Shown here in pieces: positions 1 through 64,000 of a DNA stretch of 64,000 bases (its first letter is position 1; every line of letters starts with the position of its first letter). Location: positions 1 through 64,000 of the forward strand of contig CAMNXA010000008.1 in NCBI GenBank assembly GCA_946566685.1, read 5' to 3'. This stretch comes from an uncultured Lachnospiraceae bacterium (GTDB lineage Bacteria > Bacillota > Clostridia > Lachnospirales > Lachnospiraceae). A program made the position numbers and the translations under genes. Below the pieces are notes generated by a model. The model did no database searches and had not been told where the DNA came from. It worked only from the letters and a program-made list of their open reading frames with translations.

Positions 1-161
<161 letters not shown>

Positions 162-182
162 CATGTCATTATAGAAATATAG

Positions 183-226
183 AATCCCATATACAGGAGA
201 AATAGCTTGTATATGGGATTTTTTAT
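183..226 (+). terminator. Intrinsic terminator of gdhA
   Basis: A perfect 13-bp stem (183-195 with 208-220, AATCCCATATACA and its complement) with a 12-base loop is followed directly by a run of T (219-224). It lies 22 bases after the gdhA stop codon. Confidence 0.9.
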
Positions 227-280
227 ATTTCAGGATTCAAATTTTGTTTGTGGTGTACATAGAGAATACAGAGTGAAATT

Positions 281-1537
281 ATGAATAAGAATTTTTATTA
301 TGTGTGGTTTTCAAGATTCGTTTCGATTTTAGGAAGCAGTTTGACAACCTTTGGTGTCAGTGTCTGGGTTTTTGGAGAAACAGGCAAAGCGACTCCCATG
401 GCTGTCACCATGCTATGTTCGATACTGCCATCGGTTATCTTTGCACCGTTAAGCGGTATCGTCTGTGATTATTTTAATCGTAAGAAGGTAATTTTAATAG
501 CAGATTCGACAGCAGCCGCAACGAGTTTGTTATTATTGCTGTATCTTATGACGGAAAGATTTGATTTTGGAATTATCTGTGCCTTTACTTTTATTAATGC
601 AACGGCAAATATGCTGGATAATAATGCTTACCAGGCTTCTTTATCTACCTTAGTGCAAGAAAATGATATCAAGAAAGCAGGAGGCATGAATCAGATCATT
701 GAATCTGTCAGCAGTATCATTGCGCCCGTTTGTGCTGGAATATTATATTATCCGGTTGGCTTACAAGGATTATTGGTGATTGATCTGTGTACCTTTATAG
801 TGGCAATGCTAATATTTATCAGAGTGCCATCAGGTCTCTTTTCAGATCCGGGTGGAGAGAAGAAGGTGCAAGAGAATGTTTTTGAAAACATCCTGGCAGG
901 ATTTCAATTTATATTCTCCGCAAGAGGATTGACATTATTGATGATATTTTTTGCATTTTTCAATTTCTTTCTCAATGTTTCGGATTCCCTGACAGAACCA
1001 CTGGTATTATCTCTGGGTAACAGTTTTGATATGGGACTGGTCAAGATGGCCGGAGGGATTGGTATTTTACTTGGAAGCCTATTTATTACGGAAAAAGGCA
1101 TGAAATATTCTTATAGCAAGAGTATCTTTATCTCGGCAATTATAACCGGCGCCTCAATCTGTATTATGGGGATTAGAAATAATATCGGTTTCATTATTTT
1201 GGGGGAATTTGTTTTCCTATTCGTAACACCGATTGTAAATACACTGGCAGGGACATTATGGATCCTAAAGACACCGAAGGAGTTGCAGGGCAGAGTATAC
1301 GCGGCCAGAAGTATGGTGGCCAAGGGAATCATTCCGCTTTCCTATTTATTGGTCGGCCCGCTGGCAGACAGCTGGATCCCAGCGTTTTTGCAGAACTATC
1401 CGAATGCCGGTAAAGTGATTCAGATAGCGCTGGGGGATGGAAACCTTAATTATAGATTGGTGTATGTGGCGGCCGGAATGACAGCGATTATTTTTGCAGT
1501 GCTCTTTTTCTCACAAAAAGAACTGCGGCAGCTGTAA
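281..1537 (+). CDS. MFS family efflux transporter
   Basis: 418 residues, about 12 hydrophobic segments, matching the usual length of major facilitator exporters. The loop between helices 2 and 3 reads GIVCDYFNRKKV, a form of the MFS signature GxxxDRxxRKxx, and the overall pattern resembles the macrolide/antibiotic exporter-like branch (MefA-type, MFS_3). Substrate cannot be told from sequence. The ATG at 281 opens directly on the first helix; the ribosome binding site is weak (GAG shortly upstream). It stands alone between the gdhA terminator and a degraded small ORF. Codon use is visibly richer in A/T than in neighbours such as the 11.7-13.5 kb aminopeptidase, which suggests acquisition by transfer, though this is only an impression from reading. 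Confidence 0.8.
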   Translation: MNKNFYYVWFSRFVSILGSSLTTFGVSVWVFGETGKATPMAVTMLCSILPSVIFAPLSGIVCDYFNRKKVILIADSTAAATSLLLLLYLMTERFDFGIICAFTFINATANMLDNNAYQASLSTLVQENDIKKAGGMNQIIESVSSIIAPVCAGILYYPVGLQGLLVIDLCTFIVAMLIFIRVPSGLFSDPGGEKKVQENVFENILAGFQFIFSARGLTLLMIFFAFFNFFLNVSDSLTEPLVLSLGNSFDMGLVKMAGGIGILLGSLFITEKGMKYSYSKSIFISAIITGASICIMGIRNNIGFIILGEFVFLFVTPIVNTLAGTLWILKTPKELQGRVYAARSMVAKGIIPLSYLLVGPLADSWIPAFLQNYPNAGKVIQIALGDGNLNYRLVYVAAGMTAIIFAVLFFSQKELRQL

Positions 1538-1552
1538 TCAAGCTGTATGTGC

Positions 1553-1692
1553 ATGACAGATAGTCAATTCAAAGGTTTTAACAGGTTTGTTTTAGATGAC
1601 ATCAGAGAAGTGCTTGAAAATATGGCATTCGGCAAAGAAAAAGAGAAACTGCAAAAGTAGCTGATAATTTACAGCAAACACTCGAAGATTAG
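1553..1692 (+). pseudogene. Small soluble protein ORF interrupted by an apparent frameshift
   Basis: An ATG at 1553 opens a 35-codon frame beginning MTDSQFKGFNRFVLDD, ending in TAG at 1658 just after a run of four A (1653-1656). Reading on in the +1 frame from 1657 gives VADNLQQTLED and a stop at 1690-1692, which continues the amphipathic, Glu/Lys/Gln-rich character (KEKLQK then VADNLQQTLED). I read this as one roughly 46-residue gene of the short helical type common in Lachnospiraceae, broken by a single-base change at the A run. No clear ribosome binding site is seen. Function unknown. It could instead be an intact 35-residue ORF or noise. Confidence 0.4.
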
Positions 1693-1827
1693 TAAGTAAA
1701 TATAGTATGCAACATTGGGTGTAAAGTCTATTGAAAAATCAAAGGCTTTATACCTTTTTTATTATAAAAAATTTGTATGATTTCTTTATCTGCGGAGTCT
1801 TATTGTTGAAAAGGAGGTGGTAGGGTA

Positions 1828-1905
1828 ATGGAGTTTGAACAGATAATTTTTATGTGGCGTGTGTTTGGGGAATTCTTGGGAGAGATAATGTCTATGGCAC
1901 GATAA
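1828..1905 (+). CDS. 25-residue ORF with strong Shine-Dalgarno upstream of MacB-like permease
   Basis: The sequence AAGGAGGTGG (1811-1820) sits 8-10 bases before an ATG at 1828 that opens a 25-codon frame starting MEFEQIIFMWRVFGEF and ending TAA at 1905. The stop overlaps the ribosome binding site (AAAGGAG, 1904-1910) of the permease that starts at 1916, so translation of the two is probably coupled. The peptide is amphipathic with two Trp/Phe-rich turns. It may be a leader peptide, a true small protein, or the tail of a lost gene such as the missing ATPase. No family is recognised. Confidence 0.4.
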   Translation: MEFEQIIFMWRVFGEFLGEIMSMAR

Positions 1906-1915
1906 AGGAGTACTG

Positions 1916-3139
1916 ATGGCACAAATATGGGAATACGTAAAAATTGCCCTGATGAATATCAAGAGCAACAAAGGGCGTTCTATCCTTACCATGCTGGGTA
2001 TCATCATCGGTATCTCATCCGTTATTATGATTAGTTCCATCGGTAATGGAGTGCGAAGCTCTGTCAATGATGAGCTGGAAAATATGTTCGGCGACAAAAT
2101 TACCATTTACACCAACAGTGGTGTAGAAGGCAATGATGTGAGATTTACTGAGGAAGATTTTAAACTGGTGAAAGAAAAGGTTGCGCATGTGAAAGGTGCT
2201 ACAACACAATATAGTTATTGGGGAGCCACAGGCAAGGCACGCAAGGGCGATTTTTCGGCGAACCTTGAGGGCGGCAGTACGGCGTTACAGTACGCGATCG
2301 GCAACGAACCAATTGTCAGGGGTAGATACTTTTCACAAGATGAGTATGATTCGGCCAGCATGGTCTGCGTTATCAATGAGAGCAGTGCGAGAATGTTGTT
2401 TGGAACCACAGATGTGGTGGGTATGACCTTTGAGCTGAGCCTTGGGGGTATAAGCCAGGATATTCGGATTGTGGGTATCAGGCAGGACACACCGGCGGGA
2501 CTCATTGCCAATATGAATGGCAGTGGTTCTCTACAGGTAGAAATGCCGTTAAAATCCATGGCATTCGGGCTTGGTTATGGAAGTGAAGACTCTGATTACC
2601 TCTATGTGATTGCAGAGAGCTCTGAGTATGTATCGCAGGTTGCGGCGGATTCAATCCGTCTTATGGAAAACCGATACAATGTGCGGGGAGAAAATAAGAT
2701 CCTGGTGGAGAGGTTTGCGGATTACACGGCGGAGTATGATGAAATCCTCAGCACGCTGACACTCTTTATCTCCTTTGTCGCGGCAATTTCCTTGCTGGTG
2801 GGTGGCATTGGCGTAATGAACATCATGCTTGTGTCCGTGACGGAGCGCACGAGGGAGATTGGAATCCGCAAGTCGCTTGGTGCCAGAACGAAGTCGATTC
2901 TCCTACAGTTTCTGGCGGAGGCGGGTATCATCACTTTTATCGGCGGCCTGATCGGGATTGCGCTTGGCGCGCTGGGAGGTATCGCGGTCTGCGGCGCGTT
3001 GGGTTATATGGCAAAGGTCAATGTCCTTACGGTGGTCGCTGCCGCGGTCTTCTCTGCGGGTGTAGGTATTTTCTTCGGTATCTATCCCGCGGGAAAGGCG
3101 GCGAAGCTGAGTCCGATTGAGGCGTTGAGACATGAGTAA
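1916..3139 (+). CDS. MacB/FtsX-family ABC transporter permease (no partner ATPase nearby)
   Basis: 407 residues. An N-terminal membrane helix (about 20-42, containing SILTMLGIIIGISSVIMIS) is followed by an extracellular MacB_PCD domain (about 50-275) and three C-terminal helices with the FtsX signature ERTREIGIRKSLGA near residue 305. This is the permease half of MacAB-type export or mechanotransmission complexes for peptides, lipids or drugs. Such permeases are normally encoded next to an ATP-binding subunit and often an HlyD-like adaptor, and neither is present here: upstream there is only a 25-codon ORF and a gene remnant, downstream a terminator-like hairpin. It may use an ATPase encoded elsewhere or be a relic. 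Start chosen at ATG 1916, behind AAAGGAG. Confidence 0.85.
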   Translation: MAQIWEYVKIALMNIKSNKGRSILTMLGIIIGISSVIMISSIGNGVRSSVNDELENMFGDKITIYTNSGVEGNDVRFTEEDFKLVKEKVAHVKGATTQYSYWGATGKARKGDFSANLEGGSTALQYAIGNEPIVRGRYFSQDEYDSASMVCVINESSARMLFGTTDVVGMTFELSLGGISQDIRIVGIRQDTPAGLIANMNGSGSLQVEMPLKSMAFGLGYGSEDSDYLYVIAESSEYVSQVAADSIRLMENRYNVRGENKILVERFADYTAEYDEILSTLTLFISFVAAISLLVGGIGVMNIMLVSVTERTREIGIRKSLGARTKSILLQFLAEAGIITFIGGLIGIALGALGGIAVCGALGYMAKVNVLTVVAAAVFSAGVGIFFGIYPAGKAAKLSPIEALRHE

Positions 3140-3147
3140 GATATTAA

Positions 3148-3185
3148 GGGGATGCAAATATTATGTGGTATTTGCATCCCCAAAT
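3148..3185 (+). terminator. Hairpin after the permease gene
   Basis: A perfect 13-bp stem (3148-3160 with 3169-3181, GGGGATGCAAATA and its complement) with an 8-base loop begins 8 bases after the permease stop. The downstream side has no strong T run, so termination efficiency is uncertain. It separates convergent genes and may serve both strands. Confidence 0.6.
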
Positions 3186-3220
3186 ATCATGTACAATTTT
3201 CAATTCTGCGGCAGATGTAA

Positions 3221-3511
3221 TTATGCTGTGTGTGCTGTTTTATCAGATCTATGCTTATCTAAAATGGCATGTACTCTTTCAACTTCATCAAGAATGAGAA
3301 TGTCATCACGATGTAACCGCCTCAAATCAGCTTTTACATCTACAATATCAGCCTTTACATTTACCATGTCGGTTTTTACGTTTGATAAATCAGTTCTTAT
3401 ATCTACAATATCAGCCTTTACACTTACCATGTCAGTTTTTACATCTATCATGTCTTTTTCAATTCCGGTCACTTTGTCGAGTAATAAGTCAAGTTTTTCA
3501 TCGTTAGTCAT
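3221..3511 (-). CDS. Small heptad-repeat coiled-coil protein
   Basis: 96 residues from the ATG at 3511 (MTNDEKLDLLLDKV), chosen over an in-frame ATG 33 bases upstream because a GAGGGGG Shine-Dalgarno lies 7 bases before it. Residues about 18-65 are seven-residue repeats of the form V(D/S/N)VKTDM or V(D/N)VKADI with Val/Ile/Met/Leu at a and d positions, predicting a long parallel coiled coil; the C-terminus is basic and helical. The DNA carries matching 21-bp repeats with a 63-bp higher-order duplication, so repeat number probably varies between strains. No catalytic or membrane segment is seen. Similar Lachnospiraceae proteins have no known role. Confidence 0.75.
   Translation of the reverse strand: MTNDEKLDLLLDKVTGIEKDMIDVKTDMVSVKADIVDIRTDLSNVKTDMVNVKADIVDVKADLRRLHRDDILILDEVERVHAILDKHRSDKTAHTA
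3332..3460 (-). repeat. 21-bp tandem repeats (63-bp higher-order unit) inside the coiled-coil gene
   Basis: About six 21-bp units encode successive heptads. Two blocks beginning at 3340 and 3403 are nearly identical over about 40 bases (offset exactly 63), so three heptads appear to have been duplicated together. Confidence 0.8.
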
Positions 3512-3566
3512 GTTATCGCCCCCTCTTTGTCGTGATATAGGCATTAATGGATTTAATTGTAGTGGT

Positions 3567-3595
3567 AGTATATCATAATTGAAACATAAAGTCTA
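3567..3595 (-). promoter_or_regulatory. Possible sigma-A promoter of the coiled-coil gene
   Basis: On the minus strand TAGACT (3590-3595) is followed after 17 bases by TATACT (3567-3572), about 55 bases upstream of the chosen start. The -35 box matches TTGACA at four of six positions, so this is a modest call. Confidence 0.4.
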
Positions 3596-3666
3596 TTCCA
3601 TAATTAAAAATAATTTTATATTTAGATAATTCCATCACACAAAAACGTATTTGCTATAGCAGGGGT

Positions 3667-3999
3667 TCATTCTACCATCACCTGCAAAATATCCTCAAAC
3701 CGAATCCTGGTATTCACAATCTGCAACAGGCGGCTGGTTTCGTCCATACGGGCCACCAGGCCTGTTATTTTAATGTATTCGCCTTTTTGAAAATAGACCA
3801 CAGTGGCCATTTTGCCTTTGGTAAGCAGGTGCATCTGCCGGTCCAGTTCTTCCTCCATTTCCGGGGAGAGTTCTATTTTGGGAACCAGCACCTTTTCCCT
3901 GGCGGCCAGGGCGTCCGGCAGACCGCTTAAGGCAGCAAAGGGCATAAACTGTTTGGCCCTTTCTTCTATGGGCATTCTATTTCGCGGTTTATTCGCCAC
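3667..3999 (-). CDS. YolD-like protein
   Basis: 110 residues with the YolD-like hallmark RAKQFMPFAAL near residue 14 and a C-terminal beta-rich part (KITGLVARMDETSRLLQIVNTRIRFEDILQV). Proteins of this family sit next to UmuC/UvrX-type Y-family polymerases in Firmicutes and are thought to be a functional counterpart of UmuD. Here the gene overlaps the 3' end of the polymerase gene by 11 bases, so the two are almost certainly co-transcribed and translationally coupled, polymerase first. No LexA-type autocleavage Ser/Lys dyad is evident. The biochemical role is not established. Confidence 0.88.
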   Translation of the reverse strand: MANKPRNRMPIEERAKQFMPFAALSGLPDALAAREKVLVPKIELSPEMEEELDRQMHLLTKGKMATVVYFQKGEYIKITGLVARMDETSRLLQIVNTRIRFEDILQVMVE

Positions 4000-5254
4000 T
4001 TCTGTGTCCTCCGATCTGGTGATTGCGTTCTCTGGTAGTAGCGCCTTCCTCCAGGTTCATGCCTTTGAGGATAGCGTCCTTGCCAAATTTATTTTTGATG
4101 TCGATGACAGCCTGCTGTATTTTACGGTTTCGCTCCAATTCTTCGGCATCCACAAAAAAACTGTACTGATGATATTCTTCCGGCATCACATGGTTGCAGG
4201 TGATGTTAATGCGGTGAACCTGATAACTGGGATCAACGATCCGCTCATAAAGGGCAGTCACGGCCGGTATGATGAGCAGGTCGGAGTTGGTATCCATTTC
4301 AAGAGATGCAGTGCCGTGGGCGGAAGGAACGTTTAGCCGGTTGGAATAACCTATGTGGAGGGTGATGGAACGGGTGACCAGTTTCTTTTCCACCAGTTCC
4401 AGGCACAAAAGGTCAGTCATTTCCTTGACGATGAGAAGTCCCTTATCGAAAGGATAGTCGCAGCCAAGAACCTGGCCACTGGTCAGGCAGCTGCTGTGGG
4501 GCTTATAGGTTTTAATATCGGTGATGGTGACGGGCTCCAGGCCCCAGGCATGGTCAATCAAAAGTTCCGCGTCCACACCGAAAAGCTGGTACAGAAGGTT
4601 CTCATCGGCTTCAGCAATATCCCGCATAGTGCGGATGCCGAAGGCATCAAGTCTCCTGGCGGTACCGGCGCCTATCCGCCAGAAATCTGTCAGGGGTTTA
4701 TGATCCCACAGGGTTTGGCGATAGCTTTCTTCCGTGAGTTCACCGATAAAGTCGGAGGCATGCTTGGCTGTGATATCCAGGGCAATCTTGGCAAGATACA
4801 GGTTGGAACCCACACCGCAGGAGGCACGGACGCCTATCTGCTCATAAATATCCTGCATGATCCTAAGGCCCAGTTCCCTGGCGGAGAGCTGGTAGAGAGA
4901 CAGATAATCGGTTACGTCCATAAAAGCCTCATCAATAGAGTAGACATGGATATCCTCTTTGGAAATATATTTTAGATAAATTTCATAGATATCTGCGGAG
5001 GTGTCCACATATTTCTGCATGCGTGGCGGGGCAGTGATGTAGTCCACGTGTTTTGGAATCTCAAAGATCCGGCAGCGGTTTTTGATACCGAGCGCTTTCA
5101 TGGCAGGGGTGATGGCCAGACAGATGGTCTTTTCTGTCCGGGTTGGATCCGCCACCACCAGATTGGTAGTCATGGGATCTAAGCCTCTCTCTACGCACTC
5201 TACGGAGGCATAGAAAGATTTCAGATCAATGCAGAGGTAAGTGCGCTGGTTCAT
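3989..5254 (-). CDS. uvrX: Y-family DNA polymerase (UvrX/UmuC-like translesion polymerase)
   Basis: 421 residues, usual for this family. The palm begins with YLCIDLKSFYASVECVERG, giving the first metal-binding Asp and the steric-gate region, and the second acidic motif is HVYSIDEAFMDVT near residue 105. A helix-hairpin-helix thumb region follows (FWRIGAGTARRLDAFGI), then the little-finger domain. The enzyme inserts nucleotides opposite damaged bases and is error-prone. It forms an operon with the yolD-like gene. A promoter 130-155 bases upstream contains a LexA box between its -35 and -10 hexamers, so SOS induction is expected. The ATG at 5254 has AAGGA upstream. The symbol follows the Bacillus uvrX/yolD arrangement; umuC or dinB-like naming is equally defensible. 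Confidence 0.9.
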   Translation of the reverse strand: MNQRTYLCIDLKSFYASVECVERGLDPMTTNLVVADPTRTEKTICLAITPAMKALGIKNRCRIFEIPKHVDYITAPPRMQKYVDTSADIYEIYLKYISKEDIHVYSIDEAFMDVTDYLSLYQLSARELGLRIMQDIYEQIGVRASCGVGSNLYLAKIALDITAKHASDFIGELTEESYRQTLWDHKPLTDFWRIGAGTARRLDAFGIRTMRDIAEADENLLYQLFGVDAELLIDHAWGLEPVTITDIKTYKPHSSCLTSGQVLGCDYPFDKGLLIVKEMTDLLCLELVEKKLVTRSITLHIGYSNRLNVPSAHGTASLEMDTNSDLLIIPAVTALYERIVDPSYQVHRINITCNHVMPEEYHQYSFFVDAEELERNRKIQQAVIDIKNKFGKDAILKGMNLEEGATTRERNHQIGGHRSGE

Positions 5255-5381
5255 AGGAGAGATTCCTTTCTGTAAAATGGAATGACAGGGGAGTTCCTTT
5301 CCATAATTAGGGTATATATCTATTTAAACATCATCTTCAGATAATATGTGAAAAGTAACTCGGTAGATTATCTGTTTCACT

Positions 5382-5411
5382 AATATACCACACAGAACAT
5401 GTGTTCGTCAA
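5382..5411 (-). promoter_or_regulatory. SOS promoter of uvrX-yolD with embedded LexA box
   Basis: On the minus strand TTGACG (5406-5411) and TATATT (5382-5387) are 18 bases apart. Positions 5394-5407 read AGAACATGTGTTCG on the plus strand, matching 13 of 14 positions of the Firmicute LexA/DinR consensus CGAAC-N4-GTTYG (only the first C differs). The operator lies between the two hexamers, where bound LexA would block polymerase. The leader to the uvrX start is about 120 bases. Confidence 0.85.
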
Positions 5412-5549
5412 ACGCTTTTTTGAAGTTTCCGGGAAATGGGAGGCATGGTAATTTTTTCTCTTTCTGAGAAGAAATAGAGGACAAATCAGAAAAAAAATGA
5501 TACTATATCTTTATAGCGATTGCGATAGCGATGAAGGGGACAAATACAA

Positions 5550-6821
5550 ATGAGTGTTATCAGCAGTAAAGATGTCAATGAGATTATCCGTAAGACGCTT
5601 GGTATTATCAACAATAAGATCATGCAGCATGGGGAGGTCACGGGGTACATCTTATACAAGATGATGGAATACGAGAATGCATATACAGATCAGCACTACA
5701 CCGAGCAGGAACTGGTGGATTATACGATGCTGGGTATTCTGCATGATATCGGCCTGTATAAGGAAGATAATGTGAAGAATGTATCAGATTTTGAGACCAA
5801 GAATCTCTGGCCCCATTCGATTTATGGCTTCCTTTTCCTGAAATACCTTTCGCCCATGGGAGATAAGGCTGAGATTGTGTTGTATCATCATCTGGACTAT
5901 AACAGGCACAGTATGATACAGAGCCGTTATATGCATGTGATCGATCTGCTCAGCCTGGCGGATAAGATGGATACATTCCTGCATCTGAAAGATGAGAAAC
6001 TGGGGCAGGATTATTTTAATAAATATCGTGACGTTAAGTTTTCCGGTGCCGCCATGGATCTTTTTCAGAAAGCGGAGAAGCGCTACGGCATCACGGAGAA
6101 TCTGGTGAGTGGCAAATACAGGGAAGAACTGGATGTTCTGCTGGCAAAACGCGCTTTCTCGGAACAGTATAAGAGAGGCTTTCTGGAAATGCTGGTTTAT
6201 ACCATTGATTTTCGGAGTGAGCATACAGTGATACATACATTGGCAACGGTGCACTTTGCGGAGCAGCTGGGCAGGTTGTCGAGGGTTTCCGGGAAGGATT
6301 TGCGAGATCTGCATTACGGGGCGCTGCTCCATGATCTGGGCAAGATTGCGATTCCTTTGAATATTCTGGAATCCACGGGACGCCTGAGCGATGATGAGAT
6401 GAAGATCATGAAAGCCCATGTGCGTATTACGGAGATGATTCTGGAAGGTGTCGTGGATGATGCGGTGTTGCAGATTGCGGTCAGGCATCATGAGAAACTG
6501 GACGGCACAGGATACCATAAGGGACTGAGTGCCGCAGATCTGACGCTGCCCCAGCAGATTATCGCGGTGGCGGATATCCTGAGTGCACTGTATGGCAAGC
6601 GCAGTTACAAGGAGGCCTTCAGCAAGGAAAAGATACTGGATATCATGAACTCCGATGCGGACCGCGGCAAGATCAACCGCAATGTGGTCACCAGTCTGGA
6701 ACGGAATTATGATAACATTATCAAAGAGTTTGAAAAGGAAAAAGAGAACACCATAGGTTTGTATTTGAAGATCAAAGAACAATATGCGATCATGATCGAG
6801 CGGTTTAAGCAGTTTGACTGA
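5550..6821 (+). CDS. Tandem HD-domain protein, HD-GYP-like phosphodiesterase
   Basis: 423 residues, cytoplasmic, with no sensory or membrane segment. Two HD folds are visible: an N-terminal one with GILHDIGLY (His65-Asp66) and later YHHLD, and a C-terminal one with ALLHDLGKIAIP (His261-Asp262) followed by HHEKLDGTGYHKG (313-325). The latter is the HD-GYP signature HHExxDGxGYP except that the final Pro is His323. HD-GYP proteins hydrolyse cyclic di-GMP or related dinucleotides with a bi- or trinuclear iron/manganese centre. Whether the first domain is catalytic is unclear. AGGGG precedes the ATG at 5550. Placed alone between the SOS locus and the ferredoxin gene, it gives no pathway hint. Confidence 0.82.
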   Translation: MSVISSKDVNEIIRKTLGIINNKIMQHGEVTGYILYKMMEYENAYTDQHYTEQELVDYTMLGILHDIGLYKEDNVKNVSDFETKNLWPHSIYGFLFLKYLSPMGDKAEIVLYHHLDYNRHSMIQSRYMHVIDLLSLADKMDTFLHLKDEKLGQDYFNKYRDVKFSGAAMDLFQKAEKRYGITENLVSGKYREELDVLLAKRAFSEQYKRGFLEMLVYTIDFRSEHTVIHTLATVHFAEQLGRLSRVSGKDLRDLHYGALLHDLGKIAIPLNILESTGRLSDDEMKIMKAHVRITEMILEGVVDDAVLQIAVRHHEKLDGTGYHKGLSAADLTLPQQIIAVADILSALYGKRSYKEAFSKEKILDIMNSDADRGKINRNVVTSLERNYDNIIKEFEKEKENTIGLYLKIKEQYAIMIERFKQFD

Positions 6822-6939
6822 GCCGGTTGCAGGGAAAGATGTTGCGGTGTCGAATGGGACATAATGCGATTGGTAATAAAGAAGGAAGCGAACAGGTATA
6901 GGATGACTGGTACAAATAATGACTGAAAAGGAGACAGAC

Positions 6940-8058
6940 ATGGAACAGGCAAAAGTTTATTTTACATCATTTAAGGCGACCGAGCATGAGAACTTATTAC
7001 AGAAACTGCATCGGTTGATGAAGACGGCCGGATTTGAAACGATTGATTTTACGGATAAATATGCGGCGATTAAAATTCATTTTGGAGAGTATGGCAATCT
7101 GGCTTTCCTGCGCCCTAACTATGCGAGAGTGGTGGCGGACTATGTGAAAGAACTGGGCGGCAAACCCTATCTGACGGACTGCAACACGCTCTATGTGGGA
7201 AGCCGCAAGAATGCACTTGATCATCTGGAGACTGCCTATGTGAATGGATTTTCTCCCTATCAGACCGGATGCCACGTGATCATTGGCGATGGCCTGAAAG
7301 GGACGGACGAGACGATTGTGCCCATTAACGGTGAATATGTAAAGGAAGCGAAGATTGGACATGCTATTATGGACGCGGATGTGTTTATTACCCTGACGCA
7401 TTTTAAGGGACATGAGATGGCAGGTTTTGGCGGAACGCTTAAGAATATCGGTATGGGGTGCGGCTCCAGGGCCGGTAAGATGGAACAGCACTGTGATGGG
7501 AAACCCAGCGTGGATCAGAGTGTCTGTGTGGGCTGTGGCGCCTGTGACAGGATCTGTGCCCATGGAGCGCCGCAGATTGCGGACGGTAAGGCCAGGATTG
7601 ACCATGATAAATGTGTGGGCTGCGGCAGATGCCTGGCAGTGTGCCCGAAAGATGCGATCGCCGCGGATTTTGTGGATTCCATAGCGGTTCTCAATTATAA
7701 GATGGCGGAGTATTCTCTGGCAGTATGTAAGGACAGACCGTGCTTCCATGTTTCCCTGATCTGTGATGTGTCGCCTAATTGTGACTGTCATTCGGAAAAT
7801 GATATTCCGATCATTCCTAATATTGGTATGCTGGCATCCTTTGACCCGGTGGCTCTGGATCAGGCCTGTGCAGACCTTTGTAATCAGGCGGCGCCTGTGG
7901 CGGACAGTATTCTGGGTGAGAATATCAGGAAAAATAGCGGCGAAGAAAAACACGATCACTTCCATATGACCCATCCGGATACAGAGTGGAGATTCTGTAT
8001 TGCCCATGCGGTCAAGATTGGTCTGGGCACCGATCAGTATGAACTGATAAAAATCTGA
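6940..8058 (+). CDS. DUF362 protein with two 4Fe-4S ferredoxin motifs
   Basis: 372 residues from ATG 6940, chosen over an ATG 21 bases upstream because AAAAGGAGA ends 4 bases before it. Residues 1-185 and 245-372 form a split DUF362 domain (note FITLTHFKGHEMAGFGGTLKNIG, given here only as a landmark near 150-172). Inserted between are two classic ferredoxin motifs, CVGCGACDRIC (from Cys196) and CVGCGRCLAVC (from about 229), each carrying the CxxCxxCxxxC pattern for a 4Fe-4S cluster. DUF362 ferredoxins are common in anaerobes and are assumed to carry electrons, but the partner enzymes are unknown. No operon partner is obvious. Confidence 0.88.
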   Translation: MEQAKVYFTSFKATEHENLLQKLHRLMKTAGFETIDFTDKYAAIKIHFGEYGNLAFLRPNYARVVADYVKELGGKPYLTDCNTLYVGSRKNALDHLETAYVNGFSPYQTGCHVIIGDGLKGTDETIVPINGEYVKEAKIGHAIMDADVFITLTHFKGHEMAGFGGTLKNIGMGCGSRAGKMEQHCDGKPSVDQSVCVGCGACDRICAHGAPQIADGKARIDHDKCVGCGRCLAVCPKDAIAADFVDSIAVLNYKMAEYSLAVCKDRPCFHVSLICDVSPNCDCHSENDIPIIPNIGMLASFDPVALDQACADLCNQAAPVADSILGENIRKNSGEEKHDHFHMTHPDTEWRFCIAHAVKIGLGTDQYELIKI

Positions 8059-8091
8059 AGATGAGAATCCGGAGAATGTTTTCGGATTGCA

Positions 8092-8132
8092 ACTGACTGA
8101 GCGGCCTCCCTGGGAGGCCGTCTCACAGTTTA
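8092..8132 (+). terminator. Strong hairpin after the DUF362 gene
   Basis: A very stable GC-rich hairpin CGGCCTCC/GGAGGCCG (8102-8120) is extended by partly paired flanks (CTGACTGAG with CTCACAG). There is no good T run after it, so it may terminate weakly or stabilise the mRNA end. Confidence 0.4.
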
Positions 8133-8230
8133 TGACAGAAATTTTCCTGTTTGTACCATAGAACTTCAGGGAGATAATATCTTTTCCGAAATAGAAAATA
8201 TAAGATACAGACGGAAAGGTGGTCGGACAG

Positions 8231-8863
8231 ATGAATATTTCATGGGACAGGACAGGCGGATTATTGAGGCGTATGGGAAGCGCCGGCATGCTGAAGAGCA
8301 CTCAGGATAGATTGGAGCGGCAGGAACAGACACAGAGGCAGGTAGATTACTTTGAGCAGAAAAAGGATAACCTGAAAAATATCAAGTGCAACAGTGTGGA
8401 GGAGATTGCCGAGAAACTGAATATGCTGCACACTTACGAAGACCAGATTGCAGCGGCCAAAGCAGCTTATAACAGTGAACAGATGTGGCATATACTGGAT
8501 GAGTCCACAGAACGCGGGGAGAAGATTGCCGAGGCTGCGGAAAAGACGAAGCCCAAGACACCGGAAGAGAGACAGGAAGAGATGGTGGAAGAGGCGCTTG
8601 GCATTGAAGATTCGGGCGGTATGCTGGAAGAAATCCTGGACGAGGTTGGGGAACTGACCGAAGAGTTGACTGAGGAACTGGTCGGGGATGTGGTAGAAGA
8701 GACAGCGGAGGAATTGACCGAAGAACTGACCGGGGATGTGGTAGAAGAGATTACGGAGGAATTGACCGGAGAGACAGCACAGGAACTGACAGAAGAGATG
8801 GCCGGGGATGTGGCACTTGCAATGCGAAAGAAGGGCTATGTTCCTTTTGATGTCAGGCTGTGA
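8231..8863 (+). CDS. Acidic repeat protein of unknown function
   Basis: 210 residues from the ATG at 8231, behind GGAAAGGTGG; a GTG 12 bases upstream is in frame but falls inside that ribosome binding site. The N-terminal half is a charged helix (TQDRLERQEQTQRQVDYFEQ, then a region with EEIAEKLNMLHTYEDQIAAAK) predicted to form coiled coil. The C-terminal half is strongly acidic and built from 16-residue repeats of the type EELTEELxGDVVEE. No signal peptide or membrane segment is seen. The tail ends MRKKGYVPFDVRL, reversing the charge. I do not recognise a characterised family; similar proteins of this N-terminal type occur in Lachnospiraceae. A good terminator follows. Confidence 0.65.
   Translation: MNISWDRTGGLLRRMGSAGMLKSTQDRLERQEQTQRQVDYFEQKKDNLKNIKCNSVEEIAEKLNMLHTYEDQIAAAKAAYNSEQMWHILDESTERGEKIAEAAEKTKPKTPEERQEEMVEEALGIEDSGGMLEEILDEVGELTEELTEELVGDVVEETAEELTEELTGDVVEEITEELTGETAQELTEEMAGDVALAMRKKGYVPFDVRL
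8660..8815 (+). repeat. 48-bp tandem repeat encoding 16-residue acidic units
   Basis: Units begin at 8660 and 8708 (48 bp apart) and share GGGGATGTGGTAGAAGAG exactly. A half-unit (8756-8779) and a third diverged unit (8780 on) follow, giving EELTEELVGDVVEETA, EELTEELTGDVVEEIT, EELTGETA and QELTEEMAGDVA. Confidence 0.8.
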
Positions 8864-8915
8864 GATAGCGGCTGTGAAGCGGGAATAGACAGGCTGTTAA
8901 TAACAGAACAGAAGG

Positions 8916-8948
8916 AAAAGCTTTCCGGAATTTACGGGAGGCTTTTTT
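8916..8948 (+). terminator. Intrinsic terminator after the acidic repeat gene
   Basis: A 12-bp stem with two G-U pairs (8916-8927 with 8935-8946, AAAAGCTTTCCG with CGGGAGGCTTTT) encloses a 7-base loop and ends in a run of six T (8943-8948). Confidence 0.85.
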
Positions 8949-8962
8949 CATATGCAAGATGA

Positions 8963-8991
8963 TTGAATTTTATTGCAATATGACATATAAT
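8963..8991 (+). promoter_or_regulatory. Sigma-A promoter of the MATE gene
   Basis: TTGAAT (8963-8968) and a perfect TATAAT (8986-8991) are 17 bases apart. The predicted transcript begins near 8998, giving a leader of about 110 bases before the ATG at 9111. It directly follows the terminator of the preceding gene. Confidence 0.8.
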
Positions 8992-9110
8992 AGACGCTAG
9001 ATGAGCACTTTGTGTCACAAGAATTACGGTTTCTGAGAATATGATGAATGCAGGTTCAGCAGTCTGACAAAATACATAATATTTAAAGAAAAGCATATGA
9101 GGAGAAAGGA

Positions 9111-10484
9111 ATGGCGGCTATGCGAATCTCTGTTCATAAAAATTCTTCTGTGGATTTGTTGCATGGACCAATCCTGAAATCCATGATCATCTTTGCGATT
9201 CCATTATTTTTTTCCAGTGTTTTCCAGCAGCTGTATAATACAATGGATACGGTCATCATTGGACACACGCTGGGAGACGAGGCATTGGCGGCGATGGGAG
9301 CGGCTGGGGCAGTTTATGATCTTTTGATGGGATTTGCCCTGGGGATTGGCAATGGCCTTGCGATTGTGACGGCCCGCAGTTTTGGCAGCGGGAATATGGG
9401 GCAGTTGAAAAAGTCGGTGGCGGCGTCTATTGTAATCGGCGGCTGTATTACCGTGTTTATTACCATTCTGATACAGTTTGTGTTGTACCCGTTTCTGGAG
9501 GTGCTCAATACACCGCCGGAGATTATCGAGCAGTCTTACCGTTATATCTCCACGATCACCCGGTTTATTGTGGTCATGTTTGCCTATAATCTGTGTGCTG
9601 GACTTTTGCGGGCCATAGGCAACAGTGTGATGCCGCTTGTATTTCTGATTCTGTCATCGATTTTGAATATCTTTTTGGATTTATTTTTTATCACACGTTT
9701 GCAGATGGGCGTACAGGGTGCCGCGGTAGCAACAGTGATCGCGCAGGGAGTCTCGGTGGCGGCCTGTCTGATTTATATTACGAAAAAGGCGAGGCTTTTG
9801 ATTCCGGCAAAAGCGCATTTTGTCCGGGATAAGCAGCTGTATCAGGAAATGCTGACCCAGGGGCTTGCCATGGGCTTGATGAATTGTCTCGTCAATGCGG
9901 GTTCGGCGGTACTGCAATCCGGAATTAACGGTCTTGGATATCTGGTGATCGCAGGCCATACGGCGGCCAGAAAATTATTCCAGTTTTTGATGATGCCGTT
10001 TATAGCCGTTGTTCAGACAATCAGTACCTTTGTTTCACAAAACCGCGGCGCCGGTCAGGTCGGCCGGATCAGGAAGGCAATGCTATATGCCTATCTTTGC
10101 GGGGTGGCACTTGCGGTGGCGGCAACATTTTTGATGTTGATCGGGGCACCGACTGCGGTCAGATTGCTTTCGGGATCTTCCGAGAGCGTGGTGATTGAAA
10201 ATGGGGCGCTCTATTTGCGGGTAGTTGCTCCATGTCTGTCCATCTTAGGCGTTTTAAACGTCACCAGAATGGGGCTGCAAGCTGTGGGAAAGAAAATATT
10301 GCCGTTATTTTCCAGTGTGATTGAGTTGGTCGGCAAGATTTTGTTTGTAATATTTTTGATACCCAGGTTTCAGTATATGGCGGTGATTTTCTGTGAGCCG
10401 GTTATCTGGTGTTTTATGGTAACAGAACTTCTGATTGCATTCTGGTCAGATCCTTTTATCAGATCCAAAGAGGAGATACAGTAG
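9111..10484 (+). CDS. MATE family multidrug/cation antiporter
   Basis: 457 residues with about 12 membrane helices, usual for MATE exporters. The N-terminal half contains FSSVFQQLYNTMDTVIIGH and the two six-helix halves repeat similar motifs, the typical internal pseudo-symmetry of NorM/DinF-like proteins. These use sodium or proton gradients to expel cationic drugs or metabolites. The ATG at 9111 has AGGAG six bases before it; ATG 9120 is an alternative. A clear promoter lies 120 bases upstream. The next gene starts one base after the stop codon, so the radical SAM gene is co-transcribed. Confidence 0.9.
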   Translation: MAAMRISVHKNSSVDLLHGPILKSMIIFAIPLFFSSVFQQLYNTMDTVIIGHTLGDEALAAMGAAGAVYDLLMGFALGIGNGLAIVTARSFGSGNMGQLKKSVAASIVIGGCITVFITILIQFVLYPFLEVLNTPPEIIEQSYRYISTITRFIVVMFAYNLCAGLLRAIGNSVMPLVFLILSSILNIFLDLFFITRLQMGVQGAAVATVIAQGVSVAACLIYITKKARLLIPAKAHFVRDKQLYQEMLTQGLAMGLMNCLVNAGSAVLQSGINGLGYLVIAGHTAARKLFQFLMMPFIAVVQTISTFVSQNRGAGQVGRIRKAMLYAYLCGVALAVAATFLMLIGAPTAVRLLSGSSESVVIENGALYLRVVAPCLSILGVLNVTRMGLQAVGKKILPLFSSVIELVGKILFVIFLIPRFQYMAVIFCEPVIWCFMVTELLIAFWSDPFIRSKEEIQ

Positions 10485-10485
10485 G

Positions 10486-11355
10486 ATGCATTTTGTAGAG
10501 GCAAAGGGAATCCTGTCAGCGCATAACGGTATGAATCTGTACAGGGGCTGTACACATGGATGCATATACTGTGACAGCCGGAGTAAATGTTATGGATTTA
10601 CCCATGAATTTGAAGATATTGAGGTCAAACAGAACGCACCGCAGCTTCTGGAAAGAGCGCTTTCTTCCAAGCGCAAAAAGTGTATGATCGGCACGGGAGC
10701 CATGTGTGATCCCTATATGCATTGTGAGGAGGAACTGGAACTTACCAGAAGATGCATTGCCTTGATAGAGCAATATGGGTTCGGACTGGCTATTCAGACC
10801 AAATCAGACCGTATCCTGCGTGACCTGGAACTTCTAAAAAGGATTCAGGAGAAGAGCAAATGTGTGGTACAGATGACCATGACCACCTATGATGAGGATC
10901 TGTGCCGTATTTTAGAACCTCATGTATGTACCACAAAGCGGCGGTTTGAGGTGCTTGAGATAATGCGGGATCATGGGATCCCAACGGTGGTATGGATGAG
11001 CCCGATCCTTCCTTTTATCAATGATACCAGGGAAAATATCGAAGGGCTTTTGGAGTATTGTGTCCGTGCCGGAGTGTATGGAATTATTACCTTTGGTATG
11101 GGGGTGACTTTGCGGGAGGGTGACCGGGAATATTTTTATCAGAAACTGGATGAACATTTTCCTGGTATGAGGAGCAAATATCATCGTAAATACGGTTATG
11201 CCTATGAGATTAGCAGTGAGCATAACCGGGAACTGATGACGATCTTGCGAAAGACCTGTGCCCGGCATGGGATAAAATGTGATGCTGAAGAGGTATTTCA
11301 TTATTTACAGGAATTCCCGGAAAATAAGGGGTATGAACAGCTGAGTCTGTTTTGA
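10486..11355 (+). CDS. SPL-family radical SAM protein
   Basis: 289 residues from the ATG at 10486, one base after the MATE stop; AGAGGAG lies inside the end of the MATE gene. The motif GCTHGCIYCD gives Cys22, Cys26 and Cys29, the CxxxCxxC ligands of the radical SAM 4Fe-4S cluster. The rest matches the spore-photoproduct-lyase-like group of radical SAM proteins (MTTYDEDLCRILEPH; MSPILPFINDTREN). True spore photoproduct lyase acts on thymine dimers in spores, but this shorter group also occurs in non-spore-formers and its substrate is unknown. The C-terminus LSLF could be a docking tail. Confident in fold, not in reaction. Confidence 0.85.
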   Translation: MHFVEAKGILSAHNGMNLYRGCTHGCIYCDSRSKCYGFTHEFEDIEVKQNAPQLLERALSSKRKKCMIGTGAMCDPYMHCEEELELTRRCIALIEQYGFGLAIQTKSDRILRDLELLKRIQEKSKCVVQMTMTTYDEDLCRILEPHVCTTKRRFEVLEIMRDHGIPTVVWMSPILPFINDTRENIEGLLEYCVRAGVYGIITFGMGVTLREGDREYFYQKLDEHFPGMRSKYHRKYGYAYEISSEHNRELMTILRKTCARHGIKCDAEEVFHYLQEFPENKGYEQLSLF

Positions 11356-11393
11356 GGGCAGAAGCATAATGAGGAAGAGGATAGAATAGAAAA

Positions 11394-11657
11394 ATGGAGA
11401 TTATGAGAAAGGTAGAGATTGAGATGGATACGTATCAGAACAATGGCGTGGAAGATAAGCGCAGAGCGGATAAAGAGATAGAAGATATGGTAAAGCTGTT
11501 GGATGGTTTTGCGGATTCCGGGGACAGCCGGTTAAAGATCAATATGTCTGACGATCTGGAAGAGGGACAGACGAAGCGGGCATATCATCACGGCAGATGT
11601 GATATCGGAAGTCCATGGGCCTGCGGCAATGCTTTTGATGCGCAGACAGAGAAGTGA
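11394..11657 (+). CDS. Small conserved-looking protein with C-terminal Cys/His motif
   Basis: 87 residues from ATG 11394, or 84 from ATG 11403, which has GGAG at better spacing. The N-terminal half is charged and helical (DKRRADKEIEDMVKLLDGF); the C-terminal half contains KRAYHHGRCDIGSPWACG, with two His and two Cys that could bind metal. The density of these residues near the end and the intact frame support a real gene. It ends 62 bases before the aminopeptidase start and is probably in the same transcript. No characterised family is recognised. Confidence 0.6.
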   Translation: MEIMRKVEIEMDTYQNNGVEDKRRADKEIEDMVKLLDGFADSGDSRLKINMSDDLEEGQTKRAYHHGRCDIGSPWACGNAFDAQTEK

Positions 11658-11719
11658 TGACTTGCCTGAACGGAGAATGCACAGAGTATCTGAACAGACA
11701 GACGGAAAGGGAGATGGAC

Positions 11720-13513
11720 ATGTGTATTGAGAAAAGATTGCAGAAGCTCAGAGAACAGATGGAAATAAGAAATCTGGCGGCTTATATTGTTCCCACGGAG
11801 GATTTCCACAATTCGGAGTATGTGGGGGATTATTTTAAGGCAAGGGAATATCTGTCCGGGTTTACAGGCTCTGCGGGGACGCTTTTGGTAGGCCGGAATA
11901 ATGCGTGCTTATGGACGGATGGCAGATATTTTCTACAGGCTGAACAGCAGCTTGCAGGAAGCGGCATCGAATTGATGAAAAGCGGTCAGACGGGGGTGCC
12001 CGCCCTGCCGGAATACCTGGCAGAACATCTGGAAACCGGAGATCAGATTGGGTTTGACGGCCGGACGGTGACGAGGGCCTTTGTGGAGACACTGCGAAAT
12101 AAGACGGCAGATAAAGAAATCACCTTTTACAGCAGTGAAGACCTGGCGGGTCTGGTGTGGACAGACAGGCCTGCATTGTCAGCGGAACCGGTGTGGGAAC
12201 TGGGAGAGGAGTATGCAGGACTTTCCAGGGAGGAGAAACTGAAACAGGTACGGGACAAAATGCAGGATCACAAGGCGGATGCGCTGCTTTTGACAGCGCT
12301 GGATGAGGTGGCATGGCTTCTCAACCTGCGGGGAAATGATGTGCATAATACGCCTGTTTTTCTGGCTTATATGATGTTGACAGGGAAAGATGCGGTGTTA
12401 TGTGTGCAGGAAAAGATTCTGTCGGCAGAGATATATAATATCTTGAAGAAGGCGGGGGTTTCCATTGCGCCTTATGAGAAGATAGAAGACCTGGTGGGCG
12501 GTCTACAGGCAGGGTGGAAACTCTGGGCGGATGGCAGGCGTGTGAATTACAGGCTGCTGGAGGCAATCCCCGCGGGAGTGGAGCAGCTTGATGAGCCCAG
12601 CCCGGTAGAACGGATGAAAGCGGTTAAGACGGCGGCGGAGATGAGGAATCTTCGAGAGGCGCATGTGAAGGACGGTGTGGCAGTGACACGGTTTATGCGC
12701 TATTTAAAAACCCATGTGGGAAAGGAAAGGATTACGGAACTGGGAGCGGCCAGAGTGCTGGAGGGGTTCCGGCAGCAGATGGAAGGATATCTGGGGCCGA
12801 GTTTTGATCCAATCATTGCCTATGGTCCTCATGGCGCCATTGTGCATTATGCGGCCACAGAAGATACGGATGTGGAGATGCAGCCTGCGGGAATGTGCCT
12901 TGCGGATACGGGCGGGCACTACAGAGAGGGGACTACGGATGTTACGCGCACGATAGTTCTTGGACAACTTACAGAGGAAGAGCGGCGGGATTATACGCTG
13001 GTATTGAAAGGCCATCTGCGGTTGGGAGCGGCAAGATTCTTAGAGGGTGTCTGCGGACAGAATCTGGACTGTCTGGCCAGGGAACCCCTGTGGGAGAATG
13101 GGCTGGACTATAATCATGGAACGGGACATGGTGTCGGGTTTCTTTTGAGTGTCCATGAAGGCCCCCAGAATGTACGGTGGAGGATTGGGCCGGATTCGGT
13201 CTGTGTTCCGCTTGAGGAGGGGATGGTCATCTCAAATGAACCGGGTCTTTATGTGACAGGCAAGTTTGGCATTCGGCATGAGAATCTGGTATTGTGCCGG
13301 AAAGGGGAACAGAATGCATATGGTCAGTTCATGTACCTGGAGCCTCTGACCATGGTGCCTTTTGACGAGGAGGCTATTGATGTTTCCCTGCTGAATGGGC
13401 AGGAGCGGGAGTGGCTGAATGAATACCACCGGAAAGTATATGAGACTTTGTCTCCCTATTTGACGAAGGAGGAACAGGACTGGCTGCAAAAAGCTACTGC
13501 AGCAGTCGGATAA
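11720..13513 (+). CDS. pepP: Xaa-Pro aminopeptidase (aminopeptidase P, M24B)
   Basis: 597 residues, the length of the long, three-domain aminopeptidase P form. ATG 11720 is chosen because AAGGGAG ends 6 bases before it and the protein then begins MCIEKRLQKLREQM as family members do; earlier in-frame starts overlap the previous gene. Two creatinase-like N-terminal domains are followed by the M24 catalytic domain with all dinuclear metal ligands visible: Asp in LADTGGHYREGTTDVTRTI (both Asp), His in HGTGHGVGF, Glu in SNEPGLY and Glu in IRHEN. It removes N-terminal residues preceding proline from peptides in the cytoplasm. The symbol is used by family only. Confidence 0.92.
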   Translation: MCIEKRLQKLREQMEIRNLAAYIVPTEDFHNSEYVGDYFKAREYLSGFTGSAGTLLVGRNNACLWTDGRYFLQAEQQLAGSGIELMKSGQTGVPALPEYLAEHLETGDQIGFDGRTVTRAFVETLRNKTADKEITFYSSEDLAGLVWTDRPALSAEPVWELGEEYAGLSREEKLKQVRDKMQDHKADALLLTALDEVAWLLNLRGNDVHNTPVFLAYMMLTGKDAVLCVQEKILSAEIYNILKKAGVSIAPYEKIEDLVGGLQAGWKLWADGRRVNYRLLEAIPAGVEQLDEPSPVERMKAVKTAAEMRNLREAHVKDGVAVTRFMRYLKTHVGKERITELGAARVLEGFRQQMEGYLGPSFDPIIAYGPHGAIVHYAATEDTDVEMQPAGMCLADTGGHYREGTTDVTRTIVLGQLTEEERRDYTLVLKGHLRLGAARFLEGVCGQNLDCLAREPLWENGLDYNHGTGHGVGFLLSVHEGPQNVRWRIGPDSVCVPLEEGMVISNEPGLYVTGKFGIRHENLVLCRKGEQNAYGQFMYLEPLTMVPFDEEAIDVSLLNGQEREWLNEYHRKVYETLSPYLTKEEQDWLQKATAAVG

Positions 13514-13588
13514 GAAGCGGTGCAGGAAGATTGCGGCAGAAAGTTACAGGAAGAGATATGATATACTTAGACATAAGGGAGGAGATGT

Positions 13589-14734
13589 ATGAGGTATAGG
13601 GTGTTAGGTAAGACAGGGTTGGAGGTAAGCGAGATCGGTCTGGGCGGCGAGTGGCTGGAACGGCACAATACCCGGGAAGTGAAGGAAGTGATTGACACCT
13701 GCGAGCAGGCCGGCATCAATATTTTGGACTGCTGGATGTCAGAGCCAAATGTGCGGTCCAATATCGGTAAGGCATTGGCGGGACATCGTGACAAATGGTA
13801 TATCCAGGGACATATCGGTTCTACCTGGCAGGATGGCCAGTATGTGAAGACCAGGGAACTTCCCAGGGTACAGGAAGCTTTTAAGGATTTGCTTACGAGG
13901 CTTCAGACGGACTATATCGATCTGGGGATGATTCATTTCATAGATGAGGCTGAAGAGTTTCAACAGGTCGTAAGCGGCGAATTTATGGATTATGTGCGCA
14001 GTTTAAAGGAAACGGGGACTATTCGGCACATCGGCCTGAGCACGCATAATCCCGATGTGGCGAAAATGGCGGCAAAACAGGGAGAAATCGAGATGATTCT
14101 CTTTAGTATCAATCCTGCTTTTGACCTGCATCCTGCAACAGAGAACATAGATGATTATTTCGCGGATAAATATGAAGATGGCCTGTCGGGTATCGCACCG
14201 GAGAGAGAAGAATTATATAAGATCTGCGAGCAGCAAAATGTGGGAATCACAGTGATGAAAGGGTATGCCGGCGGGCGGCTATTTGATGCGAAGACGTCAC
14301 CTTTTGGCGTGGCGCTCACGCCGGTACAGTGTCTGCATTATGCACTGACAAGGCCGGCCGTGGCCAGCGTGATGGTGGGGTATGATACACCGGAACATGT
14401 TCACGCTGCGGTAGCCTATGAGACCGCAACGGAGGAAGAGAAGGATTATGCGAGCGTGCTGGCAAAGGCTCCTCATCATGCCTATCCTGCCGGGCAATGT
14501 ACATACTGCGGCCACTGTGCACCGTGTCCCAGGGGAATTGATATCGCGATGGTCAATAAACTTTACGATCTGGCAATGATGCAGGAAGAGGTACCGGCAA
14601 CCATCCGGGCCCATTATGAACAGCTTAAGGCATCGGCGGCAGACTGTATCGGTTGTAAGGGCTGCGAGAGCAGGTGTCCGTTCCGGGTAGCGGTGGTGGA
14701 GAGAATGGAGAAGGCCAGACAGCTTTTTCAATAG
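13589..14734 (+). CDS. Aldo/keto reductase with C-terminal 4Fe-4S domain
   Basis: 381 residues; AAGGGAGGAG precedes the ATG at 13589. The N-terminal TIM barrel of the aldo/keto reductase superfamily covers about 1-285 (YRVLGKTGLEVSEIGLGG; HIGLSTHNP; GITVMKGYAGGRLF). The C-terminal tail carries two ferredoxin-type clusters: CTYCGHCAPCPRG near 308 and CIGCKGCESRCPF near 353. This Fe-S AKR group is widespread in anaerobes, and no physiological substrate is established. The gene is followed after 29 bases by the histidine kinase and after a strong RBS, but a functional link is not evident. Confidence 0.88.
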   Translation: MRYRVLGKTGLEVSEIGLGGEWLERHNTREVKEVIDTCEQAGINILDCWMSEPNVRSNIGKALAGHRDKWYIQGHIGSTWQDGQYVKTRELPRVQEAFKDLLTRLQTDYIDLGMIHFIDEAEEFQQVVSGEFMDYVRSLKETGTIRHIGLSTHNPDVAKMAAKQGEIEMILFSINPAFDLHPATENIDDYFADKYEDGLSGIAPEREELYKICEQQNVGITVMKGYAGGRLFDAKTSPFGVALTPVQCLHYALTRPAVASVMVGYDTPEHVHAAVAYETATEEEKDYASVLAKAPHHAYPAGQCTYCGHCAPCPRGIDIAMVNKLYDLAMMQEEVPATIRAHYEQLKASAADCIGCKGCESRCPFRVAVVERMEKARQLFQ

Positions 14735-14763
14735 AGATATAATTGTCAGTGGAGGGATTATCT

Positions 14764-17700
14764 ATGAAACGCAGTAAGAAATCATTGTGGAACATCACCT
14801 ATCTCATGTTCCTGCTGGTGGCCATCATCATTTTGTTCTATTGGTATTCTGCGCAAAATGATAAACGAATTGAGTCACAGAACAGAACCTATGCAACGGA
14901 TGCGGCAAGACAGACAGGCAATCGGATTGGGGATGAATTTAGGAACGCATTAAACCGGGTGAGCACCTATGCCTATTTTCTGGGAGAAGGGCTTTCAGAG
15001 CCCGTGGTAACGGCGCAGATGCTTCAGGATATGGTGGAGAATTCCCTGTTTGATGCTTTCCGCTTTGCCTCTGCGGATGGGGCGTATCTGGTGGCGGACG
15101 GCAGTACCACAGATGTGTCGGACCGGGAGTATTTTATCAACGGCATGAAAGGGGAGAGCGGGATCTTCGCCACGACCGGTTCCAGGGTTACCGGAGAGGC
15201 TGTGGTCAGTTTCTATGCGCCGGTCTATTATCATGGCGAGATCATAGGTGTACTTCTCGGCGTCTATTCGGCCAATGAATATTTGCAGCACCTTCTTACT
15301 ACCAGTTATTTCGGGGATGCGGCAGATGTATTTCTGTGTCTGGAAGATGGGACATCTATCGCCAGTTCCCAGGGGAAAGAATACAGCGGAAATCTGATGG
15401 ATGAAATTTTGGCATCCGCAGTGCTGGAAGAGTCACAGTACGGACAGGTGCAGGATATCTTTTCACAAGGTGGAGAACAGACTTTTGTCTGTAAGGAAAA
15501 CGATGAGACGGACAATATCTGTGTGATCAATCTTCCGGATAATGAATTTGTCCTTGTGCAGGCATTTCCAAGAAGTGTTACACAGCGGATGCTGGACAGG
15601 GCAAATCGTACCGGTATTATGCTGGAAATCCTGCTGATAGGAACCTTTGTTCTTTATATTATTGCCCTGATGGTGCGTACCAGAAAGGAGAAAAAACTTC
15701 TGGCGCGGGAAAATCAGGAGATGAGTTATGTGATCGGGGGAATCAGCACCCTGTTTGCCCGCTTTGTCATGATTGACCTGGAGACCAATCAATACCAATA
15801 CCTGGCCGGTACCAGTCCGGAGCGGGATGATATCGGAAGAAGCGGGGAATATAATGCGTTTATCAATTATCTGTGCTCTTTCCTGACAGAAGAGGAACAT
15901 CGGCAGGAACTGGCAGAGAATCTTGCAAGCGAGGCAATCATCTCGGAACTGGGCGCGGACGATATGGATGTGCGTTATGAATACCAGGTGCAGAGGAATG
16001 GTCAGCCGGAATGGGAGCATATGAATGTAATCTGTCTGGAACGTAAGGAAGGCCGGGCCAGCAAGATTCTGTTTATCAGGCAGAACATTACGGAAGTGAA
16101 GGAAAAGGAACTGTTAATTCAGGCGAAGATGGCGATCGCAAACAGGAAGGAGAGGCAGTACCGAATTGCGATTGTTTCCAATTCGATCTGTACCTATGAA
16201 TTTAACCTGACAAAAGACCGGGTGGAGAATGATATTGTCCGGATTAAGCCTGATGGCAGCAAACAGTCCCTGTTGGAAGTAGTAGGGCTGGAGACACCGT
16301 GCCGGGCAACCGAGTGGTTCAAAAAGGCTGAGGAGTTTGTGGCGCAGGAATCCATGGAGGAGTATAAGGCCATACTGAATCTGGAGTATCTGAAGGACAG
16401 CTTCGAACAGGGCAACCTGGAAGTGAATGTGGAGTACTGGCTTACAGATGCTCATGAGGAAAGGTACTGTGTCAGACAATCGTTTATCATGACAACGGAT
16501 GACGAGACGGGAGATATATTGGCCATGGTGGTGACCAAGGATATCACGGAGCAGGTAAGACAGCAGAAGGAGCAGACACTGGCGCTCAAGGAGGCATTGA
16601 TGCAGGCGCAGCATGCCAATAATGCCAAGACTACTTTCCTGTCCAACATGTCTCACGATATTCGGACACCTATGAATGCGATTATCGGTTTCACGACTAT
16701 TGCGGTCAGCCATATTGATAATAAGGAGCAGGTCAAAGACTGCCTGCAGAAAGTACTGGCTTCCAGTAATCACCTGTTGAGCCTGATCAATGATATCCTT
16801 GATATGAGCAGGATTGAGAGCGGTAAGATTCAGATCAAAGAGCAGGAGTGCAATATTTCCGAGATGATGCATAATCTGGTAAATATTGTACAGCCGCAGG
16901 TAAAGGCAAAGCAGCTGGAACTGTTCATCGATACCTTTGATGTTACCAACGAGGATATTATTGCCGATTCCCTGAAGATGAACCAGGTGTTCGTCAACCT
17001 GATGAGCAATGCAGTGAAGTATACGCCGGCAGGCGGCATTATCAGTTTCCGGATCATGCAAAAGACAACTTTCCGCCGGGGATATGGCGATTACATATTC
17101 ACCCTGAAAGACAATGGTATCGGCATGGAGCCGGAGTTTGTCAAACATATATTTGAACCCTTTGAGCGGGAGGCCAGCGCTACGCAGAGCGGTATTCAGG
17201 GAACCGGACTGGGTATGGCCATCACCAAGAATATTATCGATATGATGGGCGGCAAGATTACGGTCAACAGCGAAAAGGGCAAAGGCAGTGAGTTCATTGT
17301 GGAACTGAGTCTGAAGCTTCAGGATGTAGAGAAGAATGCGGAACAAATCAAAGAACTGGAAGGCTTCCGTGCGCTTGTGGTGGATGACGATTTTAATACC
17401 TGTGACAGCGTCAGCAGAATGCTTTCGCAGATCGGTCTCAGAGCCGAGTGGACAACATCGGGCAGGGAGGCGATATACCGCGCTAAGAAGGCCCACGATG
17501 AAGGGGATTCCTATCATACCTTTATCATTGACTGGCAGATGCCGGAGACCAGTGGAATCGAAACGGCCAGAAGAATCCGCAATGTGATTGGAAACGAGGC
17601 GCCGATCATTATCCTGACAGCCTATGACTGGACAGATATCGAGGAAGAGGCGAAGTCCGCCGGCGTAACGGCATTTTGTGCAAAACCGCTCTTTATGTCT

Positions 17701-18162
17701 GATCTGAAATCAGCGCTTCTGGCGGCAGCGAATCTGATTGACCGGGAGGAAGAGGTGGCCGAATGGACACTGGCTGATTTTGAAGGCAAGCGGGTGCTGT
17801 TAGTAGAGGATAATGAACTAAACAGAGAGATTGCCCAGGCGATTCTGGAGGAGACAGGATTTGTTGTGGAGTCAGCGCCGGATGGAACAGATGCGGTCGA
17901 TATGATGAAGCGGGCGGAAGAATATTATTATGATGTCATCCTGATGGATGTACAGATGCCGGTCATGAACGGGTATGAGGCGACCAGGGAGATCCGGGCA
18001 CTGCACAGGGAGGATGTGAAGACACTTCCGATCATTGCCATGACGGCCAATGCCATGGACGAGGATAAGGAGACCGCATTAAAGAGCGGCATGAATGCGC
18101 ATCTGGCTAAGCCGATCAGTGTAGATTTGTTTATAGCCACATTGGGCAGGTTCCTGAAATAA
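14764..18162 (+). CDS. Membrane hybrid sensor histidine kinase with two receiver domains
   Basis: 1,132 residues from ATG 14764 (GGAGGG 6-8 bases upstream; an earlier TTG at 14743 lacks a site). Order: membrane helix (about 10-28), extracellular double-Cache-like sensor (about 35-275), second membrane helix (about 283-302), PAS-like regions (about 330-600), HisKA with phospho-acceptor His631 in SNMSHDIRTPMNAIIGF, HATPase_c (to about 855; note GTGLGMAITKNI), receiver 1 (Asp923 in FIIDWQMPET) and receiver 2 (Asp1062 in ILMDVQMPVMNGYEA). Both receivers keep the acidic pair, Thr and Lys, so both may be phosphorylated. There is no DNA-binding output domain and no adjacent response regulator or Hpt gene, so the output path is unknown. 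Confidence 0.92.
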   Translation: MKRSKKSLWNITYLMFLLVAIIILFYWYSAQNDKRIESQNRTYATDAARQTGNRIGDEFRNALNRVSTYAYFLGEGLSEPVVTAQMLQDMVENSLFDAFRFASADGAYLVADGSTTDVSDREYFINGMKGESGIFATTGSRVTGEAVVSFYAPVYYHGEIIGVLLGVYSANEYLQHLLTTSYFGDAADVFLCLEDGTSIASSQGKEYSGNLMDEILASAVLEESQYGQVQDIFSQGGEQTFVCKENDETDNICVINLPDNEFVLVQAFPRSVTQRMLDRANRTGIMLEILLIGTFVLYIIALMVRTRKEKKLLARENQEMSYVIGGISTLFARFVMIDLETNQYQYLAGTSPERDDIGRSGEYNAFINYLCSFLTEEEHRQELAENLASEAIISELGADDMDVRYEYQVQRNGQPEWEHMNVICLERKEGRASKILFIRQNITEVKEKELLIQAKMAIANRKERQYRIAIVSNSICTYEFNLTKDRVENDIVRIKPDGSKQSLLEVVGLETPCRATEWFKKAEEFVAQESMEEYKAILNLEYLKDSFEQGNLEVNVEYWLTDAHEERYCVRQSFIMTTDDETGDILAMVVTKDITEQVRQQKEQTLALKEALMQAQHANNAKTTFLSNMSHDIRTPMNAIIGFTTIAVSHIDNKEQVKDCLQKVLASSNHLLSLINDILDMSRIESGKIQIKEQECNISEMMHNLVNIVQPQVKAKQLELFIDTFDVTNEDIIADSLKMNQVFVNLMSNAVKYTPAGGIISFRIMQKTTFRRGYGDYIFTLKDNGIGMEPEFVKHIFEPFEREASATQSGIQGTGLGMAITKNIIDMMGGKITVNSEKGKGSEFIVELSLKLQDVEKNAEQIKELEGFRALVVDDDFNTCDSVSRMLSQIGLRAEWTTSGREAIYRAKKAHDEGDSYHTFIIDWQMPETSGIETARRIRNVIGNEAPIIILTAYDWTDIEEEAKSAGVTAFCAKPLFMSDLKSALLAAANLIDREEEVAEWTLADFEGKRVLLVEDNELNREIAQAILEETGFVVESAPDGTDAVDMMKRAEEYYYDVILMDVQMPVMNGYEATREIRALHREDVKTLPIIAMTANAMDEDKETALKSGMNAHLAKPISVDLFIATLGRFLK

Positions 18163-18273
18163 AGTTTATTGCCCGGGTAAGGTTGCGCAGGGGATTCCTT
18201 CCCTGTTATTCCCAGAAAATCTTTGTGAAAGATACTATACAAGGAAACGTGGATGTGGTATAGTTGTTAAGGA

Positions 18274-18302
18274 TTGTTACAAAACGTAACATTTTGTAAT
18301 AT
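18274..18302 (+). promoter_or_regulatory. Promoter of the GH25 gene overlapping an inverted repeat
   Basis: TTGTTA (18274-18279) and TAATAT (18297-18302) are 17 bases apart. The spacer holds a perfect 8-bp inverted repeat, TTACAAAA-N7-TTTTGTAA (18277-18299), positioned like a repressor operator. It could also be a weak hairpin ending the kinase transcript. Confidence 0.6.
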
Positions 18303-18437
18303 TTGGCAGATGGGTTCTGTAAAATATGCGAACAATCCATACGAAAGAGAGCACTGGAATACACGGAAGGAGGAATATCTGCGGTAAGCGGAAGAACCAT
18401 GCAAGGGTCAGATGTGGACAGCGGATATAAAATACAA

Positions 18438-19658
18438 ATGATAAAGTTTTCAGAGAACAAAAGACGCAGGATTTACAGACGGATAAAGACAGCTGCCGCA
18501 CTTTGCATGGCAGGTATGATGCTTTTTACACCCGCCATCAAGGTGCAGGCTGTGGGAGCCGGCAGTTCTATCGCAAGAGGAATCGATGTGTCCAAGCACA
18601 ATCTGGCAATCGACTGGAGCAAGGTGCCGTCATCAGGCGTATCCTTTGTGTTTATCAAAGCAGGCAGTCTCAATCTGGGACTGGACCCCTATTTTGATGC
18701 AAATATGCGCGGTGCCAATGCGGCCGGGCTTAAAACCGGTGTTTATCTGTATTCGTATGCGACTACGCCGGAGATGGCATTGACGGAAGCCATGTTTCTG
18801 CTTCAGTGGATGAGCAATTATACCGTGAATTATCCAGTGGTGTATGACATAGAGGATGCCTGTCATAAGAACCTTTCGACAGCACAGCTGCAGGAGATCA
18901 TCAATGTGTTCTGTACGGCCATAGAGTCCCAGGGCTATTATCCGGTGGTGTATTCCAACAAGAATATGTTCCAGACAAAGATTGGCAATGTGGCTTATGA
19001 TAAGTGGGTAGCCCAGTATGCGGACGAGTTACAGTACGATGGTGCGGCTTTCTGGCAGAATACTTCCCATGGCAGTGTGGCAGGAATCCCCACCAGGGTT
19101 GATATGAATTACCAGTTTAAGGATTATTCCTCCATTATTATTCCGGAAGGATTTGCACAGCGGGGAGATACGACAGTATTTTATTCCAATTACAGGATGC
19201 AGAGAGCCTGCTGGGTAAATTGGGAAGATAAGAAATATCATCTGGATGAATTTGGACGCGTGCAGAAAGGCTGTTGGTTTGAGGACGAGACAGGCAGGTA
19301 TTATCTGGCCACCAAGGACGGACATGCACTGCGTGACTGTGTGACGATTGAAGGGCAGGATTACTTCTTTGACCAGAACGGCGTCATGCAGAGAGGTATG
19401 GTGACCATGCCGGACGGTGTAACATATTATTATGATGTGATGACGGGTGCGCTGCAGAGAAATGTGGTCGTGACAGTGGATGGCATCAATTATCAGGTGG
19501 ATCCAAATGGTGTGGCAGCGCCGATCGTTGAGGCGGTTTTGCCGGAGCAGATACCGGGAGCAGAGCAGACAGCAGTACCGGGGACGGAGCAGGCAGCGGT
19601 ACCGGGTCAGGCACCGGCTGCGGCTGATGCGGCGGCACAGCCTGCGGCAGTACAGTAG
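18438..19658 (+). CDS. Secreted GH25 lysozyme with C-terminal wall-binding-like repeats
   Basis: 406 residues from ATG 18438, chosen because a signal peptide then begins MIKFSENKRRRIYRRIKTAA with a hydrophobic core and cleavage near KVQA-VG. The frame is open further upstream (ATG 18399, and a strong AAGGAGG at 18367 with no normal start at the right spacing), so the start is uncertain. The GH25 muramidase domain covers about 45-240: RGIDVSKHN, FVFIKAG, YPVVYDIED with catalytic Asp/Glu, and WVAQYAD. Residues about 250-360 are Trp/Tyr-rich repeats like choline-binding-type modules (YYLATKDGHALRD; YFFDQNGVMQRGM), then a Pro/Ala/Gln-rich tail with 8-residue repeats (AVPGTEQA). It cleaves the N-acetylmuramic acid beta-1,4 bond in peptidoglycan. 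Confidence 0.88.
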   Translation: MIKFSENKRRRIYRRIKTAAALCMAGMMLFTPAIKVQAVGAGSSIARGIDVSKHNLAIDWSKVPSSGVSFVFIKAGSLNLGLDPYFDANMRGANAAGLKTGVYLYSYATTPEMALTEAMFLLQWMSNYTVNYPVVYDIEDACHKNLSTAQLQEIINVFCTAIESQGYYPVVYSNKNMFQTKIGNVAYDKWVAQYADELQYDGAAFWQNTSHGSVAGIPTRVDMNYQFKDYSSIIIPEGFAQRGDTTVFYSNYRMQRACWVNWEDKKYHLDEFGRVQKGCWFEDETGRYYLATKDGHALRDCVTIEGQDYFFDQNGVMQRGMVTMPDGVTYYYDVMTGALQRNVVVTVDGINYQVDPNGVAAPIVEAVLPEQIPGAEQTAVPGTEQAAVPGQAPAAADAAAQPAAVQ

Positions 19659-19695
19659 TATATGATTAACTGGAAACAGATATGGAGAGTACATA

Positions 19696-19736
19696 GACCG
19701 CTATGGGGTGGCATGCCGCCTGCATGGCGGTCTTTT
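19696..19736 (+). terminator. Intrinsic terminator of the GH25 gene
   Basis: A 10-bp stem with one G-U pair (19696-19705 GACCGCTATG with 19723-19732 CATGGCGGTC) encloses a GC-rich inner palindrome GGCATGCC and is followed by TTTT. Confidence 0.8.
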
Positions 19737-19753
19737 GGTTAGAACCATATTTA

Positions 19754-19775
19754 TTGTGAAGCATTTTGTGAAGCA
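19754..19775 (+). repeat. 10-bp direct repeat upstream of the zinc-finger gene
   Basis: TTGTGAAGCA occurs at 19754-19763 and again at 19766-19775, 12 bases apart (about one helix turn), just before the likely promoter of the gene at 19871. It could be a paired activator or repressor site. Confidence 0.5.
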
Positions 19776-19790
19776 ATTCACTTTTTGGCT

Positions 19791-19819
19791 TTTCAAAATC
19801 CACTGAGATGGTATATAAT
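19791..19819 (+). promoter_or_regulatory. Likely sigma-A promoter of the zinc-finger/polA unit
   Basis: A perfect TATAAT (19814-19819) is preceded at 17 bases by TTTCAA or at 16 bases by TTCAAA. The weak -35 box fits a regulated promoter and lies 15 bases after the 10-bp direct repeats. Confidence 0.5.
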
Positions 19820-19870
19820 AACCTATGTATGGGCGCATAGCAAATTGTCTGTAGAAAGACGTGGTATGGT

Positions 19871-20194
19871 ATGAACTGTAAAGAGGCGGAGAAAAAAATA
19901 CCCTCCTTCCTGCAGGATGAACTGGATGGAAGAAATCTGGCTGAGTTTGTAGAGCATATCGATGAATGTCCGGAATGTATGGAGGAACTGTCGATTCAGT
20001 TTCTGGTGGCGGAAGGTATGGAACAGCTGGAAAAGGGAAATAGTTTTAATTTACAGGAAGCGCTTCACTATAAACTTGCTGATGCAGATTATAAGATCAG
20101 GTTAAACCGCGTACTCAGGCGGATTCTGATCTGGCTGGAAGCGGCGGTGGCAGTGGCGATCGTTATCGCGTTGTGTGTGATATTCCGTCTGTAG
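19871..20194 (+). CDS. zf-HC2 anti-sigma-factor-like membrane protein
   Basis: 107 residues. The N-terminus holds a zf-HC2 zinc-binding pattern: Cys3 in MNCKEAEKKIPSFLQDELDG, then HIDECPECMEEL (His and CxxC, near 29-37). The C-terminus is one membrane helix (IWLEAAVAVAIVIALCVIF), so the protein would sit in the membrane with the zinc domain inside, as anti-sigma factors of the ZAS group do. No ECF sigma gene is adjacent, which is unusual for such a protein. The downstream neighbour is polA, 70 bases away, and may be co-transcribed. It could act on an unlinked sigma factor or have another role. Confidence 0.75.
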   Translation: MNCKEAEKKIPSFLQDELDGRNLAEFVEHIDECPECMEELSIQFLVAEGMEQLEKGNSFNLQEALHYKLADADYKIRLNRVLRRILIWLEAAVAVAIVIALCVIFRL

Positions 20195-20264
20195 AGGGAA
20201 GACGGAACTTTCAGTGATTGCAGGCCCTCTTAGAGATTTATTACTTGTAAAAGGGAAAGAATGT

Positions 20265-22997
20265 ATGTCTGAAAAACTTGTATTGATAGATGGACACAGC
20301 ATATTGAACAGGGCTTTTTATGGAGTGCCGGATTTGACTAACAGCCAGGGGCTTCACACCAATGCGGTGTATGGATTCCTGAATATCATGTTTAAGATCC
20401 TGGAGGAGGAGCAGCCGGATTATCTGACAGTGGCTTTTGATGTGCATGCGCCTACCTTCCGACATGAAATCTATAAGGAATATAAGGGCACGAGAAAGCC
20501 CATGCCAGGAGAACTGCATGAGCAGGTGCCGGTGATGAAACAGATGCTTGAGGCCATGGGAATCTGTGTGGTGGAACAGGCAGGACTGGAGGCGGATGAT
20601 ATTCTGGGCACCATTGCCAAACGCGCTGAGAGACAGGGCATGGAAGTTTCTCTGGTATCTGGTGACAGAGATCTTTTGCAGGTGGCTACAGACCACATCA
20701 GGATCAGGATCCCCAAGACCAAGGGCGGCCGCACTGAGGTGGAAGATTATTATGCGAAAGATGTGGAAGCAAAGTATCAGGTGAACCCAATACAGTTTAT
20801 CGATTTAAAAGCGCTGATGGGCGATACCGCTGACAATATTCCCGGGGTACCCAAGGTGGGGGAAAAGACGGCCACGGAACTGATGGTTACGTTTGGTTCA
20901 CTGGAGAATATCTATGTTCATGTGGAGGAAATTACCAAAAAGTCTATTCGGGAATCCCTGATAGCCAACAAAGATCTGGCAGATCTGAGCAAGACACTGG
21001 CAACGATCAATGTGGATGCCGAGATCGCGTATGATTTTGCCAGGGCCAGAGTAGGGGATTTCTATACAAAAGAGGCCTATGTCCTGTGCAAGCAGCTGGA
21101 GTTTAAGAATCTGTTATCCAGATTTGAAAAAGAGGTGGCTGTAACGAACAGCCAGACAGAGTATTTTCAGGAACTGACACAGTTGCAGGAGGTGGAGGCG
21201 CTGTTTGACACCTGTAAGCAGAAGGGCGGGCAGACTGACGGGACACAGGAGATCGGGCTGGCAGTCTTTCTGGATCGAGGCAGACAGCCAGAGAGCCTTT
21301 TGGGAATTGCCCTTGCTCTGGAAGAGAAACAGGTGGTGTTTATTCCCTGTCAGGGGCTTGTGACATATGGATACCTTTGCGGCAAATTAGTTGATCTGAA
21401 CAAGAATGAGTTATGTAAACTAAATGTTTTCGACTGTAAGAATTGTTATGATGTGATAGAGGAGGGCACCCATGAGAGCATGTGGCGTGGGCCTGACGGA
21501 ACGCAGGATGTGCTTGCGCCATTCAGGAAGAAACGTTACATTGATCTGTTGGTGGCAGCTTATCTGTTAAATCCCTTAAAGAGCGATTATGCTTTGGAGG
21601 ATATCGCGAACGAGTACCTGGGGCTTACGATTCCGGATAAAGGACAGGTCTGCGGGAAGGCATCCTATGCGGATACCTATGCGGCTCATTCGAGCGAATT
21701 TATGGAATATGCCTGTTTCCAGGCCTATGTATGCCTGATGGCGGCACCGCTTCTGCGGGAGAAACTTGCGGCCCAGGGAATGGAAGATTTGATGTATGAG
21801 ATTGAGATGCCCCTCACCCGTGTCCTGCATGATATGGAGAGTTACGGTGTACAGGTAAAACCGGACGAGTTGAAGGCTTACGGGGATGCGCTTACTGGCA
21901 GGATCGCAGAATTGGAGCAGGCGATTTATCAGCAGGCGGGCTGTGAGTTTAATATCAATTCTCCCAAACAGCTGGGAGAGATTCTGTTCGAAAAGATGGG
22001 GATTAAGGGCGGCAAGAAGACTAAGACCGGGTATTCTACGGCGGCGGATGTCCTTGAGAAATTGTCGCCGGATTATCCGATTGTGTCAGATATTTTGGAA
22101 TACCGGGGACTGGCCAAATTAAAGTCCACTTATGCGGAGGGGCTGGCGGCCTATATCGATGAAGGAGGAAGGATTCATTCCACTTTCAACCAGACCATTA
22201 CTGCTACCGGCCGGATCAGTTCCACAGAGCCGAATTTGCAGAATATTCCCATGCGCATGGAACTGGGCAGAAGAATCAGGAAAGTATTTGTGCCCGGGGA
22301 GGGATACCTTTTCATGGATGCAGATTATTCTCAGATAGAACTGAGAATACTGGCTCACATGTCTGAGGATGCACAGTTGATCGAGGCTTATCAGATGGAG
22401 GAGGACATCCACCGGATTACAGCATCCAAAGTGTTTCATACACCCTTTGAGGAGGTGACTGACTTACAGAGACGTAATGCCAAGGCGGTTAATTTCGGCA
22501 TCGTTTATGGCATCAGTTCTTTTGGTTTAAGTCAGGATCTGAGCATCTCCAAAAAGGAGGCGGCGGATTATATTGAACAGTATTTTGAGACTTATCCGGG
22601 AGTGAAAAGATTTCTGGATCATATGGTGGAAAAGGCGAAGGAGCAGGGGTATGTGACGACCATGTATGGCCGCAGACGTCCTATTCCGGAACTGTCCTCC
22701 AGCAATTTCATGCAGCGTTCTTTCGGGGAGCGTGTGGCCATGAATTCCCCGATTCAGGGAACGGCGGCGGATATCATGAAGATTGCCATGATCCGGGTGT
22801 GGGAGAACCTGCACAAAGAAAATCTCAAATCCAGATTGATCTTGCAGGTGCATGATGAATTGTTGATTGAGACTTATGCCGGGGAAGAAGAGCAGGTGCG
22901 CCAGATTCTCACGAAACAGATGCAGCAGGCGGCTAATCTTTCCGTGACGCTGGAGATTGATCTGCATACGGGCGATAATTGGTATGAATCAAAGTAA
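20265..22997 (+). CDS. polA: DNA polymerase I
   Basis: 910 residues from ATG 20265 (MSEKLVLIDGHSILNRAF; AAGGGA 8 bases upstream). The 5'-3' nuclease covers about 1-285 (QAGLEADDILGT; SGDRDLLQ; GVPKVGEKTA). The middle domain (about 310-500) has no DxE motif: the stretch around GLAVFLDRGRQPESLLGIAL replaces the catalytic site, so proofreading is predicted absent, as in many Firmicute Pol I. The polymerase domain has motif A DADYSQIELR (from Asp685), motif B RRNAKAVNFGIVYG and motif C QVHDELLIE. It fills gaps and removes RNA primers during replication and repair. The coaE gene follows after a repeat-rich spacer. Confidence 0.96.
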   Translation: MSEKLVLIDGHSILNRAFYGVPDLTNSQGLHTNAVYGFLNIMFKILEEEQPDYLTVAFDVHAPTFRHEIYKEYKGTRKPMPGELHEQVPVMKQMLEAMGICVVEQAGLEADDILGTIAKRAERQGMEVSLVSGDRDLLQVATDHIRIRIPKTKGGRTEVEDYYAKDVEAKYQVNPIQFIDLKALMGDTADNIPGVPKVGEKTATELMVTFGSLENIYVHVEEITKKSIRESLIANKDLADLSKTLATINVDAEIAYDFARARVGDFYTKEAYVLCKQLEFKNLLSRFEKEVAVTNSQTEYFQELTQLQEVEALFDTCKQKGGQTDGTQEIGLAVFLDRGRQPESLLGIALALEEKQVVFIPCQGLVTYGYLCGKLVDLNKNELCKLNVFDCKNCYDVIEEGTHESMWRGPDGTQDVLAPFRKKRYIDLLVAAYLLNPLKSDYALEDIANEYLGLTIPDKGQVCGKASYADTYAAHSSEFMEYACFQAYVCLMAAPLLREKLAAQGMEDLMYEIEMPLTRVLHDMESYGVQVKPDELKAYGDALTGRIAELEQAIYQQAGCEFNINSPKQLGEILFEKMGIKGGKKTKTGYSTAADVLEKLSPDYPIVSDILEYRGLAKLKSTYAEGLAAYIDEGGRIHSTFNQTITATGRISSTEPNLQNIPMRMELGRRIRKVFVPGEGYLFMDADYSQIELRILAHMSEDAQLIEAYQMEEDIHRITASKVFHTPFEEVTDLQRRNAKAVNFGIVYGISSFGLSQDLSISKKEAADYIEQYFETYPGVKRFLDHMVEKAKEQGYVTTMYGRRRPIPELSSSNFMQRSFGERVAMNSPIQGTAADIMKIAMIRVWENLHKENLKSRLILQVHDELLIETYAGEEEQVRQILTKQMQQAANLSVTLEIDLHTGDNWYESK

Positions 22998-23000
22998 ATT

Positions 23001-23115
23001 TGCTTCGCAAATTAACTTTGCGAGGACCGCTTCGCGGCCTCGGTGTTAGTAAGGGATTTGTTTCGCAGACTCGGGATAAGCGGGAGGTTAGCAAAGGACC
23101 GCTTCGCGGCCTCGG
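23001..23115 (+). repeat. REP-like hairpin cluster between polA and coaE
   Basis: The 154-base spacer is filled with short hairpins around TTCGC. AATTTGCTTCGCAAATT (from 22998) comes first. Two identical 21-bp copies follow at 23023-23043 and 23095-23115, with core GGACCGCTTCGCGGCCT, forming GAGG-(A)-CCGC-TTC-GCGG-CCTC. A decayed copy (TTGTTTCGCAGACTCGG) lies between them near 23058. A related copy occurs at 39,408. Confidence 0.75.
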
Positions 23116-23151
23116 GATAGGTTCAGGCTTAGGATAAAGGAATGAAAAGAC

Positions 23152-23760
23152 ATGAAGGTCATAGGTGTTACGGGAGGTGTGGGGGCCGGGAAGTCGGAAG
23201 TGCTTGCCTTCCTGCTGGAGCATTACAACTGCCGTGTTATCATGGCAGACAGGGTGGCCCACCAGCTTGAGGAACCCGGTGGAAAGTGTTTTGAGCCATT
23301 GAAGGTTTTGTTAGGCGCGGATGTTTTGACACCGGAGGGAAAGATTGACAAGCAGAAGATGGCAGCGCGTATTTTTGGAGATGCCGCCATTCTGGAACAG
23401 GTCAATGGGATTGTCCATCCGGCCGTCAAAGCGTATCTTCTGGAGCAGATTGCACAGGAGAGAGTGGCCAGGAAATTTGATTATCTCTTTATAGAGGCGG
23501 CGCTTCTGATCGAGGAAGGTTATACTGGAATCGTGGATGAGATGTGGTATATCCACGCGGATGTGTCGGTCAGGCGCCAGAGATTGAAACAGGCGAGAGG
23601 ATATTCTGATGAAAAGATAGACAGTATCCTGGCAAAGCAGCTTCCGGAGGAGGCATTTTATAAGCATTGCAGGGTAGTGATAGAGAACAGCGGAACGCTT
23701 ATAAGCGTTTATCAACAAATAGAGAAAGAATTGGGGGAATACCAGTGTCAGAAGCAATGA
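23152..23760 (+). CDS. coaE: Dephospho-CoA kinase
   Basis: 202 residues, the normal length. The P-loop GGVGAGKSEV begins at residue 8, followed by MADRVAHQL (the DxxxH substrate motif near 32) and a C-terminal lid with RRQRLKQARGYS. The enzyme phosphorylates the 3'-hydroxyl of dephospho-CoA with ATP in the last step of coenzyme A synthesis. The stop codon overlaps the start region of the FtsA-like gene (GTG at 23745), so the two are translationally coupled. polA and coaE are neighbours in many Firmicutes, which supports both calls. Confidence 0.95.
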   Translation: MKVIGVTGGVGAGKSEVLAFLLEHYNCRVIMADRVAHQLEEPGGKCFEPLKVLLGADVLTPEGKIDKQKMAARIFGDAAILEQVNGIVHPAVKAYLLEQIAQERVARKFDYLFIEAALLIEEGYTGIVDEMWYIHADVSVRRQRLKQARGYSDEKIDSILAKQLPEEAFYKHCRVVIENSGTLISVYQQIEKELGEYQCQKQ

Positions 23761-26111
23761 AATTTCCAGGACAGCTTGTGTTTGGTCTGGACATCGGGAC
23801 AAGAAGTATTGTAGGTACAGTAGGATATCGTGTAGGGGATACCTTCCATGTGGTGGCGCAGAGCATCCGGGAACATGGGACGCGCTCCATGCTGGATGGT
23901 CAGATTCATGATATCTATAAGGTGGGAGGCACCATCAGCGAAGTAAAGGCCGAGTTGGAGGATAGGATCGGCAGGCCGCTTAAGGATGTTTGTATCGCTG
24001 CGGCGGGACGTGTCCTGAGGACGGTGACGCTGCGAGTGGATCAGGATCTGGAGACAGACCGGGAAGTTACGGGAGAGGATATTTATGCGCTGGATTCCAT
24101 GGGTGTGGAGAAGGCTTATGAAGAATTCCTTGAGAACAATGAACTGGACATGAAATTCTACTGTGTGGGATATTCTATCGTGCGTTATTATATGAACGGT
24201 TACACGATTGGAAACCTGGAAGGGCATAAGGCCAGAACCATTGGGGCGGACATCATTGCCACCTTTCTGCCGGAAGATGTGGTGGACGGTCTGTATAAAG
24301 CTGTGGGCGTGGCAGGGCTTGAGGTAGTGAACCTGACGCTGGAGCCGATAGCGGCCATTCAGGTGGCAATCCCGGAGATGTACCGCATGTTAAATATTGC
24401 TTTGGTGGATGTAGGAGCAGGTACCTCCGATATCTCAGTGACCAGGGATGGCAGCATTATTGCCTATGGCATGATTCCCATTGCCGGTGACAGTCTGACG
24501 GAAGTGCTGGCAAGGCACTGCCTGGTGGATTTCCGTACTGCGGAGCAGATTAAGAGGGATACTGGCGTCAAAGAGGTCATTGAGTATAAGGATATCATGG
24601 GGCTTACACAGACCATCACCACCGAGGAAGTGGAGCGGGTGACGGCGGATGTGATCGATACCATGACGAGTCAGGTGGCAGATAAGATTAAGGAACTGAA
24701 CGGGGATAAGTCCGTCAGCGCCGTGTTTGTGGTGGGCGGCGGCGGCAAGCTTCCGGGTTATACACAGGCCCTTGCACAGAAGCTGGATATCCAGAAAGAG
24801 AGGGTGGCTGTCCGTGGTGAGGAAGTCATGCAGAACATTGAATTTTTGGAAGCAGACGCCAGAAAAGATTCCCTGATGGTGACGCCTATTGGTATCTGTC
24901 TGAGTTTTTATGAGCAGAGCAATAACTTTATCTTTGTCTATTTCAATGAGCAGAGAGTGAAGATTTATGATAATAATAAGGTAGCCGTAGTGGATGCGGC
25001 GATGCAGGCAGAGTTTGCCAGTGAGGGTCTTTTCCCGAAACGGGGCAAGGAACTTAACTTTACCGTAAATGGCAAACCGCGTATTGCCAGAGGGGATTTT
25101 GGCGAGGCGGCAGTGATTACGGTCAATGGAAATGATGCGGACATCTATACCCAGGTCAGAGCCAATGACCAGATCAAAGTGATAGAATCCACCGCCGGAG
25201 AGGCTGCGCAGATGGAGATCAGTCAGCTGCCGGAGTTTGGTTCTAAAATGTGGGTGGAGGTTAACGGCAAGAAGATTGACCTGCCCAAATTTGCCAGTGT
25301 AAACGGGGAATTGCAGTCCGGATATTACAATATTCAGGAGAATGATGAGATTGAGATTTTAGGCTACTATACGGTGCGTCAGATTGCCGAGTTTATGGAC
25401 GTGGTCATTGACTGGGCCATGAATATTTATGTCAATAATAAGATTGCGGATATGGACACGAAGGTGTACGAGAACTTTTCCGTAATCTGGACCATGGAGG
25501 AACTGCAATTATCCGATGTGGAGATCTATGAGCCGGAGGAGCCTGTGACAACGAAGAGCAGGGCAGATTCTTCCGTTGCCGGGACGGCGGCGTTTACTGC
25601 GGTAGCTGCCAGAGCAGCATCGGCAGGCCGGACTGGGACAACGGAACTGACAGGACAGTCCGGGACAGATGAAAGTACACAGACCGGGCAGTCAGCACAG
25701 GAGGATGCCGGACAGGACGACATGCTGCAAAAACCGGCAGAAGACGGCGGGAAGGATTCCGGGAAGCCCCGTGGCGCCAGGATTGTGATGGGGCCTGGTA
25801 TCCAGCGTGCTGAGGCGGAGGCCAGAGCCAAAGAAGAGGCGGCGGCCAAAGCCAGGGAAGAAGAAGCAAAACGCAAAGAGGCCCTTTTGAGTAAAGGCGC
25901 CCCCGTGACCATTCAGGTGACAGTGAACAGTGAACAGATTAGTCTTTCCGGGAAGAGGAGTTACATCTTTGTGGATGTGTTTGAGTATATTGATTTTGAT
26001 CTGTCAAAACCGCAGGGCAGTGGAATCGTGACCACGTTAAACGGCAGAGAAGCCCAGTATATGGAGAAGATTAAGAGCGGTGACGTGATCGAGATTTACT
26101 GGAAAGACTGA
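23745..26111 (+). CDS. FtsA-like actin-fold ATPase with long C-terminal extension
   Basis: 788 residues from GTG 23745 (GGGGGA six bases upstream, overlapping coaE); ATG 23757 is an alternative. Residues about 1-390 show the FtsA/PilM actin-like fold: FGLDIGTRSIVGTVGY (phosphate 1), VDVGAGTSDISVTRDG (phosphate 2), and VFVVGGGGKLPGYTQAL (adenosine motif). The C-terminal 390 residues are an additional region with VNG-containing beta-rich segments, a low-complexity Ala/Thr/Gln/Glu linker (about 600-720) and a charged helix (EAEARAKEEAAAKAREEEA). No amphipathic membrane-targeting helix typical of FtsA is visible at the end. This is the divergent clostridial form. A role in division or in a surface filament is inferred only. 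Confidence 0.8.
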   Translation: MSEAMKFPGQLVFGLDIGTRSIVGTVGYRVGDTFHVVAQSIREHGTRSMLDGQIHDIYKVGGTISEVKAELEDRIGRPLKDVCIAAAGRVLRTVTLRVDQDLETDREVTGEDIYALDSMGVEKAYEEFLENNELDMKFYCVGYSIVRYYMNGYTIGNLEGHKARTIGADIIATFLPEDVVDGLYKAVGVAGLEVVNLTLEPIAAIQVAIPEMYRMLNIALVDVGAGTSDISVTRDGSIIAYGMIPIAGDSLTEVLARHCLVDFRTAEQIKRDTGVKEVIEYKDIMGLTQTITTEEVERVTADVIDTMTSQVADKIKELNGDKSVSAVFVVGGGGKLPGYTQALAQKLDIQKERVAVRGEEVMQNIEFLEADARKDSLMVTPIGICLSFYEQSNNFIFVYFNEQRVKIYDNNKVAVVDAAMQAEFASEGLFPKRGKELNFTVNGKPRIARGDFGEAAVITVNGNDADIYTQVRANDQIKVIESTAGEAAQMEISQLPEFGSKMWVEVNGKKIDLPKFASVNGELQSGYYNIQENDEIEILGYYTVRQIAEFMDVVIDWAMNIYVNNKIADMDTKVYENFSVIWTMEELQLSDVEIYEPEEPVTTKSRADSSVAGTAAFTAVAARAASAGRTGTTELTGQSGTDESTQTGQSAQEDAGQDDMLQKPAEDGGKDSGKPRGARIVMGPGIQRAEAEARAKEEAAAKAREEEAKRKEALLSKGAPVTIQVTVNSEQISLSGKRSYIFVDVFEYIDFDLSKPQGSGIVTTLNGREAQYMEKIKSGDVIEIYWKD

Positions 26112-26138
26112 GAAAAGAAAGAATAGGTTTACATAATT

Positions 26139-26939
26139 ATGAGATTGTGTAGTATTGCCAGCGGCAGCAGCGGCAACTGTGTCTATGTGGGAAGCGATAC
26201 CACCCATCTGTTGATGGACGTGGGAATCAGCGGCAAAAGGACGGAGGCCGGTCTGCGGGAACTGGGACTGAAGATGACAGATATTGATGCCATCTGTATC
26301 ACGCATGAGCATGTCGATCATATCAGCGGACTGGGTGTGCTTGCCAGAAAATACGGTGTACCGATCTACGCCACAAAAGGTACGGTGGAGGCCATAAAGC
26401 AGACGGCATCCCTGGGAGAGATTGATGACAGTCTTTTTCAGATTATCCGTCCGGATGAACGCTGCATTATCAAGGACTTGTCGCTTTATCCCATGAGAAC
26501 TTCCCATGATGCCGCCGATCCGGTGGCTTATCGGATCAGTCATGATGGACAGAAGGTGGGGATCATCACAGACCTGGGATGTTATAATGAATATATCGTG
26601 GAGTGTCTGCGGGATTTAGATCTTCTGTATCTGGAGGCCAATCATGACGTGCATATGTTACAGGTGGGGCCTTATCCCTATTATCTGAAGCAGAGGATAC
26701 TGGGGGAGAGAGGGCATCTGTCCAATGAGTCTGCGGGCAAACTGCTAAGCAGACTTTTGCATGATAAGATGCAGGCTGTCGTGCTGGGGCATCTGAGCAA
26801 GGAGAATAATCTGCCGGAACTGGCTTATGAGTCGGTGCGGGTGGAGGTGACGATGTCCGATACCAAGTATAATGGCAATGACTTTCCGGTATATGTGGCG
26901 AGGCGCAGCGAAGTGTCGGATGTGATTGAGGTGCGATAA
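26139..26939 (+). CDS. yycJ: MBL-fold metallo-hydrolase, YycJ/WalJ family
   Basis: 266 residues. The N-terminus SIASGSSGNCVYV and the metal-binding motif THEHVDH (His56, His58, Asp60, His61) identify the YycJ branch of metallo-beta-lactamase-fold enzymes, with LEANHDVHML as a further signature. Members coordinate two metal ions and some have nuclease activity; in Bacillus, YycJ is linked to the WalKR cell-wall regulon and to DNA handling. Here it is not near walKR; it follows the FtsA-like gene by 27 bases, in an apparent polA-coaE-ftsA-like-yycJ unit. Function beyond the fold is inferred. Confidence 0.88.
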   Translation: MRLCSIASGSSGNCVYVGSDTTHLLMDVGISGKRTEAGLRELGLKMTDIDAICITHEHVDHISGLGVLARKYGVPIYATKGTVEAIKQTASLGEIDDSLFQIIRPDERCIIKDLSLYPMRTSHDAADPVAYRISHDGQKVGIITDLGCYNEYIVECLRDLDLLYLEANHDVHMLQVGPYPYYLKQRILGERGHLSNESAGKLLSRLLHDKMQAVVLGHLSKENNLPELAYESVRVEVTMSDTKYNGNDFPVYVARRSEVSDVIEVR

Positions 26940-26952
26940 GGGAGTACAGGCA

Positions 26953-27375
26953 ATGAGAAAGCGTTTCATTATTATTATATTGCTGTTTCTCTGTTTGACT
27001 TATCTGGAACTCGGTATCCTGGAGGAGGAATTTTGGCTGGCCTGGGCTGGAATGGAGTCCACGGAAGCAGGACTAACCTGGGGCCGTCTGTTGGATTTAT
27101 CTATTCCGGCAGGTATCATAATAGTATTTCTGAACGGTATGGTACGGTGTATCCAAAAGAGAGACGGCAGGGCGGTAAGAGAATTTGCCCTGGATTGTTT
27201 TTGCGCAGTGCTTGGCATAGGGATAGGAATAGGGACGCATCTGACCAGATTGGATATTAGATTCTTTAGTGCATTTGACATATTCGACTGTACAAATCCG
27301 GTGAAATATCTGGGTGCAAAGACTGCGGACTTTCTGATTGAGTTATATGACTGGATGGAATGGCCGGCTCCATAG
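26953..27375 (+). CDS. Small membrane protein of unknown function
   Basis: 140 residues from ATG 26953 (AGGGAG ends 9 bases upstream, only 13 bases after the yycJ stop). Three hydrophobic segments are visible: IIIILLFLCLTYLELGIL at the N-terminus (could be a signal anchor), LSIPAGIIIVFLNGM in the middle and FCAVLGIGIGIGTHL. The C-terminal part is aromatic (FFSAFDIFDCTN) and ends WMEWPAP. No domain is recognised. The gene is probably the last of the unit, with a hairpin just after it. Confidence 0.6.
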   Translation: MRKRFIIIILLFLCLTYLELGILEEEFWLAWAGMESTEAGLTWGRLLDLSIPAGIIIVFLNGMVRCIQKRDGRAVREFALDCFCAVLGIGIGIGTHLTRLDIRFFSAFDIFDCTNPVKYLGAKTADFLIELYDWMEWPAP

Positions 27376-27382
27376 ATTTTGA

Positions 27383-27401
27383 GATTCCGCATAGCGGAAT
27401 C
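27383..27401. repeat. Perfect 8-bp hairpin after the membrane-protein gene
   Basis: GATTCCGC-ATA-GCGGAATC is a perfect 8-bp stem with a 3-base loop, 7 bases after the stop. No T run follows, so it resembles the REP-like hairpins elsewhere in the window more than a terminator. Confidence 0.6.
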
Positions 27402-27453
27402 ATGGGGATTATCATACAAGATAGCTTATAATTAATAGGGAAAAGAGGAGACT

Positions 27454-27726
27454 ATGAAAAAGACAATTATCACAGTAGTAGGCAAAGACACGGTAGGCAT
27501 TATTGCAAGGGTATGTACTTATCTGGCGGATAACCAGATTAATATCTTGGATATTTCCCAGACCATCGTACAGGGATTCTTTAATATGATGATGATCGTG
27601 GACACGAACCTGACCAAGAAGGATTTTGGCATGATTGTGGATGAACTGGAAAAGCTGGGTGAGGAGATCGGAGTGGTCATCAAATGCCAGAAGGAAGAAA
27701 TCTTTGACCAGATGCATCGAATTTAG
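27454..27726 (+). CDS. ACT-domain protein (UPF0237)
   Basis: 90 residues, a single ACT domain: MKKTIITVVGKDTVGIIARV, NILDISQTIVQGFFNMMMIVD and a C-terminal helix-strand. ACT domains bind amino acids or other small ligands to regulate enzymes. Genes of this type sit directly upstream of UPF0210/DUF711 genes across Firmicutes and some archaea, and that is so here (60-base spacing). The pair is therefore likely to work together, with the ACT protein as sensor, but the ligand is unknown. AGAGGAG precedes the ATG. Confidence 0.9.
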   Translation: MKKTIITVVGKDTVGIIARVCTYLADNQINILDISQTIVQGFFNMMMIVDTNLTKKDFGMIVDELEKLGEEIGVVIKCQKEEIFDQMHRI

Positions 27727-27785
27727 AAAAAGCAGGCGTAGGACGGAAAACAGGAACATGATAATGCTTCGGAATGGAGAGTAAG

Positions 27786-29150
27786 ATGATAAATTTATTT
27801 GAAGTGGCTGAGACAAACGAGATGATCGCCAAAGAAAACCTGGATGTGCGGACGATCACGTTGGGAATCAGCCTTTTAGATTGTATTGATGCAGACCTTG
27901 CAAAATTGAATGAGAAAGTCTATCACAAGATTACCACTGTGGCCAAAGACCTTGTCAGGACGGGAGACGCCATCGAGAAGGAATTTGGCATACCGATCGT
28001 CAATAAGAGAATTTCAGTTACCCCCATGGCGCTTGTGGGCGGTGCGGCCTGCAAGTGTAAAGAAGATTTTGTGACGCTGGCAAAGACCATGGATCAGGCG
28101 GCAGAGGCGGTAGGGGTGAATCTGATCGGCGGCTATTCGGCGCTGGTGTCCAAGGGGATGACCAGGGCAGATGAACTTTTGATTCGCTCTATCCCGGAGG
28201 CGCTGCACAGTACACAGAGGGTCTGTAGTTCCGTGAACCTTGGTTCCACCAAGACCGGAATCAATATGGATGCGGTGCGCCTGATGGGGGATATCATCAA
28301 GGAGACGGCGAAGATCAGTGCGGACAAAGACAGCGCCGACTGCATGAAACTGGTGGTGTTCTGTAATGCGCCGGATGACAATCCTTTTATGGCGGGAGCC
28401 TTCCATGGTGTGACGGAGGCCGATGCGGTGATCAATGTGGGTGTCAGCGGGCCGGGCGTGGTCAAGACGGCACTCACCAGAGTGCGGGGAGAGAACTTCG
28501 AAGTGCTCTGTGAGACCATCAAAAAGACGGCCTTTAAGGTGACGAGAGTGGGCCAGCTGGTGGCGCAGGAAGCCTCCCGTATGCTGGGGATTCCCTTTGG
28601 CATTGTAGATCTGTCCCTGGCGCCTACGCCGGCCATTGGAGACAGCGTGGCGGATATTCTCTGTGAGATTGGACTGGAGTATGCCGGTGCGCCTGGCACC
28701 ACGGCGGCGCTTGCACTTTTAAATGATCAGGTAAAAAAAGGAGGTGTTATGGCTTCTTCCTATGTGGGCGGCTTGAGCGGTGCGTTTATTCCCGTCAGCG
28801 AGGATCAGGGCATGATCGATGCGGTGACGGCAGGGGCGCTTACGTTGGAGAAATTGGAGGCCATGACCTGCGTGTGTTCCGTGGGTCTTGATATGATTGC
28901 CATTCCGGGGGATACGCCGAACACTACGATTGCGGGAATCATTGCGGATGAGATGGCCATCGGCATGGTGAACCAAAAGACCACGGCGGTACGCATTATT
29001 CCGGCCATCGGCAAGGGCGTGGGGGAGAAAGTAGAGTTTGGCGGTCTGTTCGGCTATGCGCCGATCATGCCTGTGAATCCTTTTTCCTGCGAGGCTTTTG
29101 TGAACAGAGGCGGGCGGATTCCGGCGCCGATTCATAGTTTTAAGAATTGA
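27786..29150 (+). CDS. UPF0210 / DUF711 (PFL-like) protein
   Basis: 454 residues from ATG 27786, giving the family-typical start [20 protein letters not shown]; an ATG 12 bases upstream is less likely because GGAGAG lies between the two. Conserved stretches include [46 protein letters not shown] and [11 protein letters not shown]. The family adopts a pyruvate-formate-lyase-like ten-stranded barrel but lacks a glycyl radical loop, and its reaction is not known. It is coupled to the ACT protein just upstream. The next gene has its own promoter at 29,180. Confidence 0.9.
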
Positions 29151-29179
29151 GAGGGTTTCGTGCCACCGTGTAATCTCGG

Positions 29180-29209
29180 TTGACATGACAAGATTTAACA
29201 GGCTATAAT
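29180..29209 (+). promoter_or_regulatory. Strong sigma-A promoter of the ECF transporter unit
   Basis: TTGACA (29180-29185) and TATAAT (29204-29209) both match consensus, with an 18-base spacer. The transcript would start near 29216, leaving a leader of about 40 bases, too short for a riboswitch. Confidence 0.85.
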
Positions 29210-29256
29210 AGGAATGGATTTTAAATTATCATTACATATGAGGGAGGATATATGAT

Positions 29257-29799
29257 ATGAAAAAGTTATCAGTAAAAAGCGTTGTAGCCATTGGTATTGG
29301 CGCCGCATTGTTCTTTGTATTAGGTAAGGTGGCGATTCCGTCCCCGGTGCCTAACACAAATATCAGCCTGCAATATTCAGTGGCAGCTGTTTTTGCTGCA
29401 TTGTTTGGCCCGATTGCCGGTCTTTTGATCGGATTTATCGGTCATACGCTGATCGATGCGACAAGTTATGGCCCGTGGTGGAGTTGGATCATCGCTTCCG
29501 CGTTCTTTGGTCTTGTGGTTGGTTTTGCAACGATGAAGATGCACGTGGAGGAAGGCGTTGGCAAGAAAGAGATTATTTTCTTCAACGTGGCACAGGCAGT
29601 TGCTCATCTTCTGGCATGGGGACTGGTGGCGCCTGTTCTGGATATTCTGATCTACGCGGAGCCGATTGAAAAACTGTTTGCACAGGGACTTATGGCTTCT
29701 GTATCGAATATCATTACCACTGGTGTGGTAGGTACTCTGTTGCTGCTCGGTTATGCCAAGACCGTGGTGAAGAAAGGATCTTTGACGAAGGAAGATTAG
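29257..29799 (+). CDS. ECF transporter S component (UPF0397)
   Basis: 180 residues, five or six membrane helices. The UPF0397 pattern is clear: VLGKVAIPSPVPNTNISLQY near the start, then FAALFGPIAGLLIGFIGH and ATSYGPWWSWIIASAFFGL. S components are the substrate-binding membrane subunits of energy-coupling-factor importers for vitamins and metals. It is the first gene of a three-gene set that also encodes a fused ATPase and EcfT, so this is a dedicated ECF system rather than one sharing a common module. The substrate of UPF0397 members is not firmly known, and no riboswitch helps. Confidence 0.9.
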   Translation: MKKLSVKSVVAIGIGAALFFVLGKVAIPSPVPNTNISLQYSVAAVFAALFGPIAGLLIGFIGHTLIDATSYGPWWSWIIASAFFGLVVGFATMKMHVEEGVGKKEIIFFNVAQAVAHLLAWGLVAPVLDILIYAEPIEKLFAQGLMASVSNIITTGVVGTLLLLGYAKTVVKKGSLTKED

Positions 29800-29863
29800 T
29801 AGAAAACAGTGAGCAGATTTGGGCGGCGGCAGCTTTCCGGATCTGCTTATCTTTTTAACATAA

Positions 29864-29888
29864 GGATGTCTGGCGAAGTCAGGCATCC
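29864..29888. repeat. Hairpin repeat in the ECF operon (copy 1)
   Basis: GGATGTCTG-GCGAAGT-CAGGCATCC forms a 9-bp stem with one G-U pair. A sequence with the same flanks (TAAGGATGTC ... AGGCATCC(A/G)TTGTT), but lacking eight bases of the centre, lies at 53,504, so this is a short dispersed element. It sits between the S component and ATPase genes, where it could set their expression ratio. Confidence 0.65.
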
Positions 29889-29915
29889 ATTGTTTGTGAC
29901 CAAAGGAGAATGTGT

Positions 29916-31634
29916 ATGGCGGAGCCCATTATTTCTTTTCAAGACTATGGATTTCAATATACGGCGCAGGCGGAGCCTACCCTGCATCATATCAATCTGG
30001 ATATCTATCCCGGAGAAAAGGTGCTGATCGCAGGAGCTTCGGGCAGCGGTAAGAGTACCATCGGGAGTTGTATCAACGGCCTGATCCCGTTTGCGTATCC
30101 CGGGAAAAGTACGGGAAAACTTACAGTGGGCGGTATGGAACCTGAGAAGAGCAGTATCTTTGTATTAAGCCATACTGTAGGTACGGTGCTACAGGATACG
30201 GACGGTCAGTTTATCGGCCTGACAGTGGGGGAGGATATTGCCTTTGCGCTGGAGAACAGCTGTGTTGTGCAGGATGAGATGAAAAGAATCGTGGATGAGG
30301 TAGCAAAGCTGGTGGATATCGAGCATCATTTACAGTATGCGCCTCATGAACTTTCCGGCGGGCAGAAGCAGCGGGTCAGTCTGGCGGGTGTCATGGTGGA
30401 CGAGGTGAAGGTGCTCTTGTTTGATGAGCCGTTAGCCAACCTGGATCCGGCGGCGGGCAGGATGACCATAGAATTGATCGATAGGGTGCAGGAGCGCACC
30501 GGGGCGGCAGTGATCATCATAGAACACCGCCTGGAAGATGTGCTGTGGAGGAAGGTAGACCGGATTGTATTGATGGATGAGGGGAAGATTGTGGTGGATA
30601 TGCCCACGAGGGCCTTTCTTTCCGGCAACGCCCTTTTGGAGCATGGCATCAGGGAACCTTTGTATCTGACGGCTTTGCGTTATGCGGGGATTCCCATTAC
30701 AGAGGAATTGGAACCGCAGCATGTGGACAGCCTTCTGCTGACAGACAAACAGATTGCAATGGTGCAGGACTGGTATCAAAGCGCGGCGAAAGAGCGGGAA
30801 GGGAAGAAGGAAGAGACAGAACTTCTGAAAGTGGAGCATTTAAGCTTTGGTTATACGGCAGAGATTATGAATCTGCGGGATGTCAGCTTTACGATCAAGG
30901 AGGGAGAAATGGTCAGCATCGTGGGGCGTAACGGTGCCGGTAAAAGCACACTGGCTAAACTGATCTGCGGGTTTGAAAAACCTACTTCCGGCAGTATATA
31001 TCTGGCGGGAAGGGATATTTCCGGGGATACGATCAAAGAGCGGGCGCAGAGGATCGGCTATGTGATGCAGAATCCCAACCAGATGATTTCCAGGCCCATG
31101 ATCTGGGATGAGGTAGAGATGGCGCTTCTTGCCGGTAATATGACGGCGGAAGAGAGAACGGAACGGGTGGAGGAGACCCTGAAAATCTGCGGGTTATATC
31201 CTTTTCGCAAATGGCCTGTCTCAGCCCTTTCTTTTGGACAGAAGAAACGGGTGACGATTGCCGGGATTCTGGTACAGCGTCCGCAGATGATCATTCTGGA
31301 TGAACCCACGGCGGGGCAGGATTATCACCATTATACAGAGATCATGGAGTTCTTAAAGGAATTAAATGAACAGGGCTTTACCATTGTCATGATTACCCAT
31401 GATATGCATCTGATGCTGGAGTATACACCCAGAGCCATTGTGTTCAGCGAGGGAGAACTGCTGGCGGACACTACGGCGGCGCATGTGCTCAATGATCCGG
31501 AACTGGTGAAGAAAGCCAATCTGAAGGAGACCAGTCTGTACACCTTGAGCATGAAGTGTGGGATAGACAATCCACAGCGTTTCACGGAGCGCTTTATCGA
31601 ATATGAGAATGAGAAGGCGGACTTGGAGAGATAG
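29916..31634 (+). CDS. ECF transporter ATPase, fused EcfA1-EcfA2 type
   Basis: 572 residues from ATG 29916 (AAGGAG 7 bases upstream; ATG 29910 is too close to it). Two complete ABC ATPase domains are joined. Domain 1 has Walker A GASGSGKST, signature LSGGQKQR and Walker B VLLFDEPLANLDP; domain 2 (from about 305) has Walker A GRNGAGKST, signature LSFGQKKR and Walker B MIILDEPTAGQD. Each ends in an H-loop His (IIEHRLED; MITHDMHLM). The fused form, as in YkoD, powers import by the S component through EcfT. It lies between the UPF0397 gene and ecfT, completing the transporter. Confidence 0.93.
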   Translation: MAEPIISFQDYGFQYTAQAEPTLHHINLDIYPGEKVLIAGASGSGKSTIGSCINGLIPFAYPGKSTGKLTVGGMEPEKSSIFVLSHTVGTVLQDTDGQFIGLTVGEDIAFALENSCVVQDEMKRIVDEVAKLVDIEHHLQYAPHELSGGQKQRVSLAGVMVDEVKVLLFDEPLANLDPAAGRMTIELIDRVQERTGAAVIIIEHRLEDVLWRKVDRIVLMDEGKIVVDMPTRAFLSGNALLEHGIREPLYLTALRYAGIPITEELEPQHVDSLLLTDKQIAMVQDWYQSAAKEREGKKEETELLKVEHLSFGYTAEIMNLRDVSFTIKEGEMVSIVGRNGAGKSTLAKLICGFEKPTSGSIYLAGRDISGDTIKERAQRIGYVMQNPNQMISRPMIWDEVEMALLAGNMTAEERTERVEETLKICGLYPFRKWPVSALSFGQKKRVTIAGILVQRPQMIILDEPTAGQDYHHYTEIMEFLKELNEQGFTIVMITHDMHLMLEYTPRAIVFSEGELLADTTAAHVLNDPELVKKANLKETSLYTLSMKCGIDNPQRFTERFIEYENEKADLER

Positions 31635-31686
31635 AAGAACGTTTGAGAGAATGTTGCAAACAGGATAGAGGAAAACGGAGGAAAAG

Positions 31687-32520
31687 ATGGCAAAGGCTGC
31701 TATTTTAAGCTATATTAAACGGAAGAGTCTGGTACATGAACTGACAGGGACTACCAAACTGATCTTCTTCATCCTATGGAGTGTAGCCTCCATGGTCACA
31801 TATGACACGAGGATTCTTGTCGGTATGTTGCTGATCAGTGTGCTGGTCTTTAAGGTCAGTAAGATCCGGGTAAGGGATATCAGTGTGGTATTGGGTCTGG
31901 CGGCGGTTTTTCTGGTGCTCAATAATCTGTTTGTGTATCTCTTTGCGCCGGAGTATGGGGTGGAGATTTATGAGAGCAGGCATGTGCTCCTGCGAATTGC
32001 AGGGCCCTATACGATTACGGCACAGCAGTTATTCTATCATCTGAATATGACCATGAAGGTAATCTGTGTGGTACCGGTGGCGCTTCTCTTTATTGCCTGT
32101 ACGGATCCCAGTGAGTTTGCGGCTTCTCTGGCAAGGATAGGGGTAAGCTACCGGGCGGGATATGCGGTGAGTCTTGCCCTTCGATACATACCGGATGTAC
32201 AGAGGGAATACCAGAACATCAGTCAGGCTCAGCAGGCCAGGGGCATTGATCTTTCCAGCAAAGACAAGTTTTTTACCAGACTGAAGAATTCCGTGGCAAT
32301 CCTTCTGCCGCTGGTGATGTCCAGCTTAAATCGGATTGAGACTGTCAGCAATGCCATGGAACTGCGGGGCTTTGGCAAGGAGAAGAAGCGTACCTGGTAT
32401 GTACAGCGCAGAATGCAGAGAAATGACTGGCTCGTGATTGGATTTGTGGTGGTAATCCTGGTGGTGGATCTGGTGGTGACCTTCTGGGATGGAAGCCGGT
32501 TTTTTAATCCTTTTCTATAA
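31687..32520 (+). CDS. ECF transporter transmembrane subunit EcfT
   Basis: 277 residues with four or five membrane helices. The two coupling-helix signatures of EcfT are present, QQARGID near 184 and ELRGFG near 220, which contact the ATPases. AACGGAGG precedes the ATG at 31687 and the gene follows the fused ATPase by 52 bases. It transmits ATP-driven movement to the S component. A C-terminal helix (IGFVVVILVVDLVVTFW) closes the protein. No terminator follows, and the next gene starts 70 bases on. Confidence 0.93.
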   Translation: MAKAAILSYIKRKSLVHELTGTTKLIFFILWSVASMVTYDTRILVGMLLISVLVFKVSKIRVRDISVVLGLAAVFLVLNNLFVYLFAPEYGVEIYESRHVLLRIAGPYTITAQQLFYHLNMTMKVICVVPVALLFIACTDPSEFAASLARIGVSYRAGYAVSLALRYIPDVQREYQNISQAQQARGIDLSSKDKFFTRLKNSVAILLPLVMSSLNRIETVSNAMELRGFGKEKKRTWYVQRRMQRNDWLVIGFVVVILVVDLVVTFWDGSRFFNPFL

Positions 32521-32590
32521 GCTGTGGAATAGGAGAGGATGGATGGTATCGTTGTGAAGAAGTTAGCGTGAATGGTGTCGAGGGTAAACT

Positions 32591-33502
32591 ATGAAAGTAT
32601 TGGTGATAGGCGGCAGTTATTTTTACGGAAGAGTGTTCGTCATGGAGGCGGCCGGAGCACATGAGGTTACTTTGTGGAACCGGGGCACTTATTCTATGGC
32701 GGATTTTGGAGTGCGGCAGATTACCGGCGACAGGCATGACGGGACAGCGGCCGCTTCCTGTGGTGATTATGATGCGGTAGTAGATTTCTGTGCCTATGAG
32801 GCCGGGGATGTACGGAGCATGATAGAGTGTCTGCCGGGCCGGATCGGGCAGTATATCCTGATCAGCACGGTGGATGTCTATGAGAGAGGAACCGGTGTGA
32901 TCAAGGCGGAGGATGCGCCACTGGAACACCGAGCACTGCCGGGAGAGGCGGGTGCCTACATTGCAGGCAAAACTGCCCTGGAAGCAGAACTGAGGGAAGT
33001 ATGCGGCGAGAGAGGGATTCCCTATACGGTGCTTCGGCCGGCAATTCTTTACGGGCCGTATAACTATGCGCCCAGGGAATCAATCTACATTCAGATGCTT
33101 CTGCAAAACCATGCACTGCCTCACTTTACGGATGCGGACGGCGCCTTTCAGTTCGTCTATGTGAAAGATGCGGCGCAGGCAGTTCTGAAATGTCTGGGCA
33201 ATGAAAGGACTTACGGGCAGGCTTATAATCTATGTCAGGATCAGACGCTGACCTATGACAGTTTCTTTCAGATGCTGCGGGCAGTGGCAGATCCGGAAGT
33301 GGTTGAGAATCTTACGCAGGTGCCGTTAACGCTGGCGCAGGCTGCGGTGCAGGGCGTGCCGGTGCCATTCCCGGCGGTGCAGGCGGAGACGGAACTGTGT
33401 GATAATCAGAAGAGTAAAGCGGAACTTGGTCTGGTGTATACGGAGTTTGAAGAGGGAATGCGGCGGACTTATAATGCTTTTAAACATGTGTATGCAGGTT
33501 AA
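32591..33502 (+). CDS. NAD(P)-dependent epimerase/dehydratase (SDR) family protein
   Basis: 303 residues. The N-terminal Rossmann motif is unusual, VLVIGGSYFYGR instead of GxxGxxG, as in some atypical SDRs. The catalytic pair is present as YIAGK (Tyr-x-x-x-Lys, near 122-126) after STVDVYERG, and RPAILYGPYNY follows. Such enzymes act on nucleotide-activated sugars or related substrates; the natural one cannot be deduced. The gene precedes feoA by only 18 bases, so it may share a transcript with feoAB, a surprising pairing. Confidence 0.82.
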   Translation: MKVLVIGGSYFYGRVFVMEAAGAHEVTLWNRGTYSMADFGVRQITGDRHDGTAAASCGDYDAVVDFCAYEAGDVRSMIECLPGRIGQYILISTVDVYERGTGVIKAEDAPLEHRALPGEAGAYIAGKTALEAELREVCGERGIPYTVLRPAILYGPYNYAPRESIYIQMLLQNHALPHFTDADGAFQFVYVKDAAQAVLKCLGNERTYGQAYNLCQDQTLTYDSFFQMLRAVADPEVVENLTQVPLTLAQAAVQGVPVPFPAVQAETELCDNQKSKAELGLVYTEFEEGMRRTYNAFKHVYAG

Positions 33503-33520
33503 TACAGGGGATGTAAAGGT

Positions 33521-33748
33521 ATGACATTAGATCAGATAACAATCGGCAAAGAAGTTAAGATTACCAAAGTAGGCGGCGAGGGAGAACTGCGCTGCCGCCT
33601 TCTGGATATGGGGCTGATACCCAGGACGGTGGTCAGAGTGCAGAAGGTGGCTCCTATGGGTGATCCGATAGAGATACATCTGCGGGGATATGAATTGACG
33701 ATACGAAAAGAGGACGCAGGGAAGATTGAAGTGGTGGAAATAAATTAA
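33521..33748 (+). CDS. feoA: Ferrous iron transport protein FeoA
   Basis: 75 residues, a single SH3-like FeoA domain: MTLDQITIGKEVKITKVGG, then RCRLLDMGLIPRTVVRVQ and DPIEIHLRGYELTIRKEDA. FeoA is a small cytoplasmic partner needed for FeoB-mediated ferrous iron import. The gene sits 20 bases before feoB. No Fur-box-like palindrome is visible upstream, and the nearest open interval is the 18 bases after the epimerase gene. Confidence 0.95.
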   Translation: MTLDQITIGKEVKITKVGGEGELRCRLLDMGLIPRTVVRVQKVAPMGDPIEIHLRGYELTIRKEDAGKIEVVEIN

Positions 33749-33768
33749 CGGAAGAAGGATCAACAGTC

Positions 33769-35775
33769 ATGATATATGCACTGGCAGGAAATCAGAACTG
33801 TGGCAAGACCACATTATTTAATCAGCTTACCGGCTCCAATCAGCATGTGGGAAATTTTCCGGGAGTGACGGTAGACTCCAAGATGGGGGAGATACGGGGA
33901 GAGAAAGGCAATGCGGTGGTAGATCTTCCCGGCATTTATTCCATCAGACCATATACCAATGAAGAGATTGTCACCCGCAGTTTTATCTTACAGGAGAAAC
34001 CGGACGGGATCATCAACATCGTGGATGCTACCAATATCGAACGAAATCTCTACCTTACTCTGCAACTTCTGGAATTGCATATTCCCATGGTACTGGCGCT
34101 CAATATGATGGACGAGGTGCGGGGAAACGGCGGTACCATTGATATCGCGAAGATGGAGGAAGCACTGGGGATTCCGGTGGTTGCCATCAGTGCGGTGAAG
34201 AATGAGGGCGTGGAGGATCTGATCAAGGCCATCAGGGAAGTATCCTCCAGACGCATTTATCCTAAAGTGACGGATTTTTGTGAGAAAGGGCCGGTACACC
34301 GCTGTATCCATGCGGTCAGCCATCAGGTGGAAGACCATGCGGAGCGGATTGGGATGTCACCCCGGTTTGCAGCTACAAAGATTGTGGAGGGAGATCAGGA
34401 CATCATCAACCGGCTGGATCTGTCTGACAATGAGCTGGATCTGATGGAACACAGTATTGTGGAGATGGAACAGGACAGTCAGATGGACCGCAATGCGGCC
34501 CTGGCGGATATGCGCTACGAGTTTATCGAGCGAGTCTGTACACAGGCGGTTATTAAGTGTAGAGAGAGCAAAGAACATATCAGGAGTCTTAAGATAGACA
34601 GTATTCTCACCCATAAATATCTGGCAATACCGGTGTTTGTGCTGATCATGATGGTAGTGTTTTTCATGACTTTCGGGGTGATCGGGCAGGGGTTGAGTGA
34701 TCTGATGAGTCTGGGTATCGATGCACTTTCCGGCGTGGTGGAGCAGGCGCTTGTGGAGTATGGGATCAATCCGGTGGTGGAGAGTCTGGTGATTGATGGT
34801 ATCTTTACTGGTGTGGGCAGCGTGTTGAGTTTTCTGCCCATCATTGTGGTGCTGTTTTTCTTTTTATCGATTCTGGAAGATTCGGGTTATATGGCGCGGA
34901 TTGCTTTTGTGATGGACAGGCCGTTGCGTAAAATCGGTTTGTCGGGCAAAAGTTTTGTCTCCATGCTCATCGGTTTTGGCTGTAGTGTACCGGCGGTGAT
35001 GTCCACAAGGACACTGTCATCCGAGCGGGATAAAAGAATGACGATACTGTTGATTCCCTTTATCAGCTGTTCGGCCAAGATTCCTATCTATGCGCTGTTT
35101 GCGGCGGCCTTTTTCAGGGAATATGCAGCGCTTGTGATGATGGGACTTTATGTGTTTGGTATCCTGGTAGGGCTTGTATGTGCACTGGTACTCAAAAGAA
35201 CCGTATTTCATGGCAAGCCTATGCCATTTATGATGGAACTGCCCAATTACCGTTTTCCTTCCGTCAAGAGTGTGCTGCTTTTGATGTGGGATAAGGCCAA
35301 AGATTTTGTGCAGCGGGCATTTACGATCATCTTTATTGCCACTCTGATCATCTGGTTCTTACAAACTTTTGACAGCAGACTCAATGTGGTGACGGATTCC
35401 GGCGAAAGTCTGCTTGCCATGATTGGTAAGTTGATCGCACCGCTGTTTGCACCCCTTGGCTTTAATGACTGGCGGGCGGCTACGGCTCTGATCAGCGGGT
35501 TTACGGCCAAGGAGGCAGTGGTCAGTACTCTGGGCGTTTTGACCGGTTCTTCCATGACCAATCTGGAAGTGACTTTGGGGAGTGTTTTCACGCCCCTTTC
35601 TGCCATGAGTTTCTTAGTCTTTACATTACTCTATACGCCCTGTGTGGCGGCTGTGGCTACCATTAAGAGGGAGATGGGCTCTGTGTGGAAAACAGCAGGC
35701 ATTGTGTGTATGCAGTGCATGGTGGCGTGGCTTGCGGCCTTTGTCTGTTTTCACGCGGCAGGTCTGTTTTTCTAA
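33769..35775 (+). CDS. feoB: Ferrous iron transporter FeoB
   Basis: 668 residues, typical of the Clostridia form. The N-terminal G domain has G1 GNQNCGKTTLF (residues 7-17), G3 DLPGIYS and G4 NMMDE. A helical spacer (about 170-270) leads to the membrane part with two Gate repeats, containing GFGCSVPAVM and CSAKIPIYALF, the conserved Cys residues that line the pore. Function: GTP-dependent uptake of ferrous iron across the inner membrane. No FeoC gene follows. The gene ends with a hydrophobic C-terminal helix. Confidence 0.96.
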   Translation: MIYALAGNQNCGKTTLFNQLTGSNQHVGNFPGVTVDSKMGEIRGEKGNAVVDLPGIYSIRPYTNEEIVTRSFILQEKPDGIINIVDATNIERNLYLTLQLLELHIPMVLALNMMDEVRGNGGTIDIAKMEEALGIPVVAISAVKNEGVEDLIKAIREVSSRRIYPKVTDFCEKGPVHRCIHAVSHQVEDHAERIGMSPRFAATKIVEGDQDIINRLDLSDNELDLMEHSIVEMEQDSQMDRNAALADMRYEFIERVCTQAVIKCRESKEHIRSLKIDSILTHKYLAIPVFVLIMMVVFFMTFGVIGQGLSDLMSLGIDALSGVVEQALVEYGINPVVESLVIDGIFTGVGSVLSFLPIIVVLFFFLSILEDSGYMARIAFVMDRPLRKIGLSGKSFVSMLIGFGCSVPAVMSTRTLSSERDKRMTILLIPFISCSAKIPIYALFAAAFFREYAALVMMGLYVFGILVGLVCALVLKRTVFHGKPMPFMMELPNYRFPSVKSVLLLMWDKAKDFVQRAFTIIFIATLIIWFLQTFDSRLNVVTDSGESLLAMIGKLIAPLFAPLGFNDWRAATALISGFTAKEAVVSTLGVLTGSSMTNLEVTLGSVFTPLSAMSFLVFTLLYTPCVAAVATIKREMGSVWKTAGIVCMQCMVAWLAAFVCFHAAGLFF

Positions 35776-35856
35776 AAGAATAGACTTGCATGTAAGTGCG
35801 ATAAGAGGCAACGGATAAGGGAATAATAGATACGGAATTTCAGGAGGAGAGCAGAC

Positions 35857-36927
35857 ATGACAACCAATATGATGAACCAGTTTCATTTACCTTACTGCCT
35901 GGTAATAGAGGAGGGCGCCTGTGAGAGGCTGAATGAGATCCTTGCGGATTGTATTCCCGGTATCGAACAGAAAAAGGTGATCATCGCAACGGAACCGGCC
36001 CTTGTCAGCATCATGAAGGACTATCTGGAAGAGATGAAACGGGATCTGCCTTGTAGCGAGACTTATCTGATTGAGGAAAACAGCTTTGACGAAGCGATGG
36101 AACTGGCGAAGTATATCTGCATGAATGACTGCGAGGTTATCATAGGCGTGGGCGGCGGCAAGGTTCTGGATGTGGCGAAATATGCGGGATTCGTGGGTAA
36201 GATTCCCTATATCTGTGTGCCCACAACCTTGAGCAATGACAGTCTGGCTTCACCGGTATCAGTGCTTGGCACGGTGGGAGATGCCAGGAAGACATTGAAA
36301 TGTAAGATTCCCACGGGGATTGTGGTGGATGTGGATGTGGTCATGGGTGCGCCTGTGGCACAGTTACAGTCGGGAATCGGAGATACAATCAGCAAGTATA
36401 CGGCGCTCTATGACTGGAAACTGGACGCTGCCCACAGAAAAGACCGGGTGGACGATTTCTCTTATCTGATTTCGGATATGGCGTTGACATCTCTGTGCTA
36501 TAATGAAGAAAAATCATTAAAAAGTAAAGAATTTATCAAGATATTGACCCAATCGCTGGTGCTTGGCGGACTGGCCATGGAGATTGCCGGTAATTCCAGA
36601 CCCAGCAGCGGTTCGGAACACCTTTTCTGCCATTCCCTGGAAGAGAATCATAAGGAGATACAGATTTCCCATGGCATGGCTGTGGCTCTGGGGAGTCTGG
36701 TGAGTTGTCGTCTGCAGGGGCAGGATGTGGAACGTCTGGAGCATATCCTGAAGGCTTATGGCATGGATATGGATCCCATGAACTGGGGGATTACGGAAGA
36801 AATCTTTGTAGACACCTGGCTTGGAGCGGCAGACACCAGAAAAGACCGGTATACGATTCTGAATGAGGTGGATCTTACCAGAGAACGACTGGTTCAGCTT
36901 TATGGAGAATTGAGAAGTGAGAGATAG
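35857..36927 (+). CDS. Iron-containing alcohol dehydrogenase family, glycerol-1-phosphate dehydrogenase-like
   Basis: 356 residues; AGGAGGAGAG precedes the ATG. The nucleotide-binding motif GVGGGKVLDVAKYAG lies near 96-110, with PTTLSNDSLASP after it. Metal ligands of the family appear as Asp in GIGDTISKY, His in SGSEHLFCH and His in ISHGMAVALG. The pattern is closest to sn-glycerol-1-phosphate dehydrogenases (EgsA/AraM), which make the unusual G1P stereoisomer from dihydroxyacetone phosphate, rather than to butanol dehydrogenases, though the typical PTAPSMDGYAS motif is replaced. The next gene starts 7 bases after the stop and encodes a DUF6056 membrane protein, hinting at a surface-polymer or lipid role. 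Confidence 0.75.
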   Translation: MTTNMMNQFHLPYCLVIEEGACERLNEILADCIPGIEQKKVIIATEPALVSIMKDYLEEMKRDLPCSETYLIEENSFDEAMELAKYICMNDCEVIIGVGGGKVLDVAKYAGFVGKIPYICVPTTLSNDSLASPVSVLGTVGDARKTLKCKIPTGIVVDVDVVMGAPVAQLQSGIGDTISKYTALYDWKLDAAHRKDRVDDFSYLISDMALTSLCYNEEKSLKSKEFIKILTQSLVLGGLAMEIAGNSRPSSGSEHLFCHSLEENHKEIQISHGMAVALGSLVSCRLQGQDVERLEHILKAYGMDMDPMNWGITEEIFVDTWLGAADTRKDRYTILNEVDLTRERLVQLYGELRSER

Positions 36928-36934
36928 TAGAAAT

Positions 36935-38470
36935 ATGATAACCGACAAGGCTTACAGAAAGTATCTGACATATCTGGCAATTCTGGTATTTTTGCTGAGT
37001 TTGCTGCCGATCCTGTATCTGGCGGGAATAGACCGGGCTTCCGGGGATGACTGGGGCTATGGACTTTTGACGCACAGGGCATGGCTGGAGTCCCATTCCC
37101 TGATAAAAGTGATACAGGCAGCCTTGCAGACCGTGGATAACTATTATAGAACCTGGCAGGGTACCTGGTTTTCCATCTTTCTGTTTACCTTCCAGCCGGA
37201 AGCATTTTCCTATGAAATGTACTGGATTGTCCCGTATATCATGCTGGGGCTGCTCATAGGGAGCGTATCATCTTTCCTGTATCAGGTTACAGTGCGGTTT
37301 TTGCATATGGCAGTCAGGGATTTTCTATTGTTTGACATGATCATTCTCTTCCTGCTGATTCAGTTTGCGCCGCGCAAGAAATCGGCCATTTTCTGGTACA
37401 ATGGGACAGCACACTATACGGTGCCGTTTGCACTCGCCCTGTTTGCGATAGTGTGTTTTATGCGGTTTGTGCAGACCTGGAGGAAAAGGCACGTTGTCTG
37501 GGCGGCCGTATGGCTGACTTTACTCGGCGGGACCAATTATCTGGCGGCTATTTTGGGATGTCTTGGCTTTATCTTCTTGGGCGCATACTTTTATAGAAAA
37601 CCGGGAAATGCGGAGGATGAGAGTCACTTTGCAGACACGAAGCAGGGCAGGAAAGTCCTGTGGATGGGGATTCCTCTTGTCCTGGAACTGATCGGACTGC
37701 TGATCAGTGCGCTGGCGCCGGGCAATGCCAGACGCGGCGGAGAGACCTATGAGATTTCCCTGGGACGTATGCTGGGGGCGGTTGCAGAAGCTTTTAGACA
37801 GGGGATAGTGGGTGTTATTTATTCTGTGAGGCAACATCCTGTCACGCTGGCGGCTTTGCTTGTGCTGGCAGTGATTCTCTGGGATATATTGCGGGAAAAA
37901 GTGAGACAGGAAACGTTCCGGTTTCCATTGCCGGGGCTTGTGATTTTCTATTTTTTCGGGACTTACTGCGCTATGTACTGGCCGGGGATTTTTGCTGGCG
38001 TGGAGGTGTCTGGCGGTGTGCCAAATACCATATACTGGGTGGGGGTGCTAATGACGTTTTGCAGTATGCTGTATGGTCTCGGCTGGCTGGCTGTCAGATT
38101 GTCCGGCTTGGAGATAAATAAAAATAACATGCGATATTTATATATGGCAGGAATTGCGGCGGCATTCGTCCTGTTGGTTTTGGGGCGCAGCAATGTCAAA
38201 GATTCCACGGACTATATGTGTCTGGAATATATCCTGACAGGGCAGGCCCGTGACTATCAGGCCCAGATGGAGCAGTTTACGCAGCTGCTGACGGATGATG
38301 CCGAAGATGAGGTGATCCTGCCCTCAATCAATGACTGGCAGGGGCCGCTCATGCATATGCCGGTAACAGAAAATCCGGATGCCTGGACCAACCAGACGGT
38401 GAAAGAATTTTTCGGAAAAAAGAGAGTCGTATCCATCCCGCGTCAGGAATGGGAAGAGAGGATGCAGTAA
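36935..38470 (+). CDS. DUF6056 multi-pass membrane protein
   Basis: 511 residues from ATG 36935 (a GTG 18 bases upstream overlaps the previous gene). About 11 membrane helices are separated by short loops, and the first extracellular loop carries ASGDDWGYG, then NYYRTWQGTW, the conserved DUF6056 sequence. The fold resembles glycosyltransferase-C-type membrane proteins, whose first loop holds the catalytic acid, so transfer of lipid-linked sugars is plausible. The C-terminal 60 residues are a soluble tail (QMEQFTQLLTDDAEDEV). It shares a transcript with the G1P dehydrogenase-like gene. Function is inferred. Confidence 0.72.
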   Translation: MITDKAYRKYLTYLAILVFLLSLLPILYLAGIDRASGDDWGYGLLTHRAWLESHSLIKVIQAALQTVDNYYRTWQGTWFSIFLFTFQPEAFSYEMYWIVPYIMLGLLIGSVSSFLYQVTVRFLHMAVRDFLLFDMIILFLLIQFAPRKKSAIFWYNGTAHYTVPFALALFAIVCFMRFVQTWRKRHVVWAAVWLTLLGGTNYLAAILGCLGFIFLGAYFYRKPGNAEDESHFADTKQGRKVLWMGIPLVLELIGLLISALAPGNARRGGETYEISLGRMLGAVAEAFRQGIVGVIYSVRQHPVTLAALLVLAVILWDILREKVRQETFRFPLPGLVIFYFFGTYCAMYWPGIFAGVEVSGGVPNTIYWVGVLMTFCSMLYGLGWLAVRLSGLEINKNNMRYLYMAGIAAAFVLLVLGRSNVKDSTDYMCLEYILTGQARDYQAQMEQFTQLLTDDAEDEVILPSINDWQGPLMHMPVTENPDAWTNQTVKEFFGKKRVVSIPRQEWEERMQ

Positions 38471-38502
38471 AAGAATTTTACCCAAAATTAATAAATCCTT
38501 CA

Positions 38503-38531
38503 TTGTTTTTCGCTTATCGGAGGTATATAGT
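38503..38531 (+). promoter_or_regulatory. Likely promoter of the alarmone synthetase gene
   Basis: TTGTTT (38503-38508) and TATAGT (38526-38531) are 17 bases apart, 65 bases before the ATG. A short dyad GTAAAA-GAA-TTTTAC (38467-38481) overlaps the end of the previous gene. Confidence 0.5.
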
Positions 38532-38595
38532 ATTAGTCAGTTATAAGCATGAATTAATTGAAAACAATTGTTATTAATGGAGGACACAGGATAAG

Positions 38596-39384
38596 ATGAG
38601 CGGAAATCCCTTTTTCCCTTTGGATGAGATGAGCAGTGATTCAGATGATACACAGGTGATGATGATACCGAAAGTTGACGGGGCTATCTATGACCAGCGG
38701 AAGAAACTGGCCGGAACAATGGTGGATTATAAGGAAATGCGCATGCGTTACAGCTGCGCGATCAAGGAAGTGCGGACTAAGTTTGATGTGTTGAATTCGG
38801 AGTTCAATGTGCGCTTTCGGAGAAATCCCATCACATCCATCAGCTCCCGTTTGAAGAGCAGCGCCAGCATTATGGAGAAGCTGAACCGCAAGGGGCTTTC
38901 CTTTACGGTAGAGAATGTGGAGAACAGTCTCTACGATGTGGCAGGTATCCGGGTGGTGTGTTCCTATGTGGATGATATATACGGGTTGGCAAGTGCGCTG
39001 GCCAAGCAGGACGACATCACGGTGATCAGGGAGAAGGACTATATCAAGAATCCGAAACCGAACGGCTACAGGAGTTATCATATGATTGTGAGCGTGCCAG
39101 TCTTTTTTTCAGATCAGACGAGGGATATGGCGGTGGAAGTACAGATACGCACGATCGCCATGGATTTCTGGGCTAGTCTGGAGCACCAGCTCAAATACAA
39201 ACAGGAAGTGCCGGATCAGCGCAGGATTGTGGAGCAGTTGACGGAATGTGCTGAGCAGATTGCGGATATTGACAAACAGATGTGGCAGGTGCGCAGGCAG
39301 ATCGAAGCCACGGAAGATCTGCCCACGGAAGAGGAAGTCCTGCTGGAAAAGCTGCGCAGGATTGATATTGCCATCAATGAATAA
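38596..39384 (+). CDS. Small alarmone synthetase (RelQ/YjbM-like GTP pyrophosphokinase)
   Basis: 262 residues. The RelA/SpoT synthetase domain covers about 60-215: DVAGIRVVCSYVDDIYGLA, KDYIKNPKPNGYRSYHMIV and EVQIRTIAMDFWASLEHQLKY are the core motifs. There is no HD hydrolase domain or TGS/ACT tail, so the protein makes (p)ppGpp or pGpp but should not degrade it. A C-terminal helix (EDLPTEEEVLLEKLRRID) is typical of the tetramer-forming small alarmone synthetases. A likely promoter lies 65 bases upstream. It converges on the regulator gene at 39,452. Confidence 0.92.
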   Translation: MSGNPFFPLDEMSSDSDDTQVMMIPKVDGAIYDQRKKLAGTMVDYKEMRMRYSCAIKEVRTKFDVLNSEFNVRFRRNPITSISSRLKSSASIMEKLNRKGLSFTVENVENSLYDVAGIRVVCSYVDDIYGLASALAKQDDITVIREKDYIKNPKPNGYRSYHMIVSVPVFFSDQTRDMAVEVQIRTIAMDFWASLEHQLKYKQEVPDQRRIVEQLTECAEQIADIDKQMWQVRRQIEATEDLPTEEEVLLEKLRRIDIAINE

Positions 39385-39406
39385 AAAAATCGAGCAGAGC
39401 TCGATT
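39383..39406 (-). terminator. Intrinsic terminator of the HTH regulator (minus strand)
   Basis: Read on the minus strand, a 7-bp stem ATCGAGC-TCT-GCTCGAT (39389-39405) is followed by a run of T (the A run 39383-39389). It overlaps the stop codon of the convergent alarmone synthetase gene and could also slow transcription from that side. Confidence 0.8.
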
Positions 39407-39407
39407 A

Positions 39408-39434
39408 CGAGATCCGCTTCGCAGCCTTGGATAA
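39408..39434. repeat. REP-like hairpin copy near the alarmone synthetase 3' end
   Basis: The stretch GAGATCCGCTTCGCAGCC then TTGGATA matches the two copies after polA (GAGGACCGCTTCGCGGCC then TCGGGATA) at most positions. It is a third, mutated member of the same element. Confidence 0.55.
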
Positions 39435-39451
39435 ATAAATATCGAGTGTTA

Positions 39452-40381
39452 TTAATGCTCGGATTCCTCCATGGGAGCATAGTGGATATTTACTTTGATA
39501 TCCTGTCCATAGTTGCCGAAGGTTTTGCCGAAGATTGTGAGACCACCAATATGTTCCGCATCATCGTCCACAGCCATACGGAAGCGGAGGCTGCTGCGGT
39601 AATCCAGATTGAAGCTGTCGATGGTCACATCGGAGATTTGCAGGCCATCGATGAAAGTGCCCTTTTTGTTGATCACTAACAGTTTCAGCAGCCCGTACTG
39701 ATTCCAGTTGGGAAACCACCAGTCCGGTGTGAACAACCCGCGGGAATCGCCAAAATCTCCGGGAGAGAGCCAGTTGCCCACACACACGTCATTCAGATAA
39801 AAGGAAATGTCAGAGGGCCACACATTGTTGACGCCCGGCGCCTCGGAACTTAATTCTACGGAGATAGTAAGCTGTGTGATCTTCTGGAAACTGGGAATGA
39901 AATTGGGGATATTATACTCCACAAACCCTTTGGTGAACCAGAGGATATCAGCGCTGTAACGATCCGGGTGATCAAAGTAGCGGGCATCATCCACCTCCCC
40001 GATCAGGGCTTTGTCGGAAGCCAGGCCGCAGGTAGGGCAGATGCGGTAGACAGAATAATGGCCTACCTTTATATCCGTGCTGTATACGTTCAAAATATCT
40101 TCCTGTTTTTCCAGATCGATGAGAATTTTATCCAGATGAACGGAGCAAATCTTCTGATTGCCATGTCCGGCGGACTCACTGGAGATAGAGATGAGACCAC
40201 AGCTTTCCAGCTTCTTGATATGGCTTGTGAGTGCACCGTTGGTGATGTTCAGGTGAGAAGCCAGTTCATTCATGCTCATGCTGTTATTATCCAGAAGAAT
40301 GTTTAGGATTTCGATACGGACATCGGATCCGAGTGCCTTAAAAATATCCAGTCCGTCACTTAGTGATGTAATGTGAAGCAA
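39452..40381 (-). CDS. ArsR-type winged-helix regulator with large C-terminal sensing region
   Basis: 309 residues. The first 80 residues are a winged helix (ALGSDVRIEILNILLDNNSM, then MNELASHLNITNGALTSHIKKLE as recognition helix region). Residues about 110-309 form a Trp-rich, beta-strand-like region with CPTC (near 117) and WFPNWNQYGLL, which resembles a ligand-binding sandwich and is not found in short metal-sensing ArsR proteins. The start is TTG at 40381, with GGAGGA 9 bases upstream on the minus strand. It lies next to putP (opposite end to end), and AT-rich near-identical 18-bp sequences in the 40,382-40,655 interval could be its operators. Target genes and ligand are unknown. Confidence 0.72.
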   Translation of the reverse strand: MLHITSLSDGLDIFKALGSDVRIEILNILLDNNSMSMNELASHLNITNGALTSHIKKLESCGLISISSESAGHGNQKICSVHLDKILIDLEKQEDILNVYSTDIKVGHYSVYRICPTCGLASDKALIGEVDDARYFDHPDRYSADILWFTKGFVEYNIPNFIPSFQKITQLTISVELSSEAPGVNNVWPSDISFYLNDVCVGNWLSPGDFGDSRGLFTPDWWFPNWNQYGLLKLLVINKKGTFIDGLQISDVTIDSFNLDYRSSLRFRMAVDDDAEHIGGLTIFGKTFGNYGQDIKVNIHYAPMEESEH

Positions 40382-40406
40382 TTTTGAAGTCCTCCAGTTA
40401 TATAGT

Positions 40407-40424
40407 TTATATATTCGTAAAATA
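40407..40424. promoter_or_regulatory. AT-rich putative operator, copy 1
   Basis: TTATATATTCGTAAAATA lies 26 bases upstream of the regulator's TTG start. It matches 16 of 18 positions of the copy at 40,582, suggesting two binding sites in the regulator's own upstream region. Confidence 0.45.
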
Positions 40425-40581
40425 ATGTATATCTGTTAAAATTATATACATAAAAACCCATTTCGTCAATTAATTCTAAACAAATTGTTGTGAAAGAAAA
40501 TATGTATATTATAGAGGAATAGCGTATAGAAATACGCAAAATTTTAAAGCATACGTGAAATGTTTAATGATGTAAATTATT

Positions 40582-40599
40582 TTATATATTAGTAAAACA
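40582..40599. promoter_or_regulatory. AT-rich putative operator, copy 2
   Basis: TTATATATTAGTAAAACA differs from copy 1 at two positions and lies 57 bases from the putP stop codon, abutting the putP terminator stem. The rest of the 274-base interval 40,382-40,655 holds no gene, only A+T-rich sequence. Confidence 0.4.
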
Positions 40600-40631
40600 A
40601 ACAAAGCGTCCAAAATTGGGCGCTTTGTTTT
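40590..40631 (-). terminator. Intrinsic terminator of putP (minus strand)
   Basis: A 13-bp stem with one G-U pair (40599-40611 with 40618-40630, AAACAAAGCGTCC with GGGCGCTTTGTTT) encloses AAAATT. On the minus strand it ends in a T-rich stretch. It lies 25 bases after the putP stop. Confidence 0.85.
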
Positions 40632-40655
40632 GGTAAAAAAGTCAAAGGTTATCGA

Positions 40656-42188
40656 TCACAGGGCTTTCTGGTTGACAGATTCAAAGGTCTCCACGATCTC
40701 CTTTGAGGGAGCCGGTGTGACAAGAGAGACCACGACATTGATGATCAGTGCGATCACGAATGCCGGGAGCAGTTCGTAGATGGCAAAAGCGCCGCCCAGG
40801 GTGGCAATGCCATATTTCCAGACGAATACCATGACGCCGCCGGTGATCATACCCGCCAGGGCGCCCTGTCTGTTGGAGCGTTTCCAGAACAATGCCAGCA
40901 GGACTACAGGACCGAAAGCGGCACCGAAACCGGCCCAGGCAAAGGATACAATGGTAAAGATGGAACTGTTCGGATCCTGTGCAATGAAGACGGCAATCAG
41001 AGAGATGACGATAACTGTGACACGGGCAATGAGCAGGGAGGTTCTGGTATTCAGTTTCTTTTTGCCAAAATCCTGCACCAGATTCTGAGAGATACTGGAT
41101 GCGGCAGCTAACAGCTGGGAATCGGCAGTGGACATGGTCGCTGCCAGGATACCAGCAAGGATAACACCTGCTATTAATGCGGGAACAACACCGCGCATAC
41201 TCAGGGTGGAGGCAATCTGTACAATGACTGTCTCAGAATTGCTGCCTTCCAGCATGGGGATTACATTCATTTTGGACAGGCTGTATCCCACAATTCCGAT
41301 AAAGACAGCTACCGCCATGGAGATGATCACCCATACGGTGGCGATCCGGCGGGAGAGTTTTAATTTGTTTTCATCCTCGATAGCCATGAAGCGCAGGAGG
41401 ATATGGGGCATACCGAAGTACCCCAGTCCCCAGGCCAGGGTGGAGCAGATGGTAAGAAATGTATAGGGTTTGGCAGACATGGTATCTGCCACATGCGTCT
41501 GTACCATGCTCAAATAGCCCGGCAGTTCGCTGGCATTGGCGATAACGGTATCGAAACCGCCTACGGTGACTGCGCCGAAACCGACAACGATCAGGAGGGC
41601 AACAGACATGGTGATGCCCTGGATTAAATCCGTGGTGCTCACGGCCAGAAAACCGCCTAAGGTACAATATAATACGATGACAGCCGCACTGAGTAACATC
41701 GCTATCATATAATTCATTCCGAATAGAGTACTGAAAAGTTTGCCGCAGGCTGCAAATCCGGAAGCGGTATAAGGCACGAAGAAAACCACGATGACGATGG
41801 CGGCAATACAGGTCAGGACATGCTTGTCATCCCCATATCTTCTGGCGAAGAAGTCCGGGATGGTAAAGGAGCCTATCCTGCTGGAATAACGCCGTATTCT
41901 TTTGGAGACGAAGAGCCAGTTCAGGTAGGTGCCGATGGCAAGACCGATGGCGGTCCAGCCCACATCCGCGATACCGGATATGTAAGCGAGGCCGGGCAGT
42001 CCCATCAGAAGATAGCTGCTCATATCGGAGGCCTCTGCACTCATGGCAGTGACTAGCGGGCCCAGTTTGCGGCCGCCCAGATAAAATTCGGAGGCCTGTG
42101 TATTTTGCTTGGAATAGGTTACGCCGACATAGATCATCAGGCCCAGATAGACCATGATGGAAATAATGATACAGATTTGTGATGTCAT
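40656..42188 (-). CDS. putP: Sodium/proline symporter PutP
   Basis: 510 residues, about 13 membrane helices, typical of the SSS family. Motifs include GGRKLGPLVTAMSAEASDMS in the first loop (Ser/Asp involved in sodium and proline binding), SYLLMGLPGLAYISG and the C-terminal FAWAGFGAAFGPVVLLALFW. PutP imports L-proline with sodium. No proline-degrading enzyme genes are adjacent, so the role may be osmoprotection or nutrient uptake. The terminator at 40,590 ends the gene. The 157 bases upstream toward tetR contain two TGCGCACAG direct repeats 55 bases apart (42205-42213 and 42260-42268) but no clear promoter. Confidence 0.9.
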   Translation of the reverse strand: MTSQICIIISIMVYLGLMIYVGVTYSKQNTQASEFYLGGRKLGPLVTAMSAEASDMSSYLLMGLPGLAYISGIADVGWTAIGLAIGTYLNWLFVSKRIRRYSSRIGSFTIPDFFARRYGDDKHVLTCIAAIVIVVFFVPYTASGFAACGKLFSTLFGMNYMIAMLLSAAVIVLYCTLGGFLAVSTTDLIQGITMSVALLIVVGFGAVTVGGFDTVIANASELPGYLSMVQTHVADTMSAKPYTFLTICSTLAWGLGYFGMPHILLRFMAIEDENKLKLSRRIATVWVIISMAVAVFIGIVGYSLSKMNVIPMLEGSNSETVIVQIASTLSMRGVVPALIAGVILAGILAATMSTADSQLLAAASSISQNLVQDFGKKKLNTRTSLLIARVTVIVISLIAVFIAQDPNSSIFTIVSFAWAGFGAAFGPVVLLALFWKRSNRQGALAGMITGGVMVFVWKYGIATLGGAFAIYELLPAFVIALIINVVVSLVTPAPSKEIVETFESVNQKAL

Positions 42189-42345
42189 GATAGTTCCTCA
42201 TTTCTGCGCACAGTCTGTTTATCGTCCGGTGACTGTTCAACGGTCAGATTCATGCCAGGTGCGCACAGACACGAATCCTTAGCCAGTCTATCACAAGAAA
42301 AAACAGAAAGAAATATGAACTAAAGTATAGAATTGAGTCTGGACT

Positions 42346-42939
42346 CTAAGAAGACACCATAATGAATCCGCGCAGAAACGTGGGCAACAGTGTGCCGGCA
42401 TATTGATAAAGAGAATATTCGCCATTGCAGATACACCAGTCGTACATGATGGCGCGCTCAAAGAGGGAATATGCCTTGACCATCTCGTTGACAGAGAGAT
42501 CCTTGCGAAGTTCTCCGCTTTTTTGTCCATTTATGATAATTTTGCGGAGCAGGCGGTAGTAAGTGCGCCCGTGATCTAAAAGATGTTTTTCCCCGGCGGT
42601 GGTCAGCTGGGTGGAGAGCAGCCTGGCGAGGAGATCCAGAGGTACCTTGTTCTCGATCATCAGAAACAGTTCGTGGTTTAAATAGACAAGCTGGTCGAGG
42701 CAGGAAGGGAATTGTTCCAGGGAGGGGGTCAGTTCCTCGTATTTGGTGTCAAAAAGATAGGAGAGAGAGGAGAGAAGAGCGTCCTTGCCGTCAAAATAAT
42801 GGTAGAAGGAGCCCTTTGAAGTCTCCGAATGTTCCACGATATCGTCAATGGTGGTGTTTTCGTAGCCCTGTTCATAGAAAAGTTCCCATGCGGATTCTAT
42901 GATTCTTCCTTTGGTATTGCGGCTGTCTTTTCTCGGCAT
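42346..42939 (-). CDS. TetR/AcrR-family transcriptional regulator
   Basis: 197 residues from the ATG at 42939, chosen because AAGGAGAAC lies just upstream; an ATG 30 bases earlier would include that site. The N-terminal HTH reads GRIIESAWELFYEQGYENTT, then IDDIVEHSETSKGSFYHYF, the TetR signature. The C-terminal ligand domain has no assignable ligand. The gene points toward putP, 157 bases downstream, and may control it or the divergent rsmF-like gene. A dyad GAGTC-TG-GACTC (42334-42345) lies just beyond its stop and AT-rich sequence lies upstream, both possible operators. Confidence 0.85.
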   Translation of the reverse strand: MPRKDSRNTKGRIIESAWELFYEQGYENTTIDDIVEHSETSKGSFYHYFDGKDALLSSLSYLFDTKYEELTPSLEQFPSCLDQLVYLNHELFLMIENKVPLDLLARLLSTQLTTAGEKHLLDHGRTYYRLLRKIIINGQKSGELRKDLSVNEMVKAYSLFERAIMYDWCICNGEYSLYQYAGTLLPTFLRGFIMVSS

Positions 42940-43091
42940 TGTATGTTCTCCTTTTTGGACTGTTCTCATGATGGAAATCTACTTTTAATATTATAATATA
43001 GAAAGTAAATATTGTATATACGGCAGAAATATCCCGGAGAATCACGAATTGCACGAATCAGGAAGATTCAGGAAGAACCCGGATAAACTGT

Positions 43092-43121
43092 TTGACAGGA
43101 AGGAGCGCGAGCCTTTAATAT
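43092..43121 (+). promoter_or_regulatory. Sigma-A promoter of the rsmF-like gene
   Basis: TTGACA (43092-43097) and TAATAT (43116-43121) are 18 bases apart, 40 bases before the ATG at 43161. The divergent tetR gene lies on the other side of an A+T-rich interval. Confidence 0.75.
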
Positions 43122-43160
43122 ACTATATAAGATGAGGTGTTACAGCACAGGGGAGATACG

Positions 43161-44585
43161 ATGGACGGACAGATCAGACTGCCGCAGGCATTTTGCGGGC
43201 GGATGGAAGGGCTTCTGGGAGAAGAATACAACGCTTTTCTGACAAGCTATGAAAAAGAACGATATTACGGATTGCGTCATAATCCGTTGAAGAGTCCGGC
43301 AGAGGCATTTGCAGGCCGGATGCCCTTTGTGCTGGACAAGATTGCCTGGGCCAGGGAGGGGTATTATTATCAGGCGGCACAGCAGCCGGGGCGGCATGTG
43401 CTGCATGAGGCCGGAGCCTATTATATTCAGGAACCTTCCGCCATGGCAGTGGCGGAGATTTTGGATCCGCATCCGGGAGAGCGGATCCTGGATCTGTGCG
43501 CGGCTCCCGGCGGTAAGACCACACAGATTGCAGGCAGGATGAAAGAAGAAGGGCTTCTGGTTGCCAATGAGGTGGTGCCGGAACGGGCCAGGATTTTGTC
43601 CCAGAATGTGGAGCGCATGGGGGTGAGAAACTGTGTGGTGTGCAATGAGCGGCCGGAACGGCTTTCCTCTCTTTTTCCGGCTTTTTTTGACCGGATTCTG
43701 GTGGATGCGCCCTGTTCCGGGGAGGGGATGTTCCGCAAGGATGAGACGGCCAGGCAGGAGTGGTCCCCCGCTCATGTGAAGATGTGTGCCGACAGACAGG
43801 GTAAGATTTTATCGGAAGCCGCCAGTATGTTGAAACCGGGCGGCGTACTGGTCTATTCCACCTGTACTTTTGCGCCGGAGGAAAATGAGGGAACAGTCAG
43901 TGCATTTATCCATGCCCATGAGGATTATATAATAGAAGAAACAGACTGCTGTGAGGCGTTTTCCCAGGGACAGCCGGGCTGGACGGATCATCCTGCCGCC
44001 GGAATCGAACATACGATGCGGTTGTGGCCTCATAAGCTGAAAGGGGAAGGACATTATATCGCCCGTCTTCGCAGGAAGGGAGAATTACCGTATAAAGAGG
44101 GTGACCAGAAGGAAAAAGGCAGTAAGAACGGCAAGAACAACAGGGAACGGGCTGGCAATAGAAAATTACGTGAGGCAGTATCGGTATTTCTGGCACAGGA
44201 ACTGGGACTGCCGGAGACATGGACAGACGCGCAGGGCGGCACAGTCACCGGCTTCGGGGAGCAGGTGTATCTGGTGCCGGAAGAGATGATTCCCCTGTCG
44301 GGTGTGAAAGTACTGCGGCCGGGCCTCTGTCTTCTGACAGACAGAAAGAACCGTTTTGAACCGGCACACGCTCTGGCCATGACCCTTACTGGTAAAGAGA
44401 CGGACAGGGTGAGAGAACTGACCATGGAAGAAGCAGGGCGGTATCTGCGCGGAGAGAGTGTTTCCTGTGGGCAGGAGAGAGGCTGGCTGCTTCTTATGTA
44501 CGAGGGGTATTCCATCGGGTTTGGAAAGGCCTCCAGCGGACAGATTAAAAACCACTTTCCCAAAGGACTTCGCAAAAATATATAA
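43161..44585 (+). CDS. rsmF: 16S rRNA cytosine-C5 methyltransferase, RsmF-like
   Basis: 474 residues from ATG 43161 (GGGGAGA 5 bases upstream). The Nop2/RsmB-type SAM-binding domain shows LDLCAAPGGKTTQIA (motif I), the catalytic pair Cys185 in DAPCSGEGMFRKD and Cys235 in YSTCTFAPEENEG. The C-terminal 170 residues contain an RsmF-type PUA-like/RNA-binding domain (GEQVYLVPEEM; LRPGLCLLTDRKN; GFGKASSGQIKNHFPKGLR). The enzyme methylates a cytosine in 16S rRNA; RsmF of E. coli modifies C1407, but the exact site here is inferred. A promoter is found just upstream. Confidence 0.88.
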   Translation: MDGQIRLPQAFCGRMEGLLGEEYNAFLTSYEKERYYGLRHNPLKSPAEAFAGRMPFVLDKIAWAREGYYYQAAQQPGRHVLHEAGAYYIQEPSAMAVAEILDPHPGERILDLCAAPGGKTTQIAGRMKEEGLLVANEVVPERARILSQNVERMGVRNCVVCNERPERLSSLFPAFFDRILVDAPCSGEGMFRKDETARQEWSPAHVKMCADRQGKILSEAASMLKPGGVLVYSTCTFAPEENEGTVSAFIHAHEDYIIEETDCCEAFSQGQPGWTDHPAAGIEHTMRLWPHKLKGEGHYIARLRRKGELPYKEGDQKEKGSKNGKNNRERAGNRKLREAVSVFLAQELGLPETWTDAQGGTVTGFGEQVYLVPEEMIPLSGVKVLRPGLCLLTDRKNRFEPAHALAMTLTGKETDRVRELTMEEAGRYLRGESVSCGQERGWLLLMYEGYSIGFGKASSGQIKNHFPKGLRKNI

Positions 44586-44623
44586 CAGGCGGCCATGGTA
44601 CGGGCGCCGGAATGGAGGATGAT

Positions 44624-46171
44624 ATGACAAATTGGCTGAAGGATGCGGTGTTTTATGAGATTTACCCACAGTCTTTTCAGGATTCCAACGATGATGGTAT
44701 CGGGGATTTTAACGGTATTATCGACAGACTGGACTATATCAAGGAACTGGGATGCAATGCGATCTGGATGAATCCCTGTTATGATTCGCCGTTTGCGGAT
44801 GCCGGTTACGATGTGCGGGATTATAAGAAACCGGCCGAGCGTTATGGGACAATGGAGGATCTGATCAGGCTTTTTGAGGAAGTACACAAAAGACAGATGC
44901 ATATTCTCTTGGATCTGGTGCCAGGACATACCTCGGAGGAACACAGATGGTTTTGCGAGAGCGGCAAAGCGGCAGAGAATGAATATTCCGACCGATACAT
45001 CTGGACGGATGCGTGGCTGATGCGGGCAGACGGCTTTGCCTATATTGCCGGGGAATGTGAGCGCAACGGCACCTATATCCTGAATTTCTTTAAATGCCAG
45101 CCGGCCTTAAACTATGGATTCCTGCACCCTGATAAACCCTGGCAGAAGGCCATGGATGATCCGGCCTGCCTGGCCACCAGGGATGCCATGCGGGATGTGA
45201 TGTGCTTCTGGCTGGATAAGGGGTGTGACGGTTTTCGCGTGGATATGGCGGATTCTCTGGTCAAGAATGACGATGCGGTCAAGAGCGGCACCTGTGAAGT
45301 CTGGCGGGATCTTCTGGAGAGCGTGCACACAAAATATCCGGAGGCTGTTTTTGTGTCCGAGTGGAATAATCCTCAGTCGGCCATCAATATGGCCGGTTTT
45401 CAGATGGATTTCTTTCTGGACTGGGCGGGCAACGGTTATCATAAGCTTCTTCGGGATTATGACGAGAGCGGCCGGGACAACAGCTTTTTTAGAAAGGACA
45501 GTGACAGGAGCATTCTGGATTTCCTGGAGGAATACCTGCCCAAATATGAGGCCGTGAAGGAGACGGGATTTTACTGTCTGATTACGGGCAATCATGATAC
45601 AGTCAGGGCAGCCTGTCATTTGGAAGAGCGGGAATTAAAACTTGCCTATGCCTTTCTGTTGACGATGCCGGGTGCGCCTTTTATCTATTACGGGGATGAG
45701 ATTGGTATGCGTTACCTGCATCTGCCCACCAAGGAGGGCGGTTATACACGGACGGGTTCGCGCACGCCCATGCAGTGGACAGATGGCATTAACTGCGGGT
45801 TCTCCGGTGCGGATGCCGAAAAGCTTTATCTGCCGGTGGACACGGACGAAGGAGCGCCTACAGTGGAAAATCAACAGAAACGTGCAGATTCCCTCTATTA
45901 TACGGTGAAAGATGTCCTTGCCTTAAGGCGTGCAGAAAAAGCATTTACACGGCATGACAATCTGAAAATTCTGACCGCCGGAAAAGATTTGCGGAGTTTC
46001 GTTTATCAGAGAGACGACCTTGTGTTTGTCTGCAATCCGTCCGGCCGGGAAGAACAGGTTCCCTGGCAGGGCACGGTGGGAGAGAAACTTTTCGAGATCG
46101 GGTCAGTCTGCCTGCAAAAAGAATCCTGTTTGGCAGGGGCACAGTCATATGCTGTGTTTCGGTGCATATAA
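44624..46171 (+). CDS. GH13 family alpha-glucosidase
   Basis: 515 residues from ATG 44624 (GGAGG 5 bases upstream; ATG 44612 overlaps it). The (beta/alpha)8 barrel shows YEIYPQSFQDSNDDGIGDF, nucleophile Asp207 in GFRVDMAD, acid/base Glu246 in FVSEWNN and the third acid Asp325 in GNHDT. GTYILNFFKCQPALNYG and GSRTPMQW follow the oligo-1,6-glucosidase/alpha-glucosidase branch. No signal peptide, so it acts on imported maltodextrins or isomaltose-like sugars. A C-terminal beta domain starts near 430. It follows the methyltransferase by 38 bases without a visible promoter. Confidence 0.9.
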   Translation: MTNWLKDAVFYEIYPQSFQDSNDDGIGDFNGIIDRLDYIKELGCNAIWMNPCYDSPFADAGYDVRDYKKPAERYGTMEDLIRLFEEVHKRQMHILLDLVPGHTSEEHRWFCESGKAAENEYSDRYIWTDAWLMRADGFAYIAGECERNGTYILNFFKCQPALNYGFLHPDKPWQKAMDDPACLATRDAMRDVMCFWLDKGCDGFRVDMADSLVKNDDAVKSGTCEVWRDLLESVHTKYPEAVFVSEWNNPQSAINMAGFQMDFFLDWAGNGYHKLLRDYDESGRDNSFFRKDSDRSILDFLEEYLPKYEAVKETGFYCLITGNHDTVRAACHLEERELKLAYAFLLTMPGAPFIYYGDEIGMRYLHLPTKEGGYTRTGSRTPMQWTDGINCGFSGADAEKLYLPVDTDEGAPTVENQQKRADSLYYTVKDVLALRRAEKAFTRHDNLKILTAGKDLRSFVYQRDDLVFVCNPSGREEQVPWQGTVGEKLFEIGSVCLQKESCLAGAQSYAVFRCI

Positions 46172-46219
46172 TAAAAAAGAGCAGTACAAAGGGATACCAT
46201 GGGAAAAGAAATTTTGGCC

Positions 46220-46248
46220 TTGTAAAATCATTTTACCTGGAATATACT
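46220..46248 (+). promoter_or_regulatory. MBOAT promoter with perfect dyad in the spacer
   Basis: TTGTAA (46220-46225) and TATACT (46243-46248) are 17 bases apart. The spacer contains a perfect 15-bp palindrome GTAAAAT-C-ATTTTAC (46222-46236) overlapping the -35 box, a typical repressor position. The ATG follows after about 55 bases. Confidence 0.7.
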
Positions 46249-46308
46249 AGATATAGGGTCTGTACATAAGATAAACCGCCCTAATTTGTGTAGGGGAGTT
46301 TTATATCC

Positions 46309-47730
46309 ATGTTATTTTCCAGTGTGGGATTTTTATTTCGGTTTCTGCCGATTTTTATGATAGTATATTTGGCCGTGCCCGCGAAGTATCGCAATTTTGT
46401 ACTGCTTGTGGGAAGCCTTGTGTTTTACGGGGTGGGGGAACCGTATTTTGTTCTGCTGCTCATTGGTTCTGTCCTGATTAACTATGGTTTGAGCAGGTAT
46501 ATGTTCTGGGAACCGAAATCTCCCCAAAAGAACCGTAAGCTGAAGGCTAAGAAACGGCGCAGACGGGCGCTTATCCTGGCATGTGTGTTTGATTTGGGCA
46601 CGTTGTTTGTGTTTAAATACTGGGATTTTGTGGCTGGAAATGTGAACGGGATTACAGGAAATCAGTTGCTGCCGATTTTGTCCCTGGCGCTGCCTCTGGG
46701 TATCAGTTTTTATACATTTCAGATGTTATCTTATCAATTTGACTGTTACCGGGGCAAAGTATCCAGGCAGGCAGGGCTGGTGGCTTATTCCAATTATATC
46801 TGCATGTTCCCGCAGCTGATCGTAGGCCCTATCCTGCGTTATGGCGAAGTGGAAGACCGCATGGCGGAGCGCAGGATCAGAGTCAGGGATCTGGAGAACG
46901 GTTTGAAACTTTTTGCGGCGGGGCTGGGTATAAAAGTTCTGATGGCAGATCGGATCAGTACCCTCTGGAATACGATCATGACGGCAGGGCCGGGCAATCT
47001 GCATGTCTCGGTGGCGTGGATGGGAGCCCTGGCTTATTCCTTTCAGATTTATTTTGATTTCTGGGGGTATTCGGTGATGGCCATGGGGTTGGGTAAGATG
47101 CTGGGATTTCGGATTCCGCGGAACTTCGATGATCCCTATACATCCCGTTCCATTGCGGAATTCTGGAGAAGGTGGCATATCACGCTGGGCAGCTGGTTTC
47201 GGGATTATATCTATATTCCGCTGGGCGGCAACCGCAAAGGGGACATGAGAACGATCTGCAATCTCTTTATTGTCTGGGTGCTGACCGGCTTCTGGCATGG
47301 AGCGGATTGGAATTTTGTGCTGTGGGGGCTTGGGTTTTTCCTGCTGATCTCCCTGGAGAAGAAAACCTATGGTAAATGGATGGAGCGGTCCGGAGTGCTG
47401 GGACATATCTATACGCTCCTGATCATTCCGGTGACGTGGGTAATATTTGCAATCTCAGATATGAGTCAGCTGGCTGCTTATCTCGGCAACATGGTGGGGA
47501 TTTATGCAGGCCGGGTAATGGTGGGAACAGAGCAGTTTATACGGTATTTGAAAGATTATGGGATTTTATTAATAGTGTGTGTTATTTTTATAACACCTTT
47601 CCCGAAAAAGTGGTATCATAGATTCAAAGACAGATGGTTCATGGTATTGTTTTTATTTGCAATATTCTGGTGGTCGGTCTATGAAATTGTAGTTGGCAGT
47701 AATAATCCGTTTTTATATTTTAGATTTTAG
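46309..47730 (+). CDS. MBOAT-family membrane O-acyltransferase (AlgI/PatA-like)
   Basis: 473 residues, about ten membrane helices. GISFYTFQMLSYQFDCYRG near 137 and the catalytic-region FWHGADWNFVLWG (His330) identify the MBOAT fold of AlgI/DltB/PatA type, which moves acyl groups across the membrane onto extracytoplasmic sugars. RFWRRWHITLGSW-type arginines are represented by FWRRWHITLGSWFRDY. The gene downstream encodes a membrane-anchored SGNH protein 30 bases away, the usual partner that completes the transfer. The acceptor (peptidoglycan, teichoic acid, exopolysaccharide) is unknown. A promoter with a palindrome lies upstream. Confidence 0.9.
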   Translation: MLFSSVGFLFRFLPIFMIVYLAVPAKYRNFVLLVGSLVFYGVGEPYFVLLLIGSVLINYGLSRYMFWEPKSPQKNRKLKAKKRRRRALILACVFDLGTLFVFKYWDFVAGNVNGITGNQLLPILSLALPLGISFYTFQMLSYQFDCYRGKVSRQAGLVAYSNYICMFPQLIVGPILRYGEVEDRMAERRIRVRDLENGLKLFAAGLGIKVLMADRISTLWNTIMTAGPGNLHVSVAWMGALAYSFQIYFDFWGYSVMAMGLGKMLGFRIPRNFDDPYTSRSIAEFWRRWHITLGSWFRDYIYIPLGGNRKGDMRTICNLFIVWVLTGFWHGADWNFVLWGLGFFLLISLEKKTYGKWMERSGVLGHIYTLLIIPVTWVIFAISDMSQLAAYLGNMVGIYAGRVMVGTEQFIRYLKDYGILLIVCVIFITPFPKKWYHRFKDRWFMVLFLFAIFWWSVYEIVVGSNNPFLYFRF

Positions 47731-47760
47731 AGGACAGATGTCTGTGGGCAGAGGGTTGAA

Positions 47761-48981
47761 ATGATCAAACAAAAGATGAGAAGATGGCTGGAAAACGTAT
47801 ATAATTGTCCGTACCTGATTTTGATCATGGTGTCGTCTGTGATCGCCATGATCAGCTTTGATGAAATAGGAGTACGGATTACGGATCATATCATAACGGA
47901 TGACCGAACCATATCCGTGGTAGGGGATATCGTCAAGGCGGAGGAACATCAGACCCAGGGGGAGGTTCCGGTGCTGGTGGAGGAGATTCAGGATACTGGT
48001 GCTCAGGATGGGGCAGATCAGGATGTGATTTCGGAAAACTTGCAGGAAGAATCTGAAAATGCAGGAGAACGCAAGGAAGAAACGAGCGCTATTGAGGACG
48101 TAAATACACTGAATATAGAGATTGAAAAATATGAAACGCCGGAAATACAGGAAGAAATTGTGAAAGGAACCACAAAGTTCCTGCCCTACACACCTTTGGA
48201 GATAGAATCCAGATATTACTCGGATGCAGGAAAAATTGCATTGACTACTGAGTACCCCTATGTGTTAGAAAACGATAGTTATTTTAATGATGCTGCCTTC
48301 CTGGGGGATTCCCGTACTTTGGGCATATATGATTATGTAGGGCTGGATGGCGCGGACTTTTTCTGCGACAATGGCATGACCATATTCAAACTGCTGAAAG
48401 ATGATGGGGTGACTGAGCAGCGCACTGGTCAGAAGGTGGATTTGAAGAAGGTATTACAGGAGAGACAGTACGGTAAGATTTATATCATGCTGGGCATGAA
48501 TGAACTGGGCTATGGCAATACCACCATGTATTTGCAAGAGTATATGTCAGTGTTAAAGCAGATTCGGGAGTGGCAGCCGGAGGCAACTATCTTCATTATG
48601 GCGAATCTGCATATCAGCCGTGAGAAGAATAATATGGAGACAGAGTTTAATAATATTAATATCAACGATAAGAATGTGGCCTGTGCGAGACTTGCCAACG
48701 GAACGGATATTTTCTATCTGGACAGTAATCCGATGTTTACGGACAGCGAAGGTTTCTTATTGTCGGAGCTGACTTTTGACGGTGTGCATCTGTATGCCAA
48801 GCATTATGATAAGTGGCGGCAGTTCTTGATGGAACATGGCGTGGAGAGAGGAGATTCTGCGGCAGTGGCGGTACCGGCGGCGGATGAAAGTGTTATAAAT
48901 GAAGCGGGGGCGGCAGCGGACAGTACAGAGGGAACGCAGACTGCGGATGTTGTCCCGGCTCCTGTTGAAGGAGTTCAATGA
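47761..48981 (+). CDS. Membrane-anchored SGNH/GDSL-type protein
   Basis: 406 residues. An N-terminal signal-anchor helix (PYLILIMVSSVIAMISF) is followed by an acidic, poorly conserved linker (about 60-135). The SGNH hydrolase fold starts near 178: FLGDSRTLGIY (nucleophile Ser184), YGKIYIMLGMNELGYG (block III Asn) and FDGVHLYAKHY (Asp340 and His343). The C-terminal tail is Ala/Glu-rich. With the MBOAT protein this makes a PatA/PatB-like pair, so it probably transfers or removes acyl groups on an extracellular polymer. The stop codon overlaps the start of the next gene, which is translationally coupled though unrelated in function. Confidence 0.82.
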   Translation: MIKQKMRRWLENVYNCPYLILIMVSSVIAMISFDEIGVRITDHIITDDRTISVVGDIVKAEEHQTQGEVPVLVEEIQDTGAQDGADQDVISENLQEESENAGERKEETSAIEDVNTLNIEIEKYETPEIQEEIVKGTTKFLPYTPLEIESRYYSDAGKIALTTEYPYVLENDSYFNDAAFLGDSRTLGIYDYVGLDGADFFCDNGMTIFKLLKDDGVTEQRTGQKVDLKKVLQERQYGKIYIMLGMNELGYGNTTMYLQEYMSVLKQIREWQPEATIFIMANLHISREKNNMETEFNNININDKNVACARLANGTDIFYLDSNPMFTDSEGFLLSELTFDGVHLYAKHYDKWRQFLMEHGVERGDSAAVAVPAADESVINEAGAAADSTEGTQTADVVPAPVEGVQ

Positions 48982-49697
48982 TGGAAGCAATCCGACTGAA
49001 CCGATATCTGGCTTCCTGCGGAGTGTGCTCCAGAAGAGATGCGGACAAGCTGATCGAACAGGGTTTGGTGACGGTCAATGGTGAGATGGCGGAGCCGGGC
49101 AGGAAGGTGACCGACAATGACCAGGTGACTGTGCGTGGAAAGGTGGTGTCAGCACCCGATCAAAAGGTGATACTTGCTTACTATAAACCGGTGGGCGTCA
49201 CCTGTACCGAGCGGGATGTCCATGCGGAGAAGACTGTGGTGCAGGCGTTGAAATATCCGGTACGTCTGACCTATGCGGGGCGCCTTGACCGGGATTCGGA
49301 AGGGCTGCTCTTGATGACCAATGACGGCGGCCTGATCGATGCCATGATGCGGGGCCGTAACGGACATGAGAAAGAGTATCTTGTGAAATCCGACCGGGTG
49401 TGGAAAGAAGAAGCCCTGGAGAATATGCGCAGGGGTGTGTATTTGGAGGAGTTAAAAACGACCACCAGACCCTGCAGGATAGAGCAGATTGGGTCTAAAA
49501 CCCTGCGCATGATATTGACACAGGGGCTCAACAGACAGATTCGCCGTATGTGCCAGGCGCAGGGGTACAGGGTGACCGGATTAAAGAGAGTCCGGGTGAT
49601 GAATATAGAACTGGGAAAACTGAAACCCGGGGAGTACCGGGAGATTACAGATACAGAGAGAACCGCACTTTACAGACAGTGCGGTTTGCATATGTAA
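48981..49697 (+). CDS. rluF: rRNA pseudouridine synthase, RluF/RsuA family
   Basis: 238 residues from ATG 48981, with AAGGAG 7 bases upstream; ATG 48978 overlaps the previous stop. An N-terminal S4 RNA-binding domain (IRLNRYLASCGVCSRRDADKLIEQG) is followed by the synthase domain with catalytic Asp103 in AGRLDRDSEGLLLMTNDG and GLNRQIRRMCQAQGYRVTGL. RluF converts U2604 in 23S rRNA, with RsuA acting on 16S U516; the sequence lies in this broad group, and the C-terminal motif favours RluF-type. Assignment to a precise uridine is not proven. Confidence 0.85.
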   Translation: MEAIRLNRYLASCGVCSRRDADKLIEQGLVTVNGEMAEPGRKVTDNDQVTVRGKVVSAPDQKVILAYYKPVGVTCTERDVHAEKTVVQALKYPVRLTYAGRLDRDSEGLLLMTNDGGLIDAMMRGRNGHEKEYLVKSDRVWKEEALENMRRGVYLEELKTTTRPCRIEQIGSKTLRMILTQGLNRQIRRMCQAQGYRVTGLKRVRVMNIELGKLKPGEYREITDTERTALYRQCGLHM

Positions 49698-49718
49698 GAA
49701 TGGCGGTAGGACAGTGTG

Positions 49719-51683
49719 ATGGAAGAGAAATCTATGGAACGTATGCGGGAACTGGTATCCCTGTTAAATGAGGCATCGAAGGCCTATTATGCGCAGGATA
49801 CGGAGATTATGTCCAATTACGAGTATGACAGGTTATACGATGAACTGACGGAACTAGAAAAGATAACGAGTGTAATATTAACAGACAGCCCCACAGTCAA
49901 AGTGGGATATGAGGCGGTGGAAGAACTGCCCAAGGAGAGGCATGAGACGCCCATGCTGTCCCTGGCCAAGACCAAGAGCAGGGAAGAACTGCAAAGCTGG
50001 CTGAATGGCAGGCAGGGATTGTTATCCTGGAAGCTGGACGGCTTAACGATTGTACTGACCTATACAGGCGGCAGGCTGGTCAAGGCAGTTACCAGGGGCA
50101 ATGGCGAGGTGGGAGAGGTTATCACCAACAACGCCAGAGTCTTCCGGAATCTGCCGGTCTCCATTCCCTATCAGGGAGAGTTGATCCTGCGGGGAGAGGC
50201 TGTCATTTCGTATAGTGACTTTGAGAAGATTAACAGTGAGATTGAGGACGTGGATGCCAAATACAAGAACCCGCGTAATCTATGCAGCGGAAGCGTCAGA
50301 CAGCTCAACAATGAGATCACGGCGGGCCGAAATGTGCGTTTTTATGCATTTCAGCTGGTAAAGGCGCAGGACGAGGACTTTCAGGATTCCAGAGAGGCGC
50401 AGTTTGCCTTTTTGAACAGACAGGGATTTGATGTGGTGGAATATCGTATGACAGATCCGGAAACGATCTTGGAGGCGGTTTCCTATTTTGAGCAGAAGAT
50501 AGCGGACTATGACATACCATCAGATGGTCTGGTGCTGACTTATGAGGATATGGCCTATGGGCGTTCCCTTGGCCGGACAGCCAAGTTCCCCAGGGATTCT
50601 ATTGCTTTTAAATGGGCGGATGAACTGCGGGAGACCACCCTGCAGGAGATAGAGTGGAGTGCCAGCCGCACAGGCCTGATCAACCCGGTGGCCATATTTG
50701 AGCCGGTGGAACTGGAAGGAACCACCGTGAGCCGGGCTTCTGTGCATAATATCAGTATTCTGCGGGGATTAAAGCTGGGAATAGGAGATAGGATCACAGT
50801 CTATAAAGCCAACATGATCATTCCCCAGATTGCGGAGAACCTGACGGGGAGTGATAATCTTGAGATACCGGATAAATGTCCGGTCTGCGGACAGCCGACC
50901 CAGATCAAACAGGTGAATGAGGTGCAGTCCCTCTATTGTCTCAATCCTGACTGTGATGCCAAGAAGATCAAGGCCTTTACTCTTTTTGTGAGCAGGGATG
51001 CCTTGAATGTGGACGGTCTGTCGGAGTCAACTCTGGAAAAATTCCTGGCCAGGGGGTTCTTACACGAATTCGCAGATTTGTTCAAACTTTCCCGCTATGA
51101 GGAAGAGATTACCCAGATGGACGGTTTTGGGGAAAAGTCTTACCGGAATCTGCTGGAGAGTCTGGAGCGGGCGCGAAATACCACACTTCCCAGATTGATT
51201 TATGGTCTTGGAATTGAAAATATCGGTGTGGCCAATGCTAAGATGCTGTGCAGATATTTCCAGTATGATCTGGCATCGCTTCGCAGCGCGACTCTGGAAG
51301 AACTGGCGGAGATTGATGGTATCGGCGAAGTGATAGCCTTAAGTGTCCGGGCTTTCTTTGACGAGGAGAAGAACAAGGAACAGCTGGATCGCCTCTTGCC
51401 GGAATTAAACATTGCCGTGGAAGCGATAGAGGAGGGTGCGCAGACACTTGCAGGCATGAATTTTGTGATCACAGGCAGCCTGACGCATTATGAGAACCGG
51501 AATCAGTTAAAAGAGGAGATTGAGAAAAAGGGCGGCAAAGTGACCGGCAGTGTGACCGGTAAGACCACCGGCCTGATCAATAACGATACCACCTCCCAGT
51601 CTTCCAAAAATAAGAAGGCCAAGGAACTGGGGGTGCGGATTATGTCGGAAGAAGAGTTCCTGGAAGAATATTTGAATGATTAG
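49719..51683 (+). CDS. ligA: NAD-dependent DNA ligase
   Basis: 654 residues from ATG 49719 (GTG 49716 also open; another ATG at 49734). The adenylation site is Lys105 in SWKLDGLTI. The OB domain, a four-Cys zinc finger (CPVCG and CLNPDC), helix-hairpin-helix region (FGEKSYRNLLESLERA; GLGIENIGVANAKML) and a C-terminal BRCT domain (AGMNFVITGSLTHYENRNQL) follow in the standard order. It seals nicks using NAD+. The N-terminal Ia domain is compact (DTEIMSNYEYDRLYDELTELE), as usual. A bidirectional hairpin follows and separates it from metA on the other strand. Confidence 0.94.
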   Translation: MEEKSMERMRELVSLLNEASKAYYAQDTEIMSNYEYDRLYDELTELEKITSVILTDSPTVKVGYEAVEELPKERHETPMLSLAKTKSREELQSWLNGRQGLLSWKLDGLTIVLTYTGGRLVKAVTRGNGEVGEVITNNARVFRNLPVSIPYQGELILRGEAVISYSDFEKINSEIEDVDAKYKNPRNLCSGSVRQLNNEITAGRNVRFYAFQLVKAQDEDFQDSREAQFAFLNRQGFDVVEYRMTDPETILEAVSYFEQKIADYDIPSDGLVLTYEDMAYGRSLGRTAKFPRDSIAFKWADELRETTLQEIEWSASRTGLINPVAIFEPVELEGTTVSRASVHNISILRGLKLGIGDRITVYKANMIIPQIAENLTGSDNLEIPDKCPVCGQPTQIKQVNEVQSLYCLNPDCDAKKIKAFTLFVSRDALNVDGLSESTLEKFLARGFLHEFADLFKLSRYEEEITQMDGFGEKSYRNLLESLERARNTTLPRLIYGLGIENIGVANAKMLCRYFQYDLASLRSATLEELAEIDGIGEVIALSVRAFFDEEKNKEQLDRLLPELNIAVEAIEEGAQTLAGMNFVITGSLTHYENRNQLKEEIEKKGGKVTGSVTGKTTGLINNDTTSQSSKNKKAKELGVRIMSEEEFLEEYLND

Positions 51684-51715
51684 AAAAGGGGCTGTCGAGA
51701 GTGACAGCCCTTTTA
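51684..51715. terminator. Bidirectional terminator between ligA and metA
   Basis: AAAAGGGGCTGTC (51684-51696) pairs with GACAGCCCTTTT (51703-51714) with one bulged G. A/T runs on both sides suit both strands. It lies between the ligA stop (51683) and metA stop (51723). Confidence 0.85.
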
Positions 51716-51722
51716 AAGTTTC

Positions 51723-52637
51723 TTATATGTTCCGCAGGTCATACGGTGTGGTCTGATAGACGTAGTAGTTGAGCCAGTTGGAATAGAGCAACTGCCCGGT
51801 GGAACGCCAGTTGACGATTGGTGTTTTGGTGGGATCATCGTCCGGGAAATAGTTGGCAGGCACCTTGGGGTTCATGCCTTTGTTCAGATCCCGGAAATAT
51901 TCCTGGGCCAGGGTATCGGAATCGTATTCCGGGTGGCAGGTCACGAAGAAATGCCTGCTGTCAGTCGTCTTGACGATGGTGACGCCGGCCTCATCGGAGA
52001 TTGCCATCAGTTCTAAGTCCGGCACGGAGGCAATCTGTGACGCTTCAATGCCCATGGCGCGGGACTGCGGGGCATAGAAGATGTCATCGAAGCCCCGGAA
52101 GAGCGGGGAAGTTCTTTTGACGATTTTGTGTGCATATACACCGGAAAGTTTTTCCGGCAGGTCATCCCGTTCCAGTCCATAGAAATAGTACAGGGCGGCG
52201 AAAGCGCCCCAGCACAGGTGCAGGGTACAGTGTACATGTTTCTTGCCCCATTCCATGATGGTACAGATTTCATCCCAGTAGTCCACCTTCTCAAATCGCA
52301 CATAATCGAGCGGCGCACCGGTGATGATCATGCCATCGAAATTCCGGTCTTTGATCTGGTCAAAAGTGGTGTAAAAGGATTCCATATGGTTAGAATCCGT
52401 ATGCTGTGGTGTGTAGCTGGCCGTCTGCAAAAACTCCACGTTTACCTGTAGGGGCGTATTGGAAAGTTTGCGCAGAAGCTGTGTTTCCGTCACGACCTTG
52501 GTGGGCATCAGATTCAGGATTAACACATTGAGCGGACGGATATCCTGGTGCATGGCGCGAAATTCCGTCATCACAAATATATTTTCATTTTCAAGCACTG
52601 TAGTTGCCGGTAAAGAGTCTGCGATTTTAATAGGCAT
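51723..52637 (-). CDS. metA: Homoserine O-acyltransferase MetA
   Basis: 304 residues from ATG 52637, giving the family start MPIKIADSLPA, with GAGG six bases upstream; an earlier ATG adds four residues. The triad is in place: Cys142 in LHLCWGAF, His235 and Glu237 in VTCHPEYDSD. The enzyme acylates homoserine in methionine synthesis. Residue 111, which in the family influences use of succinyl-CoA (Gly) or acetyl-CoA (Glu), is Asp here (TGAPLDYV), so acyl donor is uncertain. No SAM riboswitch or T-box is visible in the 269 bases upstream on the minus strand, and only A+T-rich sequence with TATAAT near 52,690 appears. Confidence 0.92.
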   Translation of the reverse strand: MPIKIADSLPATTVLENENIFVMTEFRAMHQDIRPLNVLILNLMPTKVVTETQLLRKLSNTPLQVNVEFLQTASYTPQHTDSNHMESFYTTFDQIKDRNFDGMIITGAPLDYVRFEKVDYWDEICTIMEWGKKHVHCTLHLCWGAFAALYYFYGLERDDLPEKLSGVYAHKIVKRTSPLFRGFDDIFYAPQSRAMGIEASQIASVPDLELMAISDEAGVTIVKTTDSRHFFVTCHPEYDSDTLAQEYFRDLNKGMNPKVPANYFPDDDPTKTPIVNWRSTGQLLYSNWLNYYVYQTTPYDLRNI

Positions 52638-52793
52638 AGGAAACCTCATCTTTCTGATTGTAAATCATTAAATTTTATAATCTGATAATAATATATTATA
52701 GAATATATCATAAACAGATAAGTCGCGCAAGATGCGGCTGTTCCAGATGAGTGGGGAACGATAAACGAATGATTGACGAAGGCAGAAAAGGGT

Positions 52794-52822
52794 TTGCATA
52801 ATCCCGCGGTTTGCTTTATAAT
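52794..52822 (+). promoter_or_regulatory. Promoter of the 96-residue hypothetical gene
   Basis: TTGCAT (52794-52799) and a perfect TATAAT (52817-52822) are 17 bases apart. The leader to the ATG at 52907 is about 77 bases. Confidence 0.75.
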
Positions 52823-52906
52823 TTAAATGTATGTACTGTTATATGCAGGCCGGATACAGGGCTGCATATCGGACAGGGAGGATTTTCTCAGGGGGATTGA
52901 TGTATT

Positions 52907-53197
52907 ATGGAGACAGCATATCAGAAAGTGAAAGTACATAATGAACTGGAGTGGTGTCAGGTAACGGATTTGGCTACTAAGGAAAAGATTGAGAAAGTGC
53001 TCTTAAAGCACAGAGTATCTTATTTTGTCAAGTGGGAGAAGCCGAAGCTGTTTTCCAGCGATAAGTTTGGCACCTGCGTGTTCTGTGTCAACCAGCTGCA
53101 AAAAGAGGCGGCGGATGAGGCCATCCAGGATCTGGCAGAGGAGATAAAAGGAAAAATCCGCTTTATCAACCGCAAAGTGGACAGGACGTTTTATTAG
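52907..53197 (+). CDS. Conserved-looking small protein of unknown function
   Basis: 96 residues. The protein is mixed alpha/beta: LEWCQVTDLATKEKIEKVLLKH, then VSYFVKWEKPKLFSSDKFGT and a strand-helix FCVNQLQKEAADEAIQDLAEE, ending KVDRTFY. The two Cys of VFCVNQ and EWCQV could be metal or redox sites, but nothing more specific can be said. A clear promoter precedes it and it is followed after 44 bases by the tiny Cys-rich gene, so both are likely co-transcribed. I do not recognise a named family. Confidence 0.7.
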   Translation: METAYQKVKVHNELEWCQVTDLATKEKIEKVLLKHRVSYFVKWEKPKLFSSDKFGTCVFCVNQLQKEAADEAIQDLAEEIKGKIRFINRKVDRTFY

Positions 53198-53241
53198 GGA
53201 GCGGTAATCGGAACGAATAGCAGGACGGGAGGAATCAGAAC

Positions 53242-53415
53242 GTGAGCATGTGCGATACATGCAGTAATTATCAGTATGATGAGGATTACGAGTGTTATGT
53301 TTGTATGGTAGATCTGGACGAGGATGACATGAGCCATTTTTTAAGTGGTGGTAATTTCAACTGCGCATTCTACCAGCTGGACAATGAGTATCTGGTTGTG
53401 AGAAAACAAATGTGA
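53242..53415 (+). CDS. 57-residue Cys-rich protein, DUF6472-like
   Basis: GTG 53242 is preceded at 8 bases by GGGAGGA; ATG 53248 is 14 bases away. The peptide is VSMCDTCSNYQYDEDYECY, then VCMVDLDEDDM and SGGNFNCAFYQLDNEY. The pattern CxxCxxY, DEDYECYVC, then NCAFYQ with Cys spacing fits small zinc-binding proteins of the DUF6472 type that occur in Lachnospiraceae. Metal binding is inferred. It is short enough to be missed by standard gene finders, and its terminator follows 50 bases later. Confidence 0.75.
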   Translation: MSMCDTCSNYQYDEDYECYVCMVDLDEDDMSHFLSGGNFNCAFYQLDNEYLVVRKQM

Positions 53416-53465
53416 TAAAAGTTAATTTTTTGGAGATGACTCCGTGAATTTGATGGGAATAAGAT

Positions 53466-53499
53466 ACCCCGGCATAAGGTTGACATGCCGGGGTTTGTT
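53466..53499 (+). terminator. Intrinsic terminator after the DUF6472-like gene
   Basis: A perfect 10-bp stem (53466-53475 ACCCCGGCAT with 53485-53494 ATGCCGGGGT) encloses a 9-base loop and is followed by TTGTTC. It is also a plausible end for the minus-strand activase gene. Confidence 0.8.
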
Positions 53500-53503
53500 C
53501 ATG

Positions 53504-53530
53504 TAAGGATGTCAGGCATCCGTTGTTGGT
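53504..53530. repeat. Hairpin repeat copy 2 (same family as 29,864)
   Basis: TAAGGATGTC, then AGGCATCCGTTGTTGG, matches the element at 29,861-29,895 with an eight-base loss in the loop. The stem is reduced to GGATG/CATCC. It sits six bases before the stop codon of the minus-strand activase gene. Confidence 0.55.
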
Positions 53531-53535
53531 ATCTT

Positions 53536-56500
53536 TTAAACTTCTTTTTCTCTTTTTAAATTTTTCTGTGCGGTGGACAGCATCAGCTTGATGCGGTTCA
53601 GCTGGTTCACTTCGCTGGCACCGGGATCGTAATCGATGGCTACGATGTTAGAACTGGGGAAACGGGACCGCAGTTCCTTGATCACACCTTTGCCCACCAC
53701 ATGATTGGGCAGACAGCCGAAAGGCTGGGTACAGACGATATTGTTGACACCGCTGTGGATGAGTTCCACCATCTCGCCGGTCAAAAACCACCCTTCTCCG
53801 GTCTGGTTGCCGATATTGACGATGGGGCGGGCATAATCCACCAGTGTATAGATACTCACAGGCGGCGTAAAATGTCTGCTCTTCTTAAATTCCCTGGCGG
53901 CCTGTCCGCGCATCCTCTCCAGGGCCCAGATCCCCATTCTGGAAAGCAGGGCGGCTTTTCTGGAAGTGCCCAGATACTCGGCCTTATAAATCTGGTTATA
54001 GAAGCAGTAGAGCATAAAGTCCAGAAGATCCGGCACCACGGCCTCCGCGCCTTCGGATTCCAATAGTTCCACCAGATGATTGTTGGCGGCAGGCGCAAAC
54101 TTGACAAGGATTTCGCCCACGATGCCCACCCGCGGTTTGCGCAGGTTTTCATCGATGGGTATGGCGTCAAACTCCCGGATGATCTGTCTGCACATTTTTT
54201 GGAAAGTAAAGTAATTCAGATGCTTCCTTGACACGAACTGGCGGCATCTGTCCGCCCACTTGGCATGCAGGGCATCTACAGAACCGGGCGTAGTTTCATA
54301 GGGGCGCATACGATAGACGCAGCGCATGAAAATATCCCCGAACAGGGCACCGTATGCAGCGCGCATCAATAGTTCCCCATTTAAATGGAATCCTGGGTTG
54401 CTCTCGATGCCGGCAAGGTTTAGGGAAATGACAGGAATCTGCGGCATACCTGCCTTCTCCAGGGCGCGTCTGATAAAGCCCACATAGTTGGTAGCACGGC
54501 ACCCGCCGCCGGTCTGGCTCATGATGATGGCCACTTTGTCGAGGTCATATCTGCCGGAGAGCAGGGCATCCATAATCTGTCCCACCACGATCAGGGAAGG
54601 ATAACAGGCGTCATTATTTACATATTTCAATCCCACATCCACAGCGTGGCGGTTGTCATTGGCAAGCACCTCAAAATGATAGCCGCAGGCCTGGAAAGCT
54701 GCCTCGATGATCTCAAAATGAATGGGAGACATCTGGGGACAAAGAATGGTATATTCTTTGCGCATTTCCTCCGTGAAGGCCACTTTATGGATGGCGCTGG
54801 AACGGATGACCCGTTCTTTGTGTTTCTGTTCCCTGACCTTGATGGCAGAGAGCAGAGAACGGATGCGGATTCTGGCGGCGCCCAGATTGTTGACCTCGTC
54901 AATTTTCAGACAGGTATAAATCTTATCGGAACCGGAGAGGATATCGTTAACCTGGTCTGTGGTCACGGCATCCAGGCCGCAGCCGAAGGAGTTCAGCTGA
55001 ATCAGATCCAGGTCATCGCGGGTTTTCACGAAGCTGGCGGCGGCATAGAGCCTGGAGTGGTACATCCACTGGTCAGAGACGATCAGCGGACGCTCCGGCT
55101 GTGCCAGATGAGACACAGAGTCTTCCGTCAACACAGCGATGTCATAGGAAGTGATCAGTTCCGGGATGCCGTGGTTGATCTCCGGATCAATATGATAAGG
55201 GCGGCCTGCCAGCACGATGCCGCGGACATGGTTGGTCTCCATATAACGCAGGACTTCTTCGCCTTTGTTACGCATATCCTGACGGGCAGCCGCCAGTTCT
55301 TCCCAGGCGGCTTCTGCGGCGTTCATCACTTCCGTGACGGGCAGATCCTGAAATTCTTTGGTCAGGGCAGAGGTTACCGTGTGCAGACTCTCAAAGGACA
55401 TAAAGGGGTTGCGGAACATAACTTCCCCGCGTCCAATCTCTTCCACATTATTCTTGATGTTTTCGGAATAAGAGGTGACAATGGGGCAGTTATAGTGGTT
55501 GTTGGCCTCATGGAACTCATCGCGCTCATAAAAGAGAGCGGGATAGAAGATGAAATCCACCTTCTGATTGATGAGCCAGGAGATGTGCCCATGTGCCAGT
55601 TTGGCCGGATAACATTCCGACTCGCTGGGGATGGATTCGATTCCCAACTCATAAATCTTACGGTTGGAGGTGGGGGAGAGTATCACCCGATACCCTAGCT
55701 TCGTAAAGAACGTAAACCAGAAAGGATAGTTTTCATACATGTTTAAGACTCTGGGAATCCCCACTGTGCCGCGCTTCGCTTCGTCAGCAGGCAGCGGCTC
55801 GTAGGAGAAGAGCCTTTTCAGCTTATAATCATAGAGGTTGGGAACACCGTTTTCCTTTTTGGATTTGCCCAGCCCGCGTTCACAGCGGTTTCCGGAAATA
55901 TATTGGCGCCCCCCCGTAAACTTGTTGATTGTAAGACGACAGCTGTTGGTGCAGCCCTTACACTTGGCCATACTGGTCTCAAATTGCAGATTGGTGATCT
56001 GCTCCAAATTCAGCATGGAAGTGGCATAACCGTCCTGGTAGTGTTCCCTGGCGATCAGTGCCGCGCCAAAGGCTCCCATGATGCCGGCAATATCCGGGCG
56101 GATGGCCTCACAATTTGCAATCTTCTCGAAACTTCTGAGCACGGCATCATTGTAAAAAGTACCGCCCTGTACCACAATGTGGCGGCCAAGTTCCGAGGCA
56201 TCGGACACTTTGATAACCTTAAACAAAGCGTTTTTGATGACGGAATAGGCAAGCCCGGCAGAAATATCGGAGACGGAAGCCCCTTCTTTCTGGGCCTGCT
56301 TGACCTTGGAGTTCATAAATACCGTACAGCGGGTGCCAAGGTCTATGGGATGCTCGGCAAACAGCGCTGTCCGGGCAAACTCCTCCACGCCATAATTCAG
56401 GGACTTGGCAAAGGTTTCAATAAAGGAACCACAGCCCGAAGAACAGGCTTCGTTCAGCTGTACGCTGTCCACGGTCTGGTTCTTGATCTTAATGCATTTC

Positions 56501-57780
56501 ATGTCCTGACCGCCGATGTCCAGGATGCAGTCCACATCCGGGTTGAAGAAAGCAGCGGCATTGTAGTGCGCCACGGTCTCCACCTCGCCGTCATCCAGTA
56601 AGAAGGCGGCCTTCATCAGCGCTTCACCGTAGCCGGTGGAACAGGAACGGACAATTTTGACACCCGCCGGGAGCAGACGGTAGATTTCCTTGAGAGAGCG
56701 GATGGCGGTCTTTAAGGGGCTGCCATCGTTGCTGCTGTAGAAAGAATAGAGCAGAGAGCCGTCCTCGCCCACAAGCGCCACCTTGGTAGTGGTGGAGCCG
56801 GCGTCAATCCCCAGGAAGCAGTTACCCTGATAGGTGGACAGGTCTCCGGTGGTCACATGGTGGGTATTATGCCTTTCACAGAAAGCATCATATTCATTCT
56901 GGGAGGCAAACAGCGGCTCCATGCGCTCCACCTCAAAGTCCATTTTAATATCGCCGGAGAGTTTCCCCGTCATCTCTTCCATGGTATAAAAAGTCTCTTC
57001 CTTTGCGTTCAGGGCGGAGCCGATGGCGGCGAAAAGATGGGAATTGTCCATATCGATGATGTGCTCCTCGTCCAGCTTTAAGGTGCGGATAAAGGACTGC
57101 TTTAATTCGGATAAGAAATGCAGCGGGCCGCCCAGGAAAGCTACGTGCCCCCGGATCGGTTTGCCGCAGGCCAGGCCGCTGATAGTCTGGTTGACCACAG
57201 CCTGAAAAATGGAAGCCGACAGATCCTCCTTGGTAGCCCCCTCATTGATCAGGGGCTGGATGTCGGATTTGGCAAACACACCGCATCTGGCGGCGATGGT
57301 GTAGAGGGAATGATAGTTCCTGGCATAGGTGTTAAGGCCAGCGGCGTCCGTCTGTAAGAGGGAGGCCATCTGGTCGATAAAGGAACCTGTGCCGCCGGCA
57401 CAGATGCCGTTCATACGCTGTTCCACATTGCCGCCCTCAAAATAGATGATCTTGGCGTCCTCGCCGCCTAATTCAATCGCCACATCGGTGACGGGGGCAA
57501 AGGTCTGCAAGGAAGTGGACACCGCGATGACTTCCTGAACGAAGGGAACCTGTAAATGATTGGCCAGGGTAAGGCCGCCGGAACCGGTGATCATGGGATG
57601 CACCGTCAGGTTGCCCAGTTTATCATAAGCTTTGGAAAGCAGGTCGGAGAGTGTCTCCTTTATATTGGCAAAATGCCGTTGATAGTCGGAAAAGAGTATC
57701 TGATGCCTGTCATCCAGAATGGCGATCTTGACCGTGGTGGAACCGATGTCGATGCCAAGCGTATATTGCATTTCACTCAT
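53536..57780 (-). CDS. Fused 2-hydroxyacyl-CoA dehydratase activase/DUF2229-type protein
   Basis: 1,414 residues. Two BcrAD/BadFG-type ASKHA ATPase domains come first: domain 1 with [17 protein letters not shown] (from residue 8) and [15 protein letters not shown], and domain 2 with [19 protein letters not shown] (from about 323) and [14 protein letters not shown]. Each carries the Cys used to bind a bridging 4Fe-4S cluster. A Cys-rich linker ([24 protein letters not shown]) is followed by a DUF2229 domain ([18 protein letters not shown]) and a region resembling dehydratase subunits ([13 protein letters not shown]). In dehydratases such as HgdC/HgdAB the activase drives a low-potential electron by ATP hydrolysis. 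No dehydratase subunits are adjacent; the protein may be self-contained. ATG 57780 has GGAGTGAG upstream. Confidence 0.88.
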
Positions 57781-57845
57781 TTCTCGTACTCACTCCTTTA
57801 AAATCTATTTGTACCTATTTATTATATGATTTGGCACACGCTGTC

Positions 57846-57874
57846 ATTATACGACACAGTCTGTCAAAATGCAA
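57846..57874 (-). promoter_or_regulatory. Promoter of the activase gene
   Basis: Read on the minus strand, TTGCAT (57869-57874) and TATAAT (57846-57851) are 17 bases apart, with a leader of about 60 bases. The dyad TGTC-N7-GACA (57843-57857) straddles the -10 box and may be an operator. The rest of the 310-base interval to 58,092 has no gene. Confidence 0.6.
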
Positions 57875-57958
57875 TTGTCCAATTCTTAGAAAAAAATGAA
57901 GTTTTCGGGAGTGATTTATAAAATTTTTATGACTTCTCAGTTTTTACGTACTGTGCCG

Positions 57959-57987
57959 TTTACATTTAAAATAAGGGATGATAAAAT
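57959..57987 (+). promoter_or_regulatory. Promoter of the rhomboid-like gene
   Basis: TTTACA (57959-57964) and TAAAAT (57982-57987) are 17 bases apart. The leader is about 100 bases, in which a GC-rich stretch (58018-58060) may fold. Confidence 0.55.
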
Positions 57988-58092
57988 GTATTCAGTTTCA
58001 GCGGGGAAAATACATGCTGGCCGGAGGATTGGGAAAATGCGCGGTCATCCTGCCGGCAATGTAAAGTATCAGACAGTGGGAGTGTGCTTGTT

Positions 58093-58962
58093 ATGAGTCC
58101 TTTTGAACGGAAATTTGGAAAATATGCCATAAAGAATCTTTCCTTCATTCTTGTCTTGTGTTATGGTGTGGGCTATCTTTTACAGATGATGGACAGGAGT
58201 AATACATTGTTATCGTTTCTGACACTGAATCCCTATGCAATCCTGCACGGGCAGATCTGGCGGCTTGTCACATGGATTCTGGTTCCGCCGCCGGGCAGCG
58301 GGGGACTTTTTCTGACATTGATCATGCTGTATTTTTACTGCTCCATAGGCACATCCCTGGAACGAACCTGGGGGACTTATCGCTATAATGTTTATCTCTT
58401 TCAGGGGATGTTATTTACCATCCTGGGAAGCTTTTTGCTGATGGCGTTTTGTTATCTCTTCCAGGCGGATACGATTGCGAAGTACAGTCCAGAAGTGTTC
58501 TTTTATATGATTTCCATTGCTTTTAGCACTTATTATATCAATATGTCAATTTTCTTGGCGTTTGCGGCAACCTTCCCGGAGGCACAGGTGCTCCTGATGT
58601 TCATTATTCCGATTAAGGTAAAATGGCTGGGAGTCATTTATGCCATCATGCTGGGCGTTGAGTTTTTGGGGAGCAGTGTGTATTATAAGTTTGCCATTGC
58701 GGCATCGCTTTTCAATTTTGTGGTATTTTTCTTTACCTCCAGGAATATGATGCATTTGAATCCCAAGCAGATTCACAGGCGGCAGGAATTTAAGCGGGAT
58801 GTGAGAAGAAATACCGGGATCACCAAACATAAGTGTGCCATCTGCGGCCGGACGGAAGTGGACAGTCCGCAGATGCAGTTTCGGTTCTGTTCCAAGTGTG
58901 ACGGCAATTATGAATACTGTGAGGAACATCTGTATACCCATACCCATATTAAGAGAAGCTGA
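58093..58962 (+). CDS. Rhomboid-like membrane protein with C-terminal Cys/His zinc-ribbon-like region
   Basis: 289 residues from ATG 58093 (GGGAG 10 bases upstream; GTG 58084 is too near). About six membrane helices occupy 18-220. IWRLVTWILVPP and the GTSLERTWG stretch recall rhomboid-like proteins, but the GxSG nucleophile and catalytic His are absent, so it is probably a pseudoprotease of the derlin/TMEM115-like kind. The C-terminal 60 residues carry CAICG, FCSKC and HLYTHTHIK, a likely zinc-binding module facing the cytoplasm. It starts a unit with the sigma-like gene 29 bases downstream, suggesting linked roles. Function unknown. Confidence 0.7.
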   Translation: MSPFERKFGKYAIKNLSFILVLCYGVGYLLQMMDRSNTLLSFLTLNPYAILHGQIWRLVTWILVPPPGSGGLFLTLIMLYFYCSIGTSLERTWGTYRYNVYLFQGMLFTILGSFLLMAFCYLFQADTIAKYSPEVFFYMISIAFSTYYINMSIFLAFAATFPEAQVLLMFIIPIKVKWLGVIYAIMLGVEFLGSSVYYKFAIAASLFNFVVFFFTSRNMMHLNPKQIHRRQEFKRDVRRNTGITKHKCAICGRTEVDSPQMQFRFCSKCDGNYEYCEEHLYTHTHIKRS

Positions 58963-58991
58963 CAGAATAATAAAAAGAAAAGGAACCCTAT

Positions 58992-59726
58992 ATGGACAGA
59001 GAAGTTCAGTTTGCCAAAACATTAGAGGAAGTCAGACAGAAGGCCAAAACACAGAATAACTGTATTTCAGAGGCGGAGGTGGAGGAGGCGTTTGCGCCGT
59101 TAGCCCTCTCGGCAGAGCAGATGGAGATGGTCTACCAGTATCTGCGGCAGAAAAAGATCGGCATCGGCGAACCGGTGGATTACGAGGAATATCTGCGGGA
59201 TGAGGAGAAGGATTATCTGGCTTCCTATCTGGAATCACTCAACGCATATGCTGAAATCTCCGAGGGAGAGCGGGAGGCTGTGACACTCTCAGCCATGGCC
59301 GGGGATCTGGATGCAGTCAACAGGCTGACGGAGATATTCCTTCCGGAAGTGGCGGAGATTGCCAAACTCTATGCCGGACAGGGCGTATATCTGGAAGATC
59401 TGATCGGGGAGGGCAATGTGGCGCTTTCCCTGGGTGTGACCATGCTGGGGGCATTGGAGCATGCTTCAGAGGTTCAGGGGATGCTGGCCAGGCTGATCAT
59501 GGATGCCATGGAAGATTTTATTGCCGAAAATGCGGCGGAGGAGAAGAAAGACAAGAAGATTGCCGACAAAGTCAATAAGGTGGCGGACGCGGCGAATGCG
59601 CTGCAGGAGGAACTTCGCAGAAAGGTGACGGTGGAGGAATTGATGACGGAGACCGGTTTTAGCAGGAAGTCCATCGAGGATGCCATCCGTGTGAGCGGCG
59701 ATAAGATTGAGGCGATTGAAACTTGA
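58992..59726 (+). CDS. Truncated sigma-70-like protein lacking promoter-reading regions
   Basis: 244 residues; AAAGGAA precedes the ATG. Residues about 25-75 resemble sigma region 1.1 (AFAPLALSAEQMEMVYQYLRQ). About 75-110 resembles region 1.2 (YLRDEEKDYLASYLESLNAY). About 110-145 matches 2.1-2.2 (LDAVNRLTEIFLPEVAEIAK then GQGVYLEDLIGEGNVAL, compare the housekeeping-factor motif with DLIQEGN). The next stretch (about 146-180) lacks the aromatic/basic residues of 2.3-2.4. Region 3.0-3.1 is clear (LQEELRRKVTVEELMTETGF) and ends at DKIEAIET, where region 4 should begin. It may bind core polymerase without recognising a promoter. Function unproven. Confidence 0.7.
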   Translation: MDREVQFAKTLEEVRQKAKTQNNCISEAEVEEAFAPLALSAEQMEMVYQYLRQKKIGIGEPVDYEEYLRDEEKDYLASYLESLNAYAEISEGEREAVTLSAMAGDLDAVNRLTEIFLPEVAEIAKLYAGQGVYLEDLIGEGNVALSLGVTMLGALEHASEVQGMLARLIMDAMEDFIAENAAEEKKDKKIADKVNKVADAANALQEELRRKVTVEELMTETGFSRKSIEDAIRVSGDKIEAIET

Positions 59727-59755
59727 AGTTACTTTTTAGATAAGGCGGTGGATAC

Positions 59756-60178
59756 GTGGAAGGGCAGAACAGGGATTTTAAATATTTTATGCAGGATACG
59801 GGTTCCATTTATCTGGGCGCCAAGTTAAATTATACGGAAATCTTGCAGGATGAGATGGTGAATTTCAAATATAAGAGTATTGTGGAACACTATATTTTCA
59901 AGGACACCGATCCGGAGACCACGCTGGAGAGCCAGCTCTACTATATGACGGAGGATCAGTTTTCCTACCGGACTTATATGCAGTTGAAGGCGCGGGTGAA
60001 GATCAGCATACTGGAGGAGAAGAAAGGCTTTTTGGGTAAGACAAAGACCGGTTACCAGAGTAAGGTCATGAAGTTAAATGAGTTCGTATCGATGAATCTG
60101 GCGCAGAAGAAGGCGGCAGGCGTGGTGGTACAGGAGTTGATCTTATCCAAGCTGGCTCTGATGTCCTTCAGCGTGTAG
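59756..60178 (+). CDS. Conserved-looking small protein of unknown function
   Basis: 140 residues from GTG 59756, with AAGGCGGTGG upstream; the gene lies 29 bases after the sigma-like gene and is likely in its operon. It begins VEGQNRDFKYFMQDTGSIYL and contains YKSIVEHYIFKDTDPETT, then EEKKGFLGKTKTGYQSKVMKLNEF. No signal peptide or membrane segment is seen, and the composition is mixed alpha/beta. I cannot place it in a family. Co-location with the rhomboid-like and sigma-like genes is its only functional clue. Confidence 0.65.
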   Translation: MEGQNRDFKYFMQDTGSIYLGAKLNYTEILQDEMVNFKYKSIVEHYIFKDTDPETTLESQLYYMTEDQFSYRTYMQLKARVKISILEEKKGFLGKTKTGYQSKVMKLNEFVSMNLAQKKAAGVVVQELILSKLALMSFSV

Positions 60179-60233
60179 ATAAGGACTTGTCAGTTTACGC
60201 GATAAATTACAACATAATTTCTACAAAATGCTC

Positions 60234-60262
60234 TTGTGTTTGACAATTTTTTCTGGTACACT
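60234..60262 (+). promoter_or_regulatory. Possible promoter ahead of a short terminated transcript
   Basis: TTGTGT (60234-60239) and TACACT (60257-60262) are 17 bases apart, with an extended TGG element before the -10. A strong terminator begins only 28 bases downstream, so any transcript would be about 60-65 bases long. It may instead be part of the upstream operon. Confidence 0.4.
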
Positions 60263-60289
60263 AACACCGTAAAATTCCCCTTTTACACT

Positions 60290-60331
60290 GGACAGGTGAA
60301 AACAAAACTTAAGTTTTTGCCTGTCCTTTTA
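60290..60331 (+). terminator. Strong intrinsic terminator before the M16 gene
   Basis: A 14-bp stem with two G-U pairs (60290-60303 with 60313-60326, GGACAGGTGAAAAC with GTTTTTGCCTGTCC) encloses AAAACTTAA and is followed by TTTTAGTTTTT. It lies 112 bases after the preceding stop codon and ends the rhomboid/sigma-like unit. Confidence 0.85.
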
Positions 60332-60338
60332 GTTTTTC

Positions 60339-60368
60339 TTTACTAAATTTTAGCAGGAGTGGTATACT
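60339..60368 (+). promoter_or_regulatory. Promoter of the M16C protease gene
   Basis: TTTACT (60339-60344) and TATACT (60363-60368) are 18 bases apart, directly after the terminator. The leader of about 85 bases contains ACTTCTG and its complement CAGAAGT, which could pair across about 40 bases. Confidence 0.6.
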
Positions 60369-60458
60369 TATAAAAATGTGAAAAGTACTTCTGGGATTCC
60401 TGTCAGTATGTGTCGGGCCAGAAACCTTCAGAAGTCAGTTTGAAAGGAGTTTCCGAAA

Positions 60459-63380
60459 ATGCAGTTAGAACAGTTACAGGCTTATACAGTCCTTATGCAG
60501 TGCGATATCAAAGACATCAACTCTAAGGGATATCTGCTAAAACACAATAAAACAGGCGCGCGGGTGGCGCTTTTGTCGAATGATGATGATAATAAAGTAT
60601 TCTATATTGGATTCCGCACACCGCCCAGGGACAGTACCGGTGTGGCACATATCATTGAGCATACGGTGCTTTGCGGCTCGGATAAGTTCCCGGTCAAGGA
60701 TCCTTTTATTGAACTGGCAAAGGGATCCCTCAACACCTTCTTAAATGCCATGACTTATCCGGATAAGACGGTGTATCCTGTGGCCAGCTGTAATGATAAG
60801 GATTTCCAGAATCTGATGGATGTGTATCTGGATGCGGTGTTTCATCCCAATATTTATCATGAGGAAAAAATCTTCAAGCAGGAAGGATGGCACTATGAAC
60901 TGGAATCTGCGGAAGATGATCTGACCATCAATGGGGTGGTCTACAATGAGATGAAAGGGGCCTTCTCCTCACCGGACGATGTGCTTTACCGGGAGATCAT
61001 GAATTCCCTGTATCCCCACACCCCTTATGGCGTGGAATCCGGCGGCGACCCTGACGTGATCCCGGAATTGACTTATGAGGAATTCCTTGCCTTTCACCAG
61101 AAATATTATCATCCCTCCAACAGTTATATTTATCTGTATGGGGATATGGATATGGCGGAGAAGTTACAGTATATCGATGAGGCCTATCTGTCGGAATATG
61201 AGGCTCTCAGCGTGGATTCGGAACCGTCTGTGGAGACGCCTTTTGGGCAGACCGTGACCGTGGAGAAGTCCTATCCGATCATGGAGAGCGAATCGGAGGC
61301 TTCTAATACCTACCTGTCTTACAATGTGTCCCTGGGAGAGGATCTGGACCGGAAAGCAAACTTTGGTTTCCAGGCGCTGATCGATGCGGTGGCATCGGCC
61401 CCCGGCGCACCGGTCAAGCAGGCGCTGCTGGATGCCGGTATCGGCACGGATATCAGCTGTATTTACGAGGTGGATATCAGACAGCCTTTCTTCTCGATTG
61501 TAGCCAAGAATGCGGAGGCATCGCAGCAGGAGAAGTTTGTCAGCATTATTGAAGAGACTCTGCAAAAGCTTGTAGAAAATGGCGTGGATAAGAAGGCTTT
61601 GGCGGCGGCGATCAATCATGATGAATTTAAATACCGGGAAGCAGATTTTGGTTCCTATCCCAAGGGGCTCATGTATGGTCTTCAGATGTGTGAGACCTGG
61701 CTGTATGATGACAGCAGACCCTTTGTGTATCTGGAACTGGCAGATACGTATAAGGCCTTAAAGAAAGAGGTGGACACTTCCTTCTATGAGGATATGATCA
61801 CCAGATGTCTGTTGGACAACACCCATAAGAGCGTGGTAGTGGTAAAGCCCGTGAAGGGACTTACCGGTCAGAAAGAGAAGGCGCTTGCGGCTTCTTTGGC
61901 CGGGAAGAAGGCGGCCATGAGCAAGGAGGAGATTGCACAGATCGTTGCGGACACGGAGGCTTTGAAACGCTACCAGGAAGAGCCCAGCGCAAAGGAAGAC
62001 CTGGAGAAGATTCCCCTGTTGACCAGGGCGGACATGAAAAAGGAGGCACTGCCTTACTGTAATGAAGAGAAAAAGGTGGGGGACACCCTGCTTCTTTACC
62101 ATGATATCTATACCAATGGCATCGGTTACCTGCGGTTTTTGTTTGATCTGGGGCAGGTGCCGGAGGAATTGTTCCCTTATGTAGGGCTTTTGCGGGCCAT
62201 GATCGGTCTGGTGGATACCAGCAGGCATTCGTACAGCGAACTCTACAGCGAGATCAATCTCCAGACGGGCGGCATTTCACCGGCTGTGAATACCTTTACG
62301 GACGCCAGGGATTTATCGCAGTATAAAGTCACCTTTGATCTGAAAGTAAAAACTTTATATGAAAATCTGCCCCAGGCTTTTGCGTTGGTGGAAGAGATAT
62401 TGACCGAATCGGTCTATACAGATAAAAAGAGGCTTTATGAACTGGTGGCGGAGAGCCGCTCCGATAAACAGGCACAGATGATGTCCGCCGGCCATTCTCT
62501 GGCGGCCGGGCAGGCGCTGTCCTATCTGTCGAAACCCGCGATGATCATGGATCATGTCAACGGCATGGCATTTTATCGTTTGTTGGAAAGTCTGGAAAAA
62601 GATTTTGATAAGCACAAAGACGACCTGGCGGCCAACATGCAGAAGGTGGTGCGCTGCATTTTCCGGCCGGAGAATCTGATGGTGGATTATACGGCGCAGC
62701 CGGAAGGCTTATCAGGGATAGAGGGATTGATAGAGGGCCTGAAAGCCAAACTTTATACGGAACCGATCGATACGAAGGGATATGAGCCGAAACCGGTAAA
62801 GAAAAATGAGGGCCTGATGTCCTCGGCCCAGATCCAGTATGTATGCCGGGCCGGCAATTTTGTAAAGAAAGGACTGCCCTATACGGGGGCGCTGAAAGTG
62901 CTGCGGGTGATGATGGGATATGATTATCTCTGGACACAGGTGCGTGTCAAGGGCGGCGCTTATGGCTGCATGTGCCAGTTTGGCAAGAGCGGCGAGAGTT
63001 ATTTTGTCTCTTATCGGGATCCCAATCTGGAAAAGACCATTGAGGTCTACGAGAAGGCGGCGGATTATATTGAACATTATGAGGCCGATGAACGTACCAT
63101 GACCCAATATATCATCGGTGCCATCAGCGAGATGGATATGCCGCTGACCCCGTCAGCCAAGGGTAATTATTCCCTGGGCGGATATCTGACGCACTATGAT
63201 TTTGAACGGGTGCAGAGGGAGCGTGACGAACTGTTAGCTACAGACGCGGATACCATACGCGGCCTGGCCGGCTATATCCGGGCATTCATGGAAGATGAGT
63301 GTCTTTGTGTGGTAGGCAATGAAGAGAAGATCAAGGAGCAGGAGAAACTGTTTGAGAAGATAGAGTATTTATTTCACTAA
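60459..63380 (+). CDS. M16C-family metalloprotease (PreP-like)
   Basis: 973 residues, the usual length for the single-chain PreP/M16C form; AAAGGAG precedes the ATG. The inverted zinc motif HIIEH (His64, Glu67, His68, in HIIEHTVLCGSDKFPVKDPF) sits in the first of four repeated domains; a distal Glu about 75 residues later in VYNEMKGAFSS completes the zinc site. The C-terminal domain contains VRVKGGAYGCMCQF, the Arg/Tyr substrate-binding part of the family. No signal peptide, so it is probably a cytoplasmic oligopeptidase that clears peptides inside a closed chamber. The next gene starts 24 bases on. Confidence 0.92.
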   Translation: MQLEQLQAYTVLMQCDIKDINSKGYLLKHNKTGARVALLSNDDDNKVFYIGFRTPPRDSTGVAHIIEHTVLCGSDKFPVKDPFIELAKGSLNTFLNAMTYPDKTVYPVASCNDKDFQNLMDVYLDAVFHPNIYHEEKIFKQEGWHYELESAEDDLTINGVVYNEMKGAFSSPDDVLYREIMNSLYPHTPYGVESGGDPDVIPELTYEEFLAFHQKYYHPSNSYIYLYGDMDMAEKLQYIDEAYLSEYEALSVDSEPSVETPFGQTVTVEKSYPIMESESEASNTYLSYNVSLGEDLDRKANFGFQALIDAVASAPGAPVKQALLDAGIGTDISCIYEVDIRQPFFSIVAKNAEASQQEKFVSIIEETLQKLVENGVDKKALAAAINHDEFKYREADFGSYPKGLMYGLQMCETWLYDDSRPFVYLELADTYKALKKEVDTSFYEDMITRCLLDNTHKSVVVVKPVKGLTGQKEKALAASLAGKKAAMSKEEIAQIVADTEALKRYQEEPSAKEDLEKIPLLTRADMKKEALPYCNEEKKVGDTLLLYHDIYTNGIGYLRFLFDLGQVPEELFPYVGLLRAMIGLVDTSRHSYSELYSEINLQTGGISPAVNTFTDARDLSQYKVTFDLKVKTLYENLPQAFALVEEILTESVYTDKKRLYELVAESRSDKQAQMMSAGHSLAAGQALSYLSKPAMIMDHVNGMAFYRLLESLEKDFDKHKDDLAANMQKVVRCIFRPENLMVDYTAQPEGLSGIEGLIEGLKAKLYTEPIDTKGYEPKPVKKNEGLMSSAQIQYVCRAGNFVKKGLPYTGALKVLRVMMGYDYLWTQVRVKGGAYGCMCQFGKSGESYFVSYRDPNLEKTIEVYEKAADYIEHYEADERTMTQYIIGAISEMDMPLTPSAKGNYSLGGYLTHYDFERVQRERDELLATDADTIRGLAGYIRAFMEDECLCVVGNEEKIKEQEKLFEKIEYLFH

Positions 63381-63404
63381 AGCAGTCAGAAAGGGGAGAA
63401 GATT

Positions 63405-64000
63405 ATGAAAAAGAGAAAATGGAGAAGAACAGGGCAGGTGATGCTGACAGCACTTGTGTGTGCGGCGATCCTTACTGCCTGCGGCGGTTCCGGCAACCTG
63501 AGTTATTCAGGGGGCGCTGCCAAGAGCGCGGAATCCTATGCAGCCGTAGACACGGCAGCGCCGGCGGCTGCGTATGAGTATGCGGAAGAATATGACGGCG
63601 GCGCAGGCATGACCTATGATATGGCCTATCAGGAGGAAGGCATTCAGAATGAGAACGCGGTGGAAGTGACCGAAGCGGCCACACAGCGCAAGCTGATCAA
63701 GACCGTGGATATCAATACCGAGACGGAGCAGTTCGATATCCTGGTGCCTGCCCTGCAGGCGCAGGTGGAACAGCTGGGCGGTTACATAGAAGAGATATCC
63801 ATTTATAATAACAGTAGTTATAGTTATGAGGGCAGGTCGGAGGATCTTCGGGGCGCCAGCATGACGGCCCGCGTTCCCCAGGAAAAACTGGACAGCTTTT
63901 TAGCCCAGGTGGGAGAGCAGTCCAATGTGATAAGCCAGTCTGAGCGGGTGGAGGATGTAACCTTACAGTATGTGGATTTGGACAGCCACAAGCGGGTGCT
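63405..64000 (+). CDS. DUF4349 lipoprotein (3' end beyond window)
   Basis: 198 residues are visible, and the frame stays open to the right edge. A lipoprotein signal peptide is clear: basic n-region MKKRKWRRTGQ, hydrophobic core, and lipobox LTAC with the modified Cys at residue 26. A Gly/Ala/Ser-rich linker leads to KLIKTVDINTETEQFDIL and GYIEEISIYNNSSYS, then ASMTARVPQEKLDSFL, the DUF4349 domain, which is predicted to be a coiled-coil beta-sandwich in surface lipoproteins. GGGGAGAA precedes the ATG. Function is unknown; membership in the operon of the M16C protease is possible. Confidence 0.85.
   Translation, partial: MKKRKWRRTGQVMLTALVCAAILTACGGSGNLSYSGGAAKSAESYAAVDTAAPAAAYEYAEEYDGGAGMTYDMAYQEEGIQNENAVEVTEAATQRKLIKTVDINTETEQFDILVPALQAQVEQLGGYIEEISIYNNSSYSYEGRSEDLRGASMTARVPQEKLDSFLAQVGEQSNVISQSERVEDVTLQYVDLDSHKRV

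Follow-up and report, generated by a model that had tools for sequence, protein, structure and literature searches.

The window analysed here, a 64,000-nt stretch of DNA, raises the question of what a shortened sigma-70 relative, encoded between a membrane protein and a small third protein, might still do in the cell. A first-pass annotation had read the three genes as an operon, had described the middle protein as a sigma factor without its DNA-reading regions, and had proposed that the membrane protein holds it as a sequestered mimic. The trio is present as described, with three ORFs on the same strand at 58093-60178 in the ORF list of the window (here termed rho, sig and p3; Table 1), and its order is conserved in one lineage. 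The ORF call for rho begins at a GTG at 58084, upstream of the ATG that is used here.

Table 1. Features of the rho-sig-p3 locus (coordinates within the window).
Feature	Coordinates	Strand	Description
SigA-type promoter-like site	57959..57987	+	TTTACA-17-TAAAAT, TG before second hexamer; upstream of rho
rho	58093..58962	+	putative membrane pseudoprotease of rhomboid/Derlin fold; zinc-type tail at the C-terminus; ATG start
Zinc-type module of rho	58834..58947	+	eight Cys/His invariant in 35/35 aligned members
sig	58992..59726	+	truncated SigA paralogue, 244 aa
Sigma region 1.1 of sig	59019..59201	+	residues 10-70; PF03979 above cut-off
Region 2.2 core-RNAP-binding motif of sig	59397..59417	+	DLIGEGN, residues 136-142
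Degenerate 2.3-2.4 segment of sig	59445..59534	+	residues 152-181; aromatics and basic residues lost; charge reversed
Region 3.1-like segment of sig	59586..59705	+	residues 199-238, from SigA alignment; C-terminus 6 residues on
p3	59756..60178	+	140-aa protein; predicted fold may resemble part of molybdenum hydroxylase FAD domain
Terminator-type hairpin	60290..60326	+	14 pairs, 9-nt loop, then T-rich tract

The promoter-like site upstream of rho matched the consensus at 10 of 12 positions in a consensus scan, a weak signal since the region contains nine such sites against 5.6 expected. Folding of the segment that encloses the hairpin (60270-60345) gave -20.8 kcal/mol (z -4.7); the hairpin was missed by a separate scan with a loop limit of 8. 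A promoter-like site before rho and a hairpin after p3 are consistent with a single operon, and dN/dS was 0.06-0.09 for rho, sig and p3 alike in comparisons with L032 and L087, the two loci to which this estimate is limited, as dS was saturated or uncomputable for the remaining pairs. The trio is flanked by a divergent CoA-enzyme activase gene and, on the other side, by an M16C peptidase gene. The activase-type protein (53536-57780, 1414 aa) comprises BcrAD, DUF2229 and a weak HGD-D match, and a BcrAD/DUF2229 activase gene also adjoins rho in many related loci. A phage origin was rejected on a search of PHROGs, in which rho, sig and p3 had no match at E 0.01, as was a plasmid origin, with no match for sig in the plasmid search.

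The first-pass annotation had assigned sigma regions 1.1, 1.2, 2.1-2.2 and 3 to sig. Comparison with Pfam models upheld this above cut-off for region 1.1 alone (Sigma70_r1_1, PF03979; 24.4 bits, cut-off 22.5), with r3 (17.7 bits, cut-off 25.3) and r2 (13.5 bits, cut-off 24) both under theirs. The best NCBIfam and PDB matches were to RpoD (4.6e-12, far under the model's own cut-off) and to SigA chains (E down to 3.5e-9, residues 100-239), respectively, and no model specific to sig was matched in Pfam or NCBIfam. In alignment with SigA, sig covers 1.1, 1.2, 2.1, 2.2, 2.3-2.4 and 3.1, and stops before 3.2 and 4; the window's genome encodes a full-length SigA separately (L002, 370 aa). Regions 2.3-2.4 and 4 had both been reported as missing, which is correct for region 4. 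The 2.3-2.4 stretch, in contrast, is not deleted: a segment of similar length aligns there, unlike SigA/RpoD in being degenerate and charge-reversed, with the conserved residues gone and in an uncertain register that affects charge and aromatic counts little.

Members of the sig family were found in at least 102 of the 299 genomes of the window's family, Lachnospiraceae, using a 52-sequence profile (E 1e-61), a number that is a floor because lower-scoring members were read in further genomes (e.g. L148-L151). A single-sequence search at 1e-12 reached 142/299 genomes, true SigA being included in that count. Matches at 1e-61 came as one copy per genome in the 102 genomes, and the sole second match (G258:C19) was a full SigA. 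The latter was one of six among the 103 matches that lay in frames >330 aa, the other five (G007, G097, G110, G125 and G226) proving truncated on reading; most remaining matches were classed by frame length (237-320 aa). An internal stop fell within the matched stretch in 6/103. Long frames in G174 and G226 were rejected as fusions that might give a clue to a partner, as the sig-like genes inside them are ordinary ones (184 and 302 aa). One sig-like protein (L218, in G110) has a Cys/His-rich C-terminal tail, metal-binding in appearance.

The survey of relatives took in 146 genomes from the order, of which 131 lie outside the family, plus 118 from the class, and the best matches listed from outside the family were SigA-sized, bar a few exceptions judged on frame length. 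At the order level these were G379, G392 and G431, whose best frames among those listed span 271-292 aa (contig ends in G379 and G392), and seven of the 131 genomes had best matches too weak for listing; at the class level they were G498 (262 aa, contig end) and two second matches of 312-314 aa among those listed. A quickly computed tree (74 rows) split 69 truncated proteins from five SigA at one branch (SH-aLRT 100). Group A formed one clade (SH-aLRT 94); next to it (82) fell L158, which has a long branch, and the rho-adjacent L189 and L190. The only full sigmas in the tree are SigA from five genomes, and thus an origin from another sigma is excluded by similarity alone. Judging from these sequences, sig is a duplicate of SigA, and it would have arisen once by duplication, at or close to the common ancestor of the window's bacterial family.

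Which residues selection kept was examined at single positions taken to represent the functions of 2.2, 2.3, 2.4 and 3.0, in 120 distinct sequences of group A, 44 of group B and five of SigA. Mean conservation of D, L, I, E, G and N of the 2.2 motif was 0.99 in group A and 0.90 in group B, with the D and N present in 120/120 and 44/44, respectively. Mean identity at six 2.3-associated aromatics was 0.00 in group A and 0.09 in group B; the corresponding values were 0.01 and 0.12 at four 2.4 residues, and 0.07 and 0.11 at the H/E of 3.0. Over SigA positions 177-205, net charge was +2.4 in the five SigA, -5.2 in group A and -3.5 in group B, and aromatics numbered 7.2, 0.8 and 1.8. Group A departs from SigA in other ways too, with the Q of the 2.2 motif replaced by G in all 120 sequences (Q in 39/44 of group B), two conserved 2.1 residues altered (R143 to P in 97/120, S147 to E in 69/120) and the net charge of regions 1.2-2.1 shifted from +0.6 to -5.8, so that its core interface may differ from that of SigA. 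The excerpted text of one review (PMC4598750) places the sigma2-core interface mainly where the 2.2 helix meets the beta-prime coiled coil, and describes 2.3-2.4 as contacting the -10 element. By what it keeps and what it has shed, sig is a sigma-derived protein with the core-binding signature retained and the promoter-reading surfaces lost.

The two neighbours were characterized by remote homology and structure prediction. For the rho family, matches to Pfam Rhomboid (0.007) and DER1 (6e-4) were weak and arose in 1/35 members each, and PDB GlpG (0.031) and hhalign against eight rhomboids (probability 59) were likewise weak; support for a rhomboid fold comes from the predicted structure of rho. 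The catalytic residues had been described as lacking, which applies to the TM6 His (absent in 32/32) and not to the TM4 Ser position (kept in 32/32), with the register set by eye. Unlike GlpG, Derlin-1 and YqgP, then, rho has neither the TM6 His nor the GxSG glycines (by eye), and it differs from them further by its C-terminal module. The zinc-type character earlier ascribed to this tail was borne out by its invariant ligands (C251 C254 C269 C272 C279 H282 H286 H288 in 292-aa numbering); its best Pfam matches, DUF7577 and PLATZ, are under cut-off for the window's protein. From rhomboid topology the tail would be cytosolic. Modelled structure suggests that p3 may be a pared-down portion of the FAD domain found in molybdenum hydroxylases. 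It differs from the FAD subunits of those enzymes (FAD_binding_5) in its small size and in having no Pfam match and no GGN-type motif visible by eye in the rows displayed or in the consensus of 45 members; FAD_binding_5 had no match in the window's genome at 1e-8. As the fold of p3 is alpha/beta, its candidacy as a sigma region 4 or an anti-sigma was rejected.

We give even chances to a reading in which sig, a sigma paralogue blind to promoters, takes the sigma site on core RNAP in competition with SigA. Selection has retained the 2.2 motif, through which a sigma factor clamps onto the beta-prime coiled coil of core RNAP; the face responsible for melting and reading the -10 element has been lost and its charge reversed, and region 4 is gone. 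Such a protein would dock on the sigma2 site, yielding a complex unable to open promoters, and may thereby compete with SigA or park surplus core enzyme. It is unlikely, in our estimation, that sig is instead a decoy like PhyR, binding an anti-sigma directed at SigA or another sigma factor and so releasing the real sigma. Both are sigma folds unable to read promoters, comparable mimicry is known (PMC8103513, in excerpt), and the excerpt of PMC4383634 has the anti-sigma CsfB binding 2.1 or 2.2-2.3 of sporulation sigmas, which keeps this rival alive. PhyR, however, is a response regulator whose ECF-like domain is, according to the excerpt of PMC8103513, degenerate for promoter and core contacts, which sets it apart from sig, where the core motif is kept and no receiver domain was matched in Pfam at E 10; moreover, a scan of rho, p3, the M16C peptidase and the activase matched no anti-sigma family. 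Exaptation of the sigma fold as a scaffold for a partner other than RNAP would accommodate the Q-to-G replacement and the 1.2-2.1 charge shift of group A and the diverse neighbours of group B, yet it is precisely the core-contact motif that is near-invariant in both groups despite large divergence, and we regard such a change of partner as improbable. A split sigma of the SigO-RsoA kind, with region 4 supplied by another protein, is highly improbable: split sigmas exist and RsoA provides sigma2 for transcription (PMC8103513, in excerpt), and like them sig is a partial sigma factor on one protein, but the 2.3-2.4 residues required for promoter opening are degenerate in groups A and B, and the fold of p3 is unlike region 4. 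Sigma70_r4 does match 32 times in the window's genome at E 0.01, with 23 matches above cut-off and a few in frames of 71-123 aa.

The membrane-sequestered mimic of the first-pass annotation, in which the tail of rho holds sig, or sequesters polymerase via sig, is compatible with core binding and draws on gene order. Of 109 related loci (112 minus two window copies and the SigA locus; some end at contig edges), 100 had rho, sig and p3, seven had rho and sig, and two had sig and p3. Gaps were short, with medians of 39 nt between rho and sig (<=100 nt in 82/103 loci) and 16 nt between sig and p3 (<=100 nt in 97/103 loci); p3 was found in 38/299 genomes and by coordinates adjoins sig in 37. The putatively cytosolic tail also favours this mimic, as does the zinc-stabilised anti-sigma domain known from ChrR (PMC4598750, in excerpt). 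Conserved synteny nevertheless stops at one lineage, as neither rho nor p3 was found beside sig in any of 44 group B loci (3.5-6 kb fetched per locus), and rho occurs in 286/299 genomes, far beyond the recorded range of sig. The tail is equally alike with or without a neighbouring sig (mean identity 0.74 between rho with and without adjacent sig, and 0.74 among rho with sig), and partial correlations of divergence were negative for sig-rho (-0.22) and sig-rho tail (-0.12) and positive for rho-p3. Exceptions run both ways: in L085 (group A) sig and p3 stand together with another gene in the place of rho, whereas in G128 (locus L217) an SRP-type GTPase gene separates rho from p3 and no copy of sig was found in that genome, which is 69% complete. 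These comparisons give no support to the idea of rho and sig as a purpose-built pair, and their pairing was dropped as the basis of the system; the sequestered mimic is in our view a distinctly unlikely reading. Two further group A loci (L104 and L110) carry an extra inserted gene. Neighbours of group B sig are diverse, e.g. S41-peptidase-like genes or GAPDH-PGK-TPI (named by eye), and this variation led us to reject a partner from that neighbourhood.

For sig as an occupant of core RNAP, these data would place its recruitment to the operon in one lineage, where it became the middle gene between a pre-existing rho and the stripped FAD-fold p3, and rho and p3 may there set its level or activity. 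A wider version, in which this SigA duplicate occupies polymerase family-wide and, where wired to rho and p3, lets membrane or metal state tune the share of polymerase left to SigA, we consider doubtful. Among the titles listed from the open-licence literature searched, none describes the sig family; what appears new is a protein derived from sigma-70, itself a known kind, that has given up promoter reading. Were sig to bind core RNAP, one of the major bacterial families of the gut would carry a built-in competitor of its housekeeping sigma, and evolution would have separated cleanly the core-gripping and DNA-reading parts of a sigma factor. In that case sig would be a tool provided by nature for dissecting how sigma works, and would open a new way to approach growth control in these bacteria. 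Put simply, in one family of gut bacteria many members carry a truncated sigma relative that may act as a brake on, or a placeholder in, their polymerase.

Among 16 loci with rho and no adjacent sig (L174-L188 and L191), CorA adjoins rho in 10 and pyruvate kinase in 13, a neighbourhood hinting at a role for rho in Mg transport or membrane quality control.
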